Below, piece after piece: positions 1 to 64,000 of a stretch of 64,000 nt of DNA. The translations under genes and the position numbers were made by a program. How positions within the stretch are numbered: the stretch's first letter is position 1; every line of letters begins with the position of its first letter. The notes beneath the pieces were generated by a model, which saw only the letters and a list, made by a program, of their open reading frames with translations, had not been told where the DNA came from and did not search any database. Origin of the DNA: Marivita geojedonensis (GTDB lineage Bacteria > Pseudomonadota > Alphaproteobacteria > Rhodobacterales > Rhodobacteraceae); the NCBI RefSeq assembly GCF_002115805.1, contig NZ_JFKC01000001.1:248001-312000 (forward strand). Direction: 5' to 3'.

Positions 1-1
1 G

Positions 2-685
2 GCTGCGATCATCTTCGATCTTCTGAACAACGGGCAAAAAGGCTGGGCAGAGAACCCCTATCCAGCGCTGGGGCGACAGGCGCTGACCGAAACAGGCCAA
101 GACTTCGCCCTCGGTACAGCAGGTGCCGGAACCGGTGCAACCGATGCCCAGCACAAGGGAGGGTTGGGGTCCGCGTCGATGGTCTTACCAGATGGCACCA
201 CCATCGGCGCGCTCGTGGTGGTGAACGCATTGGGAAGTGCAACAACGCCATCCGGAAGACACTTCTGGGCGGCACCCTTCGAGATCGGTGATGAGTTCGG
301 TAGGCTGGGGCCTGATCCGACTTCCAATCTCCAAAACCTTCCGCCCAGTCGCAAGACTGCGGCGATGGCGCAGCATGGCAATACCACCATCGGTGTCGTC
401 GCCACCGATGCCACGCTGGACAAAGCGGCATGCAAAAGATTGGCCACGGCAGCGCATGACGGGTTCGCGCGGGCACTGGTGCCCTCGCACACGCCCTATG
501 ACGGCGATCTGATCTTTGCATCCAGCACCGCACGACGCGGCCCGCCCTCCGACGAGGTAATGCCTTTGCTTGGGCACTACGCCGCGACCTGCATGGCGCG
601 CGCAATAGCTCGCGCGATCTGGGAGGCGACACCGAGCACCGGTGACGCTCTACCGACCTTCCGTCAGGAACTGGGGCAAAACTGA
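2..685 (+). CDS. P1 family peptidase (DmpA/S58 type), 5' part missing
   Basis: The reading frame is open from base 2 and ends at a TGA at 683-685, so only the C-terminal 227 residues are inside the window. They contain GAGTGA and then GGLGSAS. In the DmpA/S58 self-processing aminopeptidases this Gly-Ser is the autocleavage site and the Ser (codon 170-172) becomes the N-terminal nucleophile of the beta chain. The later text (IGVVATDATLDKAAC, then HTPYDGDLIF) fits the conserved beta-chain core. Such enzymes release N-terminal residues from amides or short peptides; the substrate cannot be told from sequence. It converges on the leftward operon ending at 722. Family assignment is fairly secure. 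Confidence 0.85.
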   Translation, partial: AAIIFDLLNNGQKGWAENPYPALGRQALTETGQDFALGTAGAGTGATDAQHKGGLGSASMVLPDGTTIGALVVVNALGSATTPSGRHFWAAPFEIGDEFGRLGPDPTSNLQNLPPSRKTAAMAQHGNTTIGVVATDATLDKAACKRLATAAHDGFARALVPSHTPYDGDLIFASSTARRGPPSDEVMPLLGHYAATCMARAIARAIWEATPSTGDALPTFRQELGQN

Positions 686-697
686 CCCTTCAGTTTT

Positions 698-721
698 GCA
701 AACTCCATCATTGGGGTTTGC
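698..721. terminator. Hairpin between convergent genes
   Basis: GCAAACTCC (698-706) pairs with GGGGTTTGC (713-721), one G-T pair included, around a 6-base loop. It fills the gap between the stop of the P1 peptidase and the stop of the sseB-like gene. Neither side has a clean T-run, so it is a weak or bidirectional terminator at best. Confidence 0.4.
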
Positions 722-1513
722 TCACCGCAGGATCGGCGGTTTCTCAGGATCACTCCCCGGCGCGACGCGCTCGATGCGCGCGGGCGCTTCGGGTTCCGGC
801 AGGTCAAAGCGCAAACCAACCCGCGCCAACTGCGCCGTCACCGGATCGCTGTCGCGCAAGAACACCACATCCAGCGCTGCGGCTTCCAGGCCGGAAAACA
901 CCAGCGCTTCCTGTATGGCTCGGGCCAATGCCCCTTCTGCACCGGGGACAGCGCCGGTAAACCCGATCAGATGTCCACGCGCACCGGTGTCATAGACCAC
1001 TTCGGCGAGATAGCCGCGCCGGGCCAGACCGGTTGCCGTGCGCAGCTTGGCGTCAATCGCTTCGAGCAGACCATCCGGCAACGCCCCCGGCGCGCGCAAT
1101 TCTTCCGGACGCGCTTCTGCCTCGGATGGGCCTTGCGCCACGGTTTCCGCCAACCAATCCACTGCTTCCGCGGGCAGCAGGATTGAGGACGGCGCAACTT
1201 CGGGGTTCAGCGCGATACCGATCCCCTGCCCGGCCAGCATCCCGACAATGGAACGCCCCGACAAAGCGGCATATGGCACCACGCGGCCCGCGAAAGCGCC
1301 CAAACGATCCTCGGTGTCAAACACCAGCACAAACCGCGCATCGCCCAGATCGAAAAGCTCCGGTTCTGCCTGATCACCCTCAGCCTCGCGGACGAGCATC
1401 AGAAACAGTTCGGCTTCGGCCAAACGGTCGTAGAACCGCAGACGCAGCGCGTCCGCATCAGGGGCCGCCTCCATCGCCGCATGGGCGTGATCCAACGGGG
1501 TTTGCAAACTCAT
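722..1513 (-). CDS. SseB-family protein
   Basis: 263 residues from an ATG at 1513, which overlaps the uracil-DNA glycosylase stop by four bases (ATGA). An in-frame open stretch continues upstream to 1777, but that part is antisense to the real glycosylase gene. The N-terminal half (about residues 15-125: LRLRFYDRLAEAELFLML, then ARFVLVFDTEDRLGAF) matches the SseB N-terminal domain. The C-terminal half has the second SseB-like alpha/beta module. Members are cytosolic and poorly characterised; enterobacterial SseB has been linked to serine sensitivity. It is last in the ribA operon. The family call is good, the function unknown. Confidence 0.8.
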   Translation of the reverse strand: MSLQTPLDHAHAAMEAAPDADALRLRFYDRLAEAELFLMLVREAEGDQAEPELFDLGDARFVLVFDTEDRLGAFAGRVVPYAALSGRSIVGMLAGQGIGIALNPEVAPSSILLPAEAVDWLAETVAQGPSEAEARPEELRAPGALPDGLLEAIDAKLRTATGLARRGYLAEVVYDTGARGHLIGFTGAVPGAEGALARAIQEALVFSGLEAAALDVVFLRDSDPVTAQLARVGLRFDLPEPEAPARIERVAPGSDPEKPPILR

Positions 1514-2091
1514 GCCATCACCTCCTGCACCCGGGCGCGCAGAGCGGGCAGCACCTCGGCCTCGAACCACGGGTTTTTCTTGATCCATGCCGTATTGCGC
1601 CAGCTTGGATGCGGCAAGGGCAGAACCGACGGCCAATGGTCGCGCCATGAACGTACGGTTTCGGTCACACCTGCCTTGGTCCCAAGGTGGTATTTGTGCG
1701 CATAGCCGCCAACGACCAGCTTCAGCGGCACATCTCCGACGTGGTCCAGCACTTCCACATGCCACGTCTTGCGGCAAATCGCGGGGGGCGGCAGATCAGA
1801 ACCCGCCGCATCATAGCCGGGAAAGCAGAAACCCATCGGAACAATAGCAATGCGGCTCTTATCGTAGAACGCAGCACGATCGAGGCCCAACCAATCCCGT
1901 AGGCGGTCGCCTGACGGGTCGTCAAAAGGCTTGCGGCTGATGTGCGCGCGCATCCCTGGCGCCTGTGAACAGATCAGCAGCCGCGCGCCCGGTCGGAACC
2001 AGACCACGGGCTTCGGCCTGTGACGGGTTGCGGTGGCGGCGAAACGGTCGGCGCACAATGTGCAGTTGGAAAGGCGGTCCTGAACGGTCAT
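1510..2091 (-). CDS. Uracil-DNA glycosylase family protein
   Basis: 193 residues. The N-terminal region has LLICSQAPGMRAH, corresponding to the water-activating loop (motif 1) of the UDG fold. The C-terminal region has LPLPHPSWRN, the HPSxRN-type motif 2. Only a CTLC pair is seen near the N-terminus, and the four-cysteine pattern of the iron-sulfur family 4/5 enzymes is not obvious, so this is probably the small UDG-like family rather than a classical Ung. The expected role is removal of uracil or deaminated bases, or a related DNA-repair task. It lies 25 bases after the L,D-transpeptidase gene and overlaps sseB by ATGA, so it is probably co-transcribed with both. Confidence 0.82.
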   Translation of the reverse strand: MTVQDRLSNCTLCADRFAATATRHRPKPVVWFRPGARLLICSQAPGMRAHISRKPFDDPSGDRLRDWLGLDRAAFYDKSRIAIVPMGFCFPGYDAAGSDLPPPAICRKTWHVEVLDHVGDVPLKLVVGGYAHKYHLGTKAGVTETVRSWRDHWPSVLPLPHPSWRNTAWIKKNPWFEAEVLPALRARVQEVMA

Positions 2092-2116
2092 GCGTCCAGA
2101 TGTAATGTCCCGCGCC

Positions 2117-2623
2117 TCAGGTCAATGAGGCGGGCACGATCAGCCGGGTCTCATAGCGGATCAGTCCGGCGATCCGCTTCAGATGATCCGGTCGGAACGC
2201 AACACAGCCTTCGGTCGGATAGCCGGGACGACGCCAGCGATGCAGGAAAATCGCCGACCCCCGGCCCTTTTCGGCGCGCGGCCAGTTCCAGTCGGTCAGC
2301 AAAACCAGATCATAGAGTGGATCAGCCCGGCGCAGGGTTTCGTGGCTATAGGGGTAAGGCGCACGCACCAGGAGGTTGTAATCCTCGTGCGTGGGATCGT
2401 CGGACCACAGATCCCCCGGTCGGATCGGCAGTGCCCAATCCACGGGACGTGCCATCCGGTCGGGACGGTAGAGAAAGCCAACAATCCGATGCACCCCGAC
2501 AGGCGTCGCGCCATCGCCTTCGCGCTTGTCGGCTCGGATACCGCCTTTGCCGATGGTGCAAGGCCACATGCGCCCCATGAAGCGCAGACCCTGACGGGTC
2601 AGAACCATGTCCTGCGGCGTCAC
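2117..2623 (-). CDS. L,D-transpeptidase (YkuD-like) domain protein
   Basis: 168 residues starting with GTG at 2623, which overlaps the ribA stop (GTGA); an AGGG sits 7-8 bases upstream. The C-terminal part shows the YkuD signature: a histidine in IFLHRW and then PTEGCVAF, giving the catalytic Cys in the H-(x14-17)-S/T-x-G-C pattern. Such enzymes form 3-3 cross-links in peptidoglycan or attach proteins to it. I see no convincing signal peptide or transmembrane segment, which is odd for a periplasmic enzyme, although this short Rhodobacteraceae/Rhizobiales form commonly lacks one. It is second in the ribA operon. Confidence 0.85.
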   Translation of the reverse strand: MTPQDMVLTRQGLRFMGRMWPCTIGKGGIRADKREGDGATPVGVHRIVGFLYRPDRMARPVDWALPIRPGDLWSDDPTHEDYNLLVRAPYPYSHETLRRADPLYDLVLLTDWNWPRAEKGRGSAIFLHRWRRPGYPTEGCVAFRPDHLKRIAGLIRYETRLIVPASLT

Positions 2624-3708
2624 AGAAGATGCCCTGACTTGCGCGCCTTGGTGGCGAGATAGTCTGTATTGTGCGGGTTTTCCCCGACTTTCAGCGGCAC
2701 ACGTTCAGCGACGGTGATGCCCTGTTTCTCCATCATCGCAATCTTGGCCGGATTGTTCGTCATCAGCCGGACCGACCCGAACCCCAGCTTGCGCAGCAGT
2801 TCCGCGCCGATGCGGAAATCCCGTTCGTCATCTTCAAAGCCCAACCGGTGATTGGCCTCGACCGTGTCGAACCCCTGATCCTGCAGGGCATAGGCACGCA
2901 TCTTGTTGGCGAGGCCGATCCCGCGCCCTTCCTGATTGAGATATAGAAGAACGCCTTCGCCGGCCTCACCCATGGCCTCGAGGGCCGCATTGAGCTGTGG
3001 TCCGCAGTCGCATTTCAGACTTCCCAGAAGATCGCCCGTGAAGCATGCCGAGTGCAGGCGAGCAAGAACCGGTTTCACCCGGTCGGGATGGCCGATTTCG
3101 ATGGCGTAGTGCTCTTCCGATCCATCTTCGGGACGGAAGACGTGCAGGCGGGCGTTCTGTGCCGCGCGCAGTGGCACCCGCGCGGCGACAACCTCTTCAA
3201 ACAGAACGGAGGCTCCCAATCGTGGCGCAGCCGTGTCGGGATCGATCCTCGTGAGTGCATGATCAGATGCAAATTCTGCAGCATCCTCAACCGGGGCAGT
3301 AACGACCGCAGGCAGGAGCCGCGCGGACTTGGCAAGCGTGACCGCCAACCGGTGCAACTGCGCGTCACCGTCACGCCGGATACGCAGCGGTCCCTTCATC
3401 GGATGGCTCAGATCATCCGCTGGATCAGCGACAGCCTGCACCCATTCGAGGGTCGCGTCCTTTGGCAAGGCCACCCGCGCGATGTCACCGTCGTAAGCCG
3501 GCGCCTTGAGGGTCGTCGCGCGGCGCCCTGTCAGAACAAGATCGACATCGGGGCCAAGCGCGATCACGTCGGCCAAACGCTGTGGGCCCAGAGACTCCAC
3601 AGACAGCACCAGCAGCCCATGATCCGATCCGAGAACCACCGGCACACCCATGCGCAGATCAGCCCGCGCGCGAGCCAAAAGATCGGTAATGTCGGGTGAG
3701 AGCGTCAT
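2620..3708 (-). CDS. ribA: GTP cyclohydrolase II with N-terminal extension
   Basis: 362 residues from the ATG at 3708. Residues about 170-360 are a full GTP cyclohydrolase II: RLHSACFTGDLLGSLKCDCG carries the zinc-binding C-x10-C-x-C cysteines, then LYLNQEGRGIGLANK and TNNPAKIAMM. It converts GTP to 2,5-diamino-6-ribosylamino-pyrimidinone phosphate, the first step of riboflavin synthesis. The first 165 residues are not needed for this fold. They roughly resemble the placement of a RibB domain, but I cannot see the acidic RibB motif (DDEDRENEGD-like), so DHBP synthase activity is not supported. It heads the leftward operon with the L,D-transpeptidase, UDG and sseB genes, and is divergent from the response regulator. 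Confidence 0.93.
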   Translation of the reverse strand: MTLSPDITDLLARARADLRMGVPVVLGSDHGLLVLSVESLGPQRLADVIALGPDVDLVLTGRRATTLKAPAYDGDIARVALPKDATLEWVQAVADPADDLSHPMKGPLRIRRDGDAQLHRLAVTLAKSARLLPAVVTAPVEDAAEFASDHALTRIDPDTAAPRLGASVLFEEVVAARVPLRAAQNARLHVFRPEDGSEEHYAIEIGHPDRVKPVLARLHSACFTGDLLGSLKCDCGPQLNAALEAMGEAGEGVLLYLNQEGRGIGLANKMRAYALQDQGFDTVEANHRLGFEDDERDFRIGAELLRKLGFGSVRLMTNNPAKIAMMEKQGITVAERVPLKVGENPHNTDYLATKARKSGHLL

Positions 3709-3866
3709 GTGTGCGATGATAACCCAAGGGGGGCATTGCAACAAAAGACCCCGATTTATGAAACAATTGCCCCCTTCATACACGAGGCCGTGAAACACTT
3801 GCAGCAATTCTTGCCCGCGTGCAACGCCTTGCCCATGTCACGGGAAAGCGATGGAGACACACCGAC

Positions 3867-4553
3867 ATGGCACAGCTCAAGAATATCCTTCTGGTCGATG
3901 ACGACGACGACCTGCGCGAGGCGCTTGCAGAGCAACTCGTGATAACCGAAGACTTCGAAGTGTTCGAGGCCGATTGCGGAACCGCCGCGATGGGTCGTGT
4001 AAAAGAACAGCTTTACGATCTGATCATCCTTGACGTGGGCTTGCCAGACACAGACGGGCGCGAACTATGCCGGCTGATGCGTAAGCAGGGGGTAAAAGCG
4101 CCTGTGCTGATGCTCACGGGTCATGACTCCGATGCCGATACGATCCTTGGCCTTGACGCCGGCGCCAATGACTATGTCACCAAGCCGTTCAAATTCCCGG
4201 TGCTCCTCGCTCGTATTCGTGCGCAACTGCGCCAGCATGAACAATCCGAAGACGCGGTCTTCTCTCTCGGACCGTATACGTTCAAACCGTCGATGAAACT
4301 GCTGGTGACGGAGGATGACAAGAAGATCCGCCTGACCGAGAAAGAGACAAACATTCTCAAGTTTCTCTACCGTTCGACCGACGGTGTGGTGGCCCGCGAC
4401 ACTCTGCTGCATGAAGTCTGGGGGTATAACGCCGGTGTCACGACGCACACGCTGGAAACCCATATTTACCGACTGCGTCAAAAGATTGAACCGGATCCCT
4501 CAAACGCGCGTTTGCTGGTTACGGAGTCGGGGGGCTACCGGCTGGTGTCTTAA
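3867..4553 (+). CDS. OmpR-family response regulator, orphan
   Basis: 228 residues from ATG 3867, with a GGAG about 11 bases upstream; a longer frame from 3819 is possible but lacks support. Receiver domain 5-120: the acidic run at D11-D15, phospho-acceptor D56 in LIILDVGLPD, and the conserved Lys in YVTKPFK. The C-terminal winged helix (about 130-228) has LTEKETNILKFLYR and a recognition region around THTLETHIYRLRQKI. It should be a phosphorylation-controlled DNA-binding regulator. No histidine kinase gene adjoins it. The receiver start resembles CenR-type alphaproteobacterial regulators, but I would not assign that name without a tree. It is followed by the FNR box and terminator at 4568-4696. 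Confidence 0.9.
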   Translation: MAQLKNILLVDDDDDLREALAEQLVITEDFEVFEADCGTAAMGRVKEQLYDLIILDVGLPDTDGRELCRLMRKQGVKAPVLMLTGHDSDADTILGLDAGANDYVTKPFKFPVLLARIRAQLRQHEQSEDAVFSLGPYTFKPSMKLLVTEDDKKIRLTEKETNILKFLYRSTDGVVARDTLLHEVWGYNAGVTTHTLETHIYRLRQKIEPDPSNARLLVTESGGYRLVS

Positions 4554-4567
4554 GACCTTCGTCGATT

Positions 4568-4607
4568 TTGATTCAGATCAAAGAAGCATGATACGCGTAT
4601 CTTTAAT
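4568..4607 (+). promoter_or_regulatory. Perfect FNR-type box with downstream -10-like element
   Basis: TTGATTCAGATCAA at 4568-4581 is an exact TTGAT-N4-ATCAA palindrome, the consensus for FNR/FnrL (and very close to Dnr/Nnr) regulators. TTTAAT at 4602-4607 would serve as a -10 element. With a start near 4613-4616, the box centre (4574.5) falls at about -39 to -41, the spacing of class II FNR-activated promoters. The site lies 15 bases after the response regulator stop, and the gene on the other strand ends at 4697. It therefore precedes no protein gene, which points to a non-coding transcript. Confidence 0.6.
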
Positions 4608-4613
4608 CCGGAT

Positions 4614-4697
4614 ATCAACAGTTCCCGTCGCATATGCGGGTCATCATATGCACCTCCCTGTTGGACCTGGCCCCGGATTTTTCCGGGGTCTTTTTTC
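4614..4697 (+). ncRNA. Candidate FNR-controlled small RNA
   Basis: This is the stretch between the inferred start of the FNR-type promoter and the T-run of a strong intrinsic terminator, giving an RNA of about 80-85 nt with no coding potential. It contains a short GC hairpin around CCCG...CGGG (4624-4640), then an unpaired pyrimidine stretch CACCTCCCT (4651-4659) able to pair with Shine-Dalgarno sequences. The terminator stem begins at 4669. FNR-dependent small RNAs (E. coli FnrS) and CCUCC-loop sRNAs of alphaproteobacteria are established precedents. This particular RNA is inferred from sequence only. The alternative is that the terminator simply ends the response-regulator mRNA and the box is fortuitous. 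Confidence 0.45.
4669..4696 (+). terminator. Strong intrinsic terminator
   Basis: GGCCCCGGA (4669-4677) pairs with TCCGGGGTC (4682-4690, one G-T pair) around TTTT, followed by six T (4691-4696). It would end the response-regulator transcript and any transcript from the FNR-type promoter at 4568-4607. Confidence 0.9.
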
Positions 4698-5236
4698 TAG
4701 TAAAGACTGATTTCGCGTACCGACACATCGGCTTCGAAGTCATCGCCATATGCAACAATCGCAAGGCTGTTTACCTCTGACGCGGAAAACATCGCTGGAA
4801 TGCCCATATGCGACGGACTGAACATATCCAGAGGAATGTCGATGGTCTGCCAGCTGACGGGTGCCACGAAAGACGCGCGGTATGAATGCCATACGCGGGA
4901 CAACCGCGGTGTCTTGAGGAACACATGATACCGTGCGCCATTTCCCTTGACCGTGAGGCGCAATCCTTGGACCGAGTCAGGCCAGCTTTCGGAAAATCGT
5001 CGGCGCACCTGGATGAAACCGCCGTTGTTATCGGTGCTGACCTGTCCCCGAAGATGGATCATTGCGTCAAGTCCCTGTCCGATGATCCCAGCCGTACCCG
5101 TCGAAACACCGCCCATGACGCTGTCTGAGACATAGGTCCAGCGCGCATTTGCATCGCCGCTGAAATCTTCGAATGTGGTTTCCGCAACCACCTGTCCTGC
5201 AAGCATCAGACCACCTACCAGCGTTTTCCATCCCAT
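4697..5236 (-). CDS. CIA30-like protein, exported
   Basis: 179 residues. It starts with a signal peptide (residues 1-18, ending around VVAE). It continues with TTFEDFSGDANARWTYVSDS and VMGGVSTG, the hallmark of CIA30 (complex I intermediate-associated protein 30), and ends in the jelly-roll-like strand pattern of that family. In mitochondria the homologue NDUFAF1 helps complex I assembly. Bacterial members are usually annotated by similarity only, and an exported form cannot act on the cytosolic arm directly. It is a single gene, convergent with the response regulator and followed leftward by no terminator of its own; the pnp terminator lies just upstream at 5267-5292. Confidence 0.82.
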   Translation of the reverse strand: MGWKTLVGGLMLAGQVVAETTFEDFSGDANARWTYVSDSVMGGVSTGTAGIIGQGLDAMIHLRGQVSTDNNGGFIQVRRRFSESWPDSVQGLRLTVKGNGARYHVFLKTPRLSRVWHSYRASFVAPVSWQTIDIPLDMFSPSHMGIPAMFSASEVNSLAIVAYGDDFEADVSVREISLY

Positions 5237-5266
5237 GACGGGGACTTAGCTCATTGTGCAAATAAA

Positions 5267-5292
5267 GAAAGCGCCCCCGAAGGAGCGCTTTC
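5267..5292 (-). terminator. pnp terminator
   Basis: GAAAGCGC pairs with GCGCTTTC around a 10-base loop. Read on the minus strand, it is followed by TTTATTT. It lies 27 bases after the pnp stop. Confidence 0.88.
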
Positions 5293-5318
5293 ATTTCAAC
5301 AACTTGACAAGACGCGAA

Positions 5319-7460
5319 TTACTCGGCGTCTTCCTTCTTTTTCTCCGGCGCGATTTCTTCGCCGGTTTCCTGATCGACCATCTTCATGGCGAGGCGAACC
5401 TTGCCGCGGTCATCGAAGCCCAGAAGCTTCACGTAGACTTCCTGGCCTTCCTTCAACACATCCGACGGATGGTTCAGGCGGCGGTTCTCGATCTGAGACA
5501 CATGCACCAGGCCATCGCGTTTGCCAAAGAAGTTCACGAAGGCGCCGAAGTCGACGATCTTCACGACCTTGCCCTTGTAGATATGGCCTTCTTCCGGCTC
5601 TGCCACGATCGAATGGATCATGTCATAGGCCTTCTGAATCGCTTCACCATTCGGGCTGGCGATCTTGATGATGCCGTCGTCGTTGATGTCGACCTTGGCA
5701 CCGGAGACTTCGACGATCTCGCGGATGACCTTACCGCCCGAGCCGATCACTTCGCGGATCTTGTCGGTCGGGATCTGCATGGTCTCGATACGCGGCGCGT
5801 GGATCGAGAACTCGGCAGCGCCGGTGAGTGCCTTGGCCATTTCGCCGAGGATGTGCATCCGGCCTGCCTTGGCCTGAGCGAGGGCGGTCTTCATGATCTC
5901 GGGCGTGATGCCCGCGACCTTGATGTCCATCTGCAGCGAGGTGATGCCGTTTTCGGTCCCTGCCACTTTGAAGTCCATATCGCCAAGATGGTCTTCATCT
6001 CCGAGGATATCGGTCAGAACCGCGTAAGAGCCATCCTCTTCGAGGATCAGACCCATGGCCACACCAGCCACAGCGGACTTGAGAGGAACACCCGCATCCA
6101 TCATGGACAGGGAACCACCGCAGACCGACGCCATCGAGGACGAACCGTTGGATTCCGTGATCTCGGACACCACGCGAATGGTGTAGGGGAAATCCGTAGC
6201 TGCGGGCAGAACCGCCTGAAGGGCACGCCATGCGAGCTTCCCGTGACCGATTTCGCGACGTCCCGGAGGGCCGACGCGGCCGGCTTCACCAACCGAATAG
6301 GGCGGGAAGTTGTAGTGCAGCAGGAAGTTCGACCGGAAGTTCCCGTGCAGCGCGTCGATGATCTGTTCGTCATCGCCGGTTCCGAGCGTGGTCACAACCA
6401 GACCCTGAGTTTCACCACGTGTGAAGAGCGCGGAGCCATGCGTACGAGGCAGCAGGCCGGTTTCACAGACGATATCACGCACTTCATCCAGCGCGCGACC
6501 GTCGATCCGCTTGCCGGTCTTGACGACATCGCCACGCAGAACGGAAGCTTCGAGCTTTTTCAGCGCGGAGCCGAGGTTTGCGTCTTCAAGCTGCTCTTCG
6601 GTCAGCGCTTCCATGATCGCCGCTTTGGCATCGGCGACAGCGGATGTGCGCTCCTGCTTGTCGGTGATCGCATAGGCTGCGCGGATCTTGTCTTCGCCGG
6701 CCGCTTTCACCGCGTCATAAAGATCGGAATAATCCGGCGGCTGGAAGTCGAATGGCTCTTTCGCAGCTTCTTCTGCCAGCGAGATGATGAGGTCGATCAC
6801 CGGCTGAATCTGCTCGTGCGCGAAAGTCACCGCACCCAGCATTTCGTCCTCAGTCAGTTCGTAGGCTTCCGATTCCACCATCATCACGGCGTCTTTGGTG
6901 CCCGCAACAACGAGGTCGAGACGCTGCTCGGGGTTGTTGCGCAGCTGATCCATATCCTCGACCTCGGGGTTGAGAATGTATTCGCCGTCGACATAGCCCA
7001 CGCGGCAGCCCGCGATCGGGCCCATGAACGGCGCGCCGGAAATGGTCAGGGCTGCAGACGCCGCGATCATCGCCACGATGTCCGGGTCGTTGACCAGATC
7101 GTGACTGAGCACGGTGCACATCACCAGAACTTCGTTCTTGAAGCCCGGCACAAAGAGCGGACGGATCGGACGGTCGATCAGGCGCGCGGTCAGCGTTTCC
7201 TTTTCGGTCGGACGCGCCTCGCGCTTGAAGAAGCCACCCGGGACTTTGCCCGCAGCGTAGTATTTTTCCTGGTAGTGGACGGTCAGCGGAAAGAAGTCCT
7301 GACCCGGTTTCGGCTGCTTGGCGAACGTCACGTTGGCCATGACAGACGTCTCGCCGAGGGTAGCGATCACGCTGCCATCGGCCTGACGGGCAACCTTGCC
7401 CGTTTCCAGTGTGAGCGTTTCCTCGCCCCACTGCATGCTTTTCGTCGTAATGTTGAACAT
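5319..7460 (-). CDS. pnp: Polyribonucleotide nucleotidyltransferase (PNPase)
   Basis: 713 residues starting MFNITTKS at 7460, 7 bases after an AGGA; an ATG directly before it (7463) is the alternative. Domain order: RNase PH 1 (about 1-140), helical domain, RNase PH 2 (about 310-460, with [19 protein letters not shown]), KH domain (about 550-610, GxxG in [12 protein letters not shown]), and S1 domain (about 620-690, [16 protein letters not shown]). It degrades RNA 3' to 5' phosphorolytically and is a core degradosome component. rpsO lies upstream on the same strand, as in most bacteria, but here a small plus-strand gene and an rpsO terminator come between them. Leader hairpins are described separately. 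Confidence 0.98.
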
Positions 7461-7475
7461 CATCGTTTCCTGTAT

Positions 7476-7530
7476 GGGAGCACTCCCGGCCCTCCGGGTC
7501 TCCCGTTTGAATGGCGGCCCCATTGCCGCC
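7476..7530 (-). promoter_or_regulatory. Hairpins in the pnp leader
   Basis: Two perfect inverted repeats sit in the 60 bases before the pnp start: GGGAG-CA-CTCCC (7476-7487) and GGCGGC-N6-GCCGCC (7513-7530). In E. coli, PNPase represses itself through RNase III cleavage of a leader hairpin. A similar mechanism is plausible here but only inferred. Confidence 0.4.
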
Positions 7531-7621
7531 GACCCCTTCATCCATGTCATGCGCCGGGGTCACAGCGTCACGTCTCAGATGTGCGGGCCTTACAGGATTA
7601 CGCGCGCTTTGGAAAGGGACG

Positions 7622-7897
7622 ATGATGGGTCTTTACCGAAGCTTAACCGGCGACAGGCAAGGCTATGGCATGGAAATTATGGAACGTGACTGTCCCGAAA
7701 ATTGGATCGAACAGGTCTTCGCCGCGAAAGCCGTAACAAAGGGTGGGATCGTACGGCGTGCCGTTCCGTGGGTGGAACGCGAAATCGGACGGGAGCGATT
7801 TGTTCTCGAAGTGGAACAGCGCGGCTTTCATCTGCTTGAATGTGCAGGTCAATTCATCGTCATTTGTTCAGATGCACCCGTACGTCGCTGGCTGTGA
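7622..7897 (+). CDS. Small conserved-type protein between rpsO and pnp
   Basis: 91 codons from ATG 7622 (7625 is an equally good start), with AAAGGG just upstream. The text NWIEQVFAAKAV, then GGIVRRAVPWVEREIGRERF, then RGFHLLECAGQFIVIC looks like a compact alpha/beta protein. It resembles small Rhodobacteraceae proteins that databases often mislabel as phosphoribosylanthranilate isomerase; it is far too short for TrpF and has none of its barrel motifs. It lies on the plus strand between two leftward genes. The opposite strand has no comparable protein. I believe it is real but cannot give a function. Confidence 0.6.
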   Translation: MMGLYRSLTGDRQGYGMEIMERDCPENWIEQVFAAKAVTKGGIVRRAVPWVEREIGRERFVLEVEQRGFHLLECAGQFIVICSDAPVRRWL

Positions 7898-7963
7898 TGG
7901 ACAGCTCTGCCAAGAACGGCAAGGTCAATGCGCGGGGACACTTAACCTGTATCCTTGTTCGCG

Positions 7964-7990
7964 CCCCGAATTTTCTGCGAAAATTCGGGG
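7964..7990. repeat. Perfect AT-cored hairpin
   Basis: CCCCGAATTTT (7964-7974) and AAAATTCGGGG (7980-7990) form an 11-bp perfect stem with a 5-base loop, 66 bases after the small plus-strand gene. There is no T-run on either side. It may act as a bidirectional terminator or be a dispersed intergenic palindrome; two related AT-cored palindromes occur at 44283 and 48150. Confidence 0.55.
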
Positions 7991-8049
7991 ATTCTGATTA
8001 AGATAGGATTTAGATAACCGGATAAATTCGTCTGGCGGAGCACAGAACG

Positions 8050-8076
8050 AAAAAGCCGCGCAAAACTCTGCGCGGC
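8050..8076 (-). terminator. rpsO terminator
   Basis: On the minus strand GCCGCGCA pairs with TGCGCGGC around a 6-base loop and is followed by TTTTT. It is 49 bases downstream of the rpsO stop and should separate rpsO from pnp transcription at least partly. Confidence 0.88.
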
Positions 8077-8125
8077 CAATCCGAATAGTTTTGTCCCACG
8101 CAAGGCGAGACATGTCCTGAAGGTC

Positions 8126-8395
8126 TTAGCGGCGGATGCCCAGACGCTGGATCAGGTTCTGATACCGCTCTTCGTCTTTCGCCTTGGTGTAGTCCAGAAG
8201 CTTACGACGCTGCGCAACCAGTTTGAGCAGACCACGACGAGAATGGTTGTCTTTCTTGTGGGTCTTGAAGTGCTCAGTCAGTGTAGCGATCCGGCTTGTC
8301 AGGATAGCAACCTGAACTTCGGGCGAACCGGTGTCGCCTTCCTTCGTTGCGAATTCCTTGATCAGGCGGTTCTTTTCTTCAGCAGTGATCGACAT
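8126..8395 (-). CDS. rpsO: 30S ribosomal protein S15
   Basis: 89 residues, the standard length. It starts at ATG 8395 after GGAGA; an upstream in-frame ATG at 8431 would add 12 residues not seen in the family. The conserved helical core is present ([17 protein letters not shown], then [19 protein letters not shown]). S15 binds the 16S rRNA central domain and nucleates platform assembly. S15 often represses its own mRNA; the palindrome at 8469-8484, about 75 bases upstream, is a candidate control element. It has its own terminator at 8050-8076. Confidence 0.98.
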
Positions 8396-8468
8396 CGGGG
8401 TCTCCTTTCGAAGGTTTGATGTGAATGGCACAAGCCGGGATGTCGTCCAGCAGGGCCTATGGAGAATC

Positions 8469-8484
8469 TCCGCACATGTGCGGA
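8469..8484. promoter_or_regulatory. 16-bp perfect palindrome upstream of rpsO
   Basis: TCCGCACATGTGCGGA is a perfect palindrome about 75 bases before the rpsO start. It could be an operator, or a hairpin with a CATG loop in the rpsO leader (S15 autoregulation). Sequence alone does not decide. Confidence 0.4.
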
Positions 8485-8546
8485 TGCGCGCGTATAGGCG
8501 ATATCGGCTTGCGAGGAAAGCCCCAAGATCGCCGGCCAGCCCACCG

Positions 8547-8948
8547 TCAAGCGGCGGGTCGCGCGATCAGCGCGCAAACTGGCAGTTGCACAGCCACTTT
8601 TCCATCGAGAACCACATCGATCCATTCCGGATCCTCGGGACACAATCGCATTGTGATCTTTGGATGGGCGCCTGCCCCAGCCCCGACCAACGAGAGAACG
8701 GAGCGTTCCGCTTCGCCAAATGTTGCCACCCGTTGCGGTGCGATCTTGCGGTCGTCGATGGAATTGATGCGCCCAGTCGGTCGAAAGAGTTCCAAAGCGT
8801 CAACAGGGACATCCGGCCACCCGGGCGGCGGACGTCCGTATCGACCCGCCCCGGTATCAGAGAGAGGCTCCGGTGTCCGGCGGCGATGGGCAAAGGGCAC
8901 CAACGAAACGGCGACGAGGCACACAAGCACAAAGAAATACGGCAGCAT
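8547..8948 (-). CDS. Hypothetical membrane-anchored protein
   Basis: 133 residues from ATG 8948, preceded by an AGG about 7 bases away. Residues 1-17 ([19 protein letters not shown]) form one hydrophobic segment, followed by a basic RRR stop, so it is probably an N-in membrane anchor or an uncleaved signal. The rest is a small globular domain ending in a hydrophobic core ([19 protein letters not shown]). An SGPT-type lipobox is absent. It is a member of the leftward truB-rpsO series and typical of lineage-specific Rhodobacteraceae proteins of unknown function. I do not recognise a domain. Confidence 0.65.
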
Positions 8949-9027
8949 TGAAACCTGCAGAGAACGTGATTGCGCACACACTAAACGCGAGGGGTAAAGG
9001 AAACCTTGCCCACGACCCGGAGTCCCT

Positions 9028-9588
9028 TCACGTCTGACCCTGAGGATACCTCTCTGACAGCGGCCAAGCCTTTGGTGCTGTGTCGAAGGACACATAAAGC
9101 GGATGGCGGGGATGGCCATCTTTCGTCAGTCCGAGATGGTGCAACTTTCCGGTGAACCCGCGTGCCACCGATTGGGCTCTGCTCCGGTGACTTCCGTGTA
9201 CGCCCCATGCGGCGATCGTCATCTCCGCCAGGCCGCTCCAATGCTCCAGTACGGAATCGTTCAATTTGCCAATAGGAGCCTTCGCCCGTTTGAGATCATC
9301 CGGAAACGTTGCGCGAAACGCAAAGATATTCGCAACCATGACCGCCCCGAAGCCCATTCGGCGTGCCCGCGTTTCGCACCGCGCAACGGTTGGGTCGTTG
9401 CGGTGCTCATCCGCGGTGGACGGGTTCAACATGACAAACAGCATCCGTGGCGCGGTCCTGTCCCAGACACGCGACAAGCCATAGCGATAACGATCGCAGG
9501 TCGAATACCAGACCTCGGACAAACAGCCTTCCGCCTCATGCATGCGGTGTACCATTTGTGCCTGCAGATCCGATGGCAGAGACGTCAT
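9028..9588 (-). CDS. DUF1643 domain protein
   Basis: 186 residues; the ATG at 9588 overlaps the truB stop (ATGA), which decides against a longer in-frame start at 9675. The DUF1643 signature is present: [32 protein letters not shown], then [13 protein letters not shown] and, near the end, [17 protein letters not shown]. The family is small, cytosolic and functionally uncharacterised; the conserved LNPSTA and GHPRHPL stretches suggest an enzymatic or nucleic-acid pocket. The translational coupling to truB is the only functional hint here. Confidence 0.88.
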
Positions 9589-10493
9589 GTTGTGACGAAC
9601 ACCCGAGTCGGATGCACTTCGCCTGCCTTGTAGCGGCCTACGGCAACGGGAACGCCATCGAGCGACACCCAGCACTCTTCTCCGTAGTCCACGCCAGAGG
9701 TGATTACCTTACCCGGGTTTCCATTGCGCAACCGGGTCGCGGCTTCGGCGTTGCAGGACAGTTCCGGCAGGTCGGCCAGACCGGTTTGCAACGGTTTCAG
9801 AAACGTATCGAGTTCCGAAGACTTTGCCATGGCATCAATTTGCTCAAGGCTCAGCGCATCATCTGTCGAAAACGGGCCGGACCAGATGCGACGCAAGGTG
9901 CGGACATGGCCCAAACAGCCGAGTGTCTCGCCCAAATCCCGTGCGATGGACCGCACATACCCACCCTTACCGCAAACCATCATCAAAACGGCATGGTCCT
10001 CGTCCGGGCGGTCGAGCAAGGTCAGTTCCTCGACCCAGAGCGGGCGCGCGGCCAAGTCTATATCCTCACCGTCGCGTGCCAGTTTGTATGCCCGCTCCCC
10101 ATCGATCTTCACGGCTGAGAACTGCGGTGGCACCTGCATGATCTCCCCGACGAAACCATGCAGCGCTTCCTTGATGTCATCGTCGCTCGGGCGCAGCGGC
10201 GACGTGGCGATTACGTCGCCTTCGGCATCGTCTGTCCGGGTTGCCTCTCCGAACCGTACGGTGAATTCGTATGCCTTGAGCGCGTCAGTTATGTACGGCA
10301 CGGTCTTCGTGGCCTCTCCGAGGGCCACTGCCAATACACCTGTAGCATCCGGGTCGAGCGTTCCTGCATGCCCTGCTTTCTTGGCATCAAACGCCCAGCG
10401 CACTTTGTTCACGACAGCCGTAGAGGTGACACCAGCGGGTTTGTCCACCACCAGCCACCCCGAAATATCGCGTCCCTTGCGTTTGCGTCCCAT
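9585..10493 (-). CDS. truB: tRNA pseudouridine(55) synthase
   Basis: 302 residues. The catalytic motif [14 protein letters not shown] includes the Asp nucleophile, preceded by [12 protein letters not shown]. Further family motifs are YELVARDGEDI-like [21 protein letters not shown], and [10 protein letters not shown]. It isomerises U55 in the T-loop of tRNAs. In most bacteria truB follows rbfA and precedes rpsO; here rpsO is downstream on the same strand after two intervening genes, while rbfA is 44 kb away. Confidence 0.97.
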
Positions 10494-10564
10494 GTCATCC
10501 TCGCGTGTCTTGAAGTCCGGCGAGGTATCTCAGGGGAGTCAGCCTGTCAATTCGAGGAAAAGTG

Positions 10565-10747
10565 TCAGTCGAGGTCGCGCGCTTCGTCGATAAGCATGAT
10601 CGGAATACCGTCCCGGATCGGGTATGCCAGATGTGCGCTGCGACTGATCAGTTCCTGTTTCGCCGCATCATACTCCAAGCGGCCCTGCGTTTGCGGACAA
10701 ACCAGCGCTTCCAGCATTCTTCGGTCAAAACCCGGTGTGTCGTTCAT
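10565..10747 (-). CDS. Trm112/YcaR-like small zinc-ribbon-type protein
   Basis: 60 residues. [16 protein letters not shown] and then [18 protein letters not shown] are the usual Trm112 family pattern. Of the four cysteines found in eukaryotic Trm112, only one (VCP) remains, as is common in this bacterial UPF0434 group, so metal binding is doubtful. Eukaryotic homologues activate methyltransferases; the bacterial role is unclear. It overlaps the Lon-N gene by ATGA, so the two are probably translated together. Confidence 0.88.
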
Positions 10748-11388
10748 TGCAGGATATCCTCGGACTGTCCCCCGCGCAGGGCGTATTCGATCAGTGTGAC
10801 GAGCGTTTCACGTCGTGTCGACAACGACGGCGCTTCCAACAGGGCCTGCTTCTCTTCCGGTTCGAAATCCAGCAGCATCGACAGGGAATTGATCAACAGC
10901 TCGTCGTCGGCATCCTTGAGCGTAGGCCAGTCTGCGGAAAGGTCCCGCGCCGTGAAATAACGGTCGAGCAGATGCATGAACCCATCGCGGTCGAAACCGC
11001 GGTCGTGTTCCGGGCCGCCCTGATCCCGTTCAAATCCGCCCCAGGTCACGTCGAATTTTCTGTACGGCGTGAACCCTTCGACCTCTTCCGCAAGCCGGAA
11101 CCGCGAAATGCCCGTGAGCGTGATCATGTATCGCCCGTCTTCGGTTTCCGAAAACTGTGTCACACGCCCGGCACAGCCGATGCGATGCAACGCATCCTTG
11201 CTGCCGTTGGGTCGAGCATTGGGCTGCACCATGCCGATCAGCCGTGCAGGTGTTTTCAAAGCATCTTCAAGCATCTGCAGATAGCGAGGTTCGAACAGAT
11301 GCAATGGCAGCCGTGCGCGGGGCAGCAGCAGCGCCCCGGGCAACGGAAATACTGGGATGGACCCTGGCAATTCGGCAACTCTTGTCAT
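10744..11388 (-). CDS. Lon protease N-terminal (substrate-binding) domain protein
   Basis: 214 residues covering only the Lon N-domain: [20 protein letters not shown] and then [12 protein letters not shown], with the beta-rich middle ([20 protein letters not shown]) and a helical C-terminus. No AAA+ or protease domain follows, so it is a stand-alone member. Such proteins bind peptides or act in redox and proteostasis circuits. It sits 27 bases after cnoX and overlaps trm112, forming a three-gene set cnoX - lonN - trm112 that is common in alphaproteobacteria. Confidence 0.9.
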
Positions 11389-11415
11389 GAGCAGAGACGT
11401 AGCCTGCGTCGCCGA

Positions 11416-12339
11416 TCAGGCAAATATCATCGAGCTCAAACGTCTGCGTCCGTTAAGTGCCACCGGATCATTCGGTTTCAACGCTTCGAAGATGGTCATC
11501 AACTGTGCTTTGGCAGCGCCATCATTCCATTCGCGGTCACGCCGGAAGAGTTCCAGCAGGTGATCCACGGCAGCCTGGCCGTCGCCCTTCGCATAAAGCG
11601 CCTGAGCCAGATCGAAACGGGCCTGATGGTTGTCGGGGTCCGCTTCAACTGCAGCCTGCAGTTCCGCCACGGGGCCGGAATTGCTCGCCTGCTTGGCCAA
11701 CTCGAGCTGCGCGCGAACTGCCTCGATCTCGGCGGACGTGGCAATCTCGGCAGGCGCACCGTTCAGAATGGCTTCAGCTTGGTCAAGATCATCAGTTGCC
11801 AGAGCGCAGCGTACCAAACCGGCATAGGCTCGGGCATGATTCGGATCTTCCTGAAGAACGGCAGAGAAGGTCTGCATCGCATCGACCGCAGCGCCTGCCT
11901 CAAGCATTTCTTCCGCTGCCTCGACGGCCTCATCCAGCCCGCCGCTGGCATCCCCACCCGCTGCCTTTACAACGCGATCGACGAACGCCTTGATCTCGGA
12001 GGCAGGTTGCGCGCCCTGGAACATGTCCACCGGACGCCCCTGGACGAAGGCCACCACAGTCGGGATGGATTGGATTGGGAGGCCCTGTTGCGCGAGCGCC
12101 TGAACCAGCCCTTGCGCTTCATCAACATTGACCTTGGCCATCTTTACCGCGCCGCGCACGGCAACCACTTCGGCTTCCAGCATCGGGCCAAGCGTCTTGC
12201 ACGGGCCACACCAGGGCGCCCAGAAATCAACAATGACCGGAGTGTCCATGCTGCCATCGATAACTTCGGCCATGAACGCATCCTGCGATACATCCTTGAT
12301 CAGGTCGGTCTGCGCCGGGCCTTGTCCGAGTTCGATCAT
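11416..12339 (-). CDS. cnoX: Thioredoxin-TPR co-chaperone (CnoX/YbbN)
   Basis: 307 residues. The N-terminal thioredoxin domain (about 10-115) has an intact WCGPC (C44, C47) and the cis-Pro region QSIPTVVAF. The C-terminal half (about 135-300) is built of TPR-like repeats (VDAMQTFSAVLQEDPNHARAY, with similar units at about 205 and 240). CnoX proteins hold unfolding clients under oxidative stress and pass them to GroEL. In E. coli the thioredoxin site is SxxC and inactive, while alphaproteobacterial forms keep CxxC and reducing activity. Here CGPC is complete. It is the first gene of the cnoX-lonN-trm112 set. Confidence 0.92.
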   Translation of the reverse strand: MIELGQGPAQTDLIKDVSQDAFMAEVIDGSMDTPVIVDFWAPWCGPCKTLGPMLEAEVVAVRGAVKMAKVNVDEAQGLVQALAQQGLPIQSIPTVVAFVQGRPVDMFQGAQPASEIKAFVDRVVKAAGGDASGGLDEAVEAAEEMLEAGAAVDAMQTFSAVLQEDPNHARAYAGLVRCALATDDLDQAEAILNGAPAEIATSAEIEAVRAQLELAKQASNSGPVAELQAAVEADPDNHQARFDLAQALYAKGDGQAAVDHLLELFRRDREWNDGAAKAQLMTIFEALKPNDPVALNGRRRLSSMIFA

Positions 12340-12409
12340 ACGCGTCTCCTGTCACCGCTGCCGTCGTGTCATGCGGTAGATGGCGCACCCATGTCCGTCT
12401 TGCAAGGGG

Positions 12410-13222
12410 TCAGGCTGATGCGAGGTCAAGCAGAGGGGCGATTTCGCGGGCGACCGGTATCGGGTGCGTGATCGGGACCATATGCCCGGCCCCGGCGATC
12501 ACACAGTCGCGCGCTCCGGGTATGCGACCGGCAAGCGTTCGATGAATCGCCGCGATGATTGGAACACTTGACCCGCCCCGGATGAGGTGGACCGGACAGC
12601 GAATGGATTCCAGCCGCCCCGGCAATAGCAATCCGGCACTGTCTTTCAGAAGACAGGCCTCGGTCTCGCGGATAAAATGCATTTGTGAGGCGAAAAGCTC
12701 CTGCTCACGCTCGGTCAGAGCCTCCCAGGGACGCCCGTCACCCCAGATCCGAATGAAATCTATTGCCGCTCTGGTCCAGTCGTCACGGGCAAGCGCGGCG
12801 TTGAATGCCTCGGTCTCGTTGATATAGCCGCGCAGCACGTCTGACGCGCTCTCTCCGGCAGCAGCAAATAGAACAGGTTCGATCAGCGTCAGGCTTCGGA
12901 CCGCCTCCGGTGCCTCGATTGCAAGCCGCAATGCAACGGTCGCCCCGAAACTGTGGCCAATCACATGGCCACCATCCCCCAGACAGTCACGCGCAATAGC
13001 GGTAACCTGATCATGCAGGTCCTGTCGGTGGTCCCACCTGGCGCTGCGTCCGTGGCCTGGCATGTCCGGGGCGAGCATCGTCAGTCGGTCCGAGAACTGT
13101 TGTGCCAGCGGAGTCCAGGCCTTGGAATGGGCCAAAGCACAATGCAGCAAGAGGGCTGGATCCCTCCCGGTACCGAAACGTCGCAGGTGAACGGGAAACC
13201 CTCCGCGTATCGCGTCGGGCAT
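12410..13222 (-). CDS. Alpha/beta hydrolase
   Basis: 270 residues. The start is taken as ATG 13222, whose A is shared with the stop of the upstream isomerase gene (TGATG); a TTG three bases earlier is less likely. The fold is evident from the oxyanion region LLLHCALAHSKAW, MPGHGRS, the nucleophile elbow VIGHSFGAT (Ser about 91), a cap of helices, and the final catalytic His in AGAGHMVPITH. Substrate unknown. Translational coupling to the DsbA-fold isomerase-like protein suggests a shared small-molecule pathway. Confidence 0.88.
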   Translation of the reverse strand: MPDAIRGGFPVHLRRFGTGRDPALLLHCALAHSKAWTPLAQQFSDRLTMLAPDMPGHGRSARWDHRQDLHDQVTAIARDCLGDGGHVIGHSFGATVALRLAIEAPEAVRSLTLIEPVLFAAAGESASDVLRGYINETEAFNAALARDDWTRAAIDFIRIWGDGRPWEALTEREQELFASQMHFIRETEACLLKDSAGLLLPGRLESIRCPVHLIRGGSSVPIIAAIHRTLAGRIPGARDCVIAGAGHMVPITHPIPVAREIAPLLDLASA

Positions 13223-13821
13223 CAAAGCTGTCCCGACAGGTGTAGATCCAGATCAGCGATACGATCCTGTCCCCAGAAACGCTGGCCGTCATCAGTGATG
13301 TAGAAAGGTGCGCCGAACACACCGCGAGTCACCGCCTCTTCGAGATTTGCAGCATAGGTCTCGGCCCCTGTCAGAAGACCGCTGTCCGCCAACCCCGGAT
13401 CGAAACCTGCATCTGCAAGCATCGCGCGCACCACGTCATCCTGCGAGATGTCTTTGTCCTCAGCCCATACGGCACGCAGAAACCCATGCACCAACGCTCC
13501 AAGATCACCACCACCGGCGTTCTGCGCCGCGATGATCGCATATGAAGACGGCGCTGCATTTGTCGGCCAGAATGCAGGCTGCAGGTTCAACGGCATCCCC
13601 AGCTTTTTCGATTGCCGGGTCAATTCCTGCGCCCGCAATTCCTGTCGGCTGGGATGGCGCTCCTTCGGAGGTGTGCCGCCTGTTCGTCCGAAAAGCGTCG
13701 TTACATCCACCGGTTTGTAGGTGATCGTTGCCCCGTGCTTTGCCGCAACCTCCTCCATTCGCGTGCCCGCAAGATAGGTGAATGGCGAGAGTGTTGAGAA
13801 AAAGTAATCAATGTGGGCCAT
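13222..13821 (-). CDS. 2-hydroxychromene-2-carboxylate isomerase-like (DsbA-fold) protein
   Basis: 199 residues from ATG 13821 after a strong GGAGGG. YFFSTLSPFTYLAGTRM has the Ser of the kappa-class GST/HCCA isomerase site instead of a CxxC. RGVFGAPFYITDDGQRFWGQ is the cis-Pro and C-terminal signature. HCCA isomerase is a glutathione-dependent step of naphthalene breakdown, but most chromosomal homologues act in unknown thiol-linked detoxification. No aromatic-degradation genes are near, so the specific substrate is not inferred. It is divergent from prs. Confidence 0.88.
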   Translation of the reverse strand: MAHIDYFFSTLSPFTYLAGTRMEEVAAKHGATITYKPVDVTTLFGRTGGTPPKERHPSRQELRAQELTRQSKKLGMPLNLQPAFWPTNAAPSSYAIIAAQNAGGGDLGALVHGFLRAVWAEDKDISQDDVVRAMLADAGFDPGLADSGLLTGAETYAANLEEAVTRGVFGAPFYITDDGQRFWGQDRIADLDLHLSGQL

Positions 13822-13926
13822 TTGGTCCCTCCGGGCGTGTGTTGCTTTGCGCGACGGTAGGCCCATGCTAAGGCGAGCGCAACGTCACGAATCTGTCATA
13901 ACTGACTGTCTACGGAGCCTGCCGCC

Positions 13927-14937
13927 ATGCCCAGCATTGTTGAACCCAAACTGATATCTGGCAATGCCAATATGCCTTTGGCCAAAGGCATCGCGCGCCG
14001 CATGACGATGTATCGCGGAATGAATGTCGGGCTGGTGGATGCGCGGGTCGAACGCTTCAACGATCAAGAGATCTTTGTCGAGGTCTACGAGAACGTCCGC
14101 GGTGAGGATATGTTCATCATTCAACCGACGTCCAACCCCGCAAACGATAACCTGATGGAGTTGCTGATCATGGCCGACGCGCTCCGCCGTTCCTCGGCCG
14201 CGCGCATCACTGCCGTAATTCCTTATTTCGGATATGCCCGTCAGGACCGCCGTTCCAAAGCGCGCACCCCGATCAGCGCAAAACTGGTGGCGAATATGAT
14301 CGTCGAATCCGGAGTCGAACGGGTTCTGACCATGGATCTTCACGCGGCGCAGATTCAGGGCTTCTTCGATATCCCGGTGGACAACCTCTATGCGTCTCCG
14401 ATCTTTGCTCTCGACATCATGGAACAATTCAAGGACGGGCTGAAAGATGTGATGGTGGTTTCTCCGGATGTGGGCGGCGTGGCCCGCGCGCGGGAGTTGG
14501 CCAAGCGGATCAATGCGCCGCTTTCGATCGTGGACAAGCGTCGCGAGAAACCCGGCGAAGTGGCTGAAATGACCGTGATCGGCGACGTTACCGGAAAGAA
14601 GTGCATCATCGTAGATGACATCTGCGACACAGCCGGGACACTTTGTAAGGCGGCGGAAGTGCTCATGGAGCACGGTGCGACCGAAGTTCATTCCTACATT
14701 ACTCATGGCGTTTTGTCGGGGCCGGCGGTCGACCGGATCACCAAATCTGTGATGAAATCTCTGGTGATCACAGACTCGATCCAAGCGACCGAAGCCGTTT
14801 CTGCCGCAAAGAACATCCGTATCGTTCCCACAGCACCGATGTTCGCACAGGCAATCCTGAACATCTGGAACGGAACGTCCGTGTCATCGCTTTTCGAGAC
14901 CGATACTCTCGGCCCGATCTACGAAGGCATCCTCTGA
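13927..14937 (+). CDS. prs: Ribose-phosphate pyrophosphokinase
   Basis: 336 residues, slightly longer than the usual 310-315 because of an N-terminal stretch typical of Rhodobacterales. Motifs: [38 protein letters not shown] (ATP site), [18 protein letters not shown], and the PRPP-binding loop [13 protein letters not shown]. It makes PRPP from ribose 5-phosphate and ATP for nucleotide, His and Trp synthesis. An ACGGAG precedes the start by 9 bases. It is a single gene, divergent from the isomerase gene. Confidence 0.97.
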
Positions 14938-15024
14938 CAGGTTAAATTCCAAGACCGATCCACGAATGAACGGTGGTGCATTGCGCGCCGCCGGTTGGAG
15001 CCTGTGTTCCGGTCTTAAACCATC

Positions 15025-15392
15025 ATGCAAATCGAAAAGATGCTTCCGACCCGTGGCCAGTTGGAGGACGTCATTCTCTCGTGGCTTGATGGCGACACCG
15101 AGGACACACGGCTCCTGTCGGTCATGCAAAGCTATTCTTGGGTCTGGCCACCAGAGACCGAAACGACAATCAAAGCGTTCGCGCGAACTTCAAGGAAGCA
15201 GTGGCCGCGATCATCACGCACGGACAAGAGACGGATGAATTCAGACCGTCCTTGGATCCCATCCTGACGGCCAGATCAATCTGGGCGATCTACACGTGGG
15301 GCACCCGCGCTGCGATTTTTGTAGGGGCAACGGCACGCGAATGCCATCGAGCCATCATGGCACAGGTGAAACAGCTCATCCTTTTGGATTGA
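15025..15392 (+). pseudogene. Frameshifted remnant of a TetR-family regulator (C-terminal part)
   Basis: Two frames read as one TetR-type ligand domain. Frame 1 (15025 to about 15188) gives QLEDVILSWLDGDTEDTRLL and then SWVWPPETETTIKAFAR. Frame 3 (about 15189-15392) continues NFKEAVAAIITHGQETDEFR, then LDPILTARSIWAIYTWGTRA. One extra base at about 15188 would join them as F-A-R-N-F-K. No helix-turn-helix domain can be found in the 90 bases between prs and this stretch, so the gene has also lost its N-terminus. It is probably a decaying remnant; a sequencing error could explain the frameshift but not the missing HTH. Confidence 0.5.
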
Positions 15393-15527
15393 TCGGCCCT
15401 TTGAGGCTGAGGACTGGAACCAATCGATGAGTAGTGTTCGAATGTGTAGCAGGCCTGGAACCGATCCCCTGAAGGGAAACCGTCTTAAAGGCAGTGACGT
15501 AATCCACGACCGAGCTGATGACAGGCT

Positions 15528-15878
15528 TCAGAGCACGTCCCAGTCATCATCATTCGACACAGGTCCCATCGCGATCCAAGACATCCGCACTCTCGCAACG
15601 CGCGTATCGAGCCATGTTCTGAAGACAGCGTCGAACCCGGTCTTGCTGATATCTTCTGCCGAGAGATCCGCCCGGACGTTGTGCGCACTGTCCATATCCC
15701 AGAGTGTCAGTGACACATGCACCATGGGTAATTCCGCAAAAGGATGGTCAAAATGGATTCGCTGACGCCGTTCGCGCGAGCCCTCGCCGGTCCACATCTC
15801 ACCGCCCTGTTCGAAATCCGAAAACAAATCGACGGAGCCCTGCGCAATTCCCAATCGTGATCCCTGAATGATCTGCAT
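15528..15878 (-). CDS. H-type lectin domain protein
   Basis: 116 residues from ATG 15878; a longer frame from 15950 runs into the atp terminator and is not credible. The text VDLFSDFEQGGEMWTGEG, RRQRIHFDHPFAELPMVHVS, and FRTWLDTRVARVRMSWIAMG fits the H-type (Helix pomatia-like) lectin fold, a six-strand sandwich that binds GalNAc-type sugars. No signal peptide is visible. It lies downstream of atpC but behind a strong terminator, so it should be transcribed separately. The fold assignment is good, the ligand unknown. Confidence 0.8.
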   Translation of the reverse strand: MQIIQGSRLGIAQGSVDLFSDFEQGGEMWTGEGSRERRQRIHFDHPFAELPMVHVSLTLWDMDSAHNVRADLSAEDISKTGFDAVFRTWLDTRVARVRMSWIAMGPVSNDDDWDVL

Positions 15879-15932
15879 GCCAATATTCCAAATGATCACA
15901 GGGTCTACTGCATGCCGCCCTCTGAAAAAACG

Positions 15933-15961
15933 AAAAAAGCCCCGCTGCATCGCGGGGCTTT
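15933..15961 (-). terminator. atp operon terminator
   Basis: AGCCCCGC and GCGGGGCT pair around a 6-base loop, and on the minus strand the stem is followed by a TTTTTT run. It lies 23 bases after the atpC stop. Confidence 0.92.
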
Positions 15962-15983
15962 GATTTTGGAAACGATAGCGTTC

Positions 15984-16418
15984 TCAGAGAGACGGCTGTT
16001 TCGGCGACAGACCGATATGGCCACCGACAGCCACCATGTCGGCGAGCAGCTTGGCTGCGTCATCGACCGGACCGGGCTCGTTCTTGAAGGTCTCTTTGGT
16101 CTGGTTGTACGCGGCTTGAGCCTCATCAACCATCGCTTCATAGGTCGCCTGATCCACATCGCCTTTCGGCAGCGCCCGCTCCGCGAGGACAGACAGGCTC
16201 TCACCCAGCTCCGCGAAACCACCTGTGACGACGAATTCCTCGGTGCCCTTTTCGGTTTCGACCGTAAGGATGCCGGGACGCAGCGTCGTGATCAGCGGTG
16301 CGTGGTTCGGCATTGCCGTCATGTCACCATCGGCACCGGGGATCTGCACAGATTTGACCTGCGCCGACATCAGGCTGCGCTCGGGGCTGACCAGATCGAA
16401 TTGCATGGTCTCTGCCAT
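15984..16418 (-). CDS. atpC: F1 ATP synthase subunit epsilon
   Basis: 144 residues from ATG 16418 after AAGGAGA. The N-terminal beta-sandwich carries [39 protein letters not shown] and [23 protein letters not shown]-terminal helical part follows. This central-stalk subunit couples rotation and can inhibit hydrolysis. It is last in atpHAGDC, followed by the terminator at 15933-15961. Confidence 0.97.
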
Positions 16419-16481
16419 GTGTGATCTCCTTTTGGGTGTCGTCCCCGCGAAAACTTCCGCGAGGACTTTTGAACGCCCGGT

Positions 16482-18804
<2,323 letters not shown>

Positions 18805-18816
18805 TGCCTCGTCTCC

Positions 18817-20355
18817 TTACGAGAAGTCGGCGGCGTATTCGTCCAGCGCGGCCTTGATCTTGTCGGCCAGCTCGTCTTTCACCTTACGGTCGTTGTTGGT
18901 GATGTCGTCGAGCAGCGCCTGATGCTTGCCGCGCAGGTGTGCAAGCATACCTGCTTCGAAACGGCCCACATCGGAAACGGCAACCTTGTCGAGGTATCCG
19001 TTCGTACCCGCGAAGATCACGCAGACGATTTCCGCGTTGGTGAGCGGCGAATACTGCGGCTGCTTCATCAGTTCGGTCAGACGCGCACCACGGTTCAGAA
19101 GCTGCTGGGTGGCTGCGTCAAGGTCGGAACCGAACTGCGCGAAGGCCGCCATTTCGCGATACTGCGCAAGAGACAGTTTCACAGGACCGGCAACCGAGGA
19201 CATTGCCTTGGTCTGAGCGGACGAGCCCACACGAGAAACCGACAGACCGGTGTTCACGGCCGGGCGGATACCCTGATAGAAGAGTTCGGTTTCAAGAAAG
19301 ATCTGACCGTCAGTGATCGAGATCACGTTGGTCGGAATAAACGCCGAAACGTCACCACCCTGAGTTTCAATGATCGGCAGAGCTGTCAGCGATCCTGCAC
19401 CGTTGTCTTCGTTCAGCTTTGCCGAACGCTCGAGCAGGCGCGAGTGGAGGTAGAAAACGTCACCCGGGTACGCTTCACGGCCCGGCGGGCGACGCAGCAG
19501 CAGGGACATCTGACGGTACGCAACGGCCTGCTTGGACAGGTCATCGTAGATGATCAGTGCATGGCGACCGTTGTCACGGAAGTGCTCGGCCATCGACGTC
19601 GCAGCGTAGGGTGCGAGGAACTGCATCGGCGCCGGGTCGGACGCGGTTGCCGCCACGACGATCGAGTATTCGATCGCGCCGCTCTCTTCGAGCTTCTTCA
19701 CCAGCTGCGCCACGGTAGAACGCTTCTGGCCAACGGCAACGTAGATGCAGTAGAGCTTCTTGCTCTCGTCATCGCCAGCAGCGTCGTTGTAGGATTTCTG
19801 GTTCAGGATTGCGTCCAGAGCAACGGCAGTCTTACCGGTCTGACGGTCACCGATGATGAGCTCACGCTGGCCACGACCAATCGGGATCATCGAGTCAACG
19901 GCCTTAAGGCCGGTCGCCATCGGTTCGTGCACCGACTTACGCGGGATGATACCCGGGGCTTTCACGTCCGCGATGGAGCGGTTCTTGGTGTTGATCGGCC
20001 CCTTCCCGTCGATCGGGTTGCCCAGACCGTCAACAACGCGGCCCAGCAGCTCGTCGCCCACCGGAACGTCCACGATGGCGTTGGTCCGCTTGACGGTGTC
20101 GCCTTCCTTGATGTCACGGTCGGAACCGAAAATAACGATACCGACGTTGTCGGATTCAAGGTTCAGCGCCATGCCGCGAATTCCACCCGGGAATTCGACC
20201 ATTTCACCGGCCTGGATGTTGTCGAGGCCGTACACGCGCGCAATACCGTCACCAACGGAAAGGACGCGGCCCACCTCGGTGACTTCGGCGTCCTGCCCGA
20301 AGTTCTTGATCTGCTCCTTAAGGATCGCAGAAATCTCGGCTGCTTGGATACCCAT
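18817..20355 (-). CDS. atpA: F1 ATP synthase subunit alpha
   Basis: 512 residues. The Walker A is [13 protein letters not shown], followed by [40 protein letters not shown] and the arginine-finger signature [17 protein letters not shown]. It is the regulatory, nucleotide-binding subunit of F1. It starts one base after the atpH stop, so translation is probably coupled. Confidence 0.99.
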
Positions 20356-20916
20356 TTATCCGACCTCTTTCATTGCATTCTGGAGGGAGTTGAGCTTGGA
20401 GCGGATCGAGGTATCGATCATCTTCGAGCCCACTTTAACGACAAGACCGCCGATGAGGGATTCATCAACGGTCGCATTGATCTTAACGTCCTTGCCGACT
20501 TTCGCCTTGAGCGTCTTGGCAAGTTCTTTTGACTGGGCCGCTGTCAGTTTGACGGCAGACGCCACATCGGCTGTCACTTCGCCCTTTTCTTCCGCGATCA
20601 GGTCGCGCAGGCGGGTGATCATTTGCGGCAGCACAAAGAGGCGGCGCTTCGACGCCATCAGCGCCAGCACGTTCTGCATTGTCTTGGTGAGGCCCATCTT
20701 GGCGGAAACCGCCGAAATCGCGTTGGCCTGCGCATCGCGGCTGTAAACCGGCGAATGGATCAGGTCTGTCAGTTCTGGACTGCTTGCAAGCGCGGCCGAC
20801 AGATCGTCGAGGTTGGCTTCGAGCTTGTCGAGCTCTTTACCCTCCTTGGCGAGGTCAAAGACCGCCATGGCATAGCGTTCTGCGATGCCAGAGGAAATGG
20901 ATGCTGGTTCAGACAC
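20356..20916 (-). CDS. atpH: F1 ATP synthase subunit delta
   Basis: 186 residues from GTG 20916, which lies 6 bases after GGAAGG; an in-frame GTG at 20922 abuts that ribosome site and is less likely. The N-terminal helical domain begins [20 protein letters not shown]. The C-terminal part has [20 protein letters not shown] and [20 protein letters not shown], the typical delta/OSCP ending. It joins the peripheral stalk to F1. It is first in atpHAGDC; the F0 genes (atpIBEF) are not in this window, which is the normal alphaproteobacterial split. Confidence 0.97.
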
Positions 20917-21014
20917 GTCCACCCTTCCGCTATTCTGCCTCCGATCCCCCGCGTTACCGGTGGTCAGAGGCGTTTTCAGTTTGGCAAATGCCGCTTGGCA
21001 TAGAAATCAGCGCG

Positions 21015-21043
21015 GATGTAGCAGAGGCGTTCCAAGCCCGCAA
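21015..21043 (-). promoter_or_regulatory. Possible atp operon promoter
   Basis: On the minus strand TTGCGG (21043-21038), 17 bases, TACATC (21020-21015). Each hexamer keeps the best-conserved bases but the match is partial, so this is only a candidate, about 95 bases before atpH. Confidence 0.3.
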
Positions 21044-21194
21044 CACGGTAAGGTGTTTTCGTGTGAAGCACCAAACCCCTTATTTTTAAGGACTTGGCGC
21101 AACTGCGACTTATTGCGCCCCCGAAAAGATGAGATTTCCTGTCAGTTTTGCTGCGAAACAGCGATTCCTCACCGCCTTGATCGCCGGATTGCCA

Positions 21195-21219
21195 AGAGCG
21201 CCCATAATTTGGGCACTCT
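21195..21219 (-). terminator. Terminator-like hairpin after the phzF-like gene
   Basis: AGAG-x-GCCC pairs with GGGC-x-CTCT (one internal mismatch) around a 7-base loop, 20 bases after the stop codon at 21239. It is followed by only a short T pair, so it is weak. Confidence 0.45.
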
Positions 21220-21238
21220 GCGTTATTGGCACCACAAG

Positions 21239-22084
21239 CTAGATTCGGACCGTTCCATCGATCACAACCATTGAGTGTCCGCCGATCAGAACACGTTCCG
21301 CGTGGGTCGTATCGAGTCGAACAAACACGCGACCCTTTCTGCCTATGCAGGTCCCCTGAGCGATGACCAAGTCCCGATTGAGGCGTCCATCGCTCCACAT
21401 CCACTGGGCAATTGCCGCGTTCAGTGATCCCGTGATCGGATCCTCGCTCATTCCACTCGAAGGCGTCAGATTGCGTACTTCGTAATCGCAGCGCGATCCG
21501 GCGGGGTAGCGACCGATAACGCCAAGCCCTGAATAGGTTGGCCAACGCACCAGATCGGCGTCGATGCCAAGGACATCGTACGCATCAATGAGTTCCAGAA
21601 CCTTCCATTGCGGACCATTGTCCAAAGCTGCAGACCGGACCACACGTGCTGGATCGATCCTCAGCGCCTTGCAAAGATCTACCTCTATGCCTTCGTCCAA
21701 TGGAGCGACTTCGGTCGCAGGCGCGACGAAAGCCGGTACATCGCCGGTCATGTCAATCTCGACCAGCCCGATCGCACATTCCTGGATGACCCTTTTGGCA
21801 TTCCGAGGCACGCCACCAGCGTGCAACCACGCCGCGCACGTCCCCAGCGTCGGATGGCCTGCGAAGGGCATTTCGCGGCCCGGCGTGAAGATGCGAACTC
21901 GGTAATCCGCGTCGGCCACCGATGGCGGAAAGACAAAGGTGGTTTCTGCCAGGTTCGTCCATGCAGCAAAGGCCTGCATCTGAGTGTCGCTCAGACCTTC
22001 GGCATCAAGAACCACTGCAAGGCCGTTGCCCGCGGTCGGTTCCGACGCGAACACGTCTGTCTGGATGAAACGTCTTTCCCGCAT
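21239..22084 (-). CDS. PhzF family isomerase-like protein
   Basis: 281 residues from ATG 22084, with AGGAGA six bases upstream; the longer frame to 22162 overlaps the methyltransferase. The two-lobed diaminopimelate-epimerase fold is recognisable: QTDVFASEPTAGNGLAVVLD, LAETTFVFPP (with the catalytic Glu), RIFTPGREMPFAGHPTLGT, and SGMSEDPITGSLNAAIAQWM near the C-terminus. PhzF itself isomerises a phenazine precursor, but most homologues have no known substrate, and no phenazine genes are near. It lies 22 bases after the methyltransferase gene and is probably co-transcribed. Confidence 0.9.
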   Translation of the reverse strand: MRERRFIQTDVFASEPTAGNGLAVVLDAEGLSDTQMQAFAAWTNLAETTFVFPPSVADADYRVRIFTPGREMPFAGHPTLGTCAAWLHAGGVPRNAKRVIQECAIGLVEIDMTGDVPAFVAPATEVAPLDEGIEVDLCKALRIDPARVVRSAALDNGPQWKVLELIDAYDVLGIDADLVRWPTYSGLGVIGRYPAGSRCDYEVRNLTPSSGMSEDPITGSLNAAIAQWMWSDGRLNRDLVIAQGTCIGRKGRVFVRLDTTHAERVLIGGHSMVVIDGTVRI

Positions 22085-22106
22085 CGGCTCTCCTGCTCCG
22101 TCTAAC

Positions 22107-22871
22107 CTATTTCTCAGCTTTGACCATTGCCCTCGCCGGTTTGGCGGAGGGTGTCGGAACAAGGTTGCCCAACGGATTAAGAACCCGGTTTTCGACCTTC
22201 GATCCTCCGGGTGTGGGGCTGGCTTTGGTGACCTCCACCATCAGGACACCTCCTGCGACCAGCGCCGACACGCTCCGACCCATCTGTTCCCAGATACGCC
22301 CGGTCTTCATCCAGAAACGTCGCGTGGAGGGTGGCTGGTAGAGTACGGCCGTGTGCCTCTGTGGTGCGAAATCATGGGCTTTCAACTGGGCTTCGAGTTG
22401 CCCCATGGAGTAGGGGCGCCCGTATCCGAAGGGCGTAGCATCTGAGCGTGCCCATAATCCGGAACGATTTGGCACAATGAAGAGTGCCTTGCCTCCCGGT
22501 CCAAGAACGCGCCAGCATTCCTCGAGCAAAGCCGATGGCCGCTCCGACGTTTCCAGACCATGCATCAGGACCAGCTTGTCGAAACGTCCTGTCTCGATGG
22601 GCCAAAGGGTCTCTTCGCAAAGAACAGAGACATTGGGCATTCCTGCCGGCCAAGGCATCACCCCCTGCTGCGCCGGCATCAACCCGATCACCCGGCGCGC
22701 ATCGGCCAGGTAGGGGCGCAGCAATGGCACCGCGAAACCAAATCCGCCAACGGATTGATGTTTGGCTTCCGGCCAGAACGTCTTGACCTGATCCCGCACA
22801 ACGCGCTGCGCCACACGCCCGATTGCACTCCGATAGTAGAAGTTGTGCAGTCGTTGCACGTCGAGATGCAT
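22107..22871 (-). CDS. SAM-dependent methyltransferase-like protein
   Basis: 254 residues. The class I methyltransferase core is reduced but readable: [20 protein letters not shown] at motif I, then [20 protein letters not shown] (motif II/III region) and [19 protein letters not shown] (post-III). The N-terminal helix is typical of the group found beside gloB. A divergent methyltransferase-gloB pair also occurs in E. coli (yafS-gloB), so the arrangement is old, but the substrate is unknown. The last 40 residues ([16 protein letters not shown] onward) are low-complexity and probably disordered. Confidence 0.83.
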
Positions 22872-22933
22872 TTGGGCCTCCGGTCCAATTGGCCTAGGTA
22901 TGAAGCAATGTAACCACGACGGAAAGAAACGCC

Positions 22934-23701
22934 ATGCCCCTTGAACTTGTCACCCTGCCCGCGCTGTCTGACAATTACACCTATCTGCTGCATGACAGTG
23001 CGAGTGGTGCGACCGCCTGTATCGACGTGCCGGAGGCCGAGCCGATTCTGGACGAACTCGCAAAGCGGGGCTGGACGCTGACCGAAATCTGGCTGACCCA
23101 TCATCACCATGATCACATCGGTGGGGTCGAGGATCTGCTCAAGACGTGCGATGCCAAAGTCACCGGCGCAAAGTCTGACAGGCACAGGCTGCCTACGCTC
23201 AACCGCGAAGTTGCTGACGGCGACAGCTTTGAATTCGGTGGCGAAGTCGTGGATGTTCTGGACGTGTCCGGACATACAATCGGCCACATCGCCTTTGTGG
23301 TTCCGAATTCCGGCTATGCATTCACGGCGGACAGCCTCATGGCGCTTGGATGCGGTCGTCTTTTTGAAGGCACCGCCGGGCAGATGTGGGACAGCCTGCA
23401 AAAGCTGGCCGCGCTCGATCCGGAAACGATTATCTGTTCGGGGCATGAATACACCCAGGCCAACGCGCGCTTCGCCATCACCGTGGACCCTGACAATGAC
23501 GCCTTGAAAGCACGCATAGACCGCATAAATGCATTGCGTAGCGGAAACCAACCGACGGTTCCCAGCAAACTTTCCGAAGAAGTGGCGACAAACCCCTTCC
23601 TGCGCGCCGCTGACCCCGCAATCCAGGCCCATCTCGACATGATCGGCGCGGCGCCGGCAGAGGTATTTGCCGAAATACGCGCTCGCAAAGATCGCTTCTG
23701 A
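22934..23701 (+). CDS. gloB: Hydroxyacylglutathione hydrolase (glyoxalase II)
   Basis: 255 residues. The metallo-beta-lactamase site [10 protein letters not shown] binds the two metals. Later ligands lie in [13 protein letters not shown] and [32 protein letters not shown] and the C-terminal glutathione-binding region ([15 protein letters not shown]) complete the family pattern. It hydrolyses S-D-lactoylglutathione to lactate and glutathione, finishing methylglyoxal detoxification. It starts 63 bases from the divergent methyltransferase gene. Confidence 0.97.
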
Positions 23702-23709
23702 GGCAAATT

Positions 23710-23723
23710 CACAAGAACTTGTG
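23710..23723. promoter_or_regulatory. 14-bp palindrome upstream of clpA
   Basis: CACAAGAACTTGTG is a perfect palindrome 136 bases before the clpA start and 9 after the gloB stop. CTTGAAG at about 23764, which resembles the -35 of RpoH-type promoters, lies between it and clpA, without a convincing matching -10. It is a candidate operator for clpA. Confidence 0.35.
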
Positions 23724-23858
23724 TGCAATCGATGCGCTGGGGCCTGTCAAGCCAAAGAAAAAACTTGAAGCTTTGTCGGTAACGACCAAACTTTAATATT
23801 AAGATGACAGTTGCCTCGTACCCTGCGGGGCAACATAAAAAGGAAGGAGCACTCAACC

Positions 23859-26183
23859 GTGCCTTCATTTTCGAATACCCTTGAGCAGGCAATCCATTCG
23901 GCATTGGCACTGGCCAATTCCCGATCTCACGAGTTTGCAACGCTGGAGCATCTGCTGCTGGCGTTGATTGATGAACCCGATGCGGTGCGGGTCATGAAGG
24001 CGTGTTCGGTCGATACAGAGGAACTTCGGACGACATTGGTCGATTACATCGACGATGACCTGTCGAACCTCGTGACGGATATCGAAGGGTCCGAGGCGGT
24101 ACCTACGGCAGCATTCCAGCGCGTGATCCAGCGTGCCGCCATCCACGTTCAAAGTTCTGGCAGAAGCGAGGTCACAGGCGCAAACGTGCTGGTGGCGATC
24201 TTTGCAGAACGCGAAAGCAACGCAGCCTACTTCCTGCAGGATCAGGACATGACGCGCTACGATGCCGTCAACTTCATCGCTCACGGCGTGGCCAAGAACC
24301 CGGCCTATGGCGAAAGCCGCCCAGTCACCGGCGCAACCGAAAACGAGGAAGAAGCGCAGGCACAGGAACCGCAGGGAGAGCAGAAAGAGTCCGCTCTCGC
24401 GAAATATTGCGTCGATCTCAATGCCAAATCGCGTGAGGGGGATATCGACCCCCTGATCGGCCGAGATGCCGAAGTGGAACGCTGTATTCAGGTCCTGTGC
24501 CGCCGCCGCAAGAACAACCCGCTTCTGGTGGGCGACCCCGGCGTTGGCAAAACAGCGATTGCAGAAGGTCTGGCGCGAAAGATCGTGGCTGGTGAAACTC
24601 CCGAAGTTCTCGCGAACACCACGATTTACTCGCTCGACATGGGAGCACTTCTGGCAGGCACCCGCTATCGCGGTGATTTCGAGGAACGACTGAAGGCGGT
24701 CGTGACCGAGCTGGAAGAACACCCGGACGCGGTTCTGTTCATCGATGAGATCCACACTGTGATCGGTGCAGGCGCAACGTCCGGCGGCGCAATGGACGCC
24801 TCCAACCTTCTGAAGCCGGCGCTGCAGGGCGGAAAGCTGCGCACAATGGGCTCCACCACGTACAAGGAATTCCGCCAGCACTTCGAAAAAGACCGCGCAC
24901 TCAGCCGCCGGTTCCAGAAAATCGACGTGAACGAACCTTCGGTGGAAGATGCAATCAAGATCCTCAAGGGTCTCAAACCCTATTTCGAAGAGCATCACCA
25001 CGTCAAATACACTGCCGACGCGATCAAAACGGCGGTTGAACTTTCGGCACGGTACATCAACGACCGCAAGTTGCCGGACAAGGCGATCGACGTGATCGAC
25101 GAAGCTGGCGCAGCGCAGCACCTCGTCGCGGAATCCAAGCGCCGCAAATCGCTTGGCGCGAAAGAGATTGAAGCCGTCGTGGCCAAAATCGCGCGCATCC
25201 CGCCAAAGAACGTCTCAAAGGATGATGCAGAGGTGCTCAAGGATCTCGAAGCAAGCCTCAAGCGCGTGGTCTTCGGGCAGGATGCCGCCATTGAAGCGCT
25301 GTCCTCGGCCATCAAGCTGGCGCGCGCCGGTCTGCGGGAACCTGAAAAACCGATCGGAAACTACCTCTTCGCCGGTCCGACCGGTGTCGGCAAAACCGAG
25401 GTCGCCAAGCAACTGGCGGACACGCTGGGTGTAGAACTGCTGCGCTTCGACATGTCCGAGTACATGGAGAAGCACGCGGTCAGCCGCCTGATCGGTGCGC
25501 CTCCGGGCTATGTCGGGTTCGACCAGGGTGGTCAGCTTACCGATGGTGTGGACCAGCATCCGCACTGTGTGCTCCTGCTCGACGAGATCGAAAAGGCACA
25601 CCCGGATGTCTACAACATCCTGTTGCAGGTCATGGACCACGGCTCGCTGACCGACCATAACGGGCGGACCGTCAGCTTCCGGAACGTGATCCTGATCATG
25701 ACCTCGAACGCGGGTGCTGCCGAACAGGCGAAGGCTGCCATCGGATTTGGCCGCGATCGTCGCGAGGGTGAGGATACCGCTGCGATCGAACGCACGTTCA
25801 CGCCGGAATTCCGCAATCGTCTGGATGCGGTGATTTCCTTTGCTCCGCTGCCGAAAGAGGTCATTCTGCGCGTGGTCGAGAAGTTCGTGCTTCAACTCGA
25901 AGCGCAGCTGATGGATCGGAATGTGACCATCGAACTGACCAAACCCGCCGCGGAACTGCTTGCCGACAAAGGCTATGATGACAAGATGGGCGCGCGTCCT
26001 TTGGCTCGTGTGATCCAGGAAGAAATCAAAAAGCCGCTCGCGGAAGAGCTTCTTTTCGGGAAGCTGGCAAAAGGCGGCGTGGTGCGCGTGTCGGTGAAAG
26101 ACGGCAAGCTCTTCCTCGAAACCTCAGGCCCGGACAATCCCCGCCTGTCGAGCAAGAAACCCCCGCTGCTGACGGCGGAGTGA
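23859..26183 (+). CDS. clpA: ATP-dependent Clp protease ATP-binding subunit ClpA
   Basis: 774 residues from GTG 23859, nine bases after AAGGAG; an in-frame TTG at 23811 is upstream of that site and rejected. The N-domain (1-145) has [22 protein letters not shown]+ 1 carries [17 protein letters not shown] and [17 protein letters not shown]+ 2 carries [14 protein letters not shown] and [13 protein letters not shown]. The IGF tripeptide in AAIGFGRDR is the ClpP-docking loop. It unfolds substrates, including N-degron proteins delivered by ClpS, for ClpP. clpS, usually next door, is not here. Its stop overlaps the GTG of the following M23 gene. Confidence 0.98.
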
Positions 26184-27133
26184 TCTCGCGCTTTATTGCA
26201 ATAGCACTTGCGTCCGCCACACCGGTTGTGGCGGACGTTCCATTTCTGGCCCTGCCTCTCGAATGCGTGCTTGGTGAAACCTGCGTGATCGAGGATTACC
26301 CCGACATCGACCCTACCGACGCAAGCTCGGACTACCGATGCGGTTTGAAATCAAGAAACGCGCACAGCGGGACGGATTTTTCCCTTCTCAGCTTCGAACA
26401 GATGGAGAAGGGTGTTCGTGTGATCGCAGCAGCCGACGGCAGGGTTGAGGCCATACGCAACACGCGCCCGGACCAGCCTTACGTGCCGGGGACGGATCTA
26501 AATGGCGAAGAGTGCGGCAACGCCGTTCGCATCGACCACGGGAATGGCTATCAATCGATCTACTGCCATATGAAGCTGGGGTCGGTCCGGGTGACCCCCG
26601 GACAGCGCGTCGTGCAGGGACAGCTTCTGGGCGAGGTAGGGTTGAGCGGTCTGACAAACTATCCGCATCTGCATCTGACGATCACGCGAGGGGCTGAAAT
26701 CATCGACCCGTTTGCACCATCACAGAACAATGCGTGCAGCGAGCCTTTTGAGACCCTCTGGCTGGACACTCCAACCTATTCGGATGCAGGCCTGTTCACG
26801 GTTGGCGTCTCGGACGGTGTTCCAGAACTTGAAGACGTGGCCTCAGGCGCGGCACGGCGAACTGCGCTGGCGGCTTCGGATGCGATGGTGTTGTACGCCC
26901 ATGCCTTTCACGGCAATCGCCACGACAGGATCGAATTCACAATGTCTGGTCCCGAAGGCATGATCTTCGAACACACGGCGCGGCTGGACCAAGACCAGGC
27001 ACAGCTTATGCGCGCCTATGGACGCCGCGCCCCATCAGCCGGCTGGCCCAAGGGAAACTATCGTGGATACGCGCGATTGATCCGTGGAAACACCATTCTG
27101 GCGGTGCGCCACGCAGATGTAACGGTGAAGTGA
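26180..27133 (+). CDS. M23 family metallopeptidase, exported
   Basis: 317 residues. It starts with GTG 26180, overlapping the clpA stop (GTGA). A signal peptide spans 1-18 (ALASATPVVAD). The LytM-type zinc site is present: HSGTDF (H-x3-D), then YCHMKLGSVRVTPGQRV and the HLHL motif in YPHLHLTITRG. Extra cysteines (CVLGETC, CGLKSR, EECGN) suggest periplasmic disulphides. It should be a peptidoglycan endopeptidase or a regulator-type LytM protein. The C-terminal 130 residues form a separate, unrecognised beta-rich domain. Convergent with the OmpA-like gene, four bases apart. Confidence 0.9.
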   Translation: MISRFIAIALASATPVVADVPFLALPLECVLGETCVIEDYPDIDPTDASSDYRCGLKSRNAHSGTDFSLLSFEQMEKGVRVIAAADGRVEAIRNTRPDQPYVPGTDLNGEECGNAVRIDHGNGYQSIYCHMKLGSVRVTPGQRVVQGQLLGEVGLSGLTNYPHLHLTITRGAEIIDPFAPSQNNACSEPFETLWLDTPTYSDAGLFTVGVSDGVPELEDVASGAARRTALAASDAMVLYAHAFHGNRHDRIEFTMSGPEGMIFEHTARLDQDQAQLMRAYGRRAPSAGWPKGNYRGYARLIRGNTILAVRHADVTVK

Positions 27134-27136
27134 GGC

Positions 27137-29401
27137 TCACTGCTCGGTGAGCTTCAGCTCGATCCTTCGGTTCTGCGCCCGTGCTTCAGGAGTATCATCG
27201 GTGTTGACCGGCTGGTATTCCCCAAACCCGTTCGCAGAAAGTCGCTGCGGGGGAATCCCCAGGTCTTCAATCATGTAGCGCACCACAGACAGCGCCCGCG
27301 CTTGGGACAGTTCCCAATTGTCGGCGTACAGCCCCTGCCCCGACAGCGGCAGGTTGTCTGTATGCCCGTCCACGCGAATGATCCAGTTGATGCCTTCCGG
27401 TATATCCTGCGCCACGTCCCGAAGGATCGCTGCCACATTGGCAATCTGCGCACGGCCTTCCGGGGACAGCCCGGCTTCCGCTGGTGGGAACAGCACTTCG
27501 GAGGAAAAGACAAATCGATCGCCTTCGATACGGACACCTTCCCGGTTGCCCAACACTTCGCGCAGCCTGCCAAAGAACTCCGACCTGTAGCGTTCAAGAT
27601 CCTGGTTCTGCCCCGCGAGGCGCTGCTTTTCCTCTTCGAGGCGTTGGCGCTCTTCTTCGAGCCGCTGGCGTTCCGCTTCTTCCAATTGACGACGGCGCCG
27701 TTCCTCTGCCGCCACGCGCGCCAAGGCCGTGTTCAATTCGCTACCCAGGCTTTCCAGCTGGATTTGCGCTTCGGCGTCGCGCGCCTCGGCTTCATCCAGC
27801 AGAGCCTGCAGTGACGACAGCTGTCGGCGCAACGCTCCGACCTGCTGATTGAGCAATTCGGTCTGGCGCTGCGCTTCGGTCGCGCGCTGTGACTCCGCCT
27901 CAAGCTGATCGCGCGCCTGTTCCAGAAGCACTTGCCGCTGCTCGGACTCTGACAATCGGTCCTCCAGCGCAGTTTCAGCAGCCACCTGCGCGGCAAGTGC
28001 CGCGGCCAACTGATTACGGGTCTCCTCAAGTGTCGCTTCAGTAGAAGTCTGCTGCGCCAGCGCGGCAGCCAGCCGCTGCTCGAGCGTTTGTTCATTGTCG
28101 GTTCGGGCAGCCGCATTTGCCTGTGCCTCTGCCAAAGCCTGACGCAGAGCATCGACCGTCGCCCGCAGTTCCGCACTGGCTTCCTCTGAACCGCTCAACT
28201 CCAGCGAGAGCGTTGCGTTCTCGGCGCGCAAGTCCTCCAGTCGCGCCTCTAGCGCGTTCGCCTCGGTGACGCGGATCAACGCCTGCGACAGTCGCGCTTC
28301 CAGAGTGGACAGCGTGGTCCGATCAACCCGCGCTGCTTCCAATTCCTGTTCAAGAGCAGCGATCCGGGACGATTGCTCTGACAACTGAGCCTGAAGAGAC
28401 GCTTCAGTTTCATTCCCTTGCGTGACCTCTGTGTCCAACTGCGCCTGAAGCGCCGCGATCCGCTCTTCGCTTTGCGCAAGTGCCGCCTCAAGTCGCGATT
28501 GCAATTCATCCACCCTCTCGCGGCCCTCGAGCAAAGCTGCCGCAAGGCGTGCGTTCAGATCCTCTTCTGCCTGACGGGCCGCCGCAAGAAGAGTGAGGGT
28601 TTCTTCGGCCCGGGCGCGCTGTTCTTCCAGAGCCATGGTCATTGCAGTCAGTTCAGCATCGGCGTTCTCAAGCCGCTTCCGCAAAGCCTCCGCCGCCGCC
28701 GCCTCGGCAAGCTTGGCAGCCTCTTCTTCGCTCAACGCGGATTCAAGATCGGCGACCTGCGCGGTCAAAACGCCAACCTGCTGGGTCGTCTCAGCGTTCT
28801 CGGCGCGCAGGTCCGCCACCAGTGCCTCAAGCGCTTCCCGCCTCGCTGCCGCAAGACGCGCCTCCTCTGCCTGCGCATCGATCTCACTCCGCGCGGTCGC
28901 CAATGCCAGATTGAGCGCTTCCTGCTCCGACAGCAGCTGATCGCGCGTTTCCGTCAGATCAGCCACCTGATCCCGCGCAGAATCGCGCTCGGAAAGCAGT
29001 CCCGCCACTTGCTCCTCGAAAGAGGCGATCCGTGCGTCGGCGGATTCAAGCGCCGCAGCCTGCCTGTTGCGCGTTGCCGACAACGAGGCAATGATTGCTT
29101 CCTGTTCGGTCAGCCTGGCCTGGGTGTCATCCAGCGTCGCGTTCAACGCGCCCAACTGATTGGTCAGGGATGTTGTACGCTGCTGTTCAACGCCCAGCGC
29201 GCGGGCCAGTTCGGCTATCTCGGAAGACAGAGCATTCAGCTCATTTTCCTGCCCGGTGATCGTGTCGCGCAGAACGGCCTGAACCACCATGAAGATGGTC
29301 AGGACAAACATCAGAACCAGCAGCAACCCGGTCATCGCATCCACGAAACCGGGCCAGATTGAGGCCTGGAACCGGGCTCCGGTGCGCCGTGACAGGGCCA
29401 T
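27137..29401 (-). CDS. MotB/OmpA-like peptidoglycan-binding protein with very long coiled coil
   Basis: 754 residues. Residues about 15-43 are one transmembrane helix, with a MotB-type Asp at its N-terminal end (D21 in WPGFVDAMTG). Residues about 50-610 are almost uninterrupted coiled coil, rich in A, E, Q, L and R, with practically no Gly or Pro. Residues about 630-754 are an OmpA/MotB peptidoglycan-binding domain (RVDGHTDNLPLSGQGLYADN, QARALSVVRYMIEDLG, ARAQNRRIELKL). It starts 3 bases after the MotA/ExbB-like gene, so the two should make one ion-driven 5:2-type stator complex. An ordinary flagellar MotB has about 300 residues. No flagellar or Zorya genes are near. Function unknown, domains clear. 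Confidence 0.88.
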   Translation of the reverse strand: MALSRRTGARFQASIWPGFVDAMTGLLLVLMFVLTIFMVVQAVLRDTITGQENELNALSSEIAELARALGVEQQRTTSLTNQLGALNATLDDTQARLTEQEAIIASLSATRNRQAAALESADARIASFEEQVAGLLSERDSARDQVADLTETRDQLLSEQEALNLALATARSEIDAQAEEARLAAARREALEALVADLRAENAETTQQVGVLTAQVADLESALSEEEAAKLAEAAAAEALRKRLENADAELTAMTMALEEQRARAEETLTLLAAARQAEEDLNARLAAALLEGRERVDELQSRLEAALAQSEERIAALQAQLDTEVTQGNETEASLQAQLSEQSSRIAALEQELEAARVDRTTLSTLEARLSQALIRVTEANALEARLEDLRAENATLSLELSGSEEASAELRATVDALRQALAEAQANAAARTDNEQTLEQRLAAALAQQTSTEATLEETRNQLAAALAAQVAAETALEDRLSESEQRQVLLEQARDQLEAESQRATEAQRQTELLNQQVGALRRQLSSLQALLDEAEARDAEAQIQLESLGSELNTALARVAAEERRRRQLEEAERQRLEEERQRLEEEKQRLAGQNQDLERYRSEFFGRLREVLGNREGVRIEGDRFVFSSEVLFPPAEAGLSPEGRAQIANVAAILRDVAQDIPEGINWIIRVDGHTDNLPLSGQGLYADNWELSQARALSVVRYMIEDLGIPPQRLSANGFGEYQPVNTDDTPEARAQNRRIELKLTEQ

Positions 29402-29404
29402 ATA

Positions 29405-30595
29405 CTAGCCCTCGCCCTTTTCGATCCTGCGGCCCGAATTGCGGGCCATGCGTTCGAGGGCGCGGCTTATGGCAGAAAGATCAGTCCGCAGTTCCGCCAT
29501 GGTTTCCTGACGTCCGGCCGCCACTTCTTCGAGGATCCGCAACATCTGAACGTCGATGGATCGCAGCCGCATGCGGCTCTCGGCATCAAGCCCCTCATTC
29601 TCGGACTTGTGGGTCAAAACATCGATCAGACGGTCCTGACTGTCCGCGATGCGCGCAAATGCCGTCGCACTCGGTGCGGTGGCCTCCATTCGTTCGGTCA
29701 TCCGTTCAAGCGTATCGCTCAACTGACCCAGCTTGTCCTCAACCTCTGACCGACCTTCTTCGGACCGCGCAAACAGGAGCTGCAGCGCCTCCATCTGTTC
29801 GACCATCTGATCAAGGATGACCCCGGCGGTTCCCATGTCTCCGCCGCCCTCGGCCTCACCACTCGAAAACCCGAGTTTGGTGATGGAGCTCAGCCATTCC
29901 TCAAGTTCACGGTAGAACCTGTTTTGACCATGACCCGCGAAAAGTTCGAGCAGACCGACAACCAGCGATCCCGCGAGCCCAAGCAGCGACGACGCAAAGG
30001 CGACCCCCATTCCGGACAGTTGGCTGTCCAGCCCGTTCATCAGCCGTGCAAATACCTCAACCCCGCTCTCGCCATCTTCGGGCGCGAGGCCCCGGATCGT
30101 ATCGACCAGCGCCGGTACGGTCGTCGCCAAGCCGTAGAAGGTGCCCAGCAGACCAAGAAAGATCAGAAGATTGACGATATAGCGCGTGATCTCCCGCGCT
30201 TCGTCGATCCGCGTCGCAACCGAGTCGAGGATCGATCGCGTCGAAGTTGTATTGATCTGCATCCGCTTGCCGCGCGACCGCAGCAGGGTTGCAAGCGGAG
30301 CCAGCAGAAGAGGCGCTTTGCTTTGAATTCCGCTTTCGCGCTCCTGAGCGAAATGCTCGATCCAGCGCACGGATTGGATCAATTGCCAGACCTGCCAGAA
30401 ACAGGCGACAACCCCGATGCCAAAGACAAACAGAATGAAGCCGTTCAGATACGGGTTCGCCTCGAACACCGGCAACACCCGCGGCAGTGCAAGAAAACCG
30501 CCAGCGCCTGTGAGCCCCAGAACGAGGAGCATCATCAGCACCTGTCGGACAGGTTGAGAAAACTGTGGCTCGGCCTCGATGTCCGGCTGATCCAT
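29405..30595 (-). CDS. MotA/TolQ/ExbB-like proton-channel protein
   Basis: 396 residues. Four transmembrane segments at about 17-39, 50-72, 139-161 and 196-220. The last two carry the family signature NLLIFLGLLGTFYGLATTVP and GMGVAFASSLLGLAGSLVVG. A cytoplasmic loop lies at 73-138. The C-terminal 170 residues are helical, probably coiled-coil, and cytoplasmic (ILDQMVEQMEALQLLF onward). It is expected to form the ion-conducting pentamer around the downstream MotB/OmpA-like dimer. It is more like the ExbB/ZorA branch than flagellar MotA in lacking MotA's large loop. It is the first gene of a two-gene operon. Confidence 0.88.
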   Translation of the reverse strand: MDQPDIEAEPQFSQPVRQVLMMLLVLGLTGAGGFLALPRVLPVFEANPYLNGFILFVFGIGVVACFWQVWQLIQSVRWIEHFAQERESGIQSKAPLLLAPLATLLRSRGKRMQINTTSTRSILDSVATRIDEAREITRYIVNLLIFLGLLGTFYGLATTVPALVDTIRGLAPEDGESGVEVFARLMNGLDSQLSGMGVAFASSLLGLAGSLVVGLLELFAGHGQNRFYRELEEWLSSITKLGFSSGEAEGGGDMGTAGVILDQMVEQMEALQLLFARSEEGRSEVEDKLGQLSDTLERMTERMEATAPSATAFARIADSQDRLIDVLTHKSENEGLDAESRMRLRSIDVQMLRILEEVAAGRQETMAELRTDLSAISRALERMARNSGRRIEKGEG

Positions 30596-30667
30596 GCGGA
30601 CAGTTCCTGACGCGTTTCTTGTTGTTCGTCGCAGACTTTAGGCGGTTCGCCGCCAATCGCCAAGCGG

Positions 30668-31198
30668 TTAAGCGATCAGGGCACGTACACGTGCGCAGAG
30701 CCAGTCCAACTCTGCATCCGGAATGCCCAATTCTGCCAGATGTGCCGCCGTATTGAACAGGTACTCGCTGTTCGGACCACGCCCGCCAACAGCCCGTGCG
30801 ATGATCTGGGCCTGCTCCTCAAGCTCAAGCGCGCCGCAGTATTGGACATGGTCAGGATCAATCACGTAGGTGACGGCGAGTTCCTCGCGGCCATCTGCAA
30901 ACCGAATGGGCAGAATCTTTTCCAGATAGGCAGAAGACACCAGTTCGCGTTCGCGCAGATACGCCATCGTTGCATCGAGTTCTTCTTCATGCATCTGCAT
31001 CGCCAGCCCGTCGCACCCCGCTTCCGGATGCGCGTCGAGCGCCAGCACAAGACCGGGATCCTCTTCAGTTCCGCGATGGTGGATCGATCTCATACAGAAA
31101 CTCCGCGCATATCCATCCAGCCGCGCGTGCACTGTCTCCACCGGGGTAAACCCGGGGTTCCAAAGAAGCGATCCGTAACCGAAAACCCAATGTGTCAT
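30668..31198 (-). CDS. ChaC-type gamma-glutamylcyclotransferase
   Basis: 176 residues. The substrate-binding motif VFGYGSLLWNPGF opens the protein. RSIHHRGTEEDPGLVLALD follows, and the catalytic Glu falls in the conserved YLREREL region. NSEYLFNTAAHLAELGI is the usual C-terminal pattern. ChaC enzymes split glutathione into 5-oxoproline and Cys-Gly. It is a single gene, divergent from the DUF2125 gene. Confidence 0.93.
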   Translation of the reverse strand: MTHWVFGYGSLLWNPGFTPVETVHARLDGYARSFCMRSIHHRGTEEDPGLVLALDAHPEAGCDGLAMQMHEEELDATMAYLRERELVSSAYLEKILPIRFADGREELAVTYVIDPDHVQYCGALELEEQAQIIARAVGGRGPNSEYLFNTAAHLAELGIPDAELDWLCARVRALIA

Positions 31199-31264
31199 GA
31201 TACTGGTCCTGCCGTCATGCAGGCGGTAAACACCAAAGGCGCGGCAGACAAAAGGGGTGTCCGA

Positions 31265-32239
31265 GTGAAACGTCTACTGGCTGTGATCCTCGCAGCGGCA
31301 GTTCTTTATAGTGGCTGGTGGATCTATGCCGCTCAGGACATGCGCAGGGGCCTTGAGGATTGGTTCGAAGATCAGCGCAACTCTTCCTGGCAAGCCACAT
31401 TCTCAGATCTCAGTGTGCGCGGTTTTCCAAATCGTACCGATGCAACAGTCACCGACCCTCTGCTGCTGTCGCCGGACGGTACAATCGGATGGCGTGCACC
31501 TTTCCTGCAAATCCTTGGCCTGAGTTACAAACACGGGCACGTTATAGTCGTACCTTCGGACACACAGACTCTGACCACACCTGATGGCGAGATTGGTCTC
31601 TCTTCGGACGGCTTGCGCGCAAGCGTGATTTTCGAAGATCAAACAGTCTTGCGCAGCAACCTTGAGGCGATGGTTCTCAATCTGACGGGACCCGAGCGCG
31701 CGGTTGCGATGGCCGGTGTTTCGGCGGCGCTGGAAAAGACGGACACCGCGCCCGGCGCATATCGCGCGGCAGTCTCGGTCGAAAGCATCGCCGTATCCCC
31801 GTCCAACGTGACCACGAATATGGGGCCCGACTCGCTCGCCTCTCTGAGGGCAGAAATGGATCTCGTATTTGATACCCCGCTTCGCATAGATGGTCTGACT
31901 GATGCGCCTCCCCCACGCGACATAACCCTGCAGAGGTCCGAGATCACCTATGGATCCGTGACCTTCAAACTCACCGGGTCAGCCAGCTTTGACATGCAGG
32001 GCCGCGCCACGGGAGAGGTCAATATTGCCGCGGAAAACTGGCGCGATGCAATCGAGGCTGCCCGCAATCGGGGGGATCTGCCGCCTGCATTGTCGGAAGG
32101 ACTGATCGATCTGCTTTCGATGCTGTCCAGCCTGAGCGGCGCGCGCGATGCGTTGGATGTGACACTCGGATTGGATCGCGGCACAGTCCTGATCGGCCCG
32201 ATCCCGATTGGAACCTTACCGCCTCTGCAATGGCGCTGA
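31265..32239 (+). CDS. DUF2125 family protein, exported or membrane-anchored
   Basis: 324 residues from GTG 31265 (KRLLAVILAAAVLYSGWWIY), with AAAGGGG about 9 bases upstream; an ATG at 31217 would add 16 polar residues before the membrane segment and is less likely. One N-terminal hydrophobic segment (about 3-22) is followed by a beta-rich body (LSVRGFPNRTDATVTDPLLL, VFKLTGSASF-like repeats, GPIPIGTLPPLQW at the end). This is the DUF2125 pattern of alphaproteobacteria, AsmA-like in appearance and of unknown function. It lies 54 bases before the M20 peptidase gene. Confidence 0.82.
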   Translation: MKRLLAVILAAAVLYSGWWIYAAQDMRRGLEDWFEDQRNSSWQATFSDLSVRGFPNRTDATVTDPLLLSPDGTIGWRAPFLQILGLSYKHGHVIVVPSDTQTLTTPDGEIGLSSDGLRASVIFEDQTVLRSNLEAMVLNLTGPERAVAMAGVSAALEKTDTAPGAYRAAVSVESIAVSPSNVTTNMGPDSLASLRAEMDLVFDTPLRIDGLTDAPPPRDITLQRSEITYGSVTFKLTGSASFDMQGRATGEVNIAAENWRDAIEAARNRGDLPPALSEGLIDLLSMLSSLSGARDALDVTLGLDRGTVLIGPIPIGTLPPLQWR

Positions 32240-32293
32240 GCCTTGCCAAGCCCGCACTGCGCCGCAACACTGGTGCCAAATTCGAGGTGAGAC

Positions 32294-33568
32294 ATGGCAG
32301 ACGGGCTTTTCCAACGGATCGACAACGCGCGCGATGACCTGATCGCACTGACGCAGGAGCTGATCCGCATTCCAACGCTCAACCCGCCCGGTGAGAACTA
32401 CGCCGCGATCTGCGATCTGCTCGATACCCGCCTGTCCCACGCCGGGTTCGATACCACTTGGGTGCGCGCAGAAGGCGCTCCCGGCGACAGTGACCGCTAT
32501 CCCCGCTGGAATCTGGTCGCGCGACACGAAGGCTCGCGCCCCGGCGAATGCGTTCACTTTAACTCCCACACCGATGTCGTCGAAGTCGGCCACGGCTGGA
32601 CCCGAGATCCGTTTGGCGGCGCGGTCGAGGACGACAGGATTTACGGTCGTGGCGCCTGCGACATGAAAGGCGGCCTCGCCACCTCCATCATCGCCGCCGA
32701 AGCTTTCATCGCCGAACATCCCGACTATGCTGGCGCGATCGAAATCAGCGGCACCGCCGACGAGGAATCCGGTGGCTATGGCGGTGTGGCCCATCTGGCC
32801 CAACAGGGATGGTTCGACCCCAAGCGCGTTCAGCATGTCATCATCCCCGAACCGCTGAACAAGGACCGTATCTGCCTTGGGCACCGGGGTGGATGGTGGG
32901 CCGAGATCGAAACCAAGGGCGAAATCGCCCACGGCTCCATGCCGTTTCTCGGCGTCTGCGCCGTGCGCCACATGGGTGCCGTTCTGCAGGCTTTTGAGGA
33001 AACCCTCTACCCGGCCATGGCCTCCCGCTGGACGGAAATGCCCGTCGTCCCTGAAGGCGCACGTCAGTCCACGATGAACATAAACTCCATTCACGGCGGC
33101 CAGCCCGAACAGGCCAGCGACTATACCGGCCTGCCCGCCCATTGCGTGCCCGACAGTTGCCGCATCGTGATCGACCGCCGCTTTCTTATGGAAGAACCCA
33201 TCGAAGCCGTCCGGCAAGAGGTGATCGACCTGCTCGAAGACCTCAAGGCACGGCGCGAAAACTTCGATTACGAAATCCGCGAGATCAACCGCGTGATCCC
33301 GTCAATGACCGACAAGACCGCGCCCATCGTCACAACCGTCCATGACGCGATCCACGCAGTGCTGGGGCAAGACCCCACTTACGTCGCCTCACCGGGCAGC
33401 TATGACCAGAAACACATCGACCGGATCGGCAAGCTGAAGAACTGCATCGCCTATGGACCCGGTGTTCTGGAACTGGCACACAAACCCGATGAATGGGTCG
33501 GGATCACCGATATGCTCGACAGCGCCAAGGTCATGGCCCGCAGCCTCGAAACCCTGCTGCTGCCCTGA
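32294..33568 (+). CDS. M20 family metallopeptidase (ArgE/DapE-type)
   Basis: 424 residues. The metal-binding core is present: VHFNSHTDVVEVG (first His and Asp), then RIYGRGACDMKGGLAT (bridging Asp), SGTADEESGGYGG (catalytic Glu pair), and EPLNKDRICLGHRGG. KGEIAHGSMPFLGVCAV belongs to the dimerisation lid. It hydrolyses N-acyl amino acids or related amides. Length and motifs fit the acetylornithine deacetylase / succinyl-diaminopimelate desuccinylase group, but conserved positions alone do not separate ArgE from DapE, so no symbol is given. Single gene, convergent with panC. Confidence 0.9.
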   Translation: MADGLFQRIDNARDDLIALTQELIRIPTLNPPGENYAAICDLLDTRLSHAGFDTTWVRAEGAPGDSDRYPRWNLVARHEGSRPGECVHFNSHTDVVEVGHGWTRDPFGGAVEDDRIYGRGACDMKGGLATSIIAAEAFIAEHPDYAGAIEISGTADEESGGYGGVAHLAQQGWFDPKRVQHVIIPEPLNKDRICLGHRGGWWAEIETKGEIAHGSMPFLGVCAVRHMGAVLQAFEETLYPAMASRWTEMPVVPEGARQSTMNINSIHGGQPEQASDYTGLPAHCVPDSCRIVIDRRFLMEEPIEAVRQEVIDLLEDLKARRENFDYEIREINRVIPSMTDKTAPIVTTVHDAIHAVLGQDPTYVASPGSYDQKHIDRIGKLKNCIAYGPGVLELAHKPDEWVGITDMLDSAKVMARSLETLLLP

Positions 33569-33592
33569 TCTTCTCGGTTTTCAAAATACGCC

Positions 33593-33651
33593 GGGGCAGC
33601 GCCCCAACCGTTTCCGTCAACAGAAACGTGATCCTGCATCGACGCAGGATC
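33593..33651. repeat. Two hairpins between convergent genes
   Basis: GGGGC-AGC-GCCCC (33593-33605) and GATCCTGC-N6-GCAGGATC (33630-33651) lie in the 89-base gap between the M20 gene and panC. The preceding text TTTTCAAAATACGCCGGGGC looks like a dispersed intergenic repeat unit of this bacterial group. The pair probably also ends transcription from both sides. Confidence 0.4.
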
Positions 33652-33657
33652 GCTCTC

Positions 33658-34500
33658 TCACACCGCGATATTGTCGATCAACCGCACCCCGGCCAGCCAC
33701 GCCGCCGCAAAAAGCCGCGACGGAACGTCGGACCGCTCCAGTAGAGCCAAACCGTCCGCCGCCCTCAGCTCGAGGTAATCCACCCCGGTGAATCCGGCGG
33801 TCTCCAACCGCGCCAAGGCATCCGGCAGGACTTCCGACATCGCCGCACCACCGCGCAAGGCGTCCGCCATACCCTCCATCACCTCGTTCAAGACCGGCGC
33901 ATAGACACGCGCACGATCCGACAGCAGCAGGTTGCGGGACGACATCGCCAGCCCATCCTCTTCGCGGATTGTCGGGCAGCCGATCACTTCAACCGGAATG
34001 TCGAGATCAGCCGCCATCCGGGTGACCACCTGCAATTGCTGGTAGTCTTTCTCGCCAAAAAACGCTTTGTCCGCCTGCGTCTGAAGGAACAGCTTAGCCA
34101 CCACCGTGGCCACGCCCTCGAAATGCCCGGGCCGCGATGTGCCGCAAAGACAATTGGTGAGCCCAGTCACTGAAACGGTTGTCCCAAAACATTCGGGATA
34201 CATCTGGTCGCCATCCGGCACCCAGATCGCATCCACGTCGAACCGTTCAAGCTTGCGCGCATCCGCCTCCTCGGTGCGGGGGTAGTTGGCTAAGTCTTCG
34301 GGATTGTTGAACTGCTTCGGATTGACGAAGATCGTCACGATCACCCGGTCACAGACCGCCTTGGCCGCGGCGACAAGGCTCAGATGCCCGTCATGCAGCG
34401 CGCCCATGGTCGGGACGACGCCCACAACCTCGCCCGCCCGTTTCCACGGAGTCACCATTTCGCGCAGCAGCGCTTTGTCCCGCACGATTGGAGCGATCAC
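33658..34500 (-). CDS. panC: Pantothenate synthetase
   Basis: 280 residues starting with GTG 34500, overlapping the panB stop (GTGA). The ATP-binding motif is [54 protein letters not shown] and [13 protein letters not shown] are the standard pantoate and beta-alanine pocket motifs. It joins pantoate to beta-alanine in pantothenate (coenzyme A) synthesis. It is translationally coupled to panB. Confidence 0.97.
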
Positions 34501-35330
34501 GACTTGGCCTCCGGTGCAGCGTCTGCGAACACATGTTCGTCTGCGGGGAAAGCCCGAGTCCGCACCTCTTCGGCATAAGCCGCGACAGCAGCCTCGGCCT
34601 GCTCGCCCAGAGTGGCATAGCGTTTGACGAATTTGGGTTTGAACCTGGTGAAGAGCCCCAACATGTCATCGACCACCAGGACCTGCCCATCGCATCCCGC
34701 CGACGCGCCGATGCCGATGGTTGGGATTGGCACTTCGGCCGTGATCCGGCCTGCCAGCGTCTGCGGCACCTTCTCCAACACAACGGCAAAGGCCCCTGCC
34801 GCAGCCACCGCCTGCGCATCCGCCAGCAACCGCGCGCCTGCCGAACCGCGTCCCTGCACCTTGTATCCCCCAAGCGTGTTGATCGACTGCGGTGTGAGAC
34901 CGATATGCGCCATCACCGGGATACCGCGGGCCACCAGAAACGCGATGGTCTCGGCCATGCCCTGCCCCCCTTCCAGCTTGACCGCACCCGCGCCGGTCTC
35001 CGCCATGATCCGCGCCGCGTTCCGAAATGCCTGCTGTGGGCTTTCCTCGTAGGATCCGAACGGCATGTCGACGACCATCATCGCCCGCTGCAAGCCGCGC
35101 TTCACCGCCTGCCCATGCAGAATCATCATCTCAATGGTGACGCCCAGCGTCGAAGGCAGGCCGTGCAGCACCATGCCCACACTGTCACCGACCAGCACGA
35201 AGTCGCAATGCGCATCCATCAACTCGGCCATCGGCGTGGTATAGGCTGTCAGACTGACGATGGGTGTCCCGCCTTTGCGCGCACGGATATCGTCGGGCAA
35301 GGGGGCAGTCTTTCGGGCGGTGGCGCTCAT
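34497..35330 (-). CDS. panB: 3-methyl-2-oxobutanoate hydroxymethyltransferase
   Basis: 277 residues. The TIM-barrel motifs are [70 protein letters not shown], and [18 protein letters not shown]. It makes ketopantoate from 2-oxoisovalerate and methylene-tetrahydrofolate. GAGGAGA lies just before ATG 35330. It is the first gene of panBC; the last 25 residues ([15 protein letters not shown]) are longer than in E. coli. Confidence 0.97.
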
Positions 35331-35466
35331 ATGGCGTCTCCTCTGGGGTCATTTCTGCGCGCGCATCTAGCAAGCGCGGCCAACCTCCGCACTGCGCAAA
35401 TTGCAGCATGTGCTTGATTGCAGGACGATTCGCGCGGACAGTGAGGACAACAACAGGAGGGACACC

Positions 35467-36942
35467 ATGACACATCACTTCCTTCGGGGCGTTGCCCTTG
35501 CGGCGCTTCTTTCGGCGCCTGCGATGGCGCAGCAGACCGACCTCACCATCGCTCTGCAACTCGAACCACCACATCTTGATCCAACAAGCGCGGCCGCCGG
35601 GGCGATTGACTCCGTGCTTTACTCCAACGTCTTCGAAGGGCTGACGCGCTTCATGTCTGACGGGTCCGTGGTGGCCGGTCTCGCCGAAAGCTGGGAGATC
35701 AGCGACGACGGCACGACCTACACGTTCAAGCTGCGCGATGGCGTGACGTTCCACGATGGCACCACAATGGATGCCGAGGACGTGAAATTCACGCTGGACC
35801 GCGCCCGCGCCGAAGACAGCGCCAATGCGCAAAAGGCTCTTTTTGCCGGGATTTCGGAAGTCACAGTTATCGACCCGACAACGGTCGAAGTGAAACTCTC
35901 GGCCCCGGACGGCAATTTCCTGTTCAACATGGCCTGGGGCGATGCGGTGATCGTGGCCCCCGAGAGCATCGATAACATCAAGCAGACCCCGATCGGCACC
36001 GGACCATTCAAGTTTGACTCCTGGGTGCAGGGCGATCGGATCGAAATCAGCCGTAATGCCGATTACTGGGGCGACGCCCCGGCGCTCGAAGCGGCGACGT
36101 TCAAGTTCATCTCAGACCCAACCGCAGCCTTTGCTGCGATGATGGCGCAGGATATCGACGCGTTTGCAGGCTTCCCGGCGCCCGAAAACCTGCCTCAGTT
36201 CGAGGCCGATCCCCGCTTCCAGGTGCTCGTCGGCTCGACCGAAGGCGAAACGATCCTGAGCACGAACAACAAGATGCCGCCTTTGGATGACGTGCGCGTG
36301 CGCGAGGCCATCGCCCATGCGATCGACCGTCAGGCAATCATCGACGGGGCCATGTTCGGACTGGGCACCCCCATCGGCACCCATTTTGCGCCGCACAATC
36401 CCGACTACGTCGATCTGACCGCAAAATCGAATTACGACCCGGAGAAATCGAAGGCGCTCTTGGCCGAAGCCGGTTTGGCGGATGGCTTCACCACAACGCT
36501 TAAACTGCCACCGCCCTCCTACGCCCGACGCGGTGGTGAGATCATCGCAGCGCAATTGCGTGCAGTTGGGATCGAGACCGAGATCACTAATCTCGAATGG
36601 GCACAGTGGTTGGAAGAGGTGTTCCGCGGCAAGGATTTCGGCCTGACCATCATCAGCCACACCGAACCGTTCGACATCGGCATCTATGCGCGTCCGGATT
36701 ACTATTTCCAGTATGACAATCCGGCGTTCCAGGAGTTGATAACCACCCTTGGCGCCACGAGCGACCCCGCTGCGCGGTCGGACCTGCTCGCACAGGCCCA
36801 AACCATGATCGCGGACGATTACGTCAACGGCTATCTTTTCCAGCTGGCCTTCCCGACAGTTGCGGATACACGGATCAAGGGGCTCTGGCAGAACGCGCCG
36901 ACCCAGGCCACGGACCTGACCGGTGTGAGCTGGTCGGAGTAA
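35467..36942 (+). CDS. ABC transporter substrate-binding protein, family 5
   Basis: 491 residues from ATG 35467, six bases after AGGAGGG. A signal peptide runs to APAMAQQ (about residue 20). The family 5 (peptide/nickel/opine) signature is present: PPHLDPTSAAAGAIDSVLY, NVFEGLTRF, ESWEISDDGTTYTFKLRDGV, IGTGPFKFDSWVQGD, and VREAIAHAIDRQAIIDG. It should deliver a peptide-like or other oligomeric solute to an inner-membrane permease. No permease or ATPase genes follow; the next gene is a MocR regulator after a hairpin. It is therefore an orphan binding protein or its partners are elsewhere. Confidence 0.93.
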   Translation: MTHHFLRGVALAALLSAPAMAQQTDLTIALQLEPPHLDPTSAAAGAIDSVLYSNVFEGLTRFMSDGSVVAGLAESWEISDDGTTYTFKLRDGVTFHDGTTMDAEDVKFTLDRARAEDSANAQKALFAGISEVTVIDPTTVEVKLSAPDGNFLFNMAWGDAVIVAPESIDNIKQTPIGTGPFKFDSWVQGDRIEISRNADYWGDAPALEAATFKFISDPTAAFAAMMAQDIDAFAGFPAPENLPQFEADPRFQVLVGSTEGETILSTNNKMPPLDDVRVREAIAHAIDRQAIIDGAMFGLGTPIGTHFAPHNPDYVDLTAKSNYDPEKSKALLAEAGLADGFTTTLKLPPPSYARRGGEIIAAQLRAVGIETEITNLEWAQWLEEVFRGKDFGLTIISHTEPFDIGIYARPDYYFQYDNPAFQELITTLGATSDPAARSDLLAQAQTMIADDYVNGYLFQLAFPTVADTRIKGLWQNAPTQATDLTGVSWSE

Positions 36943-36959
36943 GACGCTTTACGAGTGCC

Positions 36960-36993
36960 GGCACGGATGCGGGTATTGCACCGCATCCGTGCC
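36960..36993 (+). terminator. Terminator-like hairpin after the binding-protein gene
   Basis: GGCACGGATGCGG (36960-36972) and CCGCATCCGTGCC (36981-36993) form a perfect 13-bp stem with an 8-base loop, 17 bases after the stop. The following T stretch is short (CTTTCC), so termination may be partial. Confidence 0.7.
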
Positions 36994-37161
36994 AGCTTTC
37001 CAAAGGACTTTGGAATTTAGACTTTTTGCGTTCTGAAAGACCCGCTGCAGGACGTTTCTTCGCAGTACTCCAAAACTCCGGGCTTGTAAGGGGCGACAAT
37101 GACCGCCACCTCAACGTAAGACCAGATTGCCAATCGCATGAGTCCAACATAGGGTCATGCA

Positions 37162-38631
37162 ATGCCAATCCCCGTCGAAAACTTCTTTCTCAAACCGGAC
37201 TCGAAGGGCACCCTTCAGGCGCGCATCCAGCAGATGGTCGCGGAAGGCATCCTCTCCGGGCGGTTTCGCCGGGGTGAAAAGCTGCCCTCAAGCCGCAAAC
37301 TGGCGCATCACCTCGGCGTCAGCCGGATTACCGTCACACTCGCCTATACCGAGCTTCTGGCCAACGACTACCTCACATCGCGCGGCCGCTCCGGCTATTA
37401 CGTGTCGAACGACGCGCCCGAGCCGCCGCATTTCGAAAACACCCCACGCAAAGAGGATGCCGTCGACTGGTCCCGTGCGATCGGCCAAAAATTCACCGGC
37501 GCGGTGACACTCGTCAAACCACAGGACTGGGCACAGTACCATTATCCGTTCCTTTACGGTCAGACTGACCCGCAACTCTTCGATCATGCCAACTGGCGGC
37601 TCTGTGCATTGCAAGCCTTGGGGGCAAAGGATTTTGCCGCCCTGACACGCGATTACTTCGATCAGGACGACCCGCAACTGGTCGAATTCATCCTGCGGCA
37701 CACCCTGCCGCGCCGGGGGATCACCGCAACAACCGATGAAGTACTGATCACTATGGGCGCTCAGAATGCGCTCTGGATGACCTCTCAGGTCCTGCTGACC
37801 CAGCGCCGCAACGCCGTGATCGAGAACCCCTGTTACCCGTCGCTGCGTGGTGTGCTTACCCAATCCCGATGTCATCTGAGCGCGGTCGACGTGGATGAAG
37901 ACGGGTTGCCGCCCGAAGAGATTCCGGAAAACACCGATGTGATCTTCACCACCCCCAGCCACCAATGCCCGACATCCTACACGATGCCGCTGTCCCGTCG
38001 GCAGGCGCTGCTCGAACGGGCCCGTGCGCTTGATGCGCTGATCGTTGAAGACGACTACGAATTCGAGATGGCCTATCTCAAACCTCCGATGCCCGCGCTC
38101 AAGAGCCTCGATGAGGACGGCCGGGTAATCTATGTCGGCAGCTTCTCAAAATCGCTCTTCCCGGGACTAAGGCTGGGTTATCTTGTAGGATCGGCCCCGT
38201 TCATCCGCGAAGCCCGCGCCCTGCGCGCTGCCATGCTCCGCCACCCACCGGGCCTGACACAGCGCACCACCGCGTATTTCCTGAGCCTCGGACACTATGA
38301 CAGCCTGATCCGACGGACTGGCAAAGCGCTCAACGACCGGCGCGCAATCATGGAACATGCAATCCGCAAACACGGGTTGACCATCGCCGGGAAAGGCACC
38401 TATGGCGGGTCGAGCTTCTGGATGCGCGCTCCGGATCATGTCGATTGCGAAGAACTGGCCCAGCGTCTGGCCAAGGTTGGCGTGCTGATCGAACCCGGCA
38501 CCGCATTCTTTGCCGACGACATCCCGCCGCGCAATTTCTACCGCCTCGCCTACAGCTCGATTGCCCAAGCCCGGATCGACCCGGGTGTGGCGGAAATCGC
38601 CAAGGCCATCGAGGCAACGCCTGTCACATAG
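37162..38631 (+). CDS. MocR/GntR-family regulator with aminotransferase domain
   Basis: 489 residues. The N-terminal winged helix (about 14-80) has GILSGRFRRGEKLPSSRKLA and HLGVSRITVTLAYTELLA, the GntR recognition helix. The class I aminotransferase fold (about 120-480) has YVGSFSKSLFPGLRLGYL with the PLP lysine, and FTTPSHQCPTSYTMPLSRR. MocR proteins bind PLP and usually an amine effector to control a nearby pathway (PdxR, GabR, TauR and EnuR are known examples). Which one this is cannot be told here. Its only plausible neighbour target is the upstream binding-protein gene. It overlaps the opposite FAD-enzyme gene by 8 bases. Confidence 0.92.
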   Translation: MPIPVENFFLKPDSKGTLQARIQQMVAEGILSGRFRRGEKLPSSRKLAHHLGVSRITVTLAYTELLANDYLTSRGRSGYYVSNDAPEPPHFENTPRKEDAVDWSRAIGQKFTGAVTLVKPQDWAQYHYPFLYGQTDPQLFDHANWRLCALQALGAKDFAALTRDYFDQDDPQLVEFILRHTLPRRGITATTDEVLITMGAQNALWMTSQVLLTQRRNAVIENPCYPSLRGVLTQSRCHLSAVDVDEDGLPPEEIPENTDVIFTTPSHQCPTSYTMPLSRRQALLERARALDALIVEDDYEFEMAYLKPPMPALKSLDEDGRVIYVGSFSKSLFPGLRLGYLVGSAPFIREARALRAAMLRHPPGLTQRTTAYFLSLGHYDSLIRRTGKALNDRRAIMEHAIRKHGLTIAGKGTYGGSSFWMRAPDHVDCEELAQRLAKVGVLIEPGTAFFADDIPPRNFYRLAYSSIAQARIDPGVAEIAKAIEATPVT

Positions 38632-39664
38632 AGGCGCCCACACGAAACCCCGGCGGGATCGCATCTTTCCCTTCAAGCACCAGATCGGCCATGACCTCAG
38701 CCACCTTCGGGGCCATTCCGAACCCGATCTTGAAACCGCCATTGGCGATGAAATGCCCGTCCCGTCCGGGCCACTCCCCAAGCATCGGCGCGCGTGACCG
38801 GGCGCGCGGGCGCACCCCGGCCCAGCGGTCGACGACCGGCGCATCGGCCAGCACAGGCATCGCGGCAATCGCCCGCGCAATCAGATCGTCGCATTGCGTA
38901 TCCAAACCATCGGGGCTGTCGAACTCCCTTTCGCTGGTCGACCCAATCACAACCGTGCCGTTGGCATGCGGGATGATATGCAAACCATCGACAAACACCT
39001 GCGGCACGGGTCCGGCATCATAGGCCAAGGCCGCCGACTGGCCCTTGATTCCGGCACCGACGGATTTCCCGACCTCTTCAGACAGGGTTAAAAGCCCACG
39101 CCAGCCCGTTGCCCAGATCACCGCACCATGGTCCGGCGCTTCGGAAACAACCCCGACGCCCTTTGCATTTAACGCCGCAACCAACGCGGCACAGGCCTTT
39201 CTTGGGTGCATCCTTCCAGTCAGAGTGTCCCGAATGACGAAACCTGACGGCGACACAGGTGCAAAATCACCCGCCTTGTCCGCCGCAATCACCTCCCACA
39301 CCGCACGCCCCTGCCACAAGCTGCGCGCGCCGTCACAGCGCGCCCGCGCCAGATCCAAGGCATGATCGTCAGCGATCGGCTGCAACCGCCCTGTGCGCCC
39401 GTAGCCCGGATCGACACCACCAACCTCCTGCACCTCAGTCCAGAACGCTTCGGCCATGAGCAGGCTCTCCAGTTGAAACGCTTTCTTGTCGTTCCAATTC
39501 TCCGGCACGTGCGGCGCCAGGGCACCAACCAACCCACCGCTCGAGCCAGAACCTGCTCCGAACGGGTCCACCACCTGCACCCGCGCGCCGCGCTGCGTCA
39601 GAATCCATGCGATGCTCAGGCCAAAAATTCCCGCACCGCGCACCGTGATTTCGGGCATTGCCAT
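38624..39664 (-). CDS. FAD-dependent oxidoreductase (DAO family), possible MnmC oxidase part
   Basis: 346 residues from ATG 39664, eight bases after GGAG. FAD-binding VRGAGIFGLSIAWILTQRGA (GxGxxG) is at the N-terminus, followed by the DAO substrate domain (RTGRLQPIADDHALDL, VIGSTSEREFDSPDGL) and the C-terminal RPRARSRAPMLGEWPG and IANGGFKIGFGMAPKV. It oxidises an amine or amino acid. It lies head-to-head, 47 bases from mnmD, so it may supply the cmnm5U-to-nm5U oxidase activity that E. coli fuses to the methyltransferase in MnmC. Glycine-oxidase (ThiO)-type activity is the alternative. Confidence 0.85.
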   Translation of the reverse strand: MAMPEITVRGAGIFGLSIAWILTQRGARVQVVDPFGAGSGSSGGLVGALAPHVPENWNDKKAFQLESLLMAEAFWTEVQEVGGVDPGYGRTGRLQPIADDHALDLARARCDGARSLWQGRAVWEVIAADKAGDFAPVSPSGFVIRDTLTGRMHPRKACAALVAALNAKGVGVVSEAPDHGAVIWATGWRGLLTLSEEVGKSVGAGIKGQSAALAYDAGPVPQVFVDGLHIIPHANGTVVIGSTSEREFDSPDGLDTQCDDLIARAIAAMPVLADAPVVDRWAGVRPRARSRAPMLGEWPGRDGHFIANGGFKIGFGMAPKVAEVMADLVLEGKDAIPPGFRVGASM

Positions 39665-39711
39665 TCCGGTCTCTCCTCGCCAAGGTCGCGCTGTCGCTAA
39701 GGTATGTCATC

Positions 39712-40386
39712 ATGGAACTCCAGACGGAACCGCTCGACTGGCGCGACGGGGATATCCCTGTCTCCCGCCGGTTCGACGACCCCTATTTTTCGCTCGACAA
39801 CGGCCTCGCAGAAACGCGGTACGTGTTTCTGACGGGCAACGACCTGCCTGCGCGGTTTCGGGACGGGTTTCATATCGCCGAACTGGGCTTCGGCACGGGG
39901 TTGAACCTTCTGGCCACACTCGACCTCTGGCGGTCGGGCAAACAGCCAGGCACACTCCACTTCACCAGTTTTGAGGCGTTCCCGATGCAGGCGGATGACA
40001 TGATCCGCGCGCAGCAGGCGTTCCCGGAACTTGCCGCGATTGCCGAAGAGCTCGCCCCCTTCTGGGCCGAAGGCGCACGGCGCATCTCTCTGCCCGACCT
40101 GCACTTTACCCTTGTGGAAGGCGACGCACGCCAGACCCTGCCGACCATGCCCACCCCCGCCGACGCATGGTTCCTGGACGGTTTTGCCCCGGCAAAAAAC
40201 CCCGAACTCTGGGAGCCCGAGCTTCTCTCCAAAGTCGCCGAAAAAACCGCGCCGAACGGCACCGCCGCCACCTATACCGCTGCGGGACATGTGCGCCGCG
40301 CGCTTGACGCGGCGGGTCTCATCACCACCCGCATCCCCGGCTTTGGCCGCAAGCGCCATATGACCATCGCCCGGAAAGCCGCCTGA
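39712..40386 (+). CDS. mnmD: tRNA (mnm5s2U34)-methyltransferase, stand-alone MnmC N-domain
   Basis: 224 residues from ATG 39712 (AAGG is 12 bases upstream); a longer frame from 39658 would overlap the divergent gene. The DUF752/MnmC methyltransferase domain is complete: DWRDGDIPVSRRFDDPYFS, IAELGFGTGLNLLATLDLW (SAM motif I), and ADAWFLDGFAPAKNPELWEP. GFGRKRHMTIAR closes the domain. It methylates nm5(s2)U34 in tRNA wobble positions. In E. coli the domain is fused to the FAD oxidase; here that activity may be in the divergent neighbour. Its stop is one base before the DMT gene start. Confidence 0.92.
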   Translation: MELQTEPLDWRDGDIPVSRRFDDPYFSLDNGLAETRYVFLTGNDLPARFRDGFHIAELGFGTGLNLLATLDLWRSGKQPGTLHFTSFEAFPMQADDMIRAQQAFPELAAIAEELAPFWAEGARRISLPDLHFTLVEGDARQTLPTMPTPADAWFLDGFAPAKNPELWEPELLSKVAEKTAPNGTAATYTAAGHVRRALDAAGLITTRIPGFGRKRHMTIARKAA

Positions 40387-40387
40387 T

Positions 40388-41254
40388 ATGAGTGAGACCA
40401 ACAACCGTTTGGGCATCTGGCTCATGGTGGCGACCACCTTTGTTTTCGCCATGCAAGACGGACTGTCCCAGCATCTGGCAAGCGAATACAACGTGCTGAT
40501 GGTGGTGATGATCCGCTACTGGTTCTTCGCCGCCTTCGTGATGTTTGTCGCCAGCCGCCGTGCAGGTGGCCTGCGCGCAGCGGCGGCCACCACCCAGCCT
40601 TGGCTGCAAGGGTTTCGCGGGTTGCTTCTGGCGTCCGAGATTTGCGTGATGGTGCTTGGCTTCACCTACCTCGGCCTTGTCGAAAGCCATGCGATCTTCG
40701 CCTGCTACCCGCTGCTCATCGCCGCGCTGTCTGGCCCGATCCTGGGTGAACAGGTGGGTTGGCGGCGCTGGACAGCGATTGGCGTGGGCTTCATCGGTAT
40801 CCTCATCATCCTGCAACCCGGGTTTGGCGTCTTCTCACCACTGGCCATCATCCCCGCCGTTTCGGCGCTGATGTTCGCCCTCTACGGCCTCCTCACCCGC
40901 TACGCCGCCCGCAAGGACAGTGCAGCCACCAGCTTTTTCTGGACCGGCACAGTGGGGGCGGTGTTCATGACGCTGATCGGCATCTGGTTCTGGGAACCAA
41001 TGACCCCTGCGGATTGGGGCATGATGGCGCTGCTATGCGTGACGGGGGCCACCGGCCACTACCTGCTCATAAAATGCTACGACGTGGCCGAAGCCAGCGC
41101 CGTCCAGCCCTTCGCCTACCTGCAACTGCCGTTCGCGGCGAGCCTCGGTATTCTCGTGTTCGGCGAAGCGATCCGCCCCAACGTGGTGTTTGGCGCAAGC
41201 CTGATCGTCGGCGCGGGCCTATTCACCCTGTGGCGGCAGCGGCAAAAGGGTTGA
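40388..41254 (+). CDS. DMT-superfamily transporter (EamA type)
   Basis: 288 residues with ten hydrophobic segments arranged as two EamA repeats (about 10-140 and 150-285). The first repeat ends with HAIFACYPLLIAALSGPILG, the second with LQLPFAASLGILVFGEAIR; both contain the typical E near the last helices. It is an inner-membrane exporter of an unknown metabolite. It starts one base after the mnmD stop, so it is probably co-translated. The last 36 bases overlap the end of the convergent lytic transglycosylase gene. Confidence 0.9.
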   Translation: MSETNNRLGIWLMVATTFVFAMQDGLSQHLASEYNVLMVVMIRYWFFAAFVMFVASRRAGGLRAAAATTQPWLQGFRGLLLASEICVMVLGFTYLGLVESHAIFACYPLLIAALSGPILGEQVGWRRWTAIGVGFIGILIILQPGFGVFSPLAIIPAVSALMFALYGLLTRYAARKDSAATSFFWTGTVGAVFMTLIGIWFWEPMTPADWGMMALLCVTGATGHYLLIKCYDVAEASAVQPFAYLQLPFAASLGILVFGEAIRPNVVFGASLIVGAGLFTLWRQRQKG

Positions 41255-43183
41255 GCCCTTCAGCTCTTCCGAAAACGGCACCGGATGCGGGTCACGCCCC
41301 AGCCGGGCACGGTAGATCGGCAGGCTTTCGGTGACGCGCATCACGTAGTTGCGGGTTTCGGTAAAGGGGATGTGTTCGATCCAGTCGATCACATCCATAT
41401 CCCCGCGCCGGGGATCGCCCCGCTCCTGCATCCAGCGTTCGGGACGGCTTGGCCCAGCGTTGTAACCCGCCGCGATCATCACCGCATTGCCGTTGAACTG
41501 CTCGGCCAACCGTTCCAGATAGGTCGCCCCCAGCACCGCATTGTAGATCGGATCGGTCAGAAGCTTGGACTCGGAATATTCGACATCAAGCCACCCGGCC
41601 ACTTCCTGCGCGGTGCGGGGCATCACCTGCATCAGTCCCCGCGCACCGACAGGTGAGATCACACCCGGGTCGAATTCCGATTCCCGTCGGGCAATTGCCA
41701 AAACCAGTTCGGTCGGCACCGGATGCTCCAACTCGGCGACCCGATGCAGCGCGTAATACGGTGCATGTACCTCATGCCCGTATTGTGCAGCCCGCTTGCC
41801 CAGCATGACCTGCACATGCGGCAAGTTCAGATCTTCGAGCATCTGCCCCATCTGCCCGATCTGCTGTCGGTCCAGCGACTCGGCCAGATGGGTGAGGAAC
41901 CGTTCCGCCAGAACTTTTTCCTCGGCATCGAGCAACAGGATCGCGGCAGTAAAGACCGACGATTGGGTATATGGCGCATCGCGCCAATCCGGGAACACTT
42001 CTGTTCCGGACAAAAGCGGATCTGGCGGAAGTCCACCTGCCTCGGCTGCCAGCAAACCATAGAAAGACGTCTGATACTGCGCCCCGAATTCAAATGCCTT
42101 GGCCGCGCCTTCTGCATCGCCCGACGCCTCCAGCGCCCGGCCAAGCCAATAGCCGGCCCGACCAAGAGAAATCGGAGAGTCGACGCCGCCCCGCAGCGCG
42201 CGAAAATGCCCGGCGGCGCGCTCGGGCGCATCGAGGAACCGCAGGGAAAGGTAGCCCGCAAGCCACTCGAGATCGGCGAAGGACGACCCCTCTGTCAGAT
42301 GGTGTCCTGACGCGACCTCGTAAGCAGTTTGGTATTGCTGATCCCACATCAACCGGCGGACAAGATCGTCCCGCTGCCGCGCCCAGATATCGGGTCGCCC
42401 AAGCGTTTCCGGTGATGACGACCGAGCCAGCAGCAATTCGACGGCATCCGCCGTACGGCCCTTGCGTACCCGCCACGCAAAACGCTCGTAGGCCAGTCCG
42501 GCATCCGCGCTCAGCGCGGCAGGCACCGCTTCGATGCGCGTATCGACTCCCGGTGCGTCTGCCCGCAGCGCCATTCGCGCTTCCGCCAGCGCACGCCAGT
42601 CCTCGCCGACAACCGGAAGCATCGCGCGCGCGTTGCTGTCCCATCCGTTCCAAAGCATCACGTCCAGCCGTTCTGTGTGATGCGGTGCAAGAAGCGGACC
42701 ATACGCAGACAGAAACGCCGCATGCTCCTCGGTTGTGAGAGGAAGTCGCCGCCAGGCCTCGAGGATGACAGCGTTTGCCGAATCGCGGTCATCGGCCGTC
42801 AACAACGCGCGCGCCAGGGACAAGGCGCCCGCACCGGTTTCTGGCACGTGGTCTGCGTAAAAAGCCCGGATCGCTTCCGCCGAAGCGGAGGTCATAGCGC
42901 CTTCGCTCTTTTCGCGGAGATAGGGCAGCCCCGGCCAGTCAGGATTGCGCGACAGGAAATCCTGAACCTCGCGCGGCGACCCAAGCCCGGCGCGCAGGTA
43001 GTGCCAGAGAATAACGTCCAAAGCGGCCTGCCCGTCACCGCGGGCCTCGATCTGCGCCGCGGCCCAGTTTCCCTCGCGCATCAGGTCCATCGCGCGCTCA
43101 AGCGGACGCCCACCGTCCTGGGCCAGCACTGACAGCGGCAGGACGAGCAGAGCCAGTGTCAGGATCGCGATACGCCGAAACAT
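41219..43183 (-). CDS. Soluble lytic murein transglycosylase, exported
   Basis: 654 residues from ATG 43183; starts at 43192 and 43201 (GTG) are possible and would lengthen the signal peptide (RRIAILTLALLVLPLSVLAQ). Residues about 30-480 are alpha-helical Slt70-like repeats forming the ring. The catalytic SLT domain (about 495-620) has LAIARRESEFDPGVISPVGA with the catalytic Glu, GLMQVMPRTA, and MIAAGYNAGPSRPERWMQ. It cleaves peptidoglycan glycan strands with 1,6-anhydro product. Divergent from dapA. Its last 36 bases overlap the DMT transporter gene tail to tail. Confidence 0.95.
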   Translation of the reverse strand: MFRRIAILTLALLVLPLSVLAQDGGRPLERAMDLMREGNWAAAQIEARGDGQAALDVILWHYLRAGLGSPREVQDFLSRNPDWPGLPYLREKSEGAMTSASAEAIRAFYADHVPETGAGALSLARALLTADDRDSANAVILEAWRRLPLTTEEHAAFLSAYGPLLAPHHTERLDVMLWNGWDSNARAMLPVVGEDWRALAEARMALRADAPGVDTRIEAVPAALSADAGLAYERFAWRVRKGRTADAVELLLARSSSPETLGRPDIWARQRDDLVRRLMWDQQYQTAYEVASGHHLTEGSSFADLEWLAGYLSLRFLDAPERAAGHFRALRGGVDSPISLGRAGYWLGRALEASGDAEGAAKAFEFGAQYQTSFYGLLAAEAGGLPPDPLLSGTEVFPDWRDAPYTQSSVFTAAILLLDAEEKVLAERFLTHLAESLDRQQIGQMGQMLEDLNLPHVQVMLGKRAAQYGHEVHAPYYALHRVAELEHPVPTELVLAIARRESEFDPGVISPVGARGLMQVMPRTAQEVAGWLDVEYSESKLLTDPIYNAVLGATYLERLAEQFNGNAVMIAAGYNAGPSRPERWMQERGDPRRGDMDVIDWIEHIPFTETRNYVMRVTESLPIYRARLGRDPHPVPFSEELKGSTLLPLPPQGE

Positions 43184-43314
43184 GACTTGCATTTTCCCCA
43201 CTGAAACAGGATAGACGGCTCGCTATAGGATAACCCGCCCCCCGCGGCCTTCAACTCACATTCGCGGGACAGGCGTTACGGCACTCGTGCCACCAACAAA
43301 GAAGGAGCGTGACA

Positions 43315-44190
43315 ATGTTCAAAGGGTCAATGCCTGCACTGGTCACACCGTTCAAAAACGGTGCAGTGGATTTTGACACGCTCAAACGCCTCGTGGACTG
43401 GCATGTCGATCAGGGCAGCCATGGTCTCGTGCCTGTGGGCACAACGGGCGAAAGCCCGACCCTCACCCACGAGGAACACGAAGAAGTCGTGACGTTCGTT
43501 GTCGAGGCCGCGGCAGGACGTATCCCCGTCATCGCCGGTGCCGGATCGAACAACACCGAAGAAGCGATCCGCTTTCTGCAGCATGCCGAAAAAGCAGGCG
43601 CGCAGGCGGGTCTTGTCGTGACGCCCTATTACAACAAGCCGACACAGGATGGGTTGATCCGGCATTTCACAATGCTGCACGATTCCTGCGAGCTGCCGAT
43701 CATCATCTACAACATCCCCGGCCGCTCGGTTGTGGATATGACACCCAAGACCATGGGCGAACTGGCGAAACTGCCGCGCATCATCGGGGTCAAAGATGCG
43801 ACTGGCGATCTCGCCCGCGTCTGCGCACAGCGTATCACCTGCGGCACCGACTTCGTCCAGCTTTCCGGTGAGGACGCGACCGCGCATGGTTTCAACGCGC
43901 AAGGCGGCGTAGGCTGTATCTCGGTCACGGCCAACGTGGCCCCGGCGCTGTGTTCACAGATGCAGGAAGCAACACTGGCCGGTGACTACATCACCGCGCT
44001 GGAGCTTCAGGACCGGCTTATGCCGCTGCATCACAGCATCTTCGTGGAACCGGGTCTGTGCGGCGCGAAATACGCCATGAGCCGCCTGGGACTGTGCGAA
44101 GAAGAAATGCGCGCGCCGCTCTTCCCTGTGTCCCAGCCGACGCGCGATCTGATCGACAATGGGTTGCGCCACGCAGGTCTGCTCAACTGA
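43315..44190 (+). CDS. dapA: 4-hydroxy-tetrahydrodipicolinate synthase
   Basis: 291 residues from ATG 43315, seven bases after AAGGAG. The (beta/alpha)8 barrel has [49 protein letters not shown], and the Schiff-base lysine in [10 protein letters not shown]. It condenses pyruvate with aspartate semialdehyde, the first committed step to diaminopimelate and lysine; dapB, the next enzyme, lies at 53631-54449 in this window. It has its own terminator at 44255-44286. Confidence 0.97.
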
Positions 44191-44254
44191 ACGGAACCAA
44201 ACTGTTCTAAGCGTGTGGCAACTCCTTGCACGGATCTTGCCTCCGGAAATGACA

Positions 44255-44286
44255 AAGGCCGCGCAAACTAGGCGCGGCCTTTTTTT
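44255..44286 (+). terminator. dapA terminator, probably bidirectional
   Basis: AAGGCCGCGC and GCGCGGCCTT form a 10-bp stem with a 7-base loop, followed by T to 44286. On the minus strand it is followed by TTTGTC, so it can also serve the M16 operon. Confidence 0.92.
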
Positions 44287-44300
44287 ACCAGGCGGTAAAA
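44283..44300 (-). repeat. TTTTACC hairpin after the M16 operon
   Basis: TTTTACC-N4-GGTAAAA, a perfect 7-bp palindrome directly after the stop of the second M16 gene. On the minus strand the surrounding text CTGAATTTTACC...GGTAAAA closely resembles the text after purH (CTGAATTTGACC...GGTAAAA, 48150-48181). Confidence 0.5.
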
Positions 44301-44301
44301 T

Positions 44302-45609
44302 TCAGGACTCAAGCCCTTCCGGCTGACCCACCACAACAAACCGCAGAGCCTCGGGCTTGAGAATACGTGCCGCGACACGCTTGATATCGTCCAAAGTGAT
44401 CGCCTCGACCTTCTCATTGCGCGTATTCACATAGTCCACTGGCAGATCATCCATCTGCATCCCGACCAGAATGTTGGCGATCGGCCCATTCCCATCGAAC
44501 CGCAGAGGATAGGCACCCGTCAGATAGGTTTTGGCGCTCGCCAATTCCTCTTCGGTTACGCCATTCTCTGCCATTTTGGTCCACTCTTCACGGATCACCT
44601 TGATGGCTTCCGCTATTCGGTCGTTTGCGCTCGACACACGGCCGAGATACAGCGCCGCATGGTCCTTGGGCACCAGATAGCTGTAGACGCCATAGGTCAA
44701 ACCCCGCTTTTCCCGAACCTCTTCCATCAGGCGCGCCTCGAATCCGCCTCCTCCAAGGATTTCGTTAAGCACATAGGCTGCAAAGAAATCCGGATCGTCG
44801 CGCGCGATACCCTCATGGCCGAAAATGGCGACGGATTGCGGCACGTCGAACGGGACCACGGTCACCCCGGCTTCGGTTGACACATCCACATCCGCCGGCT
44901 GGGCGGCACCGGTTTCGGGCAAATCGCCCAGAAGGGTGTCGAGCATCGCAGCCAGATCGTCTGCCGTAATATCCCCGGCTGCGCCGACATAGACACGATC
45001 ACGGGCAAGTGCCCCGGCGTGCGATTCGATCAGATCGTCACGGGTCAGTGCCGCAACGCTCTCCTCTGTTCCTTCAAGAGCAGAGCCATAGGGATGATCG
45101 CCAAATACCATCCGGTCGAACTCTCGCCCGACGATGGTATCGGGGTCCTGCGCGTCGGAACGGATCACCGACACGATCTGGGCTTTCACCCGATCAATCG
45201 CATCCTGATCAAAGCGGGGCTGCGTGATGGCAGAGCGCAGAAGCGCCAGCGCTGCAGCCCGGTTCTCGGTCAGAAACCTTGCGGAAATCGACACGGCGTC
45301 GTCACCGACGTCAAACTCGAAACTAGCTGCAAGCGACTCGGCCTGTTCGGCGAAGGCACGGGCATCCAGATCACCGGCCCCTTCCTCAAGCAGACCGACC
45401 ATCAGATTCGTGGCGCCTCTTTTACCGGGCAGGTCCAACGAAGCCCCACCTTTGAACCGCAGTTCCAGCGCGACAAAGGGGATCGATTCTTCCTGAACAA
45501 GCCACGCGTCGATACCGCCGGGGCTGGTCACTTCGGTAATGTCGATCTCGGCCCGCAGCGGCGCGGCTGCCAGCATCAAGAAGGCGATCAGGGAACCGAA
45601 TACCTTCAT
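44302..45609 (-). CDS. M16 family peptidase-like protein, probably inactive partner
   Basis: 435 residues, with a signal peptide (KVFGSLIAFLMLAAAPLRAE). The M16 fold is clear: FVALELRFKGGASLDLPGK, ILGGGGFEARLMEEVREKRG with the C-terminal R/Y site, and YGVYSYLVPKDHAA. The HxxEH zinc site is replaced: the aligned region reads NLMVGLLEEGAGDL, so no catalytic His pair is present. In heterodimeric M16 peptidases one subunit is catalytic and the other supplies substrate-binding residues. It overlaps the catalytic partner gene (ATGA), consistent with a 1:1 periplasmic heterodimer. Confidence 0.92.
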   Translation of the reverse strand: MKVFGSLIAFLMLAAAPLRAEIDITEVTSPGGIDAWLVQEESIPFVALELRFKGGASLDLPGKRGATNLMVGLLEEGAGDLDARAFAEQAESLAASFEFDVGDDAVSISARFLTENRAAALALLRSAITQPRFDQDAIDRVKAQIVSVIRSDAQDPDTIVGREFDRMVFGDHPYGSALEGTEESVAALTRDDLIESHAGALARDRVYVGAAGDITADDLAAMLDTLLGDLPETGAAQPADVDVSTEAGVTVVPFDVPQSVAIFGHEGIARDDPDFFAAYVLNEILGGGGFEARLMEEVREKRGLTYGVYSYLVPKDHAALYLGRVSSANDRIAEAIKVIREEWTKMAENGVTEEELASAKTYLTGAYPLRFDGNGPIANILVGMQMDDLPVDYVNTRNEKVEAITLDDIKRVAARILKPEALRFVVVGQPEGLES

Positions 45610-46949
45610 TGTGTCACCTCCTCGGCCGTACGCAAAAAGCCGGTTACGGCATTGTCCCGATCAAACACGTCACGGGCTGCTGCGATAATTTCTTCGGGAG
45701 TTATGGATTGCAGAATCTCAGGCCATTCGTGCACATCGTCAATGGTCAGCCCCGAGGTCAGCGCCGCGCCGTAGCGGCGTGCAAGGGAATTGGAGCTGTC
45801 GAGCTCATAGACCTGCGCCGCGCGCAGCTGGAACTTGATCCGATCCAGCTGAGCCTCATCGACCCCGGTTTCAAGGAATTCCGCAATCACCCTGTCCATG
45901 TCCGCCTCGGCGGCTTCGAGGCTGACGCCCTGAGCGGGCACATTCACAACGCCGAAGGTCGTGTCGTCGAGTGAGAGACCGCTGTAGAACGCACCGGCGT
46001 AGACCGCACGTTTTTCCTCGAACTGCAGTTTCTGTGGCAGGACCGAAGTCTGCGACCCGCCCAGAACCTCCGCCAGAAGGGTCAGCGCTGCGGCCGTCCG
46101 CTGATCACCCGGATCCCGCTCGGGCGCCAGATAGGTCCGCATGACATAGGGCTGGGCGACACGGGGATCTTCAAAAGAAATCCGGCGTTCAGCCATCTGC
46201 GGAGGCTCTGACGGACGAACCCGTTCCGGGAGAGCGTCATTGCGCGGGATGGGTCCGTAATGTTCCTGAGCCAGAGCCAGCACCTCGTCGGGCAGGACAT
46301 CGCCCGCGACCACGAGAACCGCATTGTTCGGTGAATAGAACTGGCGGTAGTAGGCCAGAGCATCGTCCAGATCGAGCGACACCATCTCGTGCCGCCAGCC
46401 GATGATCGGCGTGCCGTAGGGGTGATTGAGGTATTGCGCCGCCATGCGCTGTTCCCGGAACAGCGAACCGGGATCGTTCTCGACCCGCTGGTTGCGCTCC
46501 TCGATGATGACATCGCGTTCGGTCAGAATGTCCTCACCATCCAATTGGAGGTTCTTCATCCTATCCGCTTCCATTTCCATCATCAGGCCAAGCCGGTCTG
46601 CAGCGACACGCTGGAAATAGGCGGTGTAGTCAAAGCTGGTGAACGCGTTGTCCGTGCCACCGTTGGCGGCCACCGTTTCGCTGAATTCTCCGGGAGCCAG
46701 TTTCTCTGTGCCCTTGAACAGCAAGTGTTCCAGAAAGTGGGCCACTCCGGAAACGCCGGGCTGTTCATCGGCTGAGCCAGCACGGTACCAGACCATATGG
46801 ACCACGGCAGGTGCGCGGTGATCCTCGATCACAACCACATCCATCCCGTTGTCCAGTTGGAAGGTGGTGACCTGATCTTCTATGGTCTTGGCGCTGAGCG
46901 GTGCAGCGGCAAGTAGACACGCACCGGCAAGAGCCATCAGGCGACGCAT
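45606..46949 (-). CDS. M16 family zinc peptidase, catalytic partner
   Basis: 447 residues from ATG 46949, after GAGGA. The signal peptide ends around AAAPLSAK. The inverted zinc motif is HFLEHLLFKGTEKL (HxxEH), with the distal Glu in the ILTERDVIIEERNQRVENDP region. ANGGTDNAFTSFDYTAYF and a second M16 half (about 230-430) follow. It should be a periplasmic oligopeptidase in the processing-peptidase-like subfamily. First of two coupled M16 genes; upstream on the same strand is the DUF3035 lipoprotein gene. Confidence 0.95.
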   Translation of the reverse strand: MRRLMALAGACLLAAAPLSAKTIEDQVTTFQLDNGMDVVVIEDHRAPAVVHMVWYRAGSADEQPGVSGVAHFLEHLLFKGTEKLAPGEFSETVAANGGTDNAFTSFDYTAYFQRVAADRLGLMMEMEADRMKNLQLDGEDILTERDVIIEERNQRVENDPGSLFREQRMAAQYLNHPYGTPIIGWRHEMVSLDLDDALAYYRQFYSPNNAVLVVAGDVLPDEVLALAQEHYGPIPRNDALPERVRPSEPPQMAERRISFEDPRVAQPYVMRTYLAPERDPGDQRTAAALTLLAEVLGGSQTSVLPQKLQFEEKRAVYAGAFYSGLSLDDTTFGVVNVPAQGVSLEAAEADMDRVIAEFLETGVDEAQLDRIKFQLRAAQVYELDSSNSLARRYGAALTSGLTIDDVHEWPEILQSITPEEIIAAARDVFDRDNAVTGFLRTAEEVTQ

Positions 46950-47071
46950 CGGCAATCCTCCTCAATTTTGAAATAAGGTACGATGCGGACAGCCAAGTTC
47001 AAGCGTGCCAACAGGATCGTGAGCAAGTCAGGCTCTGAAAGCCCCGGAGCCCGGCAATATCGCTTAAGGAT

Positions 47072-47599
47072 TTAGCGCGGCGGAGCCGAAGGTGTCTGCG
47101 CCCCGGCCTGGCGCGCCGCTTCGAGCGTCCTGTAGGGGTCGAGGATCTGGCTGCGATAGATGCGGTTGTAAGTGTCCTGAGGCACAAGCCGCCAGTTGAA
47201 CAGCGACCGCCGCTCCCGGAACGCCTGATCCGCCTCTGCAAGTTCCTCGCGGATGTTTGCCTGACGGCCGAAACGGGAAACACGTGCAACCAAAGCCTGA
47301 TCCCCGGCACCGATCCCTTGCTGCGGGTCAAGCCGCGCGGGAGATCCGCCAAGCGCTGCAACCGCGTCTTTCAGCGGCGTCTGGTCAGTCCGGTTGCTGC
47401 CACCCGGCGTCGGAGTCGGCAGTTCTGTCAGGCTTTCCGGTGCCTGCAACGGCTTCGGTGGAACAATCGAAAATTCTTCCGGAGTCCCGTTGGGATTGCG
47501 CAATTGGCGCAGATTGGTGTCCCGATCCGCCGTGTCCTGACGCGATCCGCAGGCGGTCAAAACCACCAATGCCAGTATGATCAATGCGCGCGGCATCAT
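47072..47599 (-). CDS. DUF3035 lipoprotein
   Basis: 175 residues from ATG 47599 (47596 and 47629 are alternative starts). A lipoprotein signal peptide ends in the lipobox LVVLTACGS, with the Cys about residue 16. The mature part is proline-rich and polar (IVPPKPLQAPESLTELPTPT), then helical (IREELAEADQAFRERRSLFN) and ends LDPYRTLEAARQAG. It is a family restricted mainly to alphaproteobacteria, with no known role. It lies directly downstream of lspA, whose product is needed to mature such proteins. Confidence 0.85.
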   Translation of the reverse strand: MMPRALIILALVVLTACGSRQDTADRDTNLRQLRNPNGTPEEFSIVPPKPLQAPESLTELPTPTPGGSNRTDQTPLKDAVAALGGSPARLDPQQGIGAGDQALVARVSRFGRQANIREELAEADQAFRERRSLFNWRLVPQDTYNRIYRSQILDPYRTLEAARQAGAQTPSAPPR

Positions 47600-47658
47600 G
47601 CTGTCTGCCCGCCTCCGTAGTCGCCTCATCCCTGCTTTAACGCATCATGCCGCACTCG

Positions 47659-48129
47659 TCACGAGGCGTTTTTGCTGCCCGAAAACAAGGCCAGGCCAAT
47701 TGCTCCGAAAAACACCGAAATGTCCGCCACATTGAACGCGTAGGGATTGTCTATCCCGCAACAGGACATGTTCAGGAAATCCGCCACCGCCCCGTATAGC
47801 AACCGATCCACCACATTGCCCAGCGCGCCGCCGATCAGCAGCCCCGCAAAAATCAACCCCGTACGTCCCGGCGGATCGCGGCGCATCCACACCAGAACGA
47901 ACAGAACGATGCCCAGCGCTACGGAAATCAGCACCCACCGGGTCCAGTCAGCGTTACCCGACAGCAGGCCGAAATTGATGCCCGTGTTCCACGCCATGCG
48001 GAAATTCAGGAAGGGGGGCCACACATCGATGGCGCCGACGCGGGCAAGGTCCATCACGTGGACCACCAACCATTTGGTCAGTTGATCCAGAAGAAAGACC
48101 GCTGCCGCGACGCTGGCCACCAGACGCAT
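47659..48129 (-). CDS. lspA: Lipoprotein signal peptidase (signal peptidase II)
   Basis: 156 residues with four transmembrane helices. VFLLDQLTKWLVVHVM holds the first conserved Asp. MAWNTGINFGLLSG is the NxGxxFG-type motif. The catalytic Asp pair is in IGGALGNVVDRLLYGAVADF (GNxxDR and ADF). It cleaves signal peptides of diacylated prolipoproteins in the inner membrane. It is upstream of the DUF3035 lipoprotein gene and 48 bases after purH. Confidence 0.97.
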   Translation of the reverse strand: MRLVASVAAAVFLLDQLTKWLVVHVMDLARVGAIDVWPPFLNFRMAWNTGINFGLLSGNADWTRWVLISVALGIVLFVLVWMRRDPPGRTGLIFAGLLIGGALGNVVDRLLYGAVADFLNMSCCGIDNPYAFNVADISVFFGAIGLALFSGSKNAS

Positions 48130-48149
48130 GTTGTCTCCTTTGTCCTCAC

Positions 48150-48166
48150 CCGGAAAATTTTACCGG
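48150..48166 (-). repeat. AT-cored palindrome between purH and lspA
   Basis: CCGG-AAAATTTT(A)-CCGG, next to a TTTGACC...GGTAAAA inverted pair, in the 47 bases between the purH stop and the lspA start. It resembles the hairpins at 44283 and 7964. Confidence 0.4.
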
Positions 48167-48176
48167 ATGGTCAAAT

Positions 48177-49766
48177 TCAGTGCCGGAAGTGACGCATCCC
48201 GGTCAGCACCATCGCCAACCCGGCCTCATCCGCCGCCTTGATCACTTCATCGTCCCGCATCGACCCGCCCGGCTGAATGACGCAGGACGCGCCAGCAGCA
48301 GCCGCTTCAAGCAGGCCATCGGCAAACGGGAAGAACGCATCGGACGCCACCGCGCTGCCCTTGGTCAGAGGCTCCGGCAGGCCCAGCGACTCGGCCATAC
48401 GCTCGGCCTTTTTGGCGGCGATGAGGGCGCTGTCCAGACGGCTCATCTGGCCCGCCCCGACACCCACGGTCGCGCCGTCTTTGACGTAGACGATGGCGTT
48501 GGATTTGACGTGCTTCGCCACGGTCCAGGCGAACAGCAGGTCGCGCATCTGGTCGTCGGTCGGCGCGATCTTGGTCACAACCTTGAGGTCGTCCATGTTG
48601 ATCCGCCCGTTGTCGCGGTTCTGAACCAGAATGCCACCCGACACCTGTTTCCATGCCGTGCCCGGCTCGGCCGTGTTGGCCAGACCCGGTGCTGTCAGAA
48701 GGCGCAGGTTCTTTTTCTTGGCGAACACATCCTTGGCGTCCTGATGCGCGCCGGGGGCGATGACGACCTCGGTAAAGATCTCGGCAATCGCCTCGGCGGT
48801 CTCACCATCAAGCGTGGAGTTCAGCGCCACGATCCCGCCGAACGCAGAGGTGCGGTCACAGTCGAACGCCTTCTGATACGCCTCTTTCAGCGTCCGGCCC
48901 GTCGCCACGCCGCATGGGTTGGCGTGTTTGATGATCGCGCAGGCAAAGCCGTCCTTGGGCAGGAATTCCGAAACCAGTTCAAAGGCCGCGTCGGTGTCGT
49001 TGATGTTGTTGTAGCTGAGTTCCTTGCCCTGAAGCTGCGTTGCCGTGGCAACCCCCGGACGGGCAGACCCATCGTGATAGAATGACGCGCCCTGATGCGG
49101 GTTCTCGCCATAGCGCAGCGGCTGGGCGAGCGTTCCGGCAAACACGCGGCGGCGCGGGGTCTCTTCCCCGATGGCACCGGCCATCCAAGTGCTGACCGCA
49201 GCGTCATAGGCGCCAGTGCGGGCATAGGCGATCTGCGCGTGGCGCTGGCGGAAAGCCAGCGTGGTCTGGCCGTCATTGGCGTCAAGCTCGGCCAGCAGCG
49301 CGTCGTAATCCTCGACATCCACAATGGTCGTGACAAAGGCATGGTTCTTGGCCGCGGCGCGGATCATCGCGGGGCCGCCGATGTCGATGTTTTCAATGCA
49401 GGTGTCATAGTCCGCGCCTTTGGCGACGGTTTCCTCGAACGGATAGAGGTTCACCACCAACAGGTCGATCGGGCCGATGCCGTGCTCGGTCATGGCCGCT
49501 ACATGATCGTCATTGTCGCGCAGCGCCAGAAGTCCGCCATGCACCATCGGGTGCAGCGTCTTGACCCGGCCATCCATCATTTCCGGAAAGCCCGTCACCT
49601 CGGCCACGTCTTTGACCGGGATGCCGGCGTCGCGCAGCGTTTTTGCCGAACCGCCGGTGGACAGAAGTTCCACACCCCGCGCGTCCAGGGCCTTGGCAAG
49701 GTCAACAAGTCCGGTCTTGTCCGAAACAGACAGAAGCGCACGGCGAAGGGGGGCGAGATTGGTCAT
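48177..49766 (-). CDS. purH: Bifunctional AICAR transformylase / IMP cyclohydrolase
   Basis: 529 residues. The N-terminal MGS-like IMP cyclohydrolase domain (about 1-200) has [36 protein letters not shown] and [20 protein letters not shown]. The transformylase domain (about 200-529) has [26 protein letters not shown], and [14 protein letters not shown]. It carries out the last two steps of IMP synthesis. It lies 22 bases after the heparinase-like gene. Confidence 0.98.
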
Positions 49767-49788
49767 GACAGCGATAGGTCCCAGATGT

Positions 49789-51540
49789 TCAGTTCAGCAG
49801 CGTTGTCGCGTCGTCCTGAACAAGGTCCCGGACCGCGATTGCGGTGTCCTGAGCCTTTGCCAGCGACCAGCGAACGCGGGTCGCATACTCCATTGCGCGG
49901 GCAGATAAAACGATCTGTTTGGTCGCGCGTGGTCGCAGGCGGCCTTTTTCCAGATAAACTGACGGCTCAACGGCCAGATCACAGTTTCCGTCAAACCGGA
50001 ACACCCAGATTTCCCCGCTGCGCAGAGCCATGCTGACGGCCGCTCCATTCATGTCGATGGCAGCGTCGACCTCGGGGTGCAGGTGAAACCGGATATCGAA
50101 GGGAATACCCGACAGGCGCGTGTCTTCCAATTTCTGGTTGAAGCGGGTTTTGTCCGGTGCATCGAGCGCGACAAGAAGGTCTTCGCCAACGATTCCGCGC
50201 CCGTCGAAGGTCAGTTCCAGAATGCGGGCATGGGTCAGACCGTGGGTCTTGAGATATCCGTCATGGCCACCTTCAAACCGCACCCCATCCGAGGCGCGGG
50301 ACATTTCGACAGGCACGCCTTTGGGGACGTCATCCAGAAGTTCGCGTTCTATCGGACCCATCCGCGACGTCGCCCCGAGGCGCGAGCTGGACAGACCGTC
50401 GAGACAGAGCGTTGAATGCGAGGGCGTTGCGCGCCCGGCCCGCCGCCAGTCTTCACCAAACGACGCCCCGGACCCGCAATTGACGATCAGGGGCCGCCGC
50501 CCGGACGTCAGTTCGAATGCCAGCGTCGATGCATGAGCGTTGAAGCTGGCGGTGCCGGTCGGAGGTGCGGACGCGTCGATGATGAGCGTCGTGCGGCCGG
50601 CTGACAAACGCGCGTAGCCCATCGCAAGATCCCGGGCGGCCTGCGCCTTGACCCCTGCTGCCGCAAGCGCCGTGTCCAAGCGACCCTCGGTTCCCCGCCC
50701 GCCGCCATGAAACCGCGCCAACCCTCCATCGGCATGACGCAATGCCCGCAGTGTCGGAATGATCTTCGAGATGGCCTGCACATGTGCCAGTTCCGGCGAT
50801 CTCCCTGTGTCGTACAGCGCGTCCCGTGCCCAGATCAGCAGGGTACATACCTCCATCAGTTCTTCAGGATTGCGCGTGGGGATGCCCCCGCTCTCGCTGA
50901 TCTGGCGCGCACATTCCTGCCCAAGCGCTTTGATCGCAGGGTCCGCCTGCTGCTCCATCCCCTGAAGCGACAGACCTGCGGAAATCAGACCTGTCAGCGC
51001 CTCAAACCTTGGCAATCCCGGGGTCGAGCTGTGCCAGCGTCGGTTGAGGAAAATGGTCTGCTGTGCAATCGACCGGAAGAACGCGCGGGACTGTTCCGGG
51101 GTACAGCCCCCCAAGACAAAGATCGCATGATGAAGCCAGCGAATGACCCGACGCCCGGCCAGTTCGGGCGTCCAACCCGGCCCTGTGCCATTGCCATAGC
51201 GCGCGATCCATTCAAAAAGCCAGCTCTGCGCAATCTTCCGTGTGGTCGGATCGCCGACGCTGGCCATGTCATCGAGCCACACAAATCCGTGGATTTCCTC
51301 GAGAAAGGCATCGTCCGGCGGCGTGATGTCCCAAAGCACTGCGCCGGGGGCCTCAACCAGATGGCCGGCAAAAAGCAGATTGCCTGCAGTCATCTGGCGC
51401 CCCCGCGCGTACGAACCTACAGTCCGAGGCTCTGGTGTGCCCACAAAGGCGGTCGCTGGTTTGGCACGCGTGGACAGCCGTGCATGAACACGGTTCAGTA
51501 TCCGGGCCCGCGCCCGCGTAACGGCGTCCAGTCGGAACAT
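49789..51540 (-). CDS. Heparinase II/III-like protein
   Basis: 583 residues. The N-terminal alpha/alpha-barrel part (about 1-300) is helical ([20 protein letters not shown], then [20 protein letters not shown]). The C-terminal heparinase II/III beta-domain (about 340-560) has [20 protein letters not shown] and [21 protein letters not shown]. Members are polysaccharide lyases, but this alphaproteobacterial group has no signal peptide here and sits stably between rsmB and purH, so a role on an intracellular or envelope glycan is possible but unproven. Catalytic residues were not verified. Confidence 0.85.
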
Positions 51541-51625
51541 CAGCTCTGCCTCTGTCCTGCATTTGCGCAGGTCTTCTTATGCGGGCATCTTACCGCCGAG
51601 ATCGCCTCAAGTCACTGTTCAAATC

Positions 51626-52906
51626 TCAACCGGGCGAGGGTTCGCCGCTGCGGCGCAACAGCGCCATGTAAAACCCGTCCATTCCGCCCAGTTCCGGCCA
51701 GTAATCCGGTCGCAGGCGAATACCTCCTTCAGAACTGATCCAGTCCGGTTCGATCCCGGGAACGTCAGGGGTCACAACCTCAAGATTTTCGTACTGCGAC
51801 ACCAGCCATTTGATCTGATCCTCGCCTTCTTCGCGGAGAAGGCTGCAGGTGCAATAGACCAACAGACCAGAGGGCTTGAGGCGCTGAAGCGTCCGGCTCA
51901 ACAAGGCGCGCTGAAGTGCCACCAATTCGTCGATCCCGGTTTGGGTCTTGACGTAGGGCAGGTCCGGATGCCGGCGGATCGTACCCGTGGCTGAACAGGG
52001 GGCATCCAAGAGGATCGCATCGAAAAAGCCATCTTCAAAAGTCAGCGCATCCTCGACAACGGTGTGTGCTGCGAGATGGGTGCGCTGCAGGTTTTCTCTC
52101 AGCCGCGCCATCCGGGTTTCCGAGATATCAAGCGCGGTGACGTCCGCACCCTTCGCGGCCAGCTGCATCGTCTTGCCGCCGGGGGCCGCGCAAATATCGA
52201 GGACACGTTTTTTGGCAACGTCGCCAAGCAGGTTCACCGGCACGGCCGCCGCAGCGTCTTGTACCCACCAGTCACCGTCCTCGAATCCCGGCAGGGCAGA
52301 GATCTGGCCACGCGCGCCCAGACGCACCGAACCGGTGGGTAGAAGCGTTCCCTGCAGTTTCTCGGCCCAGCCCTGAGCGTCTGACTTGACCGAAATGTCG
52401 ACGGGCGGCGGGACGGCGTGCGCGCGTTCGATCTGCGCGACGGCTTTCTTGCTCCACGCCTTGGCAAGTCTCGGCCGAAGCCATTTCGGCAGCGTCGTAT
52501 CCGGCGCTTCGTCCCAAACCGCCGGCTCCAGCGCAGTGATCTTGCGCAGGACCGCGTTCACGAGCCCCTTCATTGGCGCGGTCTTCCGGTTGCGCCCGGC
52601 GAGTTTCACTGCTTCGTTCACGACTCCATGTGCCGCGCCACCCGTCATCAGTTCGACCGTCGCCATGCGCAGCAGGTTCATCACGCGCAAAGGCGGCTGA
52701 CGGGTCAGGTTCGGGGTCAGAAGATAATCGGCCCGTCCGAGGAAGCGGAGCGTTTCGGTGATCAAACGCTGCGCCGTAGCACGCTCGGCTGGCGCGAGGT
52801 CCTGCCAGGTCGCGTCGCTGGTCACATCCGACAGCATGCGTCCTTCACCAATGATCTGGCTCAGCCCGTCGAGGGCATCATGGCGGGGCGATATGGGTCC
52901 GGGCAA
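51626..52906 (-). CDS. RsmB-type 16S rRNA (cytosine) methyltransferase-like protein
   Basis: 426 residues from TTG 52906, six bases after AGGAG; the frame is open to 53101 but upstream has no better start. The N-terminal NusB-like domain (about 1-135) has FLGRADYLLTPNLTRQP and HGVVNEAVKLAGRNRK. The NOL1/NOP2/Sun catalytic domain has DICAAPGGKTMQLAAKGADV (SAM site), LDAPCSATGTIRRHPDL and VYCTCSLLREEGEDQ (the two catalytic Cys in PC and TC motifs). It methylates C967-type cytosines in 16S rRNA. It is divergent from the SDHAF4-like gene. Confidence 0.94.
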   Translation of the reverse strand: MPGPISPRHDALDGLSQIIGEGRMLSDVTSDATWQDLAPAERATAQRLITETLRFLGRADYLLTPNLTRQPPLRVMNLLRMATVELMTGGAAHGVVNEAVKLAGRNRKTAPMKGLVNAVLRKITALEPAVWDEAPDTTLPKWLRPRLAKAWSKKAVAQIERAHAVPPPVDISVKSDAQGWAEKLQGTLLPTGSVRLGARGQISALPGFEDGDWWVQDAAAAVPVNLLGDVAKKRVLDICAAPGGKTMQLAAKGADVTALDISETRMARLRENLQRTHLAAHTVVEDALTFEDGFFDAILLDAPCSATGTIRRHPDLPYVKTQTGIDELVALQRALLSRTLQRLKPSGLLVYCTCSLLREEGEDQIKWLVSQYENLEVVTPDVPGIEPDWISSEGGIRLRPDYWPELGGMDGFYMALLRRSGEPSPG

Positions 52907-52986
52907 GGGCCACTCCTGAAAACGAGCCGGGCTTGCCCCGGACCGGAAGGCGCGTATATCAAAGGCAGGAAAAATGGAAGACCGCG

Positions 52987-53181
52987 ATGAGTTCCGACAC
53001 GCCTGCCGACACACCCAAAGACCTGCCCCCTGCGGCCCAGCGCGCGCTAGCCGAAGCTGAAGAGCGGCGCAGAAAAGCTGCAGCGGAAAAGCCATTACCA
53101 AAGGAGTTGGGTGGACGCGACGGGCCCGAGCCGGTGCGCTATGGCGATTGGGAAAAAGGCGGTCTGGCGATCGACTTCTGA
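52987..53181 (+). CDS. SDHAF4-like (DUF1674) succinate dehydrogenase assembly protein
   Basis: 64 residues from ATG 52987, after GGAAG. The N-terminus is polar and helical (LPPAAQRALAEAEERRRKA). The C-terminus RYGDWEKGGLAIDF is the DUF1674 signature shared with eukaryotic SDHAF4/Sdh8, which binds flavinylated SdhA and promotes complex II assembly. The sdh genes are not in this window. Too short to be well supported by composition alone, but the C-terminal motif is distinctive. Confidence 0.85.
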   Translation: MSSDTPADTPKDLPPAAQRALAEAEERRRKAAAEKPLPKELGGRDGPEPVRYGDWEKGGLAIDF

Positions 53182-53184
53182 GCC

Positions 53185-53547
53185 TCAGCGCAGCCGGAAA
53201 TCAGCCGAGTCCCCTGCGCCCCGATCAGAGGTGAAGCGCATCGATCTGCCATCGGCACGGACTTCCTGGCAGTTGTATCCAAGATCATCTCCGCCCCAGT
53301 TCAGATCGCGACAGAAAAAACCGTTCTCCCACGACCAGGATCCGGTGACATCCCAGCGCACTCCGCGACCAGTGATCCTGCCATCGGGCGATACCCGGAG
53401 ACTGACCAGAGGACGGGACAGCGTCTTACCCTGAACAAGCTGGACAAACTCGGCCTTGTTTTCGATCCGCTTGAGCTCTGCGGCAGCCGTCTGCGGAAGC
53501 GCGGCACCAACCAGCGACGCGACTGCGAAAGCAACGGGTTTGAGCAT
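53185..53547 (-). CDS. Small exported protein of unknown function
   Basis: 120 residues from ATG 53547, after GGAGG. A signal peptide is evident (LKPVAFAVASLVGAALPQTA, cleavage near AAAE). The mature part is beta-rich: LVSLRVSPDGRITGRGVRWD, then GSWSWENGFFCRDLNWGG with two Cys (FFC, YNC) likely forming a disulphide. Related Rhodobacteraceae proteins tend to be labelled dihydrodipicolinate reductase because dapB lies next door; it has none of the DapB motifs. It is downstream of dapB on the same strand, behind a hairpin. Confidence 0.75.
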   Translation of the reverse strand: MLKPVAFAVASLVGAALPQTAAAELKRIENKAEFVQLVQGKTLSRPLVSLRVSPDGRITGRGVRWDVTGSWSWENGFFCRDLNWGGDDLGYNCQEVRADGRSMRFTSDRGAGDSADFRLR

Positions 53548-53561
53548 GTGATCCTCCTGCG

Positions 53562-53606
53562 TTTGATCCTGCGAAAGATACGCAGGAAATGCAGGATTGG
53601 ATCAAA
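53562..53606. repeat. Nested hairpin between dapB and the small exported gene
   Basis: Outer arms TTTGATC and GATCAAA enclose CCTGCG-N7-CGCAGG (53568-53586). There is no T-run; it may be a processing or attenuating structure in the transcript from dapB. Confidence 0.4.
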
Positions 53607-53630
53607 GCGGACTGCTCGACCTTGATTACA

Positions 53631-54449
53631 TCAGTCGTCTGACAGACCAAGCACGTCAAGCATGTCGTACTCGCCGGGGGCCTTGTCCTGCCCCCAAAGC
53701 GCCGCCTTGAGCGCTCCCCGGGCGAAAAGCGCGCGGTCGCTGGCAACATGGCGCAGGGTGATCCGTTCGCCTTCTGCGGCGAACAGAACATCATGGTCCC
53801 CGATGATGTCACCACCGCGAATGGCGCTGAAGCCTATGTCGCCCCGCTTGCGCGCACCCGTGATGCCATCTCGACCACGGTCAGATACCTCTCGCAGCTC
53901 GACACCACGGCCTTGGGCAGCTGCCTCACCGAGCATCAAAGCGGTTCCTGACGGCGCATCGACTTTCTTGTTGTGATGATACTCAATCACCTCAATGTCA
54001 TAGTCGGCATCCAGCGCCGCCGCGACCTTACGGGTCAGAACGGTCAGAAGGTTGACGCCAAGGCTCATGTTCCCGGCCCGCACAACGACCGCATGGCGCG
54101 CTGCGGTCTTGATCCTGGTGAGGTCTTCGTCCGAAAGCCCCGTTGTTCCGATCACATGGACCGCGCGGGCCTGCGCGGCCAATTCGGCAAAGGCCACCGT
54201 CGCGGCAGGTGCGGTGAAATCGATCACCGCCTGCGCACGGGCAAAACAGTCAAGCGGATCATCAGCCACGATCACACCGTTCGCGGCGCCGCCCATAGCC
54301 GTTCCGACATCCTTGCCCACCCAGTCGTGCCCCGCACGTTCGACAGCTCCGGCAAGGTGCATCCGGGGATGTTTGGCGATCTCGGAAACAAGCATCTGCC
54401 CCATGCGCCCGGACACTCCGGTGACGACGACCCCGATTTCTTCGCTCAT
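53631..54449 (-). CDS. dapB: 4-hydroxy-tetrahydrodipicolinate reductase
   Basis: 272 residues. The NAD(P)H site is [20 protein letters not shown]. The substrate and catalytic motif is [19 protein letters not shown] (E-H-H-x-x-K-x-D-A-P-S-G-T-A). [12 protein letters not shown] and [13 protein letters not shown] complete the pattern. It makes tetrahydrodipicolinate in diaminopimelate and lysine synthesis, after DapA. Divergent from rbfA. Confidence 0.97.
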
Positions 54450-54533
54450 GACATTCTCCGCAGGTGGATTTTCGCCTCAATACCCGCTGACCCTCTGCTT
54501 GGCAAAGCCCGTCAGACCGCTTATGTGCCGGAT

Positions 54534-54929
54534 ATGGCAAAAAACCGTTCTCACAGCTCTGAGGGACCCAGCCAGCGACAGCTGCGCGTGGGCGAATTGA
54601 TCCGCCGCACCCTGTCCGAGGTGCTGGCACGCGGAGACATTCACGATCCCGACCTGAACCGCTACTCCATCACCGTGGGGGAAGTGCGCACCTCGCCCGA
54701 CCTGCGGGTGGCGACCGCCTATGTCGTTCCGCTGGGTGGCAAGGGGCAGGAGGACGTCCTTGAGCTGTTGCACCGCAATCGCAGCGAATTGCGCCGCGCG
54801 GTGGCCAAGAATCTCACATTGAAGTTCTCGCCTGAACTCCGGTTCAAGCTCGACGACACGTTCGACCGCATGGACGACACCCGCCGCATGTTCGAACAGG
54901 ACACCGTGCGCCGTGATCTCGAAAGCTGA
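54534..54929 (+). CDS. rbfA: Ribosome-binding factor A
   Basis: 131 residues from ATG 54534; the open frame extends far upstream but only over antisense dapB. The KH-like fold is seen in [39 protein letters not shown], and [20 protein letters not shown]. It binds the 30S subunit during late maturation and cold growth. It lacks its usual neighbours infB and truB here; the next gene overlaps its end by 17 bases. Confidence 0.95.
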
Positions 54930-55671
54930 GACCACCCTTGCCGCGCTTGCTTTGTGTGTAACAACCGGCAGCGCAGCATTTGCAGAGGTGACGTGTTCCG
55001 AGCGCAGTTTTGACGGGCTGGCCTATACTGCCTGCGAAGTCGACCCGCGTGTCGATGACCTGCGTCTGTTTCTTGATGCACCCTCGGGCGAGAAATACGG
55101 ACAGTTTTCGACCCTCGAAGGAACTCTTGCGCAGGACGGGAAAACACTCGTTTTTGCAATGAACGGCGGCATGTATCACGACGACCGCGCGCCGGTCGGG
55201 CATTACATCGAGAACGGGCAAGAGATCATGCGCGTGATCCCCAATGCCGGGCCGGGCAATTTCGGGTTGTTGCCGAACGGCGTCTTCTGCATCCAGGACG
55301 ACCGCGCCGATGTGATCGAGACGCTGGCCTATGACGCCGCGCGCCCTGCGTGCCGATATGCCACGCAGTCCGGTCCGATGCTGGTGATCGACGGGGATTT
55401 GCACCCACGGTTCCTGAAAGACAGCGACTCGCGATACATCCGCAACGGGGTCGGGACATCGGATGACGGCACGCGCGTGGTTTTTGTGATTTCCGATCAG
55501 GCCGTGACCTTCCACGAATTCGGCCGCATCTTCCGAGATGACCTTGACCTGCCTAACGCCCTCTTCCTCGATGGCAGCGTGTCGCGCATACATGCGCCGC
55601 AGCTCAATCGCTCTGATTTCGGGCGCTGGCTGGGTCCGATTGTCGGCGTGGTCGCCCCTCTTGAACGGTAG
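54913..55671 (+). CDS. Phosphodiester glycosidase-family (NAGPA/YigE-like) exported protein
   Basis: 252 residues from GTG 54913, inside the last 17 bases of rbfA. A signal peptide ([20 protein letters not shown]) leads a DUF2233 domain: [57 protein letters not shown], and [15 protein letters not shown]. The family includes the mammalian uncovering enzyme and bacterial exopolysaccharide-associated proteins. Here it may trim a sugar phosphodiester in the periplasm. Function inferred from fold only. Confidence 0.87.
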
Positions 55672-55737
55672 CAGGGTTGCGGTGGTCCGCGCGCCGCTCT
55701 ACCTCTCTGCAGCAGCAAAACTGGCTTCGGAGGCCCT

Positions 55738-57084
55738 ATGACAGACACGCTTGAATACCTGACGCAAAGCCTGTTGCAGCGCGCCAAGGAGGCCGGGGCC
55801 GATGCGGCTGACGTGCTGGCAGTGCGGGGCAACTCCATATCCATCGACGTGCGCAACGGGGTCCTGGAACAGGCCGAGCGGTCAGAGGCGACGGATATCG
55901 GGCTGCGGGTGTTCGTCGGGAAACGGGTCGCAAACGTGTCTTCCTCGGATGTGCGGGCCGACAGCCTTGCCATTATGGCCGAACGGGCTGTGGCAATGGC
56001 GCGCGAGGCGCCGGAAGACCCCTATGTGGGATTGGCAGATCCGGCTCAGTTGGCTGAGAACCGCAAGGCCGAGTGGCTTGAACTGTACGATCCGACACCA
56101 GAACCAGCACCCGCAGACCTGGAACAGGACGCACGCGACGCCGAAGCGGCGGCTTTGGCCGTTGAGGGCATCACGCAGGTGTCGGCCTCGTCCGCCGGAT
56201 ATGGGTCGCAAGAGGTCTATCTTGCTGCAAGCAATGGATTTTCCGGCGGCTATCAGCGCACTTCGCGGTCCACGTCCTGTGTGGCCATCGCCGGTTCCGG
56301 CACTGGCATGGAGCGGGACTACGACGGAGATCAGCGGATTTTCCAAGCAGATCTGCGGTCGCCTGCCGAAATTGGGCGGACTGCTGCGGAACGTACACTG
56401 GAACGAATAAACCCGCGCAAGCCCAAGACGGGGGCGTATCCGGTGCTGTTCGACGAGCGGATTTCGTCGTCACTGATCGGGCATCTGTTGATGGCGATCA
56501 ACGGGGCTGCGATTGCACGGCGGTCCTCCTGGGCCTTGGACCTGCTCGGGAAAGAGGTTCTACCGCAAGGGCTTAGCCTTACCGAAGACCCGCACCGCGT
56601 ACGGGTTGGCGGATCGCGCCCGTTCGATGCCGAAGGCTTGGCGACGCAGAAGCGTGACATCGTCAAGGACGGTGTGCTGACGGGCTGGACGCTCGATCTG
56701 GCCACGGCGCGGAAACTGGGGCTCGAATCCACGGCAAACGCAGCGCGCGGGACGACGGGTGGGCCATCACCCAGCGTGTCGAATGTGACGCTTTCTCAAG
56801 GCGTTAAGGATCGCGCGGCGCTGATTGCCGACATGGGGACCGGGCTTGTCGTGACTTCAATGATCGGGTCGACGATCAACCCGAACACCGGCGACTATTC
56901 GCGTGGTGCGGCCGGGTTCTGGGTCGAGAATGGCGAAGTCGCGTACCCGGTCAGCGGCGTGACGATTGCCGGGAACCTGATCGAGATGCTCAAGACAATT
57001 GTCCCGGCCAATGACGCCCGTCCGTGGCTCAGCCGCGTGGTGCCGTCGCTCTTGGTGGAAGGTCTGACGCTTGCCGGAGAGTGA
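55738..57084 (+). CDS. pmbA: TldD/PmbA family metallopeptidase subunit
   Basis: 448 residues from ATG 55738, after GGAGG. The PmbA/TldE pattern is present: AADVLAVRGNSISIDVRNGV, RVFVGKRVANVSSSD, VLFDERISSSLIGHLLMAIN, GLATQKRDIVKDGVLTGWTL, and TLSQGVKDRAALIADMGTGL. With TldD it forms a heterodimer that processes peptides such as microcins and CcdA; TldE itself lacks the HExxxH zinc site, as here. tldD is not in the window. Its stop lies inside the cysQ start region (14-base overlap). Confidence 0.94.
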   Translation: MTDTLEYLTQSLLQRAKEAGADAADVLAVRGNSISIDVRNGVLEQAERSEATDIGLRVFVGKRVANVSSSDVRADSLAIMAERAVAMAREAPEDPYVGLADPAQLAENRKAEWLELYDPTPEPAPADLEQDARDAEAAALAVEGITQVSASSAGYGSQEVYLAASNGFSGGYQRTSRSTSCVAIAGSGTGMERDYDGDQRIFQADLRSPAEIGRTAAERTLERINPRKPKTGAYPVLFDERISSSLIGHLLMAINGAAIARRSSWALDLLGKEVLPQGLSLTEDPHRVRVGGSRPFDAEGLATQKRDIVKDGVLTGWTLDLATARKLGLESTANAARGTTGGPSPSVSNVTLSQGVKDRAALIADMGTGLVVTSMIGSTINPNTGDYSRGAAGFWVENGEVAYPVSGVTIAGNLIEMLKTIVPANDARPWLSRVVPSLLVEGLTLAGE

Positions 57085-57853
57085 TCTTGACCTTCTGATC
57101 GACGCTGCCCGTCAGGCTGGTGAGATCGCCCTTTACCACAAGGCCAAGGGCTTGGAAGTAGAGCATAAACCGGATGACGCCGGCCCTGTAACGCAAGCCG
57201 ATTTCGCGGTCGACAAGGCACTGCGTGAGGCGCTGACCGCAGCGCGGCCCGGCTATGGCTGGCTGAGCGAAGAGACGCGGGACACGCCGGATCGGTTGGG
57301 GCGGAATCGGGTGTTCATTGTTGATCCGATCGACGGGACGCGGAGTTTCGTCAATGGCGAAACCACCTGGGCGCACTCACTGGCGGTGGTCGAACAGGGG
57401 ATCGTCACCCAGGGTGTGGTTTACCTTCCGGAAATGGATTTGCTGTATTCCGCTGCCAGAACGCGCGGGGCGTTCTGCAACGGAGAACCGCTAAGTGTTT
57501 CTGCTATCACTGATATTCACGCTGCTCGGATTCTGGCGACAAAACCCAACATGGACCCGAAGCACTGGCGCGACGCCGTGCCTGGCTTTGCACGGTCGCA
57601 TCGCCCCTCGCTGGCCTATCGCCTGTGTCTGGTGGCACAAGGGAAATATGATGCGATGTTGACGTTCCGGCCAAGCTGGGAATGGGACATTGCGGCAGGG
57701 ACGCTCATTCTGTCCGAAGCGGGGGCAACCGTGACGGACCGGCATGGGAGTACGCTGCGATTCAATAATGCGCTTCCGCAGACGGCGGGTGTCGTGGCCG
57801 CGAGCGACGAATTGCACGGGCAGATCGCGGAACGCCTCGTCTATACGGGCTGA
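57071..57853 (+). CDS. cysQ: 3'(2'),5'-bisphosphate nucleotidase-like inositol phosphatase
   Basis: 260 residues from TTG 57071 inside the pmbA end; no ATG is near. The inositol-monophosphatase fold has VTQADFAVDKALREAL, GWLSEETRDTPDRLGRN, the metal motif FIVDPIDGTRSFVNGETTW and, near the end, SWEWDIAAGTLILSEAGA (WD). It removes the 3' phosphate from PAP(S), as in sulfate assimilation, or acts on inositol phosphates. CysQ is the best guess; SuhB-type activity cannot be ruled out. Confidence 0.88.
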   Translation: MPESDLDLLIDAARQAGEIALYHKAKGLEVEHKPDDAGPVTQADFAVDKALREALTAARPGYGWLSEETRDTPDRLGRNRVFIVDPIDGTRSFVNGETTWAHSLAVVEQGIVTQGVVYLPEMDLLYSAARTRGAFCNGEPLSVSAITDIHAARILATKPNMDPKHWRDAVPGFARSHRPSLAYRLCLVAQGKYDAMLTFRPSWEWDIAAGTLILSEAGATVTDRHGSTLRFNNALPQTAGVVAASDELHGQIAERLVYTG

Positions 57854-57896
57854 AGTCACCGGGACCTCGATCAAAAAGCGGCGGATGATTTCCGGA

Positions 57897-58601
57897 TCAA
57901 AGAACCTCGATCACGTCTTTGTCGATGGCAAGCATGTATCCTCGGCGGGCGATGTTCTTGATCAGCAATTCGCTGACCAGCTGATTGCCCAAGCCGTCGC
58001 GCAGGCGCTTGATGCGGGTGGCTCCGGCGGCCTCGTCGCAATCAGCCTCGGACCGGCCCGATATGATCGCCTCGATCTGAGCGCCGGACAGAAGTTCATC
58101 GTCCAACCGTGCTTCGGCCAGAATGGAAATGGTCTCCATCATCGCGTCTGTCAGCTTGAATCCCATCGTGTTCAGATAGACCGTGTTTTCCTCACGGCTG
58201 ACGATCAGGGAATTGACCTGAATGCCCGACCGTTCGATCTGCGCCATGCGCCGGTTCAGAGTGACGAGCATCACAAGAAACACGAGCGCTGCAATCAGCA
58301 TCGCTGTGGCGAACACGAGCAGCACGAAGATCGTTGTTCGATAGCCTGCCAGAGTGTCGGAAAAGGCTGTGCCTGATTGGGCGAGGATTTCGAGCAGCTT
58401 GACCTCGGCCTGAGAGGTCAGGTCGTCATTTTCGACGAAGATCTGTTCAACGCGGGAATTGAACGCGTTGGCATCGGGCAGGGTCAGGACAAGAAAGACC
58501 CCCGCGAGCAGCAATAGGGCGAGGATCCCACTGATGCCGACCACCACGAGGCGGGTGCCGGAGCGGCGGGCGTCAGTAACGGAGGTAGTTTGTTCCGGCA
58601 C
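57897..58601 (-). CDS. Membrane-anchored winged-helix protein
   Basis: 234 residues from GTG 58601, after AAGGAAAG; longer starts at ATG 58625 and 58631 exist but lack a ribosome site. Two transmembrane helices (about 18-40 and 89-113) flank a short periplasmic loop. The C-terminal 100 residues (135-234) are a cytosolic winged helix: LTDAMMETISILAEA, LLSGAQIEAIISGRS, ATRIKRLRDGLGNQLVSELL, ARRGYMLAID, matching OmpR-type wing helices. It has no receiver domain, so it is a ToxR-like one-component regulator with the DNA-binding part at the C-terminus. Its start overlaps the preceding small secreted gene by 29 bases. Confidence 0.82.
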   Translation of the reverse strand: MPEQTTSVTDARRSGTRLVVVGISGILALLLLAGVFLVLTLPDANAFNSRVEQIFVENDDLTSQAEVKLLEILAQSGTAFSDTLAGYRTTIFVLLVFATAMLIAALVFLVMLVTLNRRMAQIERSGIQVNSLIVSREENTVYLNTMGFKLTDAMMETISILAEARLDDELLSGAQIEAIISGRSEADCDEAAGATRIKRLRDGLGNQLVSELLIKNIARRGYMLAIDKDVIEVL

Positions 58602-58857
58602 TTTCTTTCCTTTCCGCAAGCCCATTTTCATCAAACACCGACACCACATTGAGCAGTGTCCAGCCCTCTTTCTCAAGACGGCTTTGCAACTGCTGTCGCG
58701 CCGAGTCCGGCGTGCAGGGTTCGGCAATTTCGGCAACACCGTAATGGAGCCGGAGCGGGGCGTCCTGTTTCGCTTTGTAATCGGCATAGCACGCGGCCTG
58801 TGCGGCGGCGGGCATGCAAAGCACAGCGAAGAGCAGAAAGGGGAGCGTGTGTTTCAT
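58573..58857 (-). CDS. Small secreted protein overlapping the winged-helix gene
   Basis: 94 residues from ATG 58857. A clear signal peptide (KHTLPFLLFAVLCMPAAAQA, cleavage before ACYADY) precedes a 72-residue mature protein with two Cys (CYADY and PCTPDS), probably bridged. SRLEKEGWTLLNVVSVFDEN reads as the globular core. I do not recognise a family. Its last 29 bases overlap the start of the membrane winged-helix gene, so the two may be translationally coupled and functionally linked (secreted signal or co-sensor). Confidence 0.72.
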   Translation of the reverse strand: MKHTLPFLLFAVLCMPAAAQAACYADYKAKQDAPLRLHYGVAEIAEPCTPDSARQQLQSRLEKEGWTLLNVVSVFDENGLAERKESAGTNYLRY

Positions 58858-59042
58858 GCGGCCACCCTGCGACCAAGCCTCGCGAAATTCAATAACTGTG
58901 GCGCGGTTATCCGATAGCCGGGGGGCGTTATTGCCTGACCCTGTGGGAACACCCGAGATGGATGGCACCGGCAGAGCGTCTTACAGGCCCCTGCCCCCGA
59001 CACCGCCATTTCCGGCTTTACCGACAGGGAAAGGAACCCAAC

Positions 59043-59570
59043 ATGTCACGCAAATTCATTGCCGCCGTTCTTGCCGTTTCGACCGCCATCGCAGGGTTTT
59101 CTGCCGCACCGGCACGGGCGGCCTCCGAAGAGGACATTGCACGCCTTCTGGCCGGAGCGGCAACAATCTTCATCATCGGGAAAGCGATCCAGAGTTCCCG
59201 CGACAACGACCGCGACGACAAAAAGAAGGGTGTCACCCACTACAAGCCAGACCACGGCAGGGGACCCCAGGTCCAATATTTCGAAAATCCGAGATACGAT
59301 CGTCCGAACAATGACCGGTCCCTTCCCAAGGTGGTTCCGCGCGATGCCAAGCAGCACCACCGCGATGCCCTGCCTGCGCAATGCGTGCGCAGGATTGAAG
59401 GTGGGCATGTGAACCGAGTTGTCATGGGGCGCTGCCTTGAGCGCAATGACGTTTCGCTCCGGACTTTGCCCAAGGCGTGCCGGATGAAGGTCGAGACACG
59501 GCGGGGTACCGCGCGGGCCTATGCACTGCCCTGCCTCCGCCACCGGGGATACACGCTGGCGCGGAACTGA
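59043..59570 (+). CDS. Exported basic protein of unknown function
   Basis: 175 residues from ATG 59043, after AAAGGA. A signal peptide (SRKFIAAVLAVSTAIAGFSA, cleavage near ARAAS) is followed by one moderately hydrophobic segment (DIARLLAGAATIFIIGKAIQ) and a strongly charged, low-complexity stretch (RDNDRDDKKKG). The C-terminal half has four Cys (QCVRRI, RCLERND, ACRMKV, PCLRHRGY) likely forming two disulphides. This organisation recurs in small Rhodobacteraceae exported proteins, without known function. Ended by the terminator at 59620-59655. Confidence 0.8.
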   Translation: MSRKFIAAVLAVSTAIAGFSAAPARAASEEDIARLLAGAATIFIIGKAIQSSRDNDRDDKKKGVTHYKPDHGRGPQVQYFENPRYDRPNNDRSLPKVVPRDAKQHHRDALPAQCVRRIEGGHVNRVVMGRCLERNDVSLRTLPKACRMKVETRRGTARAYALPCLRHRGYTLARN

Positions 59571-59619
59571 CCGCAGTCACCGTTCAGGGGTGTCTTTGGT
59601 CCTTTGACACCCCCACCTT

Positions 59620-59655
59620 GCGCGCATGGAACCCCCGCGCCATGCGCGCTTTTTT
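59620..59655 (+). terminator. Strong intrinsic terminator
   Basis: GCGCGCATGG and CCATGCGCGC pair around a 10-base loop, followed by TTTTTT. A weaker GGGGTGTC...GACACCCC pair lies just before it (59587-59613). It ends the exported basic-protein gene and isolates tamA. Confidence 0.93.
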
Positions 59656-59698
59656 GCGCCGCGACGCTTTGACGGGGCTTTTGATTGAAAGAGACGGC

Positions 59699-59723
59699 GG
59701 AACCGTTTGCACGAGGAGTCGTT
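59699..59723 (+). promoter_or_regulatory. ECF-sigma-like promoter before tamA
   Basis: GGAAC (59699-59703), exactly 16 bases, CGTT (59720-59723). This is the consensus spacing of EcfG-type and related extracytoplasmic-function sigma promoters in alphaproteobacteria. A start near 59730 gives a leader of about 38 bases to the tamA ATG. Because many Rhodobacterales lack EcfG, another ECF factor may read it. Confidence 0.45.
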
Positions 59724-59767
59724 GGGCTGTTAGACTCAGCGCAACAAAGCATGAGGTTTCGAGGCAA

Positions 59768-61558
59768 ATGTACGGGCTGAAACGCACGGCTCTGTGCGCA
59801 TATCTGCTGGCAGTTCCGGTTATGGGAGCGGCCCAAGACCTTGATCTCAATATCTCGCGCGACGACGACGCCCTGCGCAGCCCGCTGAAAGACGCGATGT
59901 CGATGTTCAGCCTGCTGGACGGCGAAGACCCGACACCGCAGTCACTGATCGCGGCCGCTCAGGCCGATTACGGCAGGATCGTTTCGTACCTTTATTCCGT
60001 CGGCCGGTTCAGTCCGGTTGTGTCCATCAAGGTCGATGGGCGGGAAGCCGCCGGAATTTCCCCCTTCGAGGCTCCCCGTTCGATTGAGCTCATCCTTGTC
60101 GAGATCGATCCCGGGCCGCGTTTCCGTTTTGGCCGCGCAGAGATCGCCCCCTTGGCCGAGGGAACTCAAGTCCCCGAAGGATTTGCTGTGGGCGAACGCG
60201 CCGGAACGGCGGTGATCCGCGATGCGGTCGAAGCCGGCGTGAGCGGCTGGCGGGACGTTGGCCACGCAAAGGCGCGCCTGTCAGAGCAGCAGATCATCGC
60301 AGATCATCCGGCACGCGAAGTGGACGTACGGTTGGGTCTTTCGCCCGGGCCGAGGCTGCGGTTTGGCGAAGTGGTCGTTACAGGAAACGACCGCGTGCGC
60401 CGGACCCGGATACGCGAGATCGCCGGTTTGCCCGAGGGCGGCGTATTCAGCCCTCAAGACATTGCCGAGGCCGAGCGTCGTCTGCGTCAGACAGGTGTGT
60501 TCAGTTCGGTCGCAATTTCCGAAGCCGAAACTCCGAATGCGGACGGCACGCTGGACCTCGCCTTGCAAGTGGCCGAACAGAAACCCCGCCGGTTTGGTTT
60601 TGGTGCCGAGGTGTCGACACAGGAGGGTGGCAAGCTCAGCGCGTTCTGGCTGCATCGCAACCTGTTTCAGGGGGCCGAGCGGTTGCGCGTGGAGGGCGAG
60701 ATATCCGGGATCGGCACCGACGGTGAGGATATCGACTACCGTTTGAGCCTCACCTACGGGCGGCCCGCGACCTTTACACCCGACACGGAATTCTTCCTGA
60801 TTGCAGGGATCGAACAGTTGAACGAACCCGGCTTCAGCAGCAATCAGGCCGGAATAGGCGCCGGGCTTTCACACCGGTTTTCGGAGGAGCTGAACGCGTC
60901 TTTCGGGCTGGGATACCGGTATATCGACACGAAGGATGCCTTTGGAGAACGGGAGTTCCAGCTTCTGACTGCCACCTTCGGCGCGACCTACGACACGCGG
61001 AATGTCGAACTCAACCCGACTGAAGGCTTCTATCTTTCCACCACCGGCACACCGTTTCTCGGATTGGACGACACGGAAAGCGGGTTTCGCCTGATCTCTG
61101 ACGCGCGGGCCTATGTCGGCTTGGGCGCAGATGACAAATATGTTCTGGCCGGTCGGGCGCAGATTGGTTCAGTCTGGGGACCGAGCCTTGAGGACACGGT
61201 GCCGGACTACCTGTTCTACTCGGGCGGCGGGGGAACAGTCCGCGGCCAACCCTATCAATCGCTGGGCGTCACCGCCGACAATGGCGAATTCACCGGCGGT
61301 CAGAGTTTTGCGGCACTGTCTGCCGAGATCCGCGCGACGGTGCGCAAGAACATCGGCCTCGTGGGCTTCTACGATGCGGGCTTCATCACCGAGGAAAGCG
61401 GGTTCGCAGGCGACAGCGACTGGCACGCCGGGGCGGGGATCGGCCTGCGTTACAATACCGGGATTGGTCCGATCCGGGTCGATCTGGCAACGCCCACAAC
61501 AGGGGACGGCGCTGGCAAGGACTACGAGATTTACATCGGGATTGGTCAGGCTTTCTGA
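59768..61558 (+). CDS. tamA: Translocation and assembly module outer-membrane protein TamA
   Basis: 596 residues from ATG 59768, after GAGG; the frame is open further upstream, but over the terminator and promoter. A signal peptide ends near GAAQ. Three POTRA-like domains occupy about 30-270 (RFGRAEIAPLAEGTQVPEGF; LRFGEVVVTGNDRVRRTRI with IREIAGLPEGGVFSPQDI). The C-terminal 330 residues form the Omp85 barrel, including the conserved L6-type loop GGGGTVRGQPYQSLG and a final strand ending in F (YIGIGQAF). With TamB it inserts or transports envelope components, lipids or autotransporters. tamB follows one base later. Confidence 0.95.
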   Translation: MYGLKRTALCAYLLAVPVMGAAQDLDLNISRDDDALRSPLKDAMSMFSLLDGEDPTPQSLIAAAQADYGRIVSYLYSVGRFSPVVSIKVDGREAAGISPFEAPRSIELILVEIDPGPRFRFGRAEIAPLAEGTQVPEGFAVGERAGTAVIRDAVEAGVSGWRDVGHAKARLSEQQIIADHPAREVDVRLGLSPGPRLRFGEVVVTGNDRVRRTRIREIAGLPEGGVFSPQDIAEAERRLRQTGVFSSVAISEAETPNADGTLDLALQVAEQKPRRFGFGAEVSTQEGGKLSAFWLHRNLFQGAERLRVEGEISGIGTDGEDIDYRLSLTYGRPATFTPDTEFFLIAGIEQLNEPGFSSNQAGIGAGLSHRFSEELNASFGLGYRYIDTKDAFGEREFQLLTATFGATYDTRNVELNPTEGFYLSTTGTPFLGLDDTESGFRLISDARAYVGLGADDKYVLAGRAQIGSVWGPSLEDTVPDYLFYSGGGGTVRGQPYQSLGVTADNGEFTGGQSFAALSAEIRATVRKNIGLVGFYDAGFITEESGFAGDSDWHAGAGIGLRYNTGIGPIRVDLATPTTGDGAGKDYEIYIGIGQAF

Positions 61559-61559
61559 T

Positions 61560-64000
61560 ATGCGCTTCATCGCAACGCTTCTATTGCTTCTGTGGCTGCC
61601 TTTCGCGGGCATGGCACAGGAAAGTGACGAAGACCCCGGATACCTGGCGGGCCTGCTGCAGGATGCGCTGTCCGGTGCAGGTCGCGAGGTGCGGATCCGG
61701 GGATTTCAGGGCGCCCTTTCGAGTGAGGCGACAATTGCATCCCTTTCGATCATCGATGATCAGGGCGAATGGTTCCGTGCAGAGAATATCGTTCTGGACT
61801 GGCGACGGGCAGCTCTGCTGCGGGGGATTGTCGATGTAACTTCGTTCACAGCTGAAACCGTTGTGGTCTCGCGGCCTCCGGACGCCGGCGAGGACCTGCC
61901 CAGCGCAGAAGCCAAGCCGTTCAAGATCCCGGAGCTCCCGGTAGAGGTGAAGATCGAGCGGTTTGAAGTCACTTCTCTGCAACTGGGCGCACCCCTTCTG
62001 GGTGAGGAGGCTGAGTTTACGATAAATGGCGCAGCGGACCTCGCCGATGGTGGAGCTGATCTGCAACTCAACCTCGAACGTACCGATGGAAAGCAGTCCG
62101 AGATTGCGCTGACGGCAGGCTATGATCCGTCTTCACGCCAGCTTGTTGTTGATCTGAATGCGGAAGAGGCTGCGGGCGGGCTGGCGGCGACGCTGCTCAA
62201 AATACCCGGTGCGCCGTCGGTATCTCTGACCGTCCAGGGCGAAGGACTTGTCGATGATTTCGTGGCAGAAATTGCACTGGCAACCAACGGTCAGCCGCGC
62301 ATCACCGGGACGGTCGAAATCCTTGCTCCGGCCGAGACCGGCGGATGGGATGCGCGGGTGGACATCACCGGCGATCCTACGCCTCTCGTGACGGAAGAGA
62401 TTCGCGAATTTTTCGGCTCCAGCATTGGCCTTCGTGCCCGCGTGGTGCGGGATGCGGCCGGACGCACGGAATTGCCCGAGTTTGATCTGCGTGCCAATAC
62501 CCTTCAGATGACCGGGAGTGCGATGGTGTCCGAAGCCGGGTGGCTGGAGGCACTGGATGCCGAGGGACGGATCGTAAATCCGAATGGCGGCCCGGTAGCT
62601 TTGCCGTTTGATGGCGGAACGACGCGGGTGCAATCCGTCACCTTTGATGCGGCGCTCGACGGTGTGCTGAGATTCGACGCGCGGATGCAGGAGTTCGAAA
62701 GCCCGGAAGCAACGATCCATGACCTGACAATCACCGGGCGCGGCGAGATCGATCAGAAGAGCTTTGCCGCTGACGGTCGTTTCGGACTCGATATCGGTTT
62801 TGAGGCCAACGACATCGCGATGACCGATGTTCGGTTGGCCGAGGCCGTCGGGTCCGAACTAAAGGGCGCAGCGCGTGTGGACTACCAGAGCGGCCAGCCC
62901 GTTCGTATGACCGGTCTTGAGGTCAATGGCGCGAATTACGGGCTGGACGGAACGGCCACATGGACCTTTGCAGAGGTGATGCCGCTGACGCTGGACCTCA
63001 AGTTGGTAGCCGAAAACATCGTGCGCTTTTCCACACTGGCCGGCCGAGACCTTGCTGGACGCGTAGAGGTCAACGTCGACGGCAAGGTTGGGCCGCTTTC
63101 CGGCATGGCCGACGTGACTGTTGACGGCACAACTCTTGACCTGTCGATAGGTGAAAACGCAGTTGACCGGGTACTCGCGGGCGTCGGGTCGGTGCGACTG
63201 GATGTGCGCCGGGATGAGACCGGGACGACGATTCGAACCGCCCGAGCAGTGACACCGGCAGCGAATCTCGAAGCAGCAGGAAAGATCACCAGCGAGGCGA
63301 CGTCGCTGCGGCTTGACGGGATGATCAGCAATCTGGACCGGGTATATCCCGGTGAGACAAGTGGTTCGGCCCGGATCAACGGGGTGGCGACCCTGACGGG
63401 AACACTGCTGCGGAACCTTGAACTGACGGCCGATCTCTCGAACCAGACAAGACCCGTACGGCTTCCGTTCGCTGGTGGAATGGAGCTTGCCAATGGAACT
63501 GTGCGGATCGCAGCAACCGGCGGTGAGAACGGGCGCTGGGACACAGATATCGATGTGCGCGAGCTTCGATCGCCGCAGATCTCGGCGGCCAATCTGGAAA
63601 TCATTGGCAATGGTGAGCTTCGCCAGACCGATACAGGTGGTTTCGTGTCGGCCGCGGGCGACCTTCGCGTGGACGGAGCCAACCTTCGGCTTGCAGATGC
63701 CCGACTGGCGCAGGCGATCGGACCGAACCCGGTTCTGACCACGAATTTCGACTGGCAGCAGGATGGCGAACGTCTTGCGCTGCAATCCATCCGGCTTGAG
63801 ACCGGAGCCATTGACGCAACCGGTTCGGCAATGGCAACCAGCCTGCTGTCTGATCCGGACGCGCAGTTTGCGCTTTCGCTGGTCGCAGACAGCCTTTCGC
63901 CGCTGGCGGGTCTTGTCGGTCAACCGCTGCGCGGGCGCGCGTCGATTGACGTAAGCGGAACCTACTCGGATGGCGGGACATTCGATGTCAGCGCGAGCGG
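61560..64000 (+). CDS. tamB: Translocation and assembly module inner component TamB (cut by window end)
   Basis: 814 codons are in the window and the frame stays open to base 64000. The start ATG 61560 lies one base after the tamA stop. The first 20 residues (RFIATLLLLLWLPFAGMAQ) resemble a cleavable signal peptide more than the signal anchor of E. coli TamB. The rest is the repetitive beta-strand text typical of the family's long beta-taco (SLSIIDDQGEWFRAENIVLD; RVEVNVDGKVGPLSGMADV; RASIDVSGTYSDGG). It is thought to bridge the periplasm and carry phospholipids or nascent proteins. The C-terminal TamB domain would lie beyond the window. Confidence 0.93.
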   Translation, partial: MRFIATLLLLLWLPFAGMAQESDEDPGYLAGLLQDALSGAGREVRIRGFQGALSSEATIASLSIIDDQGEWFRAENIVLDWRRAALLRGIVDVTSFTAETVVVSRPPDAGEDLPSAEAKPFKIPELPVEVKIERFEVTSLQLGAPLLGEEAEFTINGAADLADGGADLQLNLERTDGKQSEIALTAGYDPSSRQLVVDLNAEEAAGGLAATLLKIPGAPSVSLTVQGEGLVDDFVAEIALATNGQPRITGTVEILAPAETGGWDARVDITGDPTPLVTEEIREFFGSSIGLRARVVRDAAGRTELPEFDLRANTLQMTGSAMVSEAGWLEALDAEGRIVNPNGGPVALPFDGGTTRVQSVTFDAALDGVLRFDARMQEFESPEATIHDLTITGRGEIDQKSFAADGRFGLDIGFEANDIAMTDVRLAEAVGSELKGAARVDYQSGQPVRMTGLEVNGANYGLDGTATWTFAEVMPLTLDLKLVAENIVRFSTLAGRDLAGRVEVNVDGKVGPLSGMADVTVDGTTLDLSIGENAVDRVLAGVGSVRLDVRRDETGTTIRTARAVTPAANLEAAGKITSEATSLRLDGMISNLDRVYPGETSGSARINGVATLTGTLLRNLELTADLSNQTRPVRLPFAGGMELANGTVRIAATGGENGRWDTDIDVRELRSPQISAANLEIIGNGELRQTDTGGFVSAAGDLRVDGANLRLADARLAQAIGPNPVLTTNFDWQQDGERLALQSIRLETGAIDATGSAMATSLLSDPDAQFALSLVADSLSPLAGLVGQPLRGRASIDVSGTYSDGGTFDVSAS

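Follow-up and report, generated by a model that had tools for sequence, protein, structure and literature searches.

SorX is a small RNA that has been established experimentally in R. sphaeroides and forms the Rfam family RF02784; it was formerly named RSs2461 (PMC5036791, in part). In the parts of PMC6238624, PMC9438474 and PMC3320616 that describe it, SorX follows the OmpR-type gene RSP_0847, is co-transcribed with it from an RpoHI/HII promoter, and is converted by RNase E from a 116-nt precursor into a 75-nt product that represses potA. The same sources, together with part of PMC5036791, characterize it as RNase E-released, Hfq-bound and induced by singlet oxygen, and SorX has become a reviewed case of a small RNA cut from the 3' end of an mRNA. 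RSs0019 and RSs2461 were both reported to have an FnrL ChIP-seq site in the putative promoter region; the regulatory effect of FnrL on RSs2461, an RNA noted to be without sequence similarity to FnrS, could not be established (PMC4263372, in part). A 2021 paper placed SorX under RpoE/RpoH sigma factors, not FnrL (PMC8307010, in part), and no link between FnrL and SorX was found in the SorX and RSP_0847 text of PMC6238624 or in the available part of PMC8307010. The literature search found no paper on an FNR-dependent anaerobic small RNA of Alphaproteobacteria. E. coli FnrS, an FNR-driven antisense RNA made at low oxygen, is alike in the action proposed below, but homology to it is unsupported, as SorX alone was matched at the Rfam gathering threshold in the DNA studied here.

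A second R. sphaeroides RNA, SorY, has the same CCUCCCUGUUGGACUU core followed by a terminator and scored 43.6 bits, just under the cut-off of the SorX model. It differs in its 5' part, in its place elsewhere in the genome and in having its own promoter (PMC6238624, in part); the place of the match (G051:C4:1632636-1632725, L184) fits the 5' end that the same source reports for SorY. No box above 8/10 was found in the 90 nt before this match. Related loci were seen among L164-L185. Since the core and the terminator type are common to SorX and SorY, the two may be members of a single family in which the 5' parts were exchanged.

The sorX Locus of Marivita geojedonensis

The window, that is, the whole stretch of 64,000 nucleotides of Marivita geojedonensis DNA that was analysed, contained a single Rfam match when all families were searched at the gathering threshold. 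This match was SorX, on the forward strand at 4623-4696, with 71 bits against a cut-off of 46.6 (E = 2.2e-15), and it covered the full model (positions 1-73 of 73). SorX sits 69 nt downstream of the stop of an OmpR-type regulator gene, in the 3' region, as it does behind RSP_0847. By family identity and gene order, the stretch 4568-4697 is identified as the sorX gene (Table 1). The RNA as a whole is beyond chance, both by the Rfam E value and by its fold z-score (-4.4). The terminator alone is not, as a consensus scan of 3700-5300 found two terminators against 1.5 expected; the same scan found no sigma-70-type promoter, against 0.7 expected. An earlier, sequence-only reading of this DNA had proposed a real small RNA in a gene-free gap, and both proposals hold, the gap being bounded by the regulator stop at 4553 and by a convergent CIA30 gene, although the identity of the RNA as SorX had gone unrecognised. 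The idea of a new, undescribed small RNA was dropped, as the RNA is RF02784. The perfect TTGAT-N4-ATCAA box, the TTTAAT hexamer and the terminator on which that reading was built were all found in place (4568-4581, 4602-4607 by direct reading, and stem 4669-4690, respectively).

Table 1. Features of the sorX locus in the window (positions of the whole stretch).
Feature	Position	Strand	Basis and remarks
OmpR-type response regulator gene	3867..4553	+	Pfam Response_reg and Trans_reg_C; corresponds to RSP_0847 of R. sphaeroides; gives rise to SorX in its 3'-UTR form; ends at 4553
FNR/FnrL box TTGATTCAGATCAA	4568..4581		Read directly
Conserved -10 region, consensus [CT]ATCTTTAA	4598..4606	+	Columns 30-38 after box start; TA at 4604-4605 = -12/-11 of a class II promoter
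Predicted FnrL-dependent start	4614..4617	+	Places the box centre at -39.5 to -42.5, with 4616 giving exactly -41.5; inferred from geometry
Mature SorX RNA	4622..4696	+	Rfam match covers 4623-4696; first base set at 4622 by comparison with the 5' end published for R. sphaeroides
5' hairpin of SorX	4630..4651	+	4630-4636 pairs with 4645-4651; covariation seen in the family alignment
Conserved target-pairing core CACCTCCCTGTTGGACC, anti-Shine-Dalgarno	4651..4667	+	Sequence and family alignment
Intrinsic terminator	4669..4696	+	Stem 4669-4690, then T run; presumably common to SorX and the regulator mRNA
CIA30-domain protein gene, convergent	4697..5236	-	Pfam; gap boundary, outside the system

RF02784 was matched in 282 of 295 genomes of the family to which the window belongs (232 above the cut-off) and in all 17 genomes of the genus, own genome included. 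Comparisons were made over family loci, genus loci and loci of the R. sphaeroides genus. The family set consisted of 145 of the best-scoring loci listed from the 282 matching genomes; all equally good core matches at a locus were counted as SorX copies, giving 154 copies, with two at each of nine loci. A homologue of the regulator was found upstream of 152 of the 154 copies (tblastn, identities 75-93%). One match of the family sample (G051:C4:2598225-2598299) lies within one base of the SorX 5' end published for R. sphaeroides at 2,598,224 (PMC6238624, in part).

The structure of the RNA was evaluated on 155 distinct sequences at nine consensus pairs, seven in the hairpin and two in the core. 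Of 1379 cells, 97% were paired, compared with 78% after shuffling, and on this comparison the 5' hairpin is backed by compensatory changes. The invariance of the core is partly a result of selection, because copies were placed by a core search allowing two mismatches. In the window CACCTCCCT was read directly at 4651-4659. The pairing segment pointed out earlier stands as a conserved anti-Shine-Dalgarno core, but its CCUCCC is part of the linker that joins the hairpin to the terminator and is not in a hairpin loop. That the stretch holds nothing but a terminator shared by two convergent genes, with no regulatory RNA, is hardly credible: the hairpin would indeed end the regulator transcript too, but the match to the whole Rfam model, the covarying 5' hairpin and a conserved core outside the terminator all argue against it, and this reading was dropped on the covariation of the hairpin.

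Conservation of the FNR Box

The strict pattern TTGATN4ATCAA occurs twice in the window, against 0.08 expected, and 15 times in the 4.3 Mb of the genome, where the reversed control pattern was not found at all. The second site of the window (TTGATGGCGATCAA, 56488-56501) lies by eye within a coding region. Within the genus the box before SorX was retained in 17 of 17 genomes, own included, of which 16 were perfect under TTGAY-N4-RTCAA and one scored 9/10; under the strict pattern 15 of the 17 were perfect. The sequence-only reading had offered loss of the box in close relatives, with the terminator kept, as its own refutation; instead, all 16 other genomes of the genus have the box, 15 of them perfect and one with a single mismatch.

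In the family set, a perfect TTGAY-N4-RTCAA was found within 75 nt before SorX in 42 of the 154 copies and a score of at least 9/10 in 50, whereas 2827 control windows of matched length, drawn from these loci, gave 0.11% and 0.43%, respectively. Loci at or under the cut-off of the SorX model, SorY included, served as a natural negative control; 24 were read and 17 share the core, none of the 17 having a box above 8/10. Judged by these comparisons, the box before SorX is not a matter of chance.

The -10 Element and the Predicted Start

The spacing of the box was examined in 46 aligned family copies, which are the 50 scoring at least 9/10 minus L101, L122, L133 and L044 (box less than 70 nt from the core); the position weight matrix and the alignment were built on the same 46 copies, and scoring was done leave-one-out. 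These copies share AG after the palindrome and a second block, roughly CATCTTTA, with its T and A at 36 and 37 nt after the box start, which correspond to -12/-11 if the box is centred at -41.5. The leave-one-out score of the -10 block exceeded 3 in 30 of 46 copies at the right offset and in zero to six at each of 16 other offsets. TA at +36 from the box start was present in 32 of 46, any other offset from +16 to +46 giving at most 10. At the mirror position on the minus strand TA was found in none of the 46, and a minus-strand promoter from the palindromic box was dropped for that reason.

A pattern requiring box and core, but not the -10, was also matched against named organisms, which gives spacing and names but not frequency. 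Of 115 distinct stretches among the matches listed, 70 had TTA at +35 to +37, while at 20 other offsets the count averaged 1.9 and never exceeded 15. Twenty-six of the 115 are identical to stretches already counted; of the other 89, 55 carry TTA. The genera among these listed matches include Ruegeria, Shimia, Tateyamaria, Roseovarius, Roseobacter, Marivita, Phaeobacter and Leisingera.

In the window the sequence has the geometry of a class II promoter, with the box at 4568-4581 centred near -41.5 and TA at 4604-4605. A start near 4614 had been suggested earlier, and this was close; placement of the -12/-11 TA at 4604-4605 by conservation puts the predicted class II start at about 4616 (4614-4617). 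For comparison, Fnr/Dnr sites of Dinoroseobacter shibae lie 39.5, 41.5 and 43.5 bp before the starts (PMC5398030, in part). If position 1 of SorX is set 30 nt upstream of the core, 33 of the 46 copies have their predicted start 0-4 nt ahead of it; in the window the predicted start is 7 nt ahead. Across the aligned copies, box and -10 thus stand at a fixed distance from one another, and their distance to SorX varies within narrow limits. Binding of FnrL at 4568-4581, activation and the start point itself are predicted from this arrangement.

The arrangement suggests that SorX, in this genus and in many genera of the roseobacter lineage, has two sources, namely the 3' end of the regulator mRNA and an FnrL class II promoter of its own, a reading to which a probability of about 0.78 was assigned. 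As SorX was published as a 3'-UTR-derived RNA, an FNR promoter would be a second source. This putative second promoter, which is conserved and well supported by the comparison, is apparently not described in the literature searched. Set beside R. sphaeroides SorX, the RNA of the window has the same family, core, terminator and place after an OmpR-type regulator, and possibly the same potA target. In R. sphaeroides the RNA is described as processed from the regulator mRNA (116 to 75 nt, RNase E) under RpoHI/HII and a good FNR box is absent, whereas the window has a perfect box, a -10 of the conserved type and a predicted start 7 nt before the Rfam start.

The Putative Regulator

The genome itself encodes FnrL; the protein scores 460.8 bits with the NF045989 equivalog model, whose cut-off is 300, and carries an N-terminal cysteine cluster. 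A genuine promoter answering to another Crp/Fnr protein (Dnr, a FixK-like protein or CrpK), with nitric oxide or something else as the cue in place of oxygen, is unlikely, though it is the strongest of the competing accounts. The genome holds seven matches above the HTH_Crp_2 cut-off, not all of which need be Crp/Fnr proteins; FnrL and Dnr regulators use one Fnr/Dnr site in Dinoroseobacter shibae (PMC5398030, in part), and CrpK and FnrL share sites in R. sphaeroides (PMC4263372, in part). However, the ChIP site published for RSs2461 belongs to FnrL (PMC4263372, in part), and rows 22-38 of the CrpK target table list RSs0019 but not RSs2461. A promoter under FnrL may also explain this ChIP-seq site, which was reported in 2014 without a known effect.

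Two-Copy Loci

Two SorX copies are present at nine family loci. Three of these (L135, L140 and L077) have a box, in each case on the distal copy only and beyond the terminator of the first copy; the TA of the -10 is present in two and absent in L135. The distal SorX of L077 lies 648 nt from the regulator stop, behind a frame of 121 codons. In the other six loci neither copy has a box. Tandem cores of the SorX type without an FNR box were seen at L042, L050, L059, L063, L109 and L114.

At three further loci (L101, L122 and L133) a perfect FNR-type palindrome at the end of the regulator gene abuts SorX, starting at -50/-51 from the core. These palindromes are too close to start SorX and are perhaps repressing or due to chance. 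A role of this kind could also be proposed for the site in the window, FnrL repressing or blocking read-through from the regulator so that the 3'-UTR form drops at low oxygen. Such a roadblock would suit both the place of the box between regulator stop and SorX and the three abutting palindromes, which are too near for a class II promoter. It would need no -10 at a fixed spacing, yet the -10 is conserved, and the distal copies at L135, L140 and L077 stand after a terminator; this account is accordingly rated as very unlikely.

Distribution Among Lineages

A score of 8/10 or less for the box was obtained for 104 of the 154 family copies, so that about two thirds are without a good box. In 30 of the 106 copies without a well-placed box the regulator stop is separated from SorX by 26 nt or less, which leaves no room for a promoter. 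When box presence was mapped on a tree of 149 rows, at least 30 changes were counted, at least eight of them forced by well-supported branches; the tree was built with FastTree from a single gene and leaves 62 of its 146 inner branches open. In the set with one copy per genus plus the window, 55 of 142 have the box, weak joint-profile matches counted. No box was found in the 20 tree-grouped rows of the clade on the R. sphaeroides side.

In R. sphaeroides itself the only candidate is a weaker TTGCGTGAGATCAA, accompanied by TATAAA at the class II distance, for which the predicted start is 2,598,196. This fits neither of the published 5' ends (2,598,182 and 2,598,224; PMC6238624, in part), and the weak site was dropped as a source of pre-SorX, the predicted start being 14 nt off. 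Upstream of SorX in 11 of 25 copies printed from the R. sphaeroides-side clade (L032, L042, L054, L059, L062, L066, L079, L095, L106, L109 and L119), a motif of roughly CTTATTGTTGCCNGAATC was seen, which is possibly a replacement promoter in this box-less clade.

The absence of the box from many copies and from the R. sphaeroides clade indicates that the proposed FNR control is a lineage-dependent second input. The sequence-only reading of an RNA made from an FNR promoter gains support from the conservation of box and -10, but it missed the 3'-UTR origin of SorX, and most of the sampled family copies lack the box. It could be held that SorX of the window is made solely by RNase E from the regulator 3' UTR and that the box is a leftover or has another role. 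This is the published route in R. sphaeroides, with RSP_0847 co-transcription, an RpoHI/HII promoter and RNase E (PMC3320616, PMC6238624 and PMC9438474, in part), and the 30 copies lacking promoter room agree with it. The exact spacing of box and -10 and the narrow spacing to SorX across genera are, however, unexpected of a leftover, and three loci carry the box on a distal SorX beyond the first terminator; exclusive processing is for these reasons considered improbable.

Proposed Dual Origin of SorX

Under the preferred reading of two sources, the stress route would run as in R. sphaeroides, by analogy: RpoH-driven regulator mRNA would read through and RNase E would cut its 3' UTR to give SorX. 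At low oxygen, FnrL would act on the box at 4568-4581 with the -10 at 4604-4609 and a start at about 4616, and the product would be an RNA of about 80 nt reaching the shared terminator, that is, SorX itself or a form a few bases longer at its 5' end. Either route would supply the CCUCCCUGUUGG core, able to cover ribosome-binding sites, in an antisense RNA of roughly 75 nt that is Hfq-bound in R. sphaeroides. The benefit may be a defence in place before the return of oxygen and light.

A wider and more tentative proposal, to which slightly less than even odds were given, is that in much of the family SorX is an FnrL-driven gene whose start coincides with the 5' end made elsewhere by RNase E. 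Lineages would have alternated between making SorX as a primary transcript and processing it from a 3' UTR, some would have split the two origins between two copies, and the RNA, known for its part in singlet-oxygen defence, would be stockpiled at low oxygen for re-oxygenation. If an oxygen-controlled promoter does exist in much of the family, control by anoxia and by photo-oxidative stress would be joined in one RNA, and the family would offer a natural, genus-by-genus series of a regulatory RNA passing between processed fragment and free gene.

Core Pairing and Candidate Targets

Pairing of SorX with potA was evaluated in the genome and in its relatives. In one potA-like gene of the genome (380 bits), a possible TTG start is preceded at 7 nt by AACAGGGAG, which has nine nucleotides complementary to SorX, whereas the better-scoring of the two potA-like genes above the cut-off (385.5 bits) has a longest SorX match of 4. 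Each of the five genus genomes read contains one potA-like gene that matches SorX over 7-10 nt; matches of at least 7 were found in 15 of 288 control windows. Counterparts in other genera gave 5 nt in seven loci, and one potA-like locus of R. sphaeroides gave 8. With matches of 7-10 nt in the genus but 5 in other genera, a SorX-potA pairing is suggestive for the genus of the window only. Pairing of a 5' leader CAACAG with CUGUUG of the core in the longer RNA, which would mask the core until processing, is not claimed, since AACAG is present in only 8 of 17 genus leaders.

A scan of the genome for ACAGGGAGG-N3-9-ATG gave 11 matches against one for the control, three of the 11 lying on SorX (two, at one place) or on a SorX-like locus (one). 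Elsewhere in the genome (L338, C1:587500-594500), two perfect FNR palindromes flank a gene cluster whose frames resemble, by eye, a sulfurtransferase, a cytochrome c and a small membrane protein, and one start in this cluster follows ACAGGGAGG, a complement of the SorX core.
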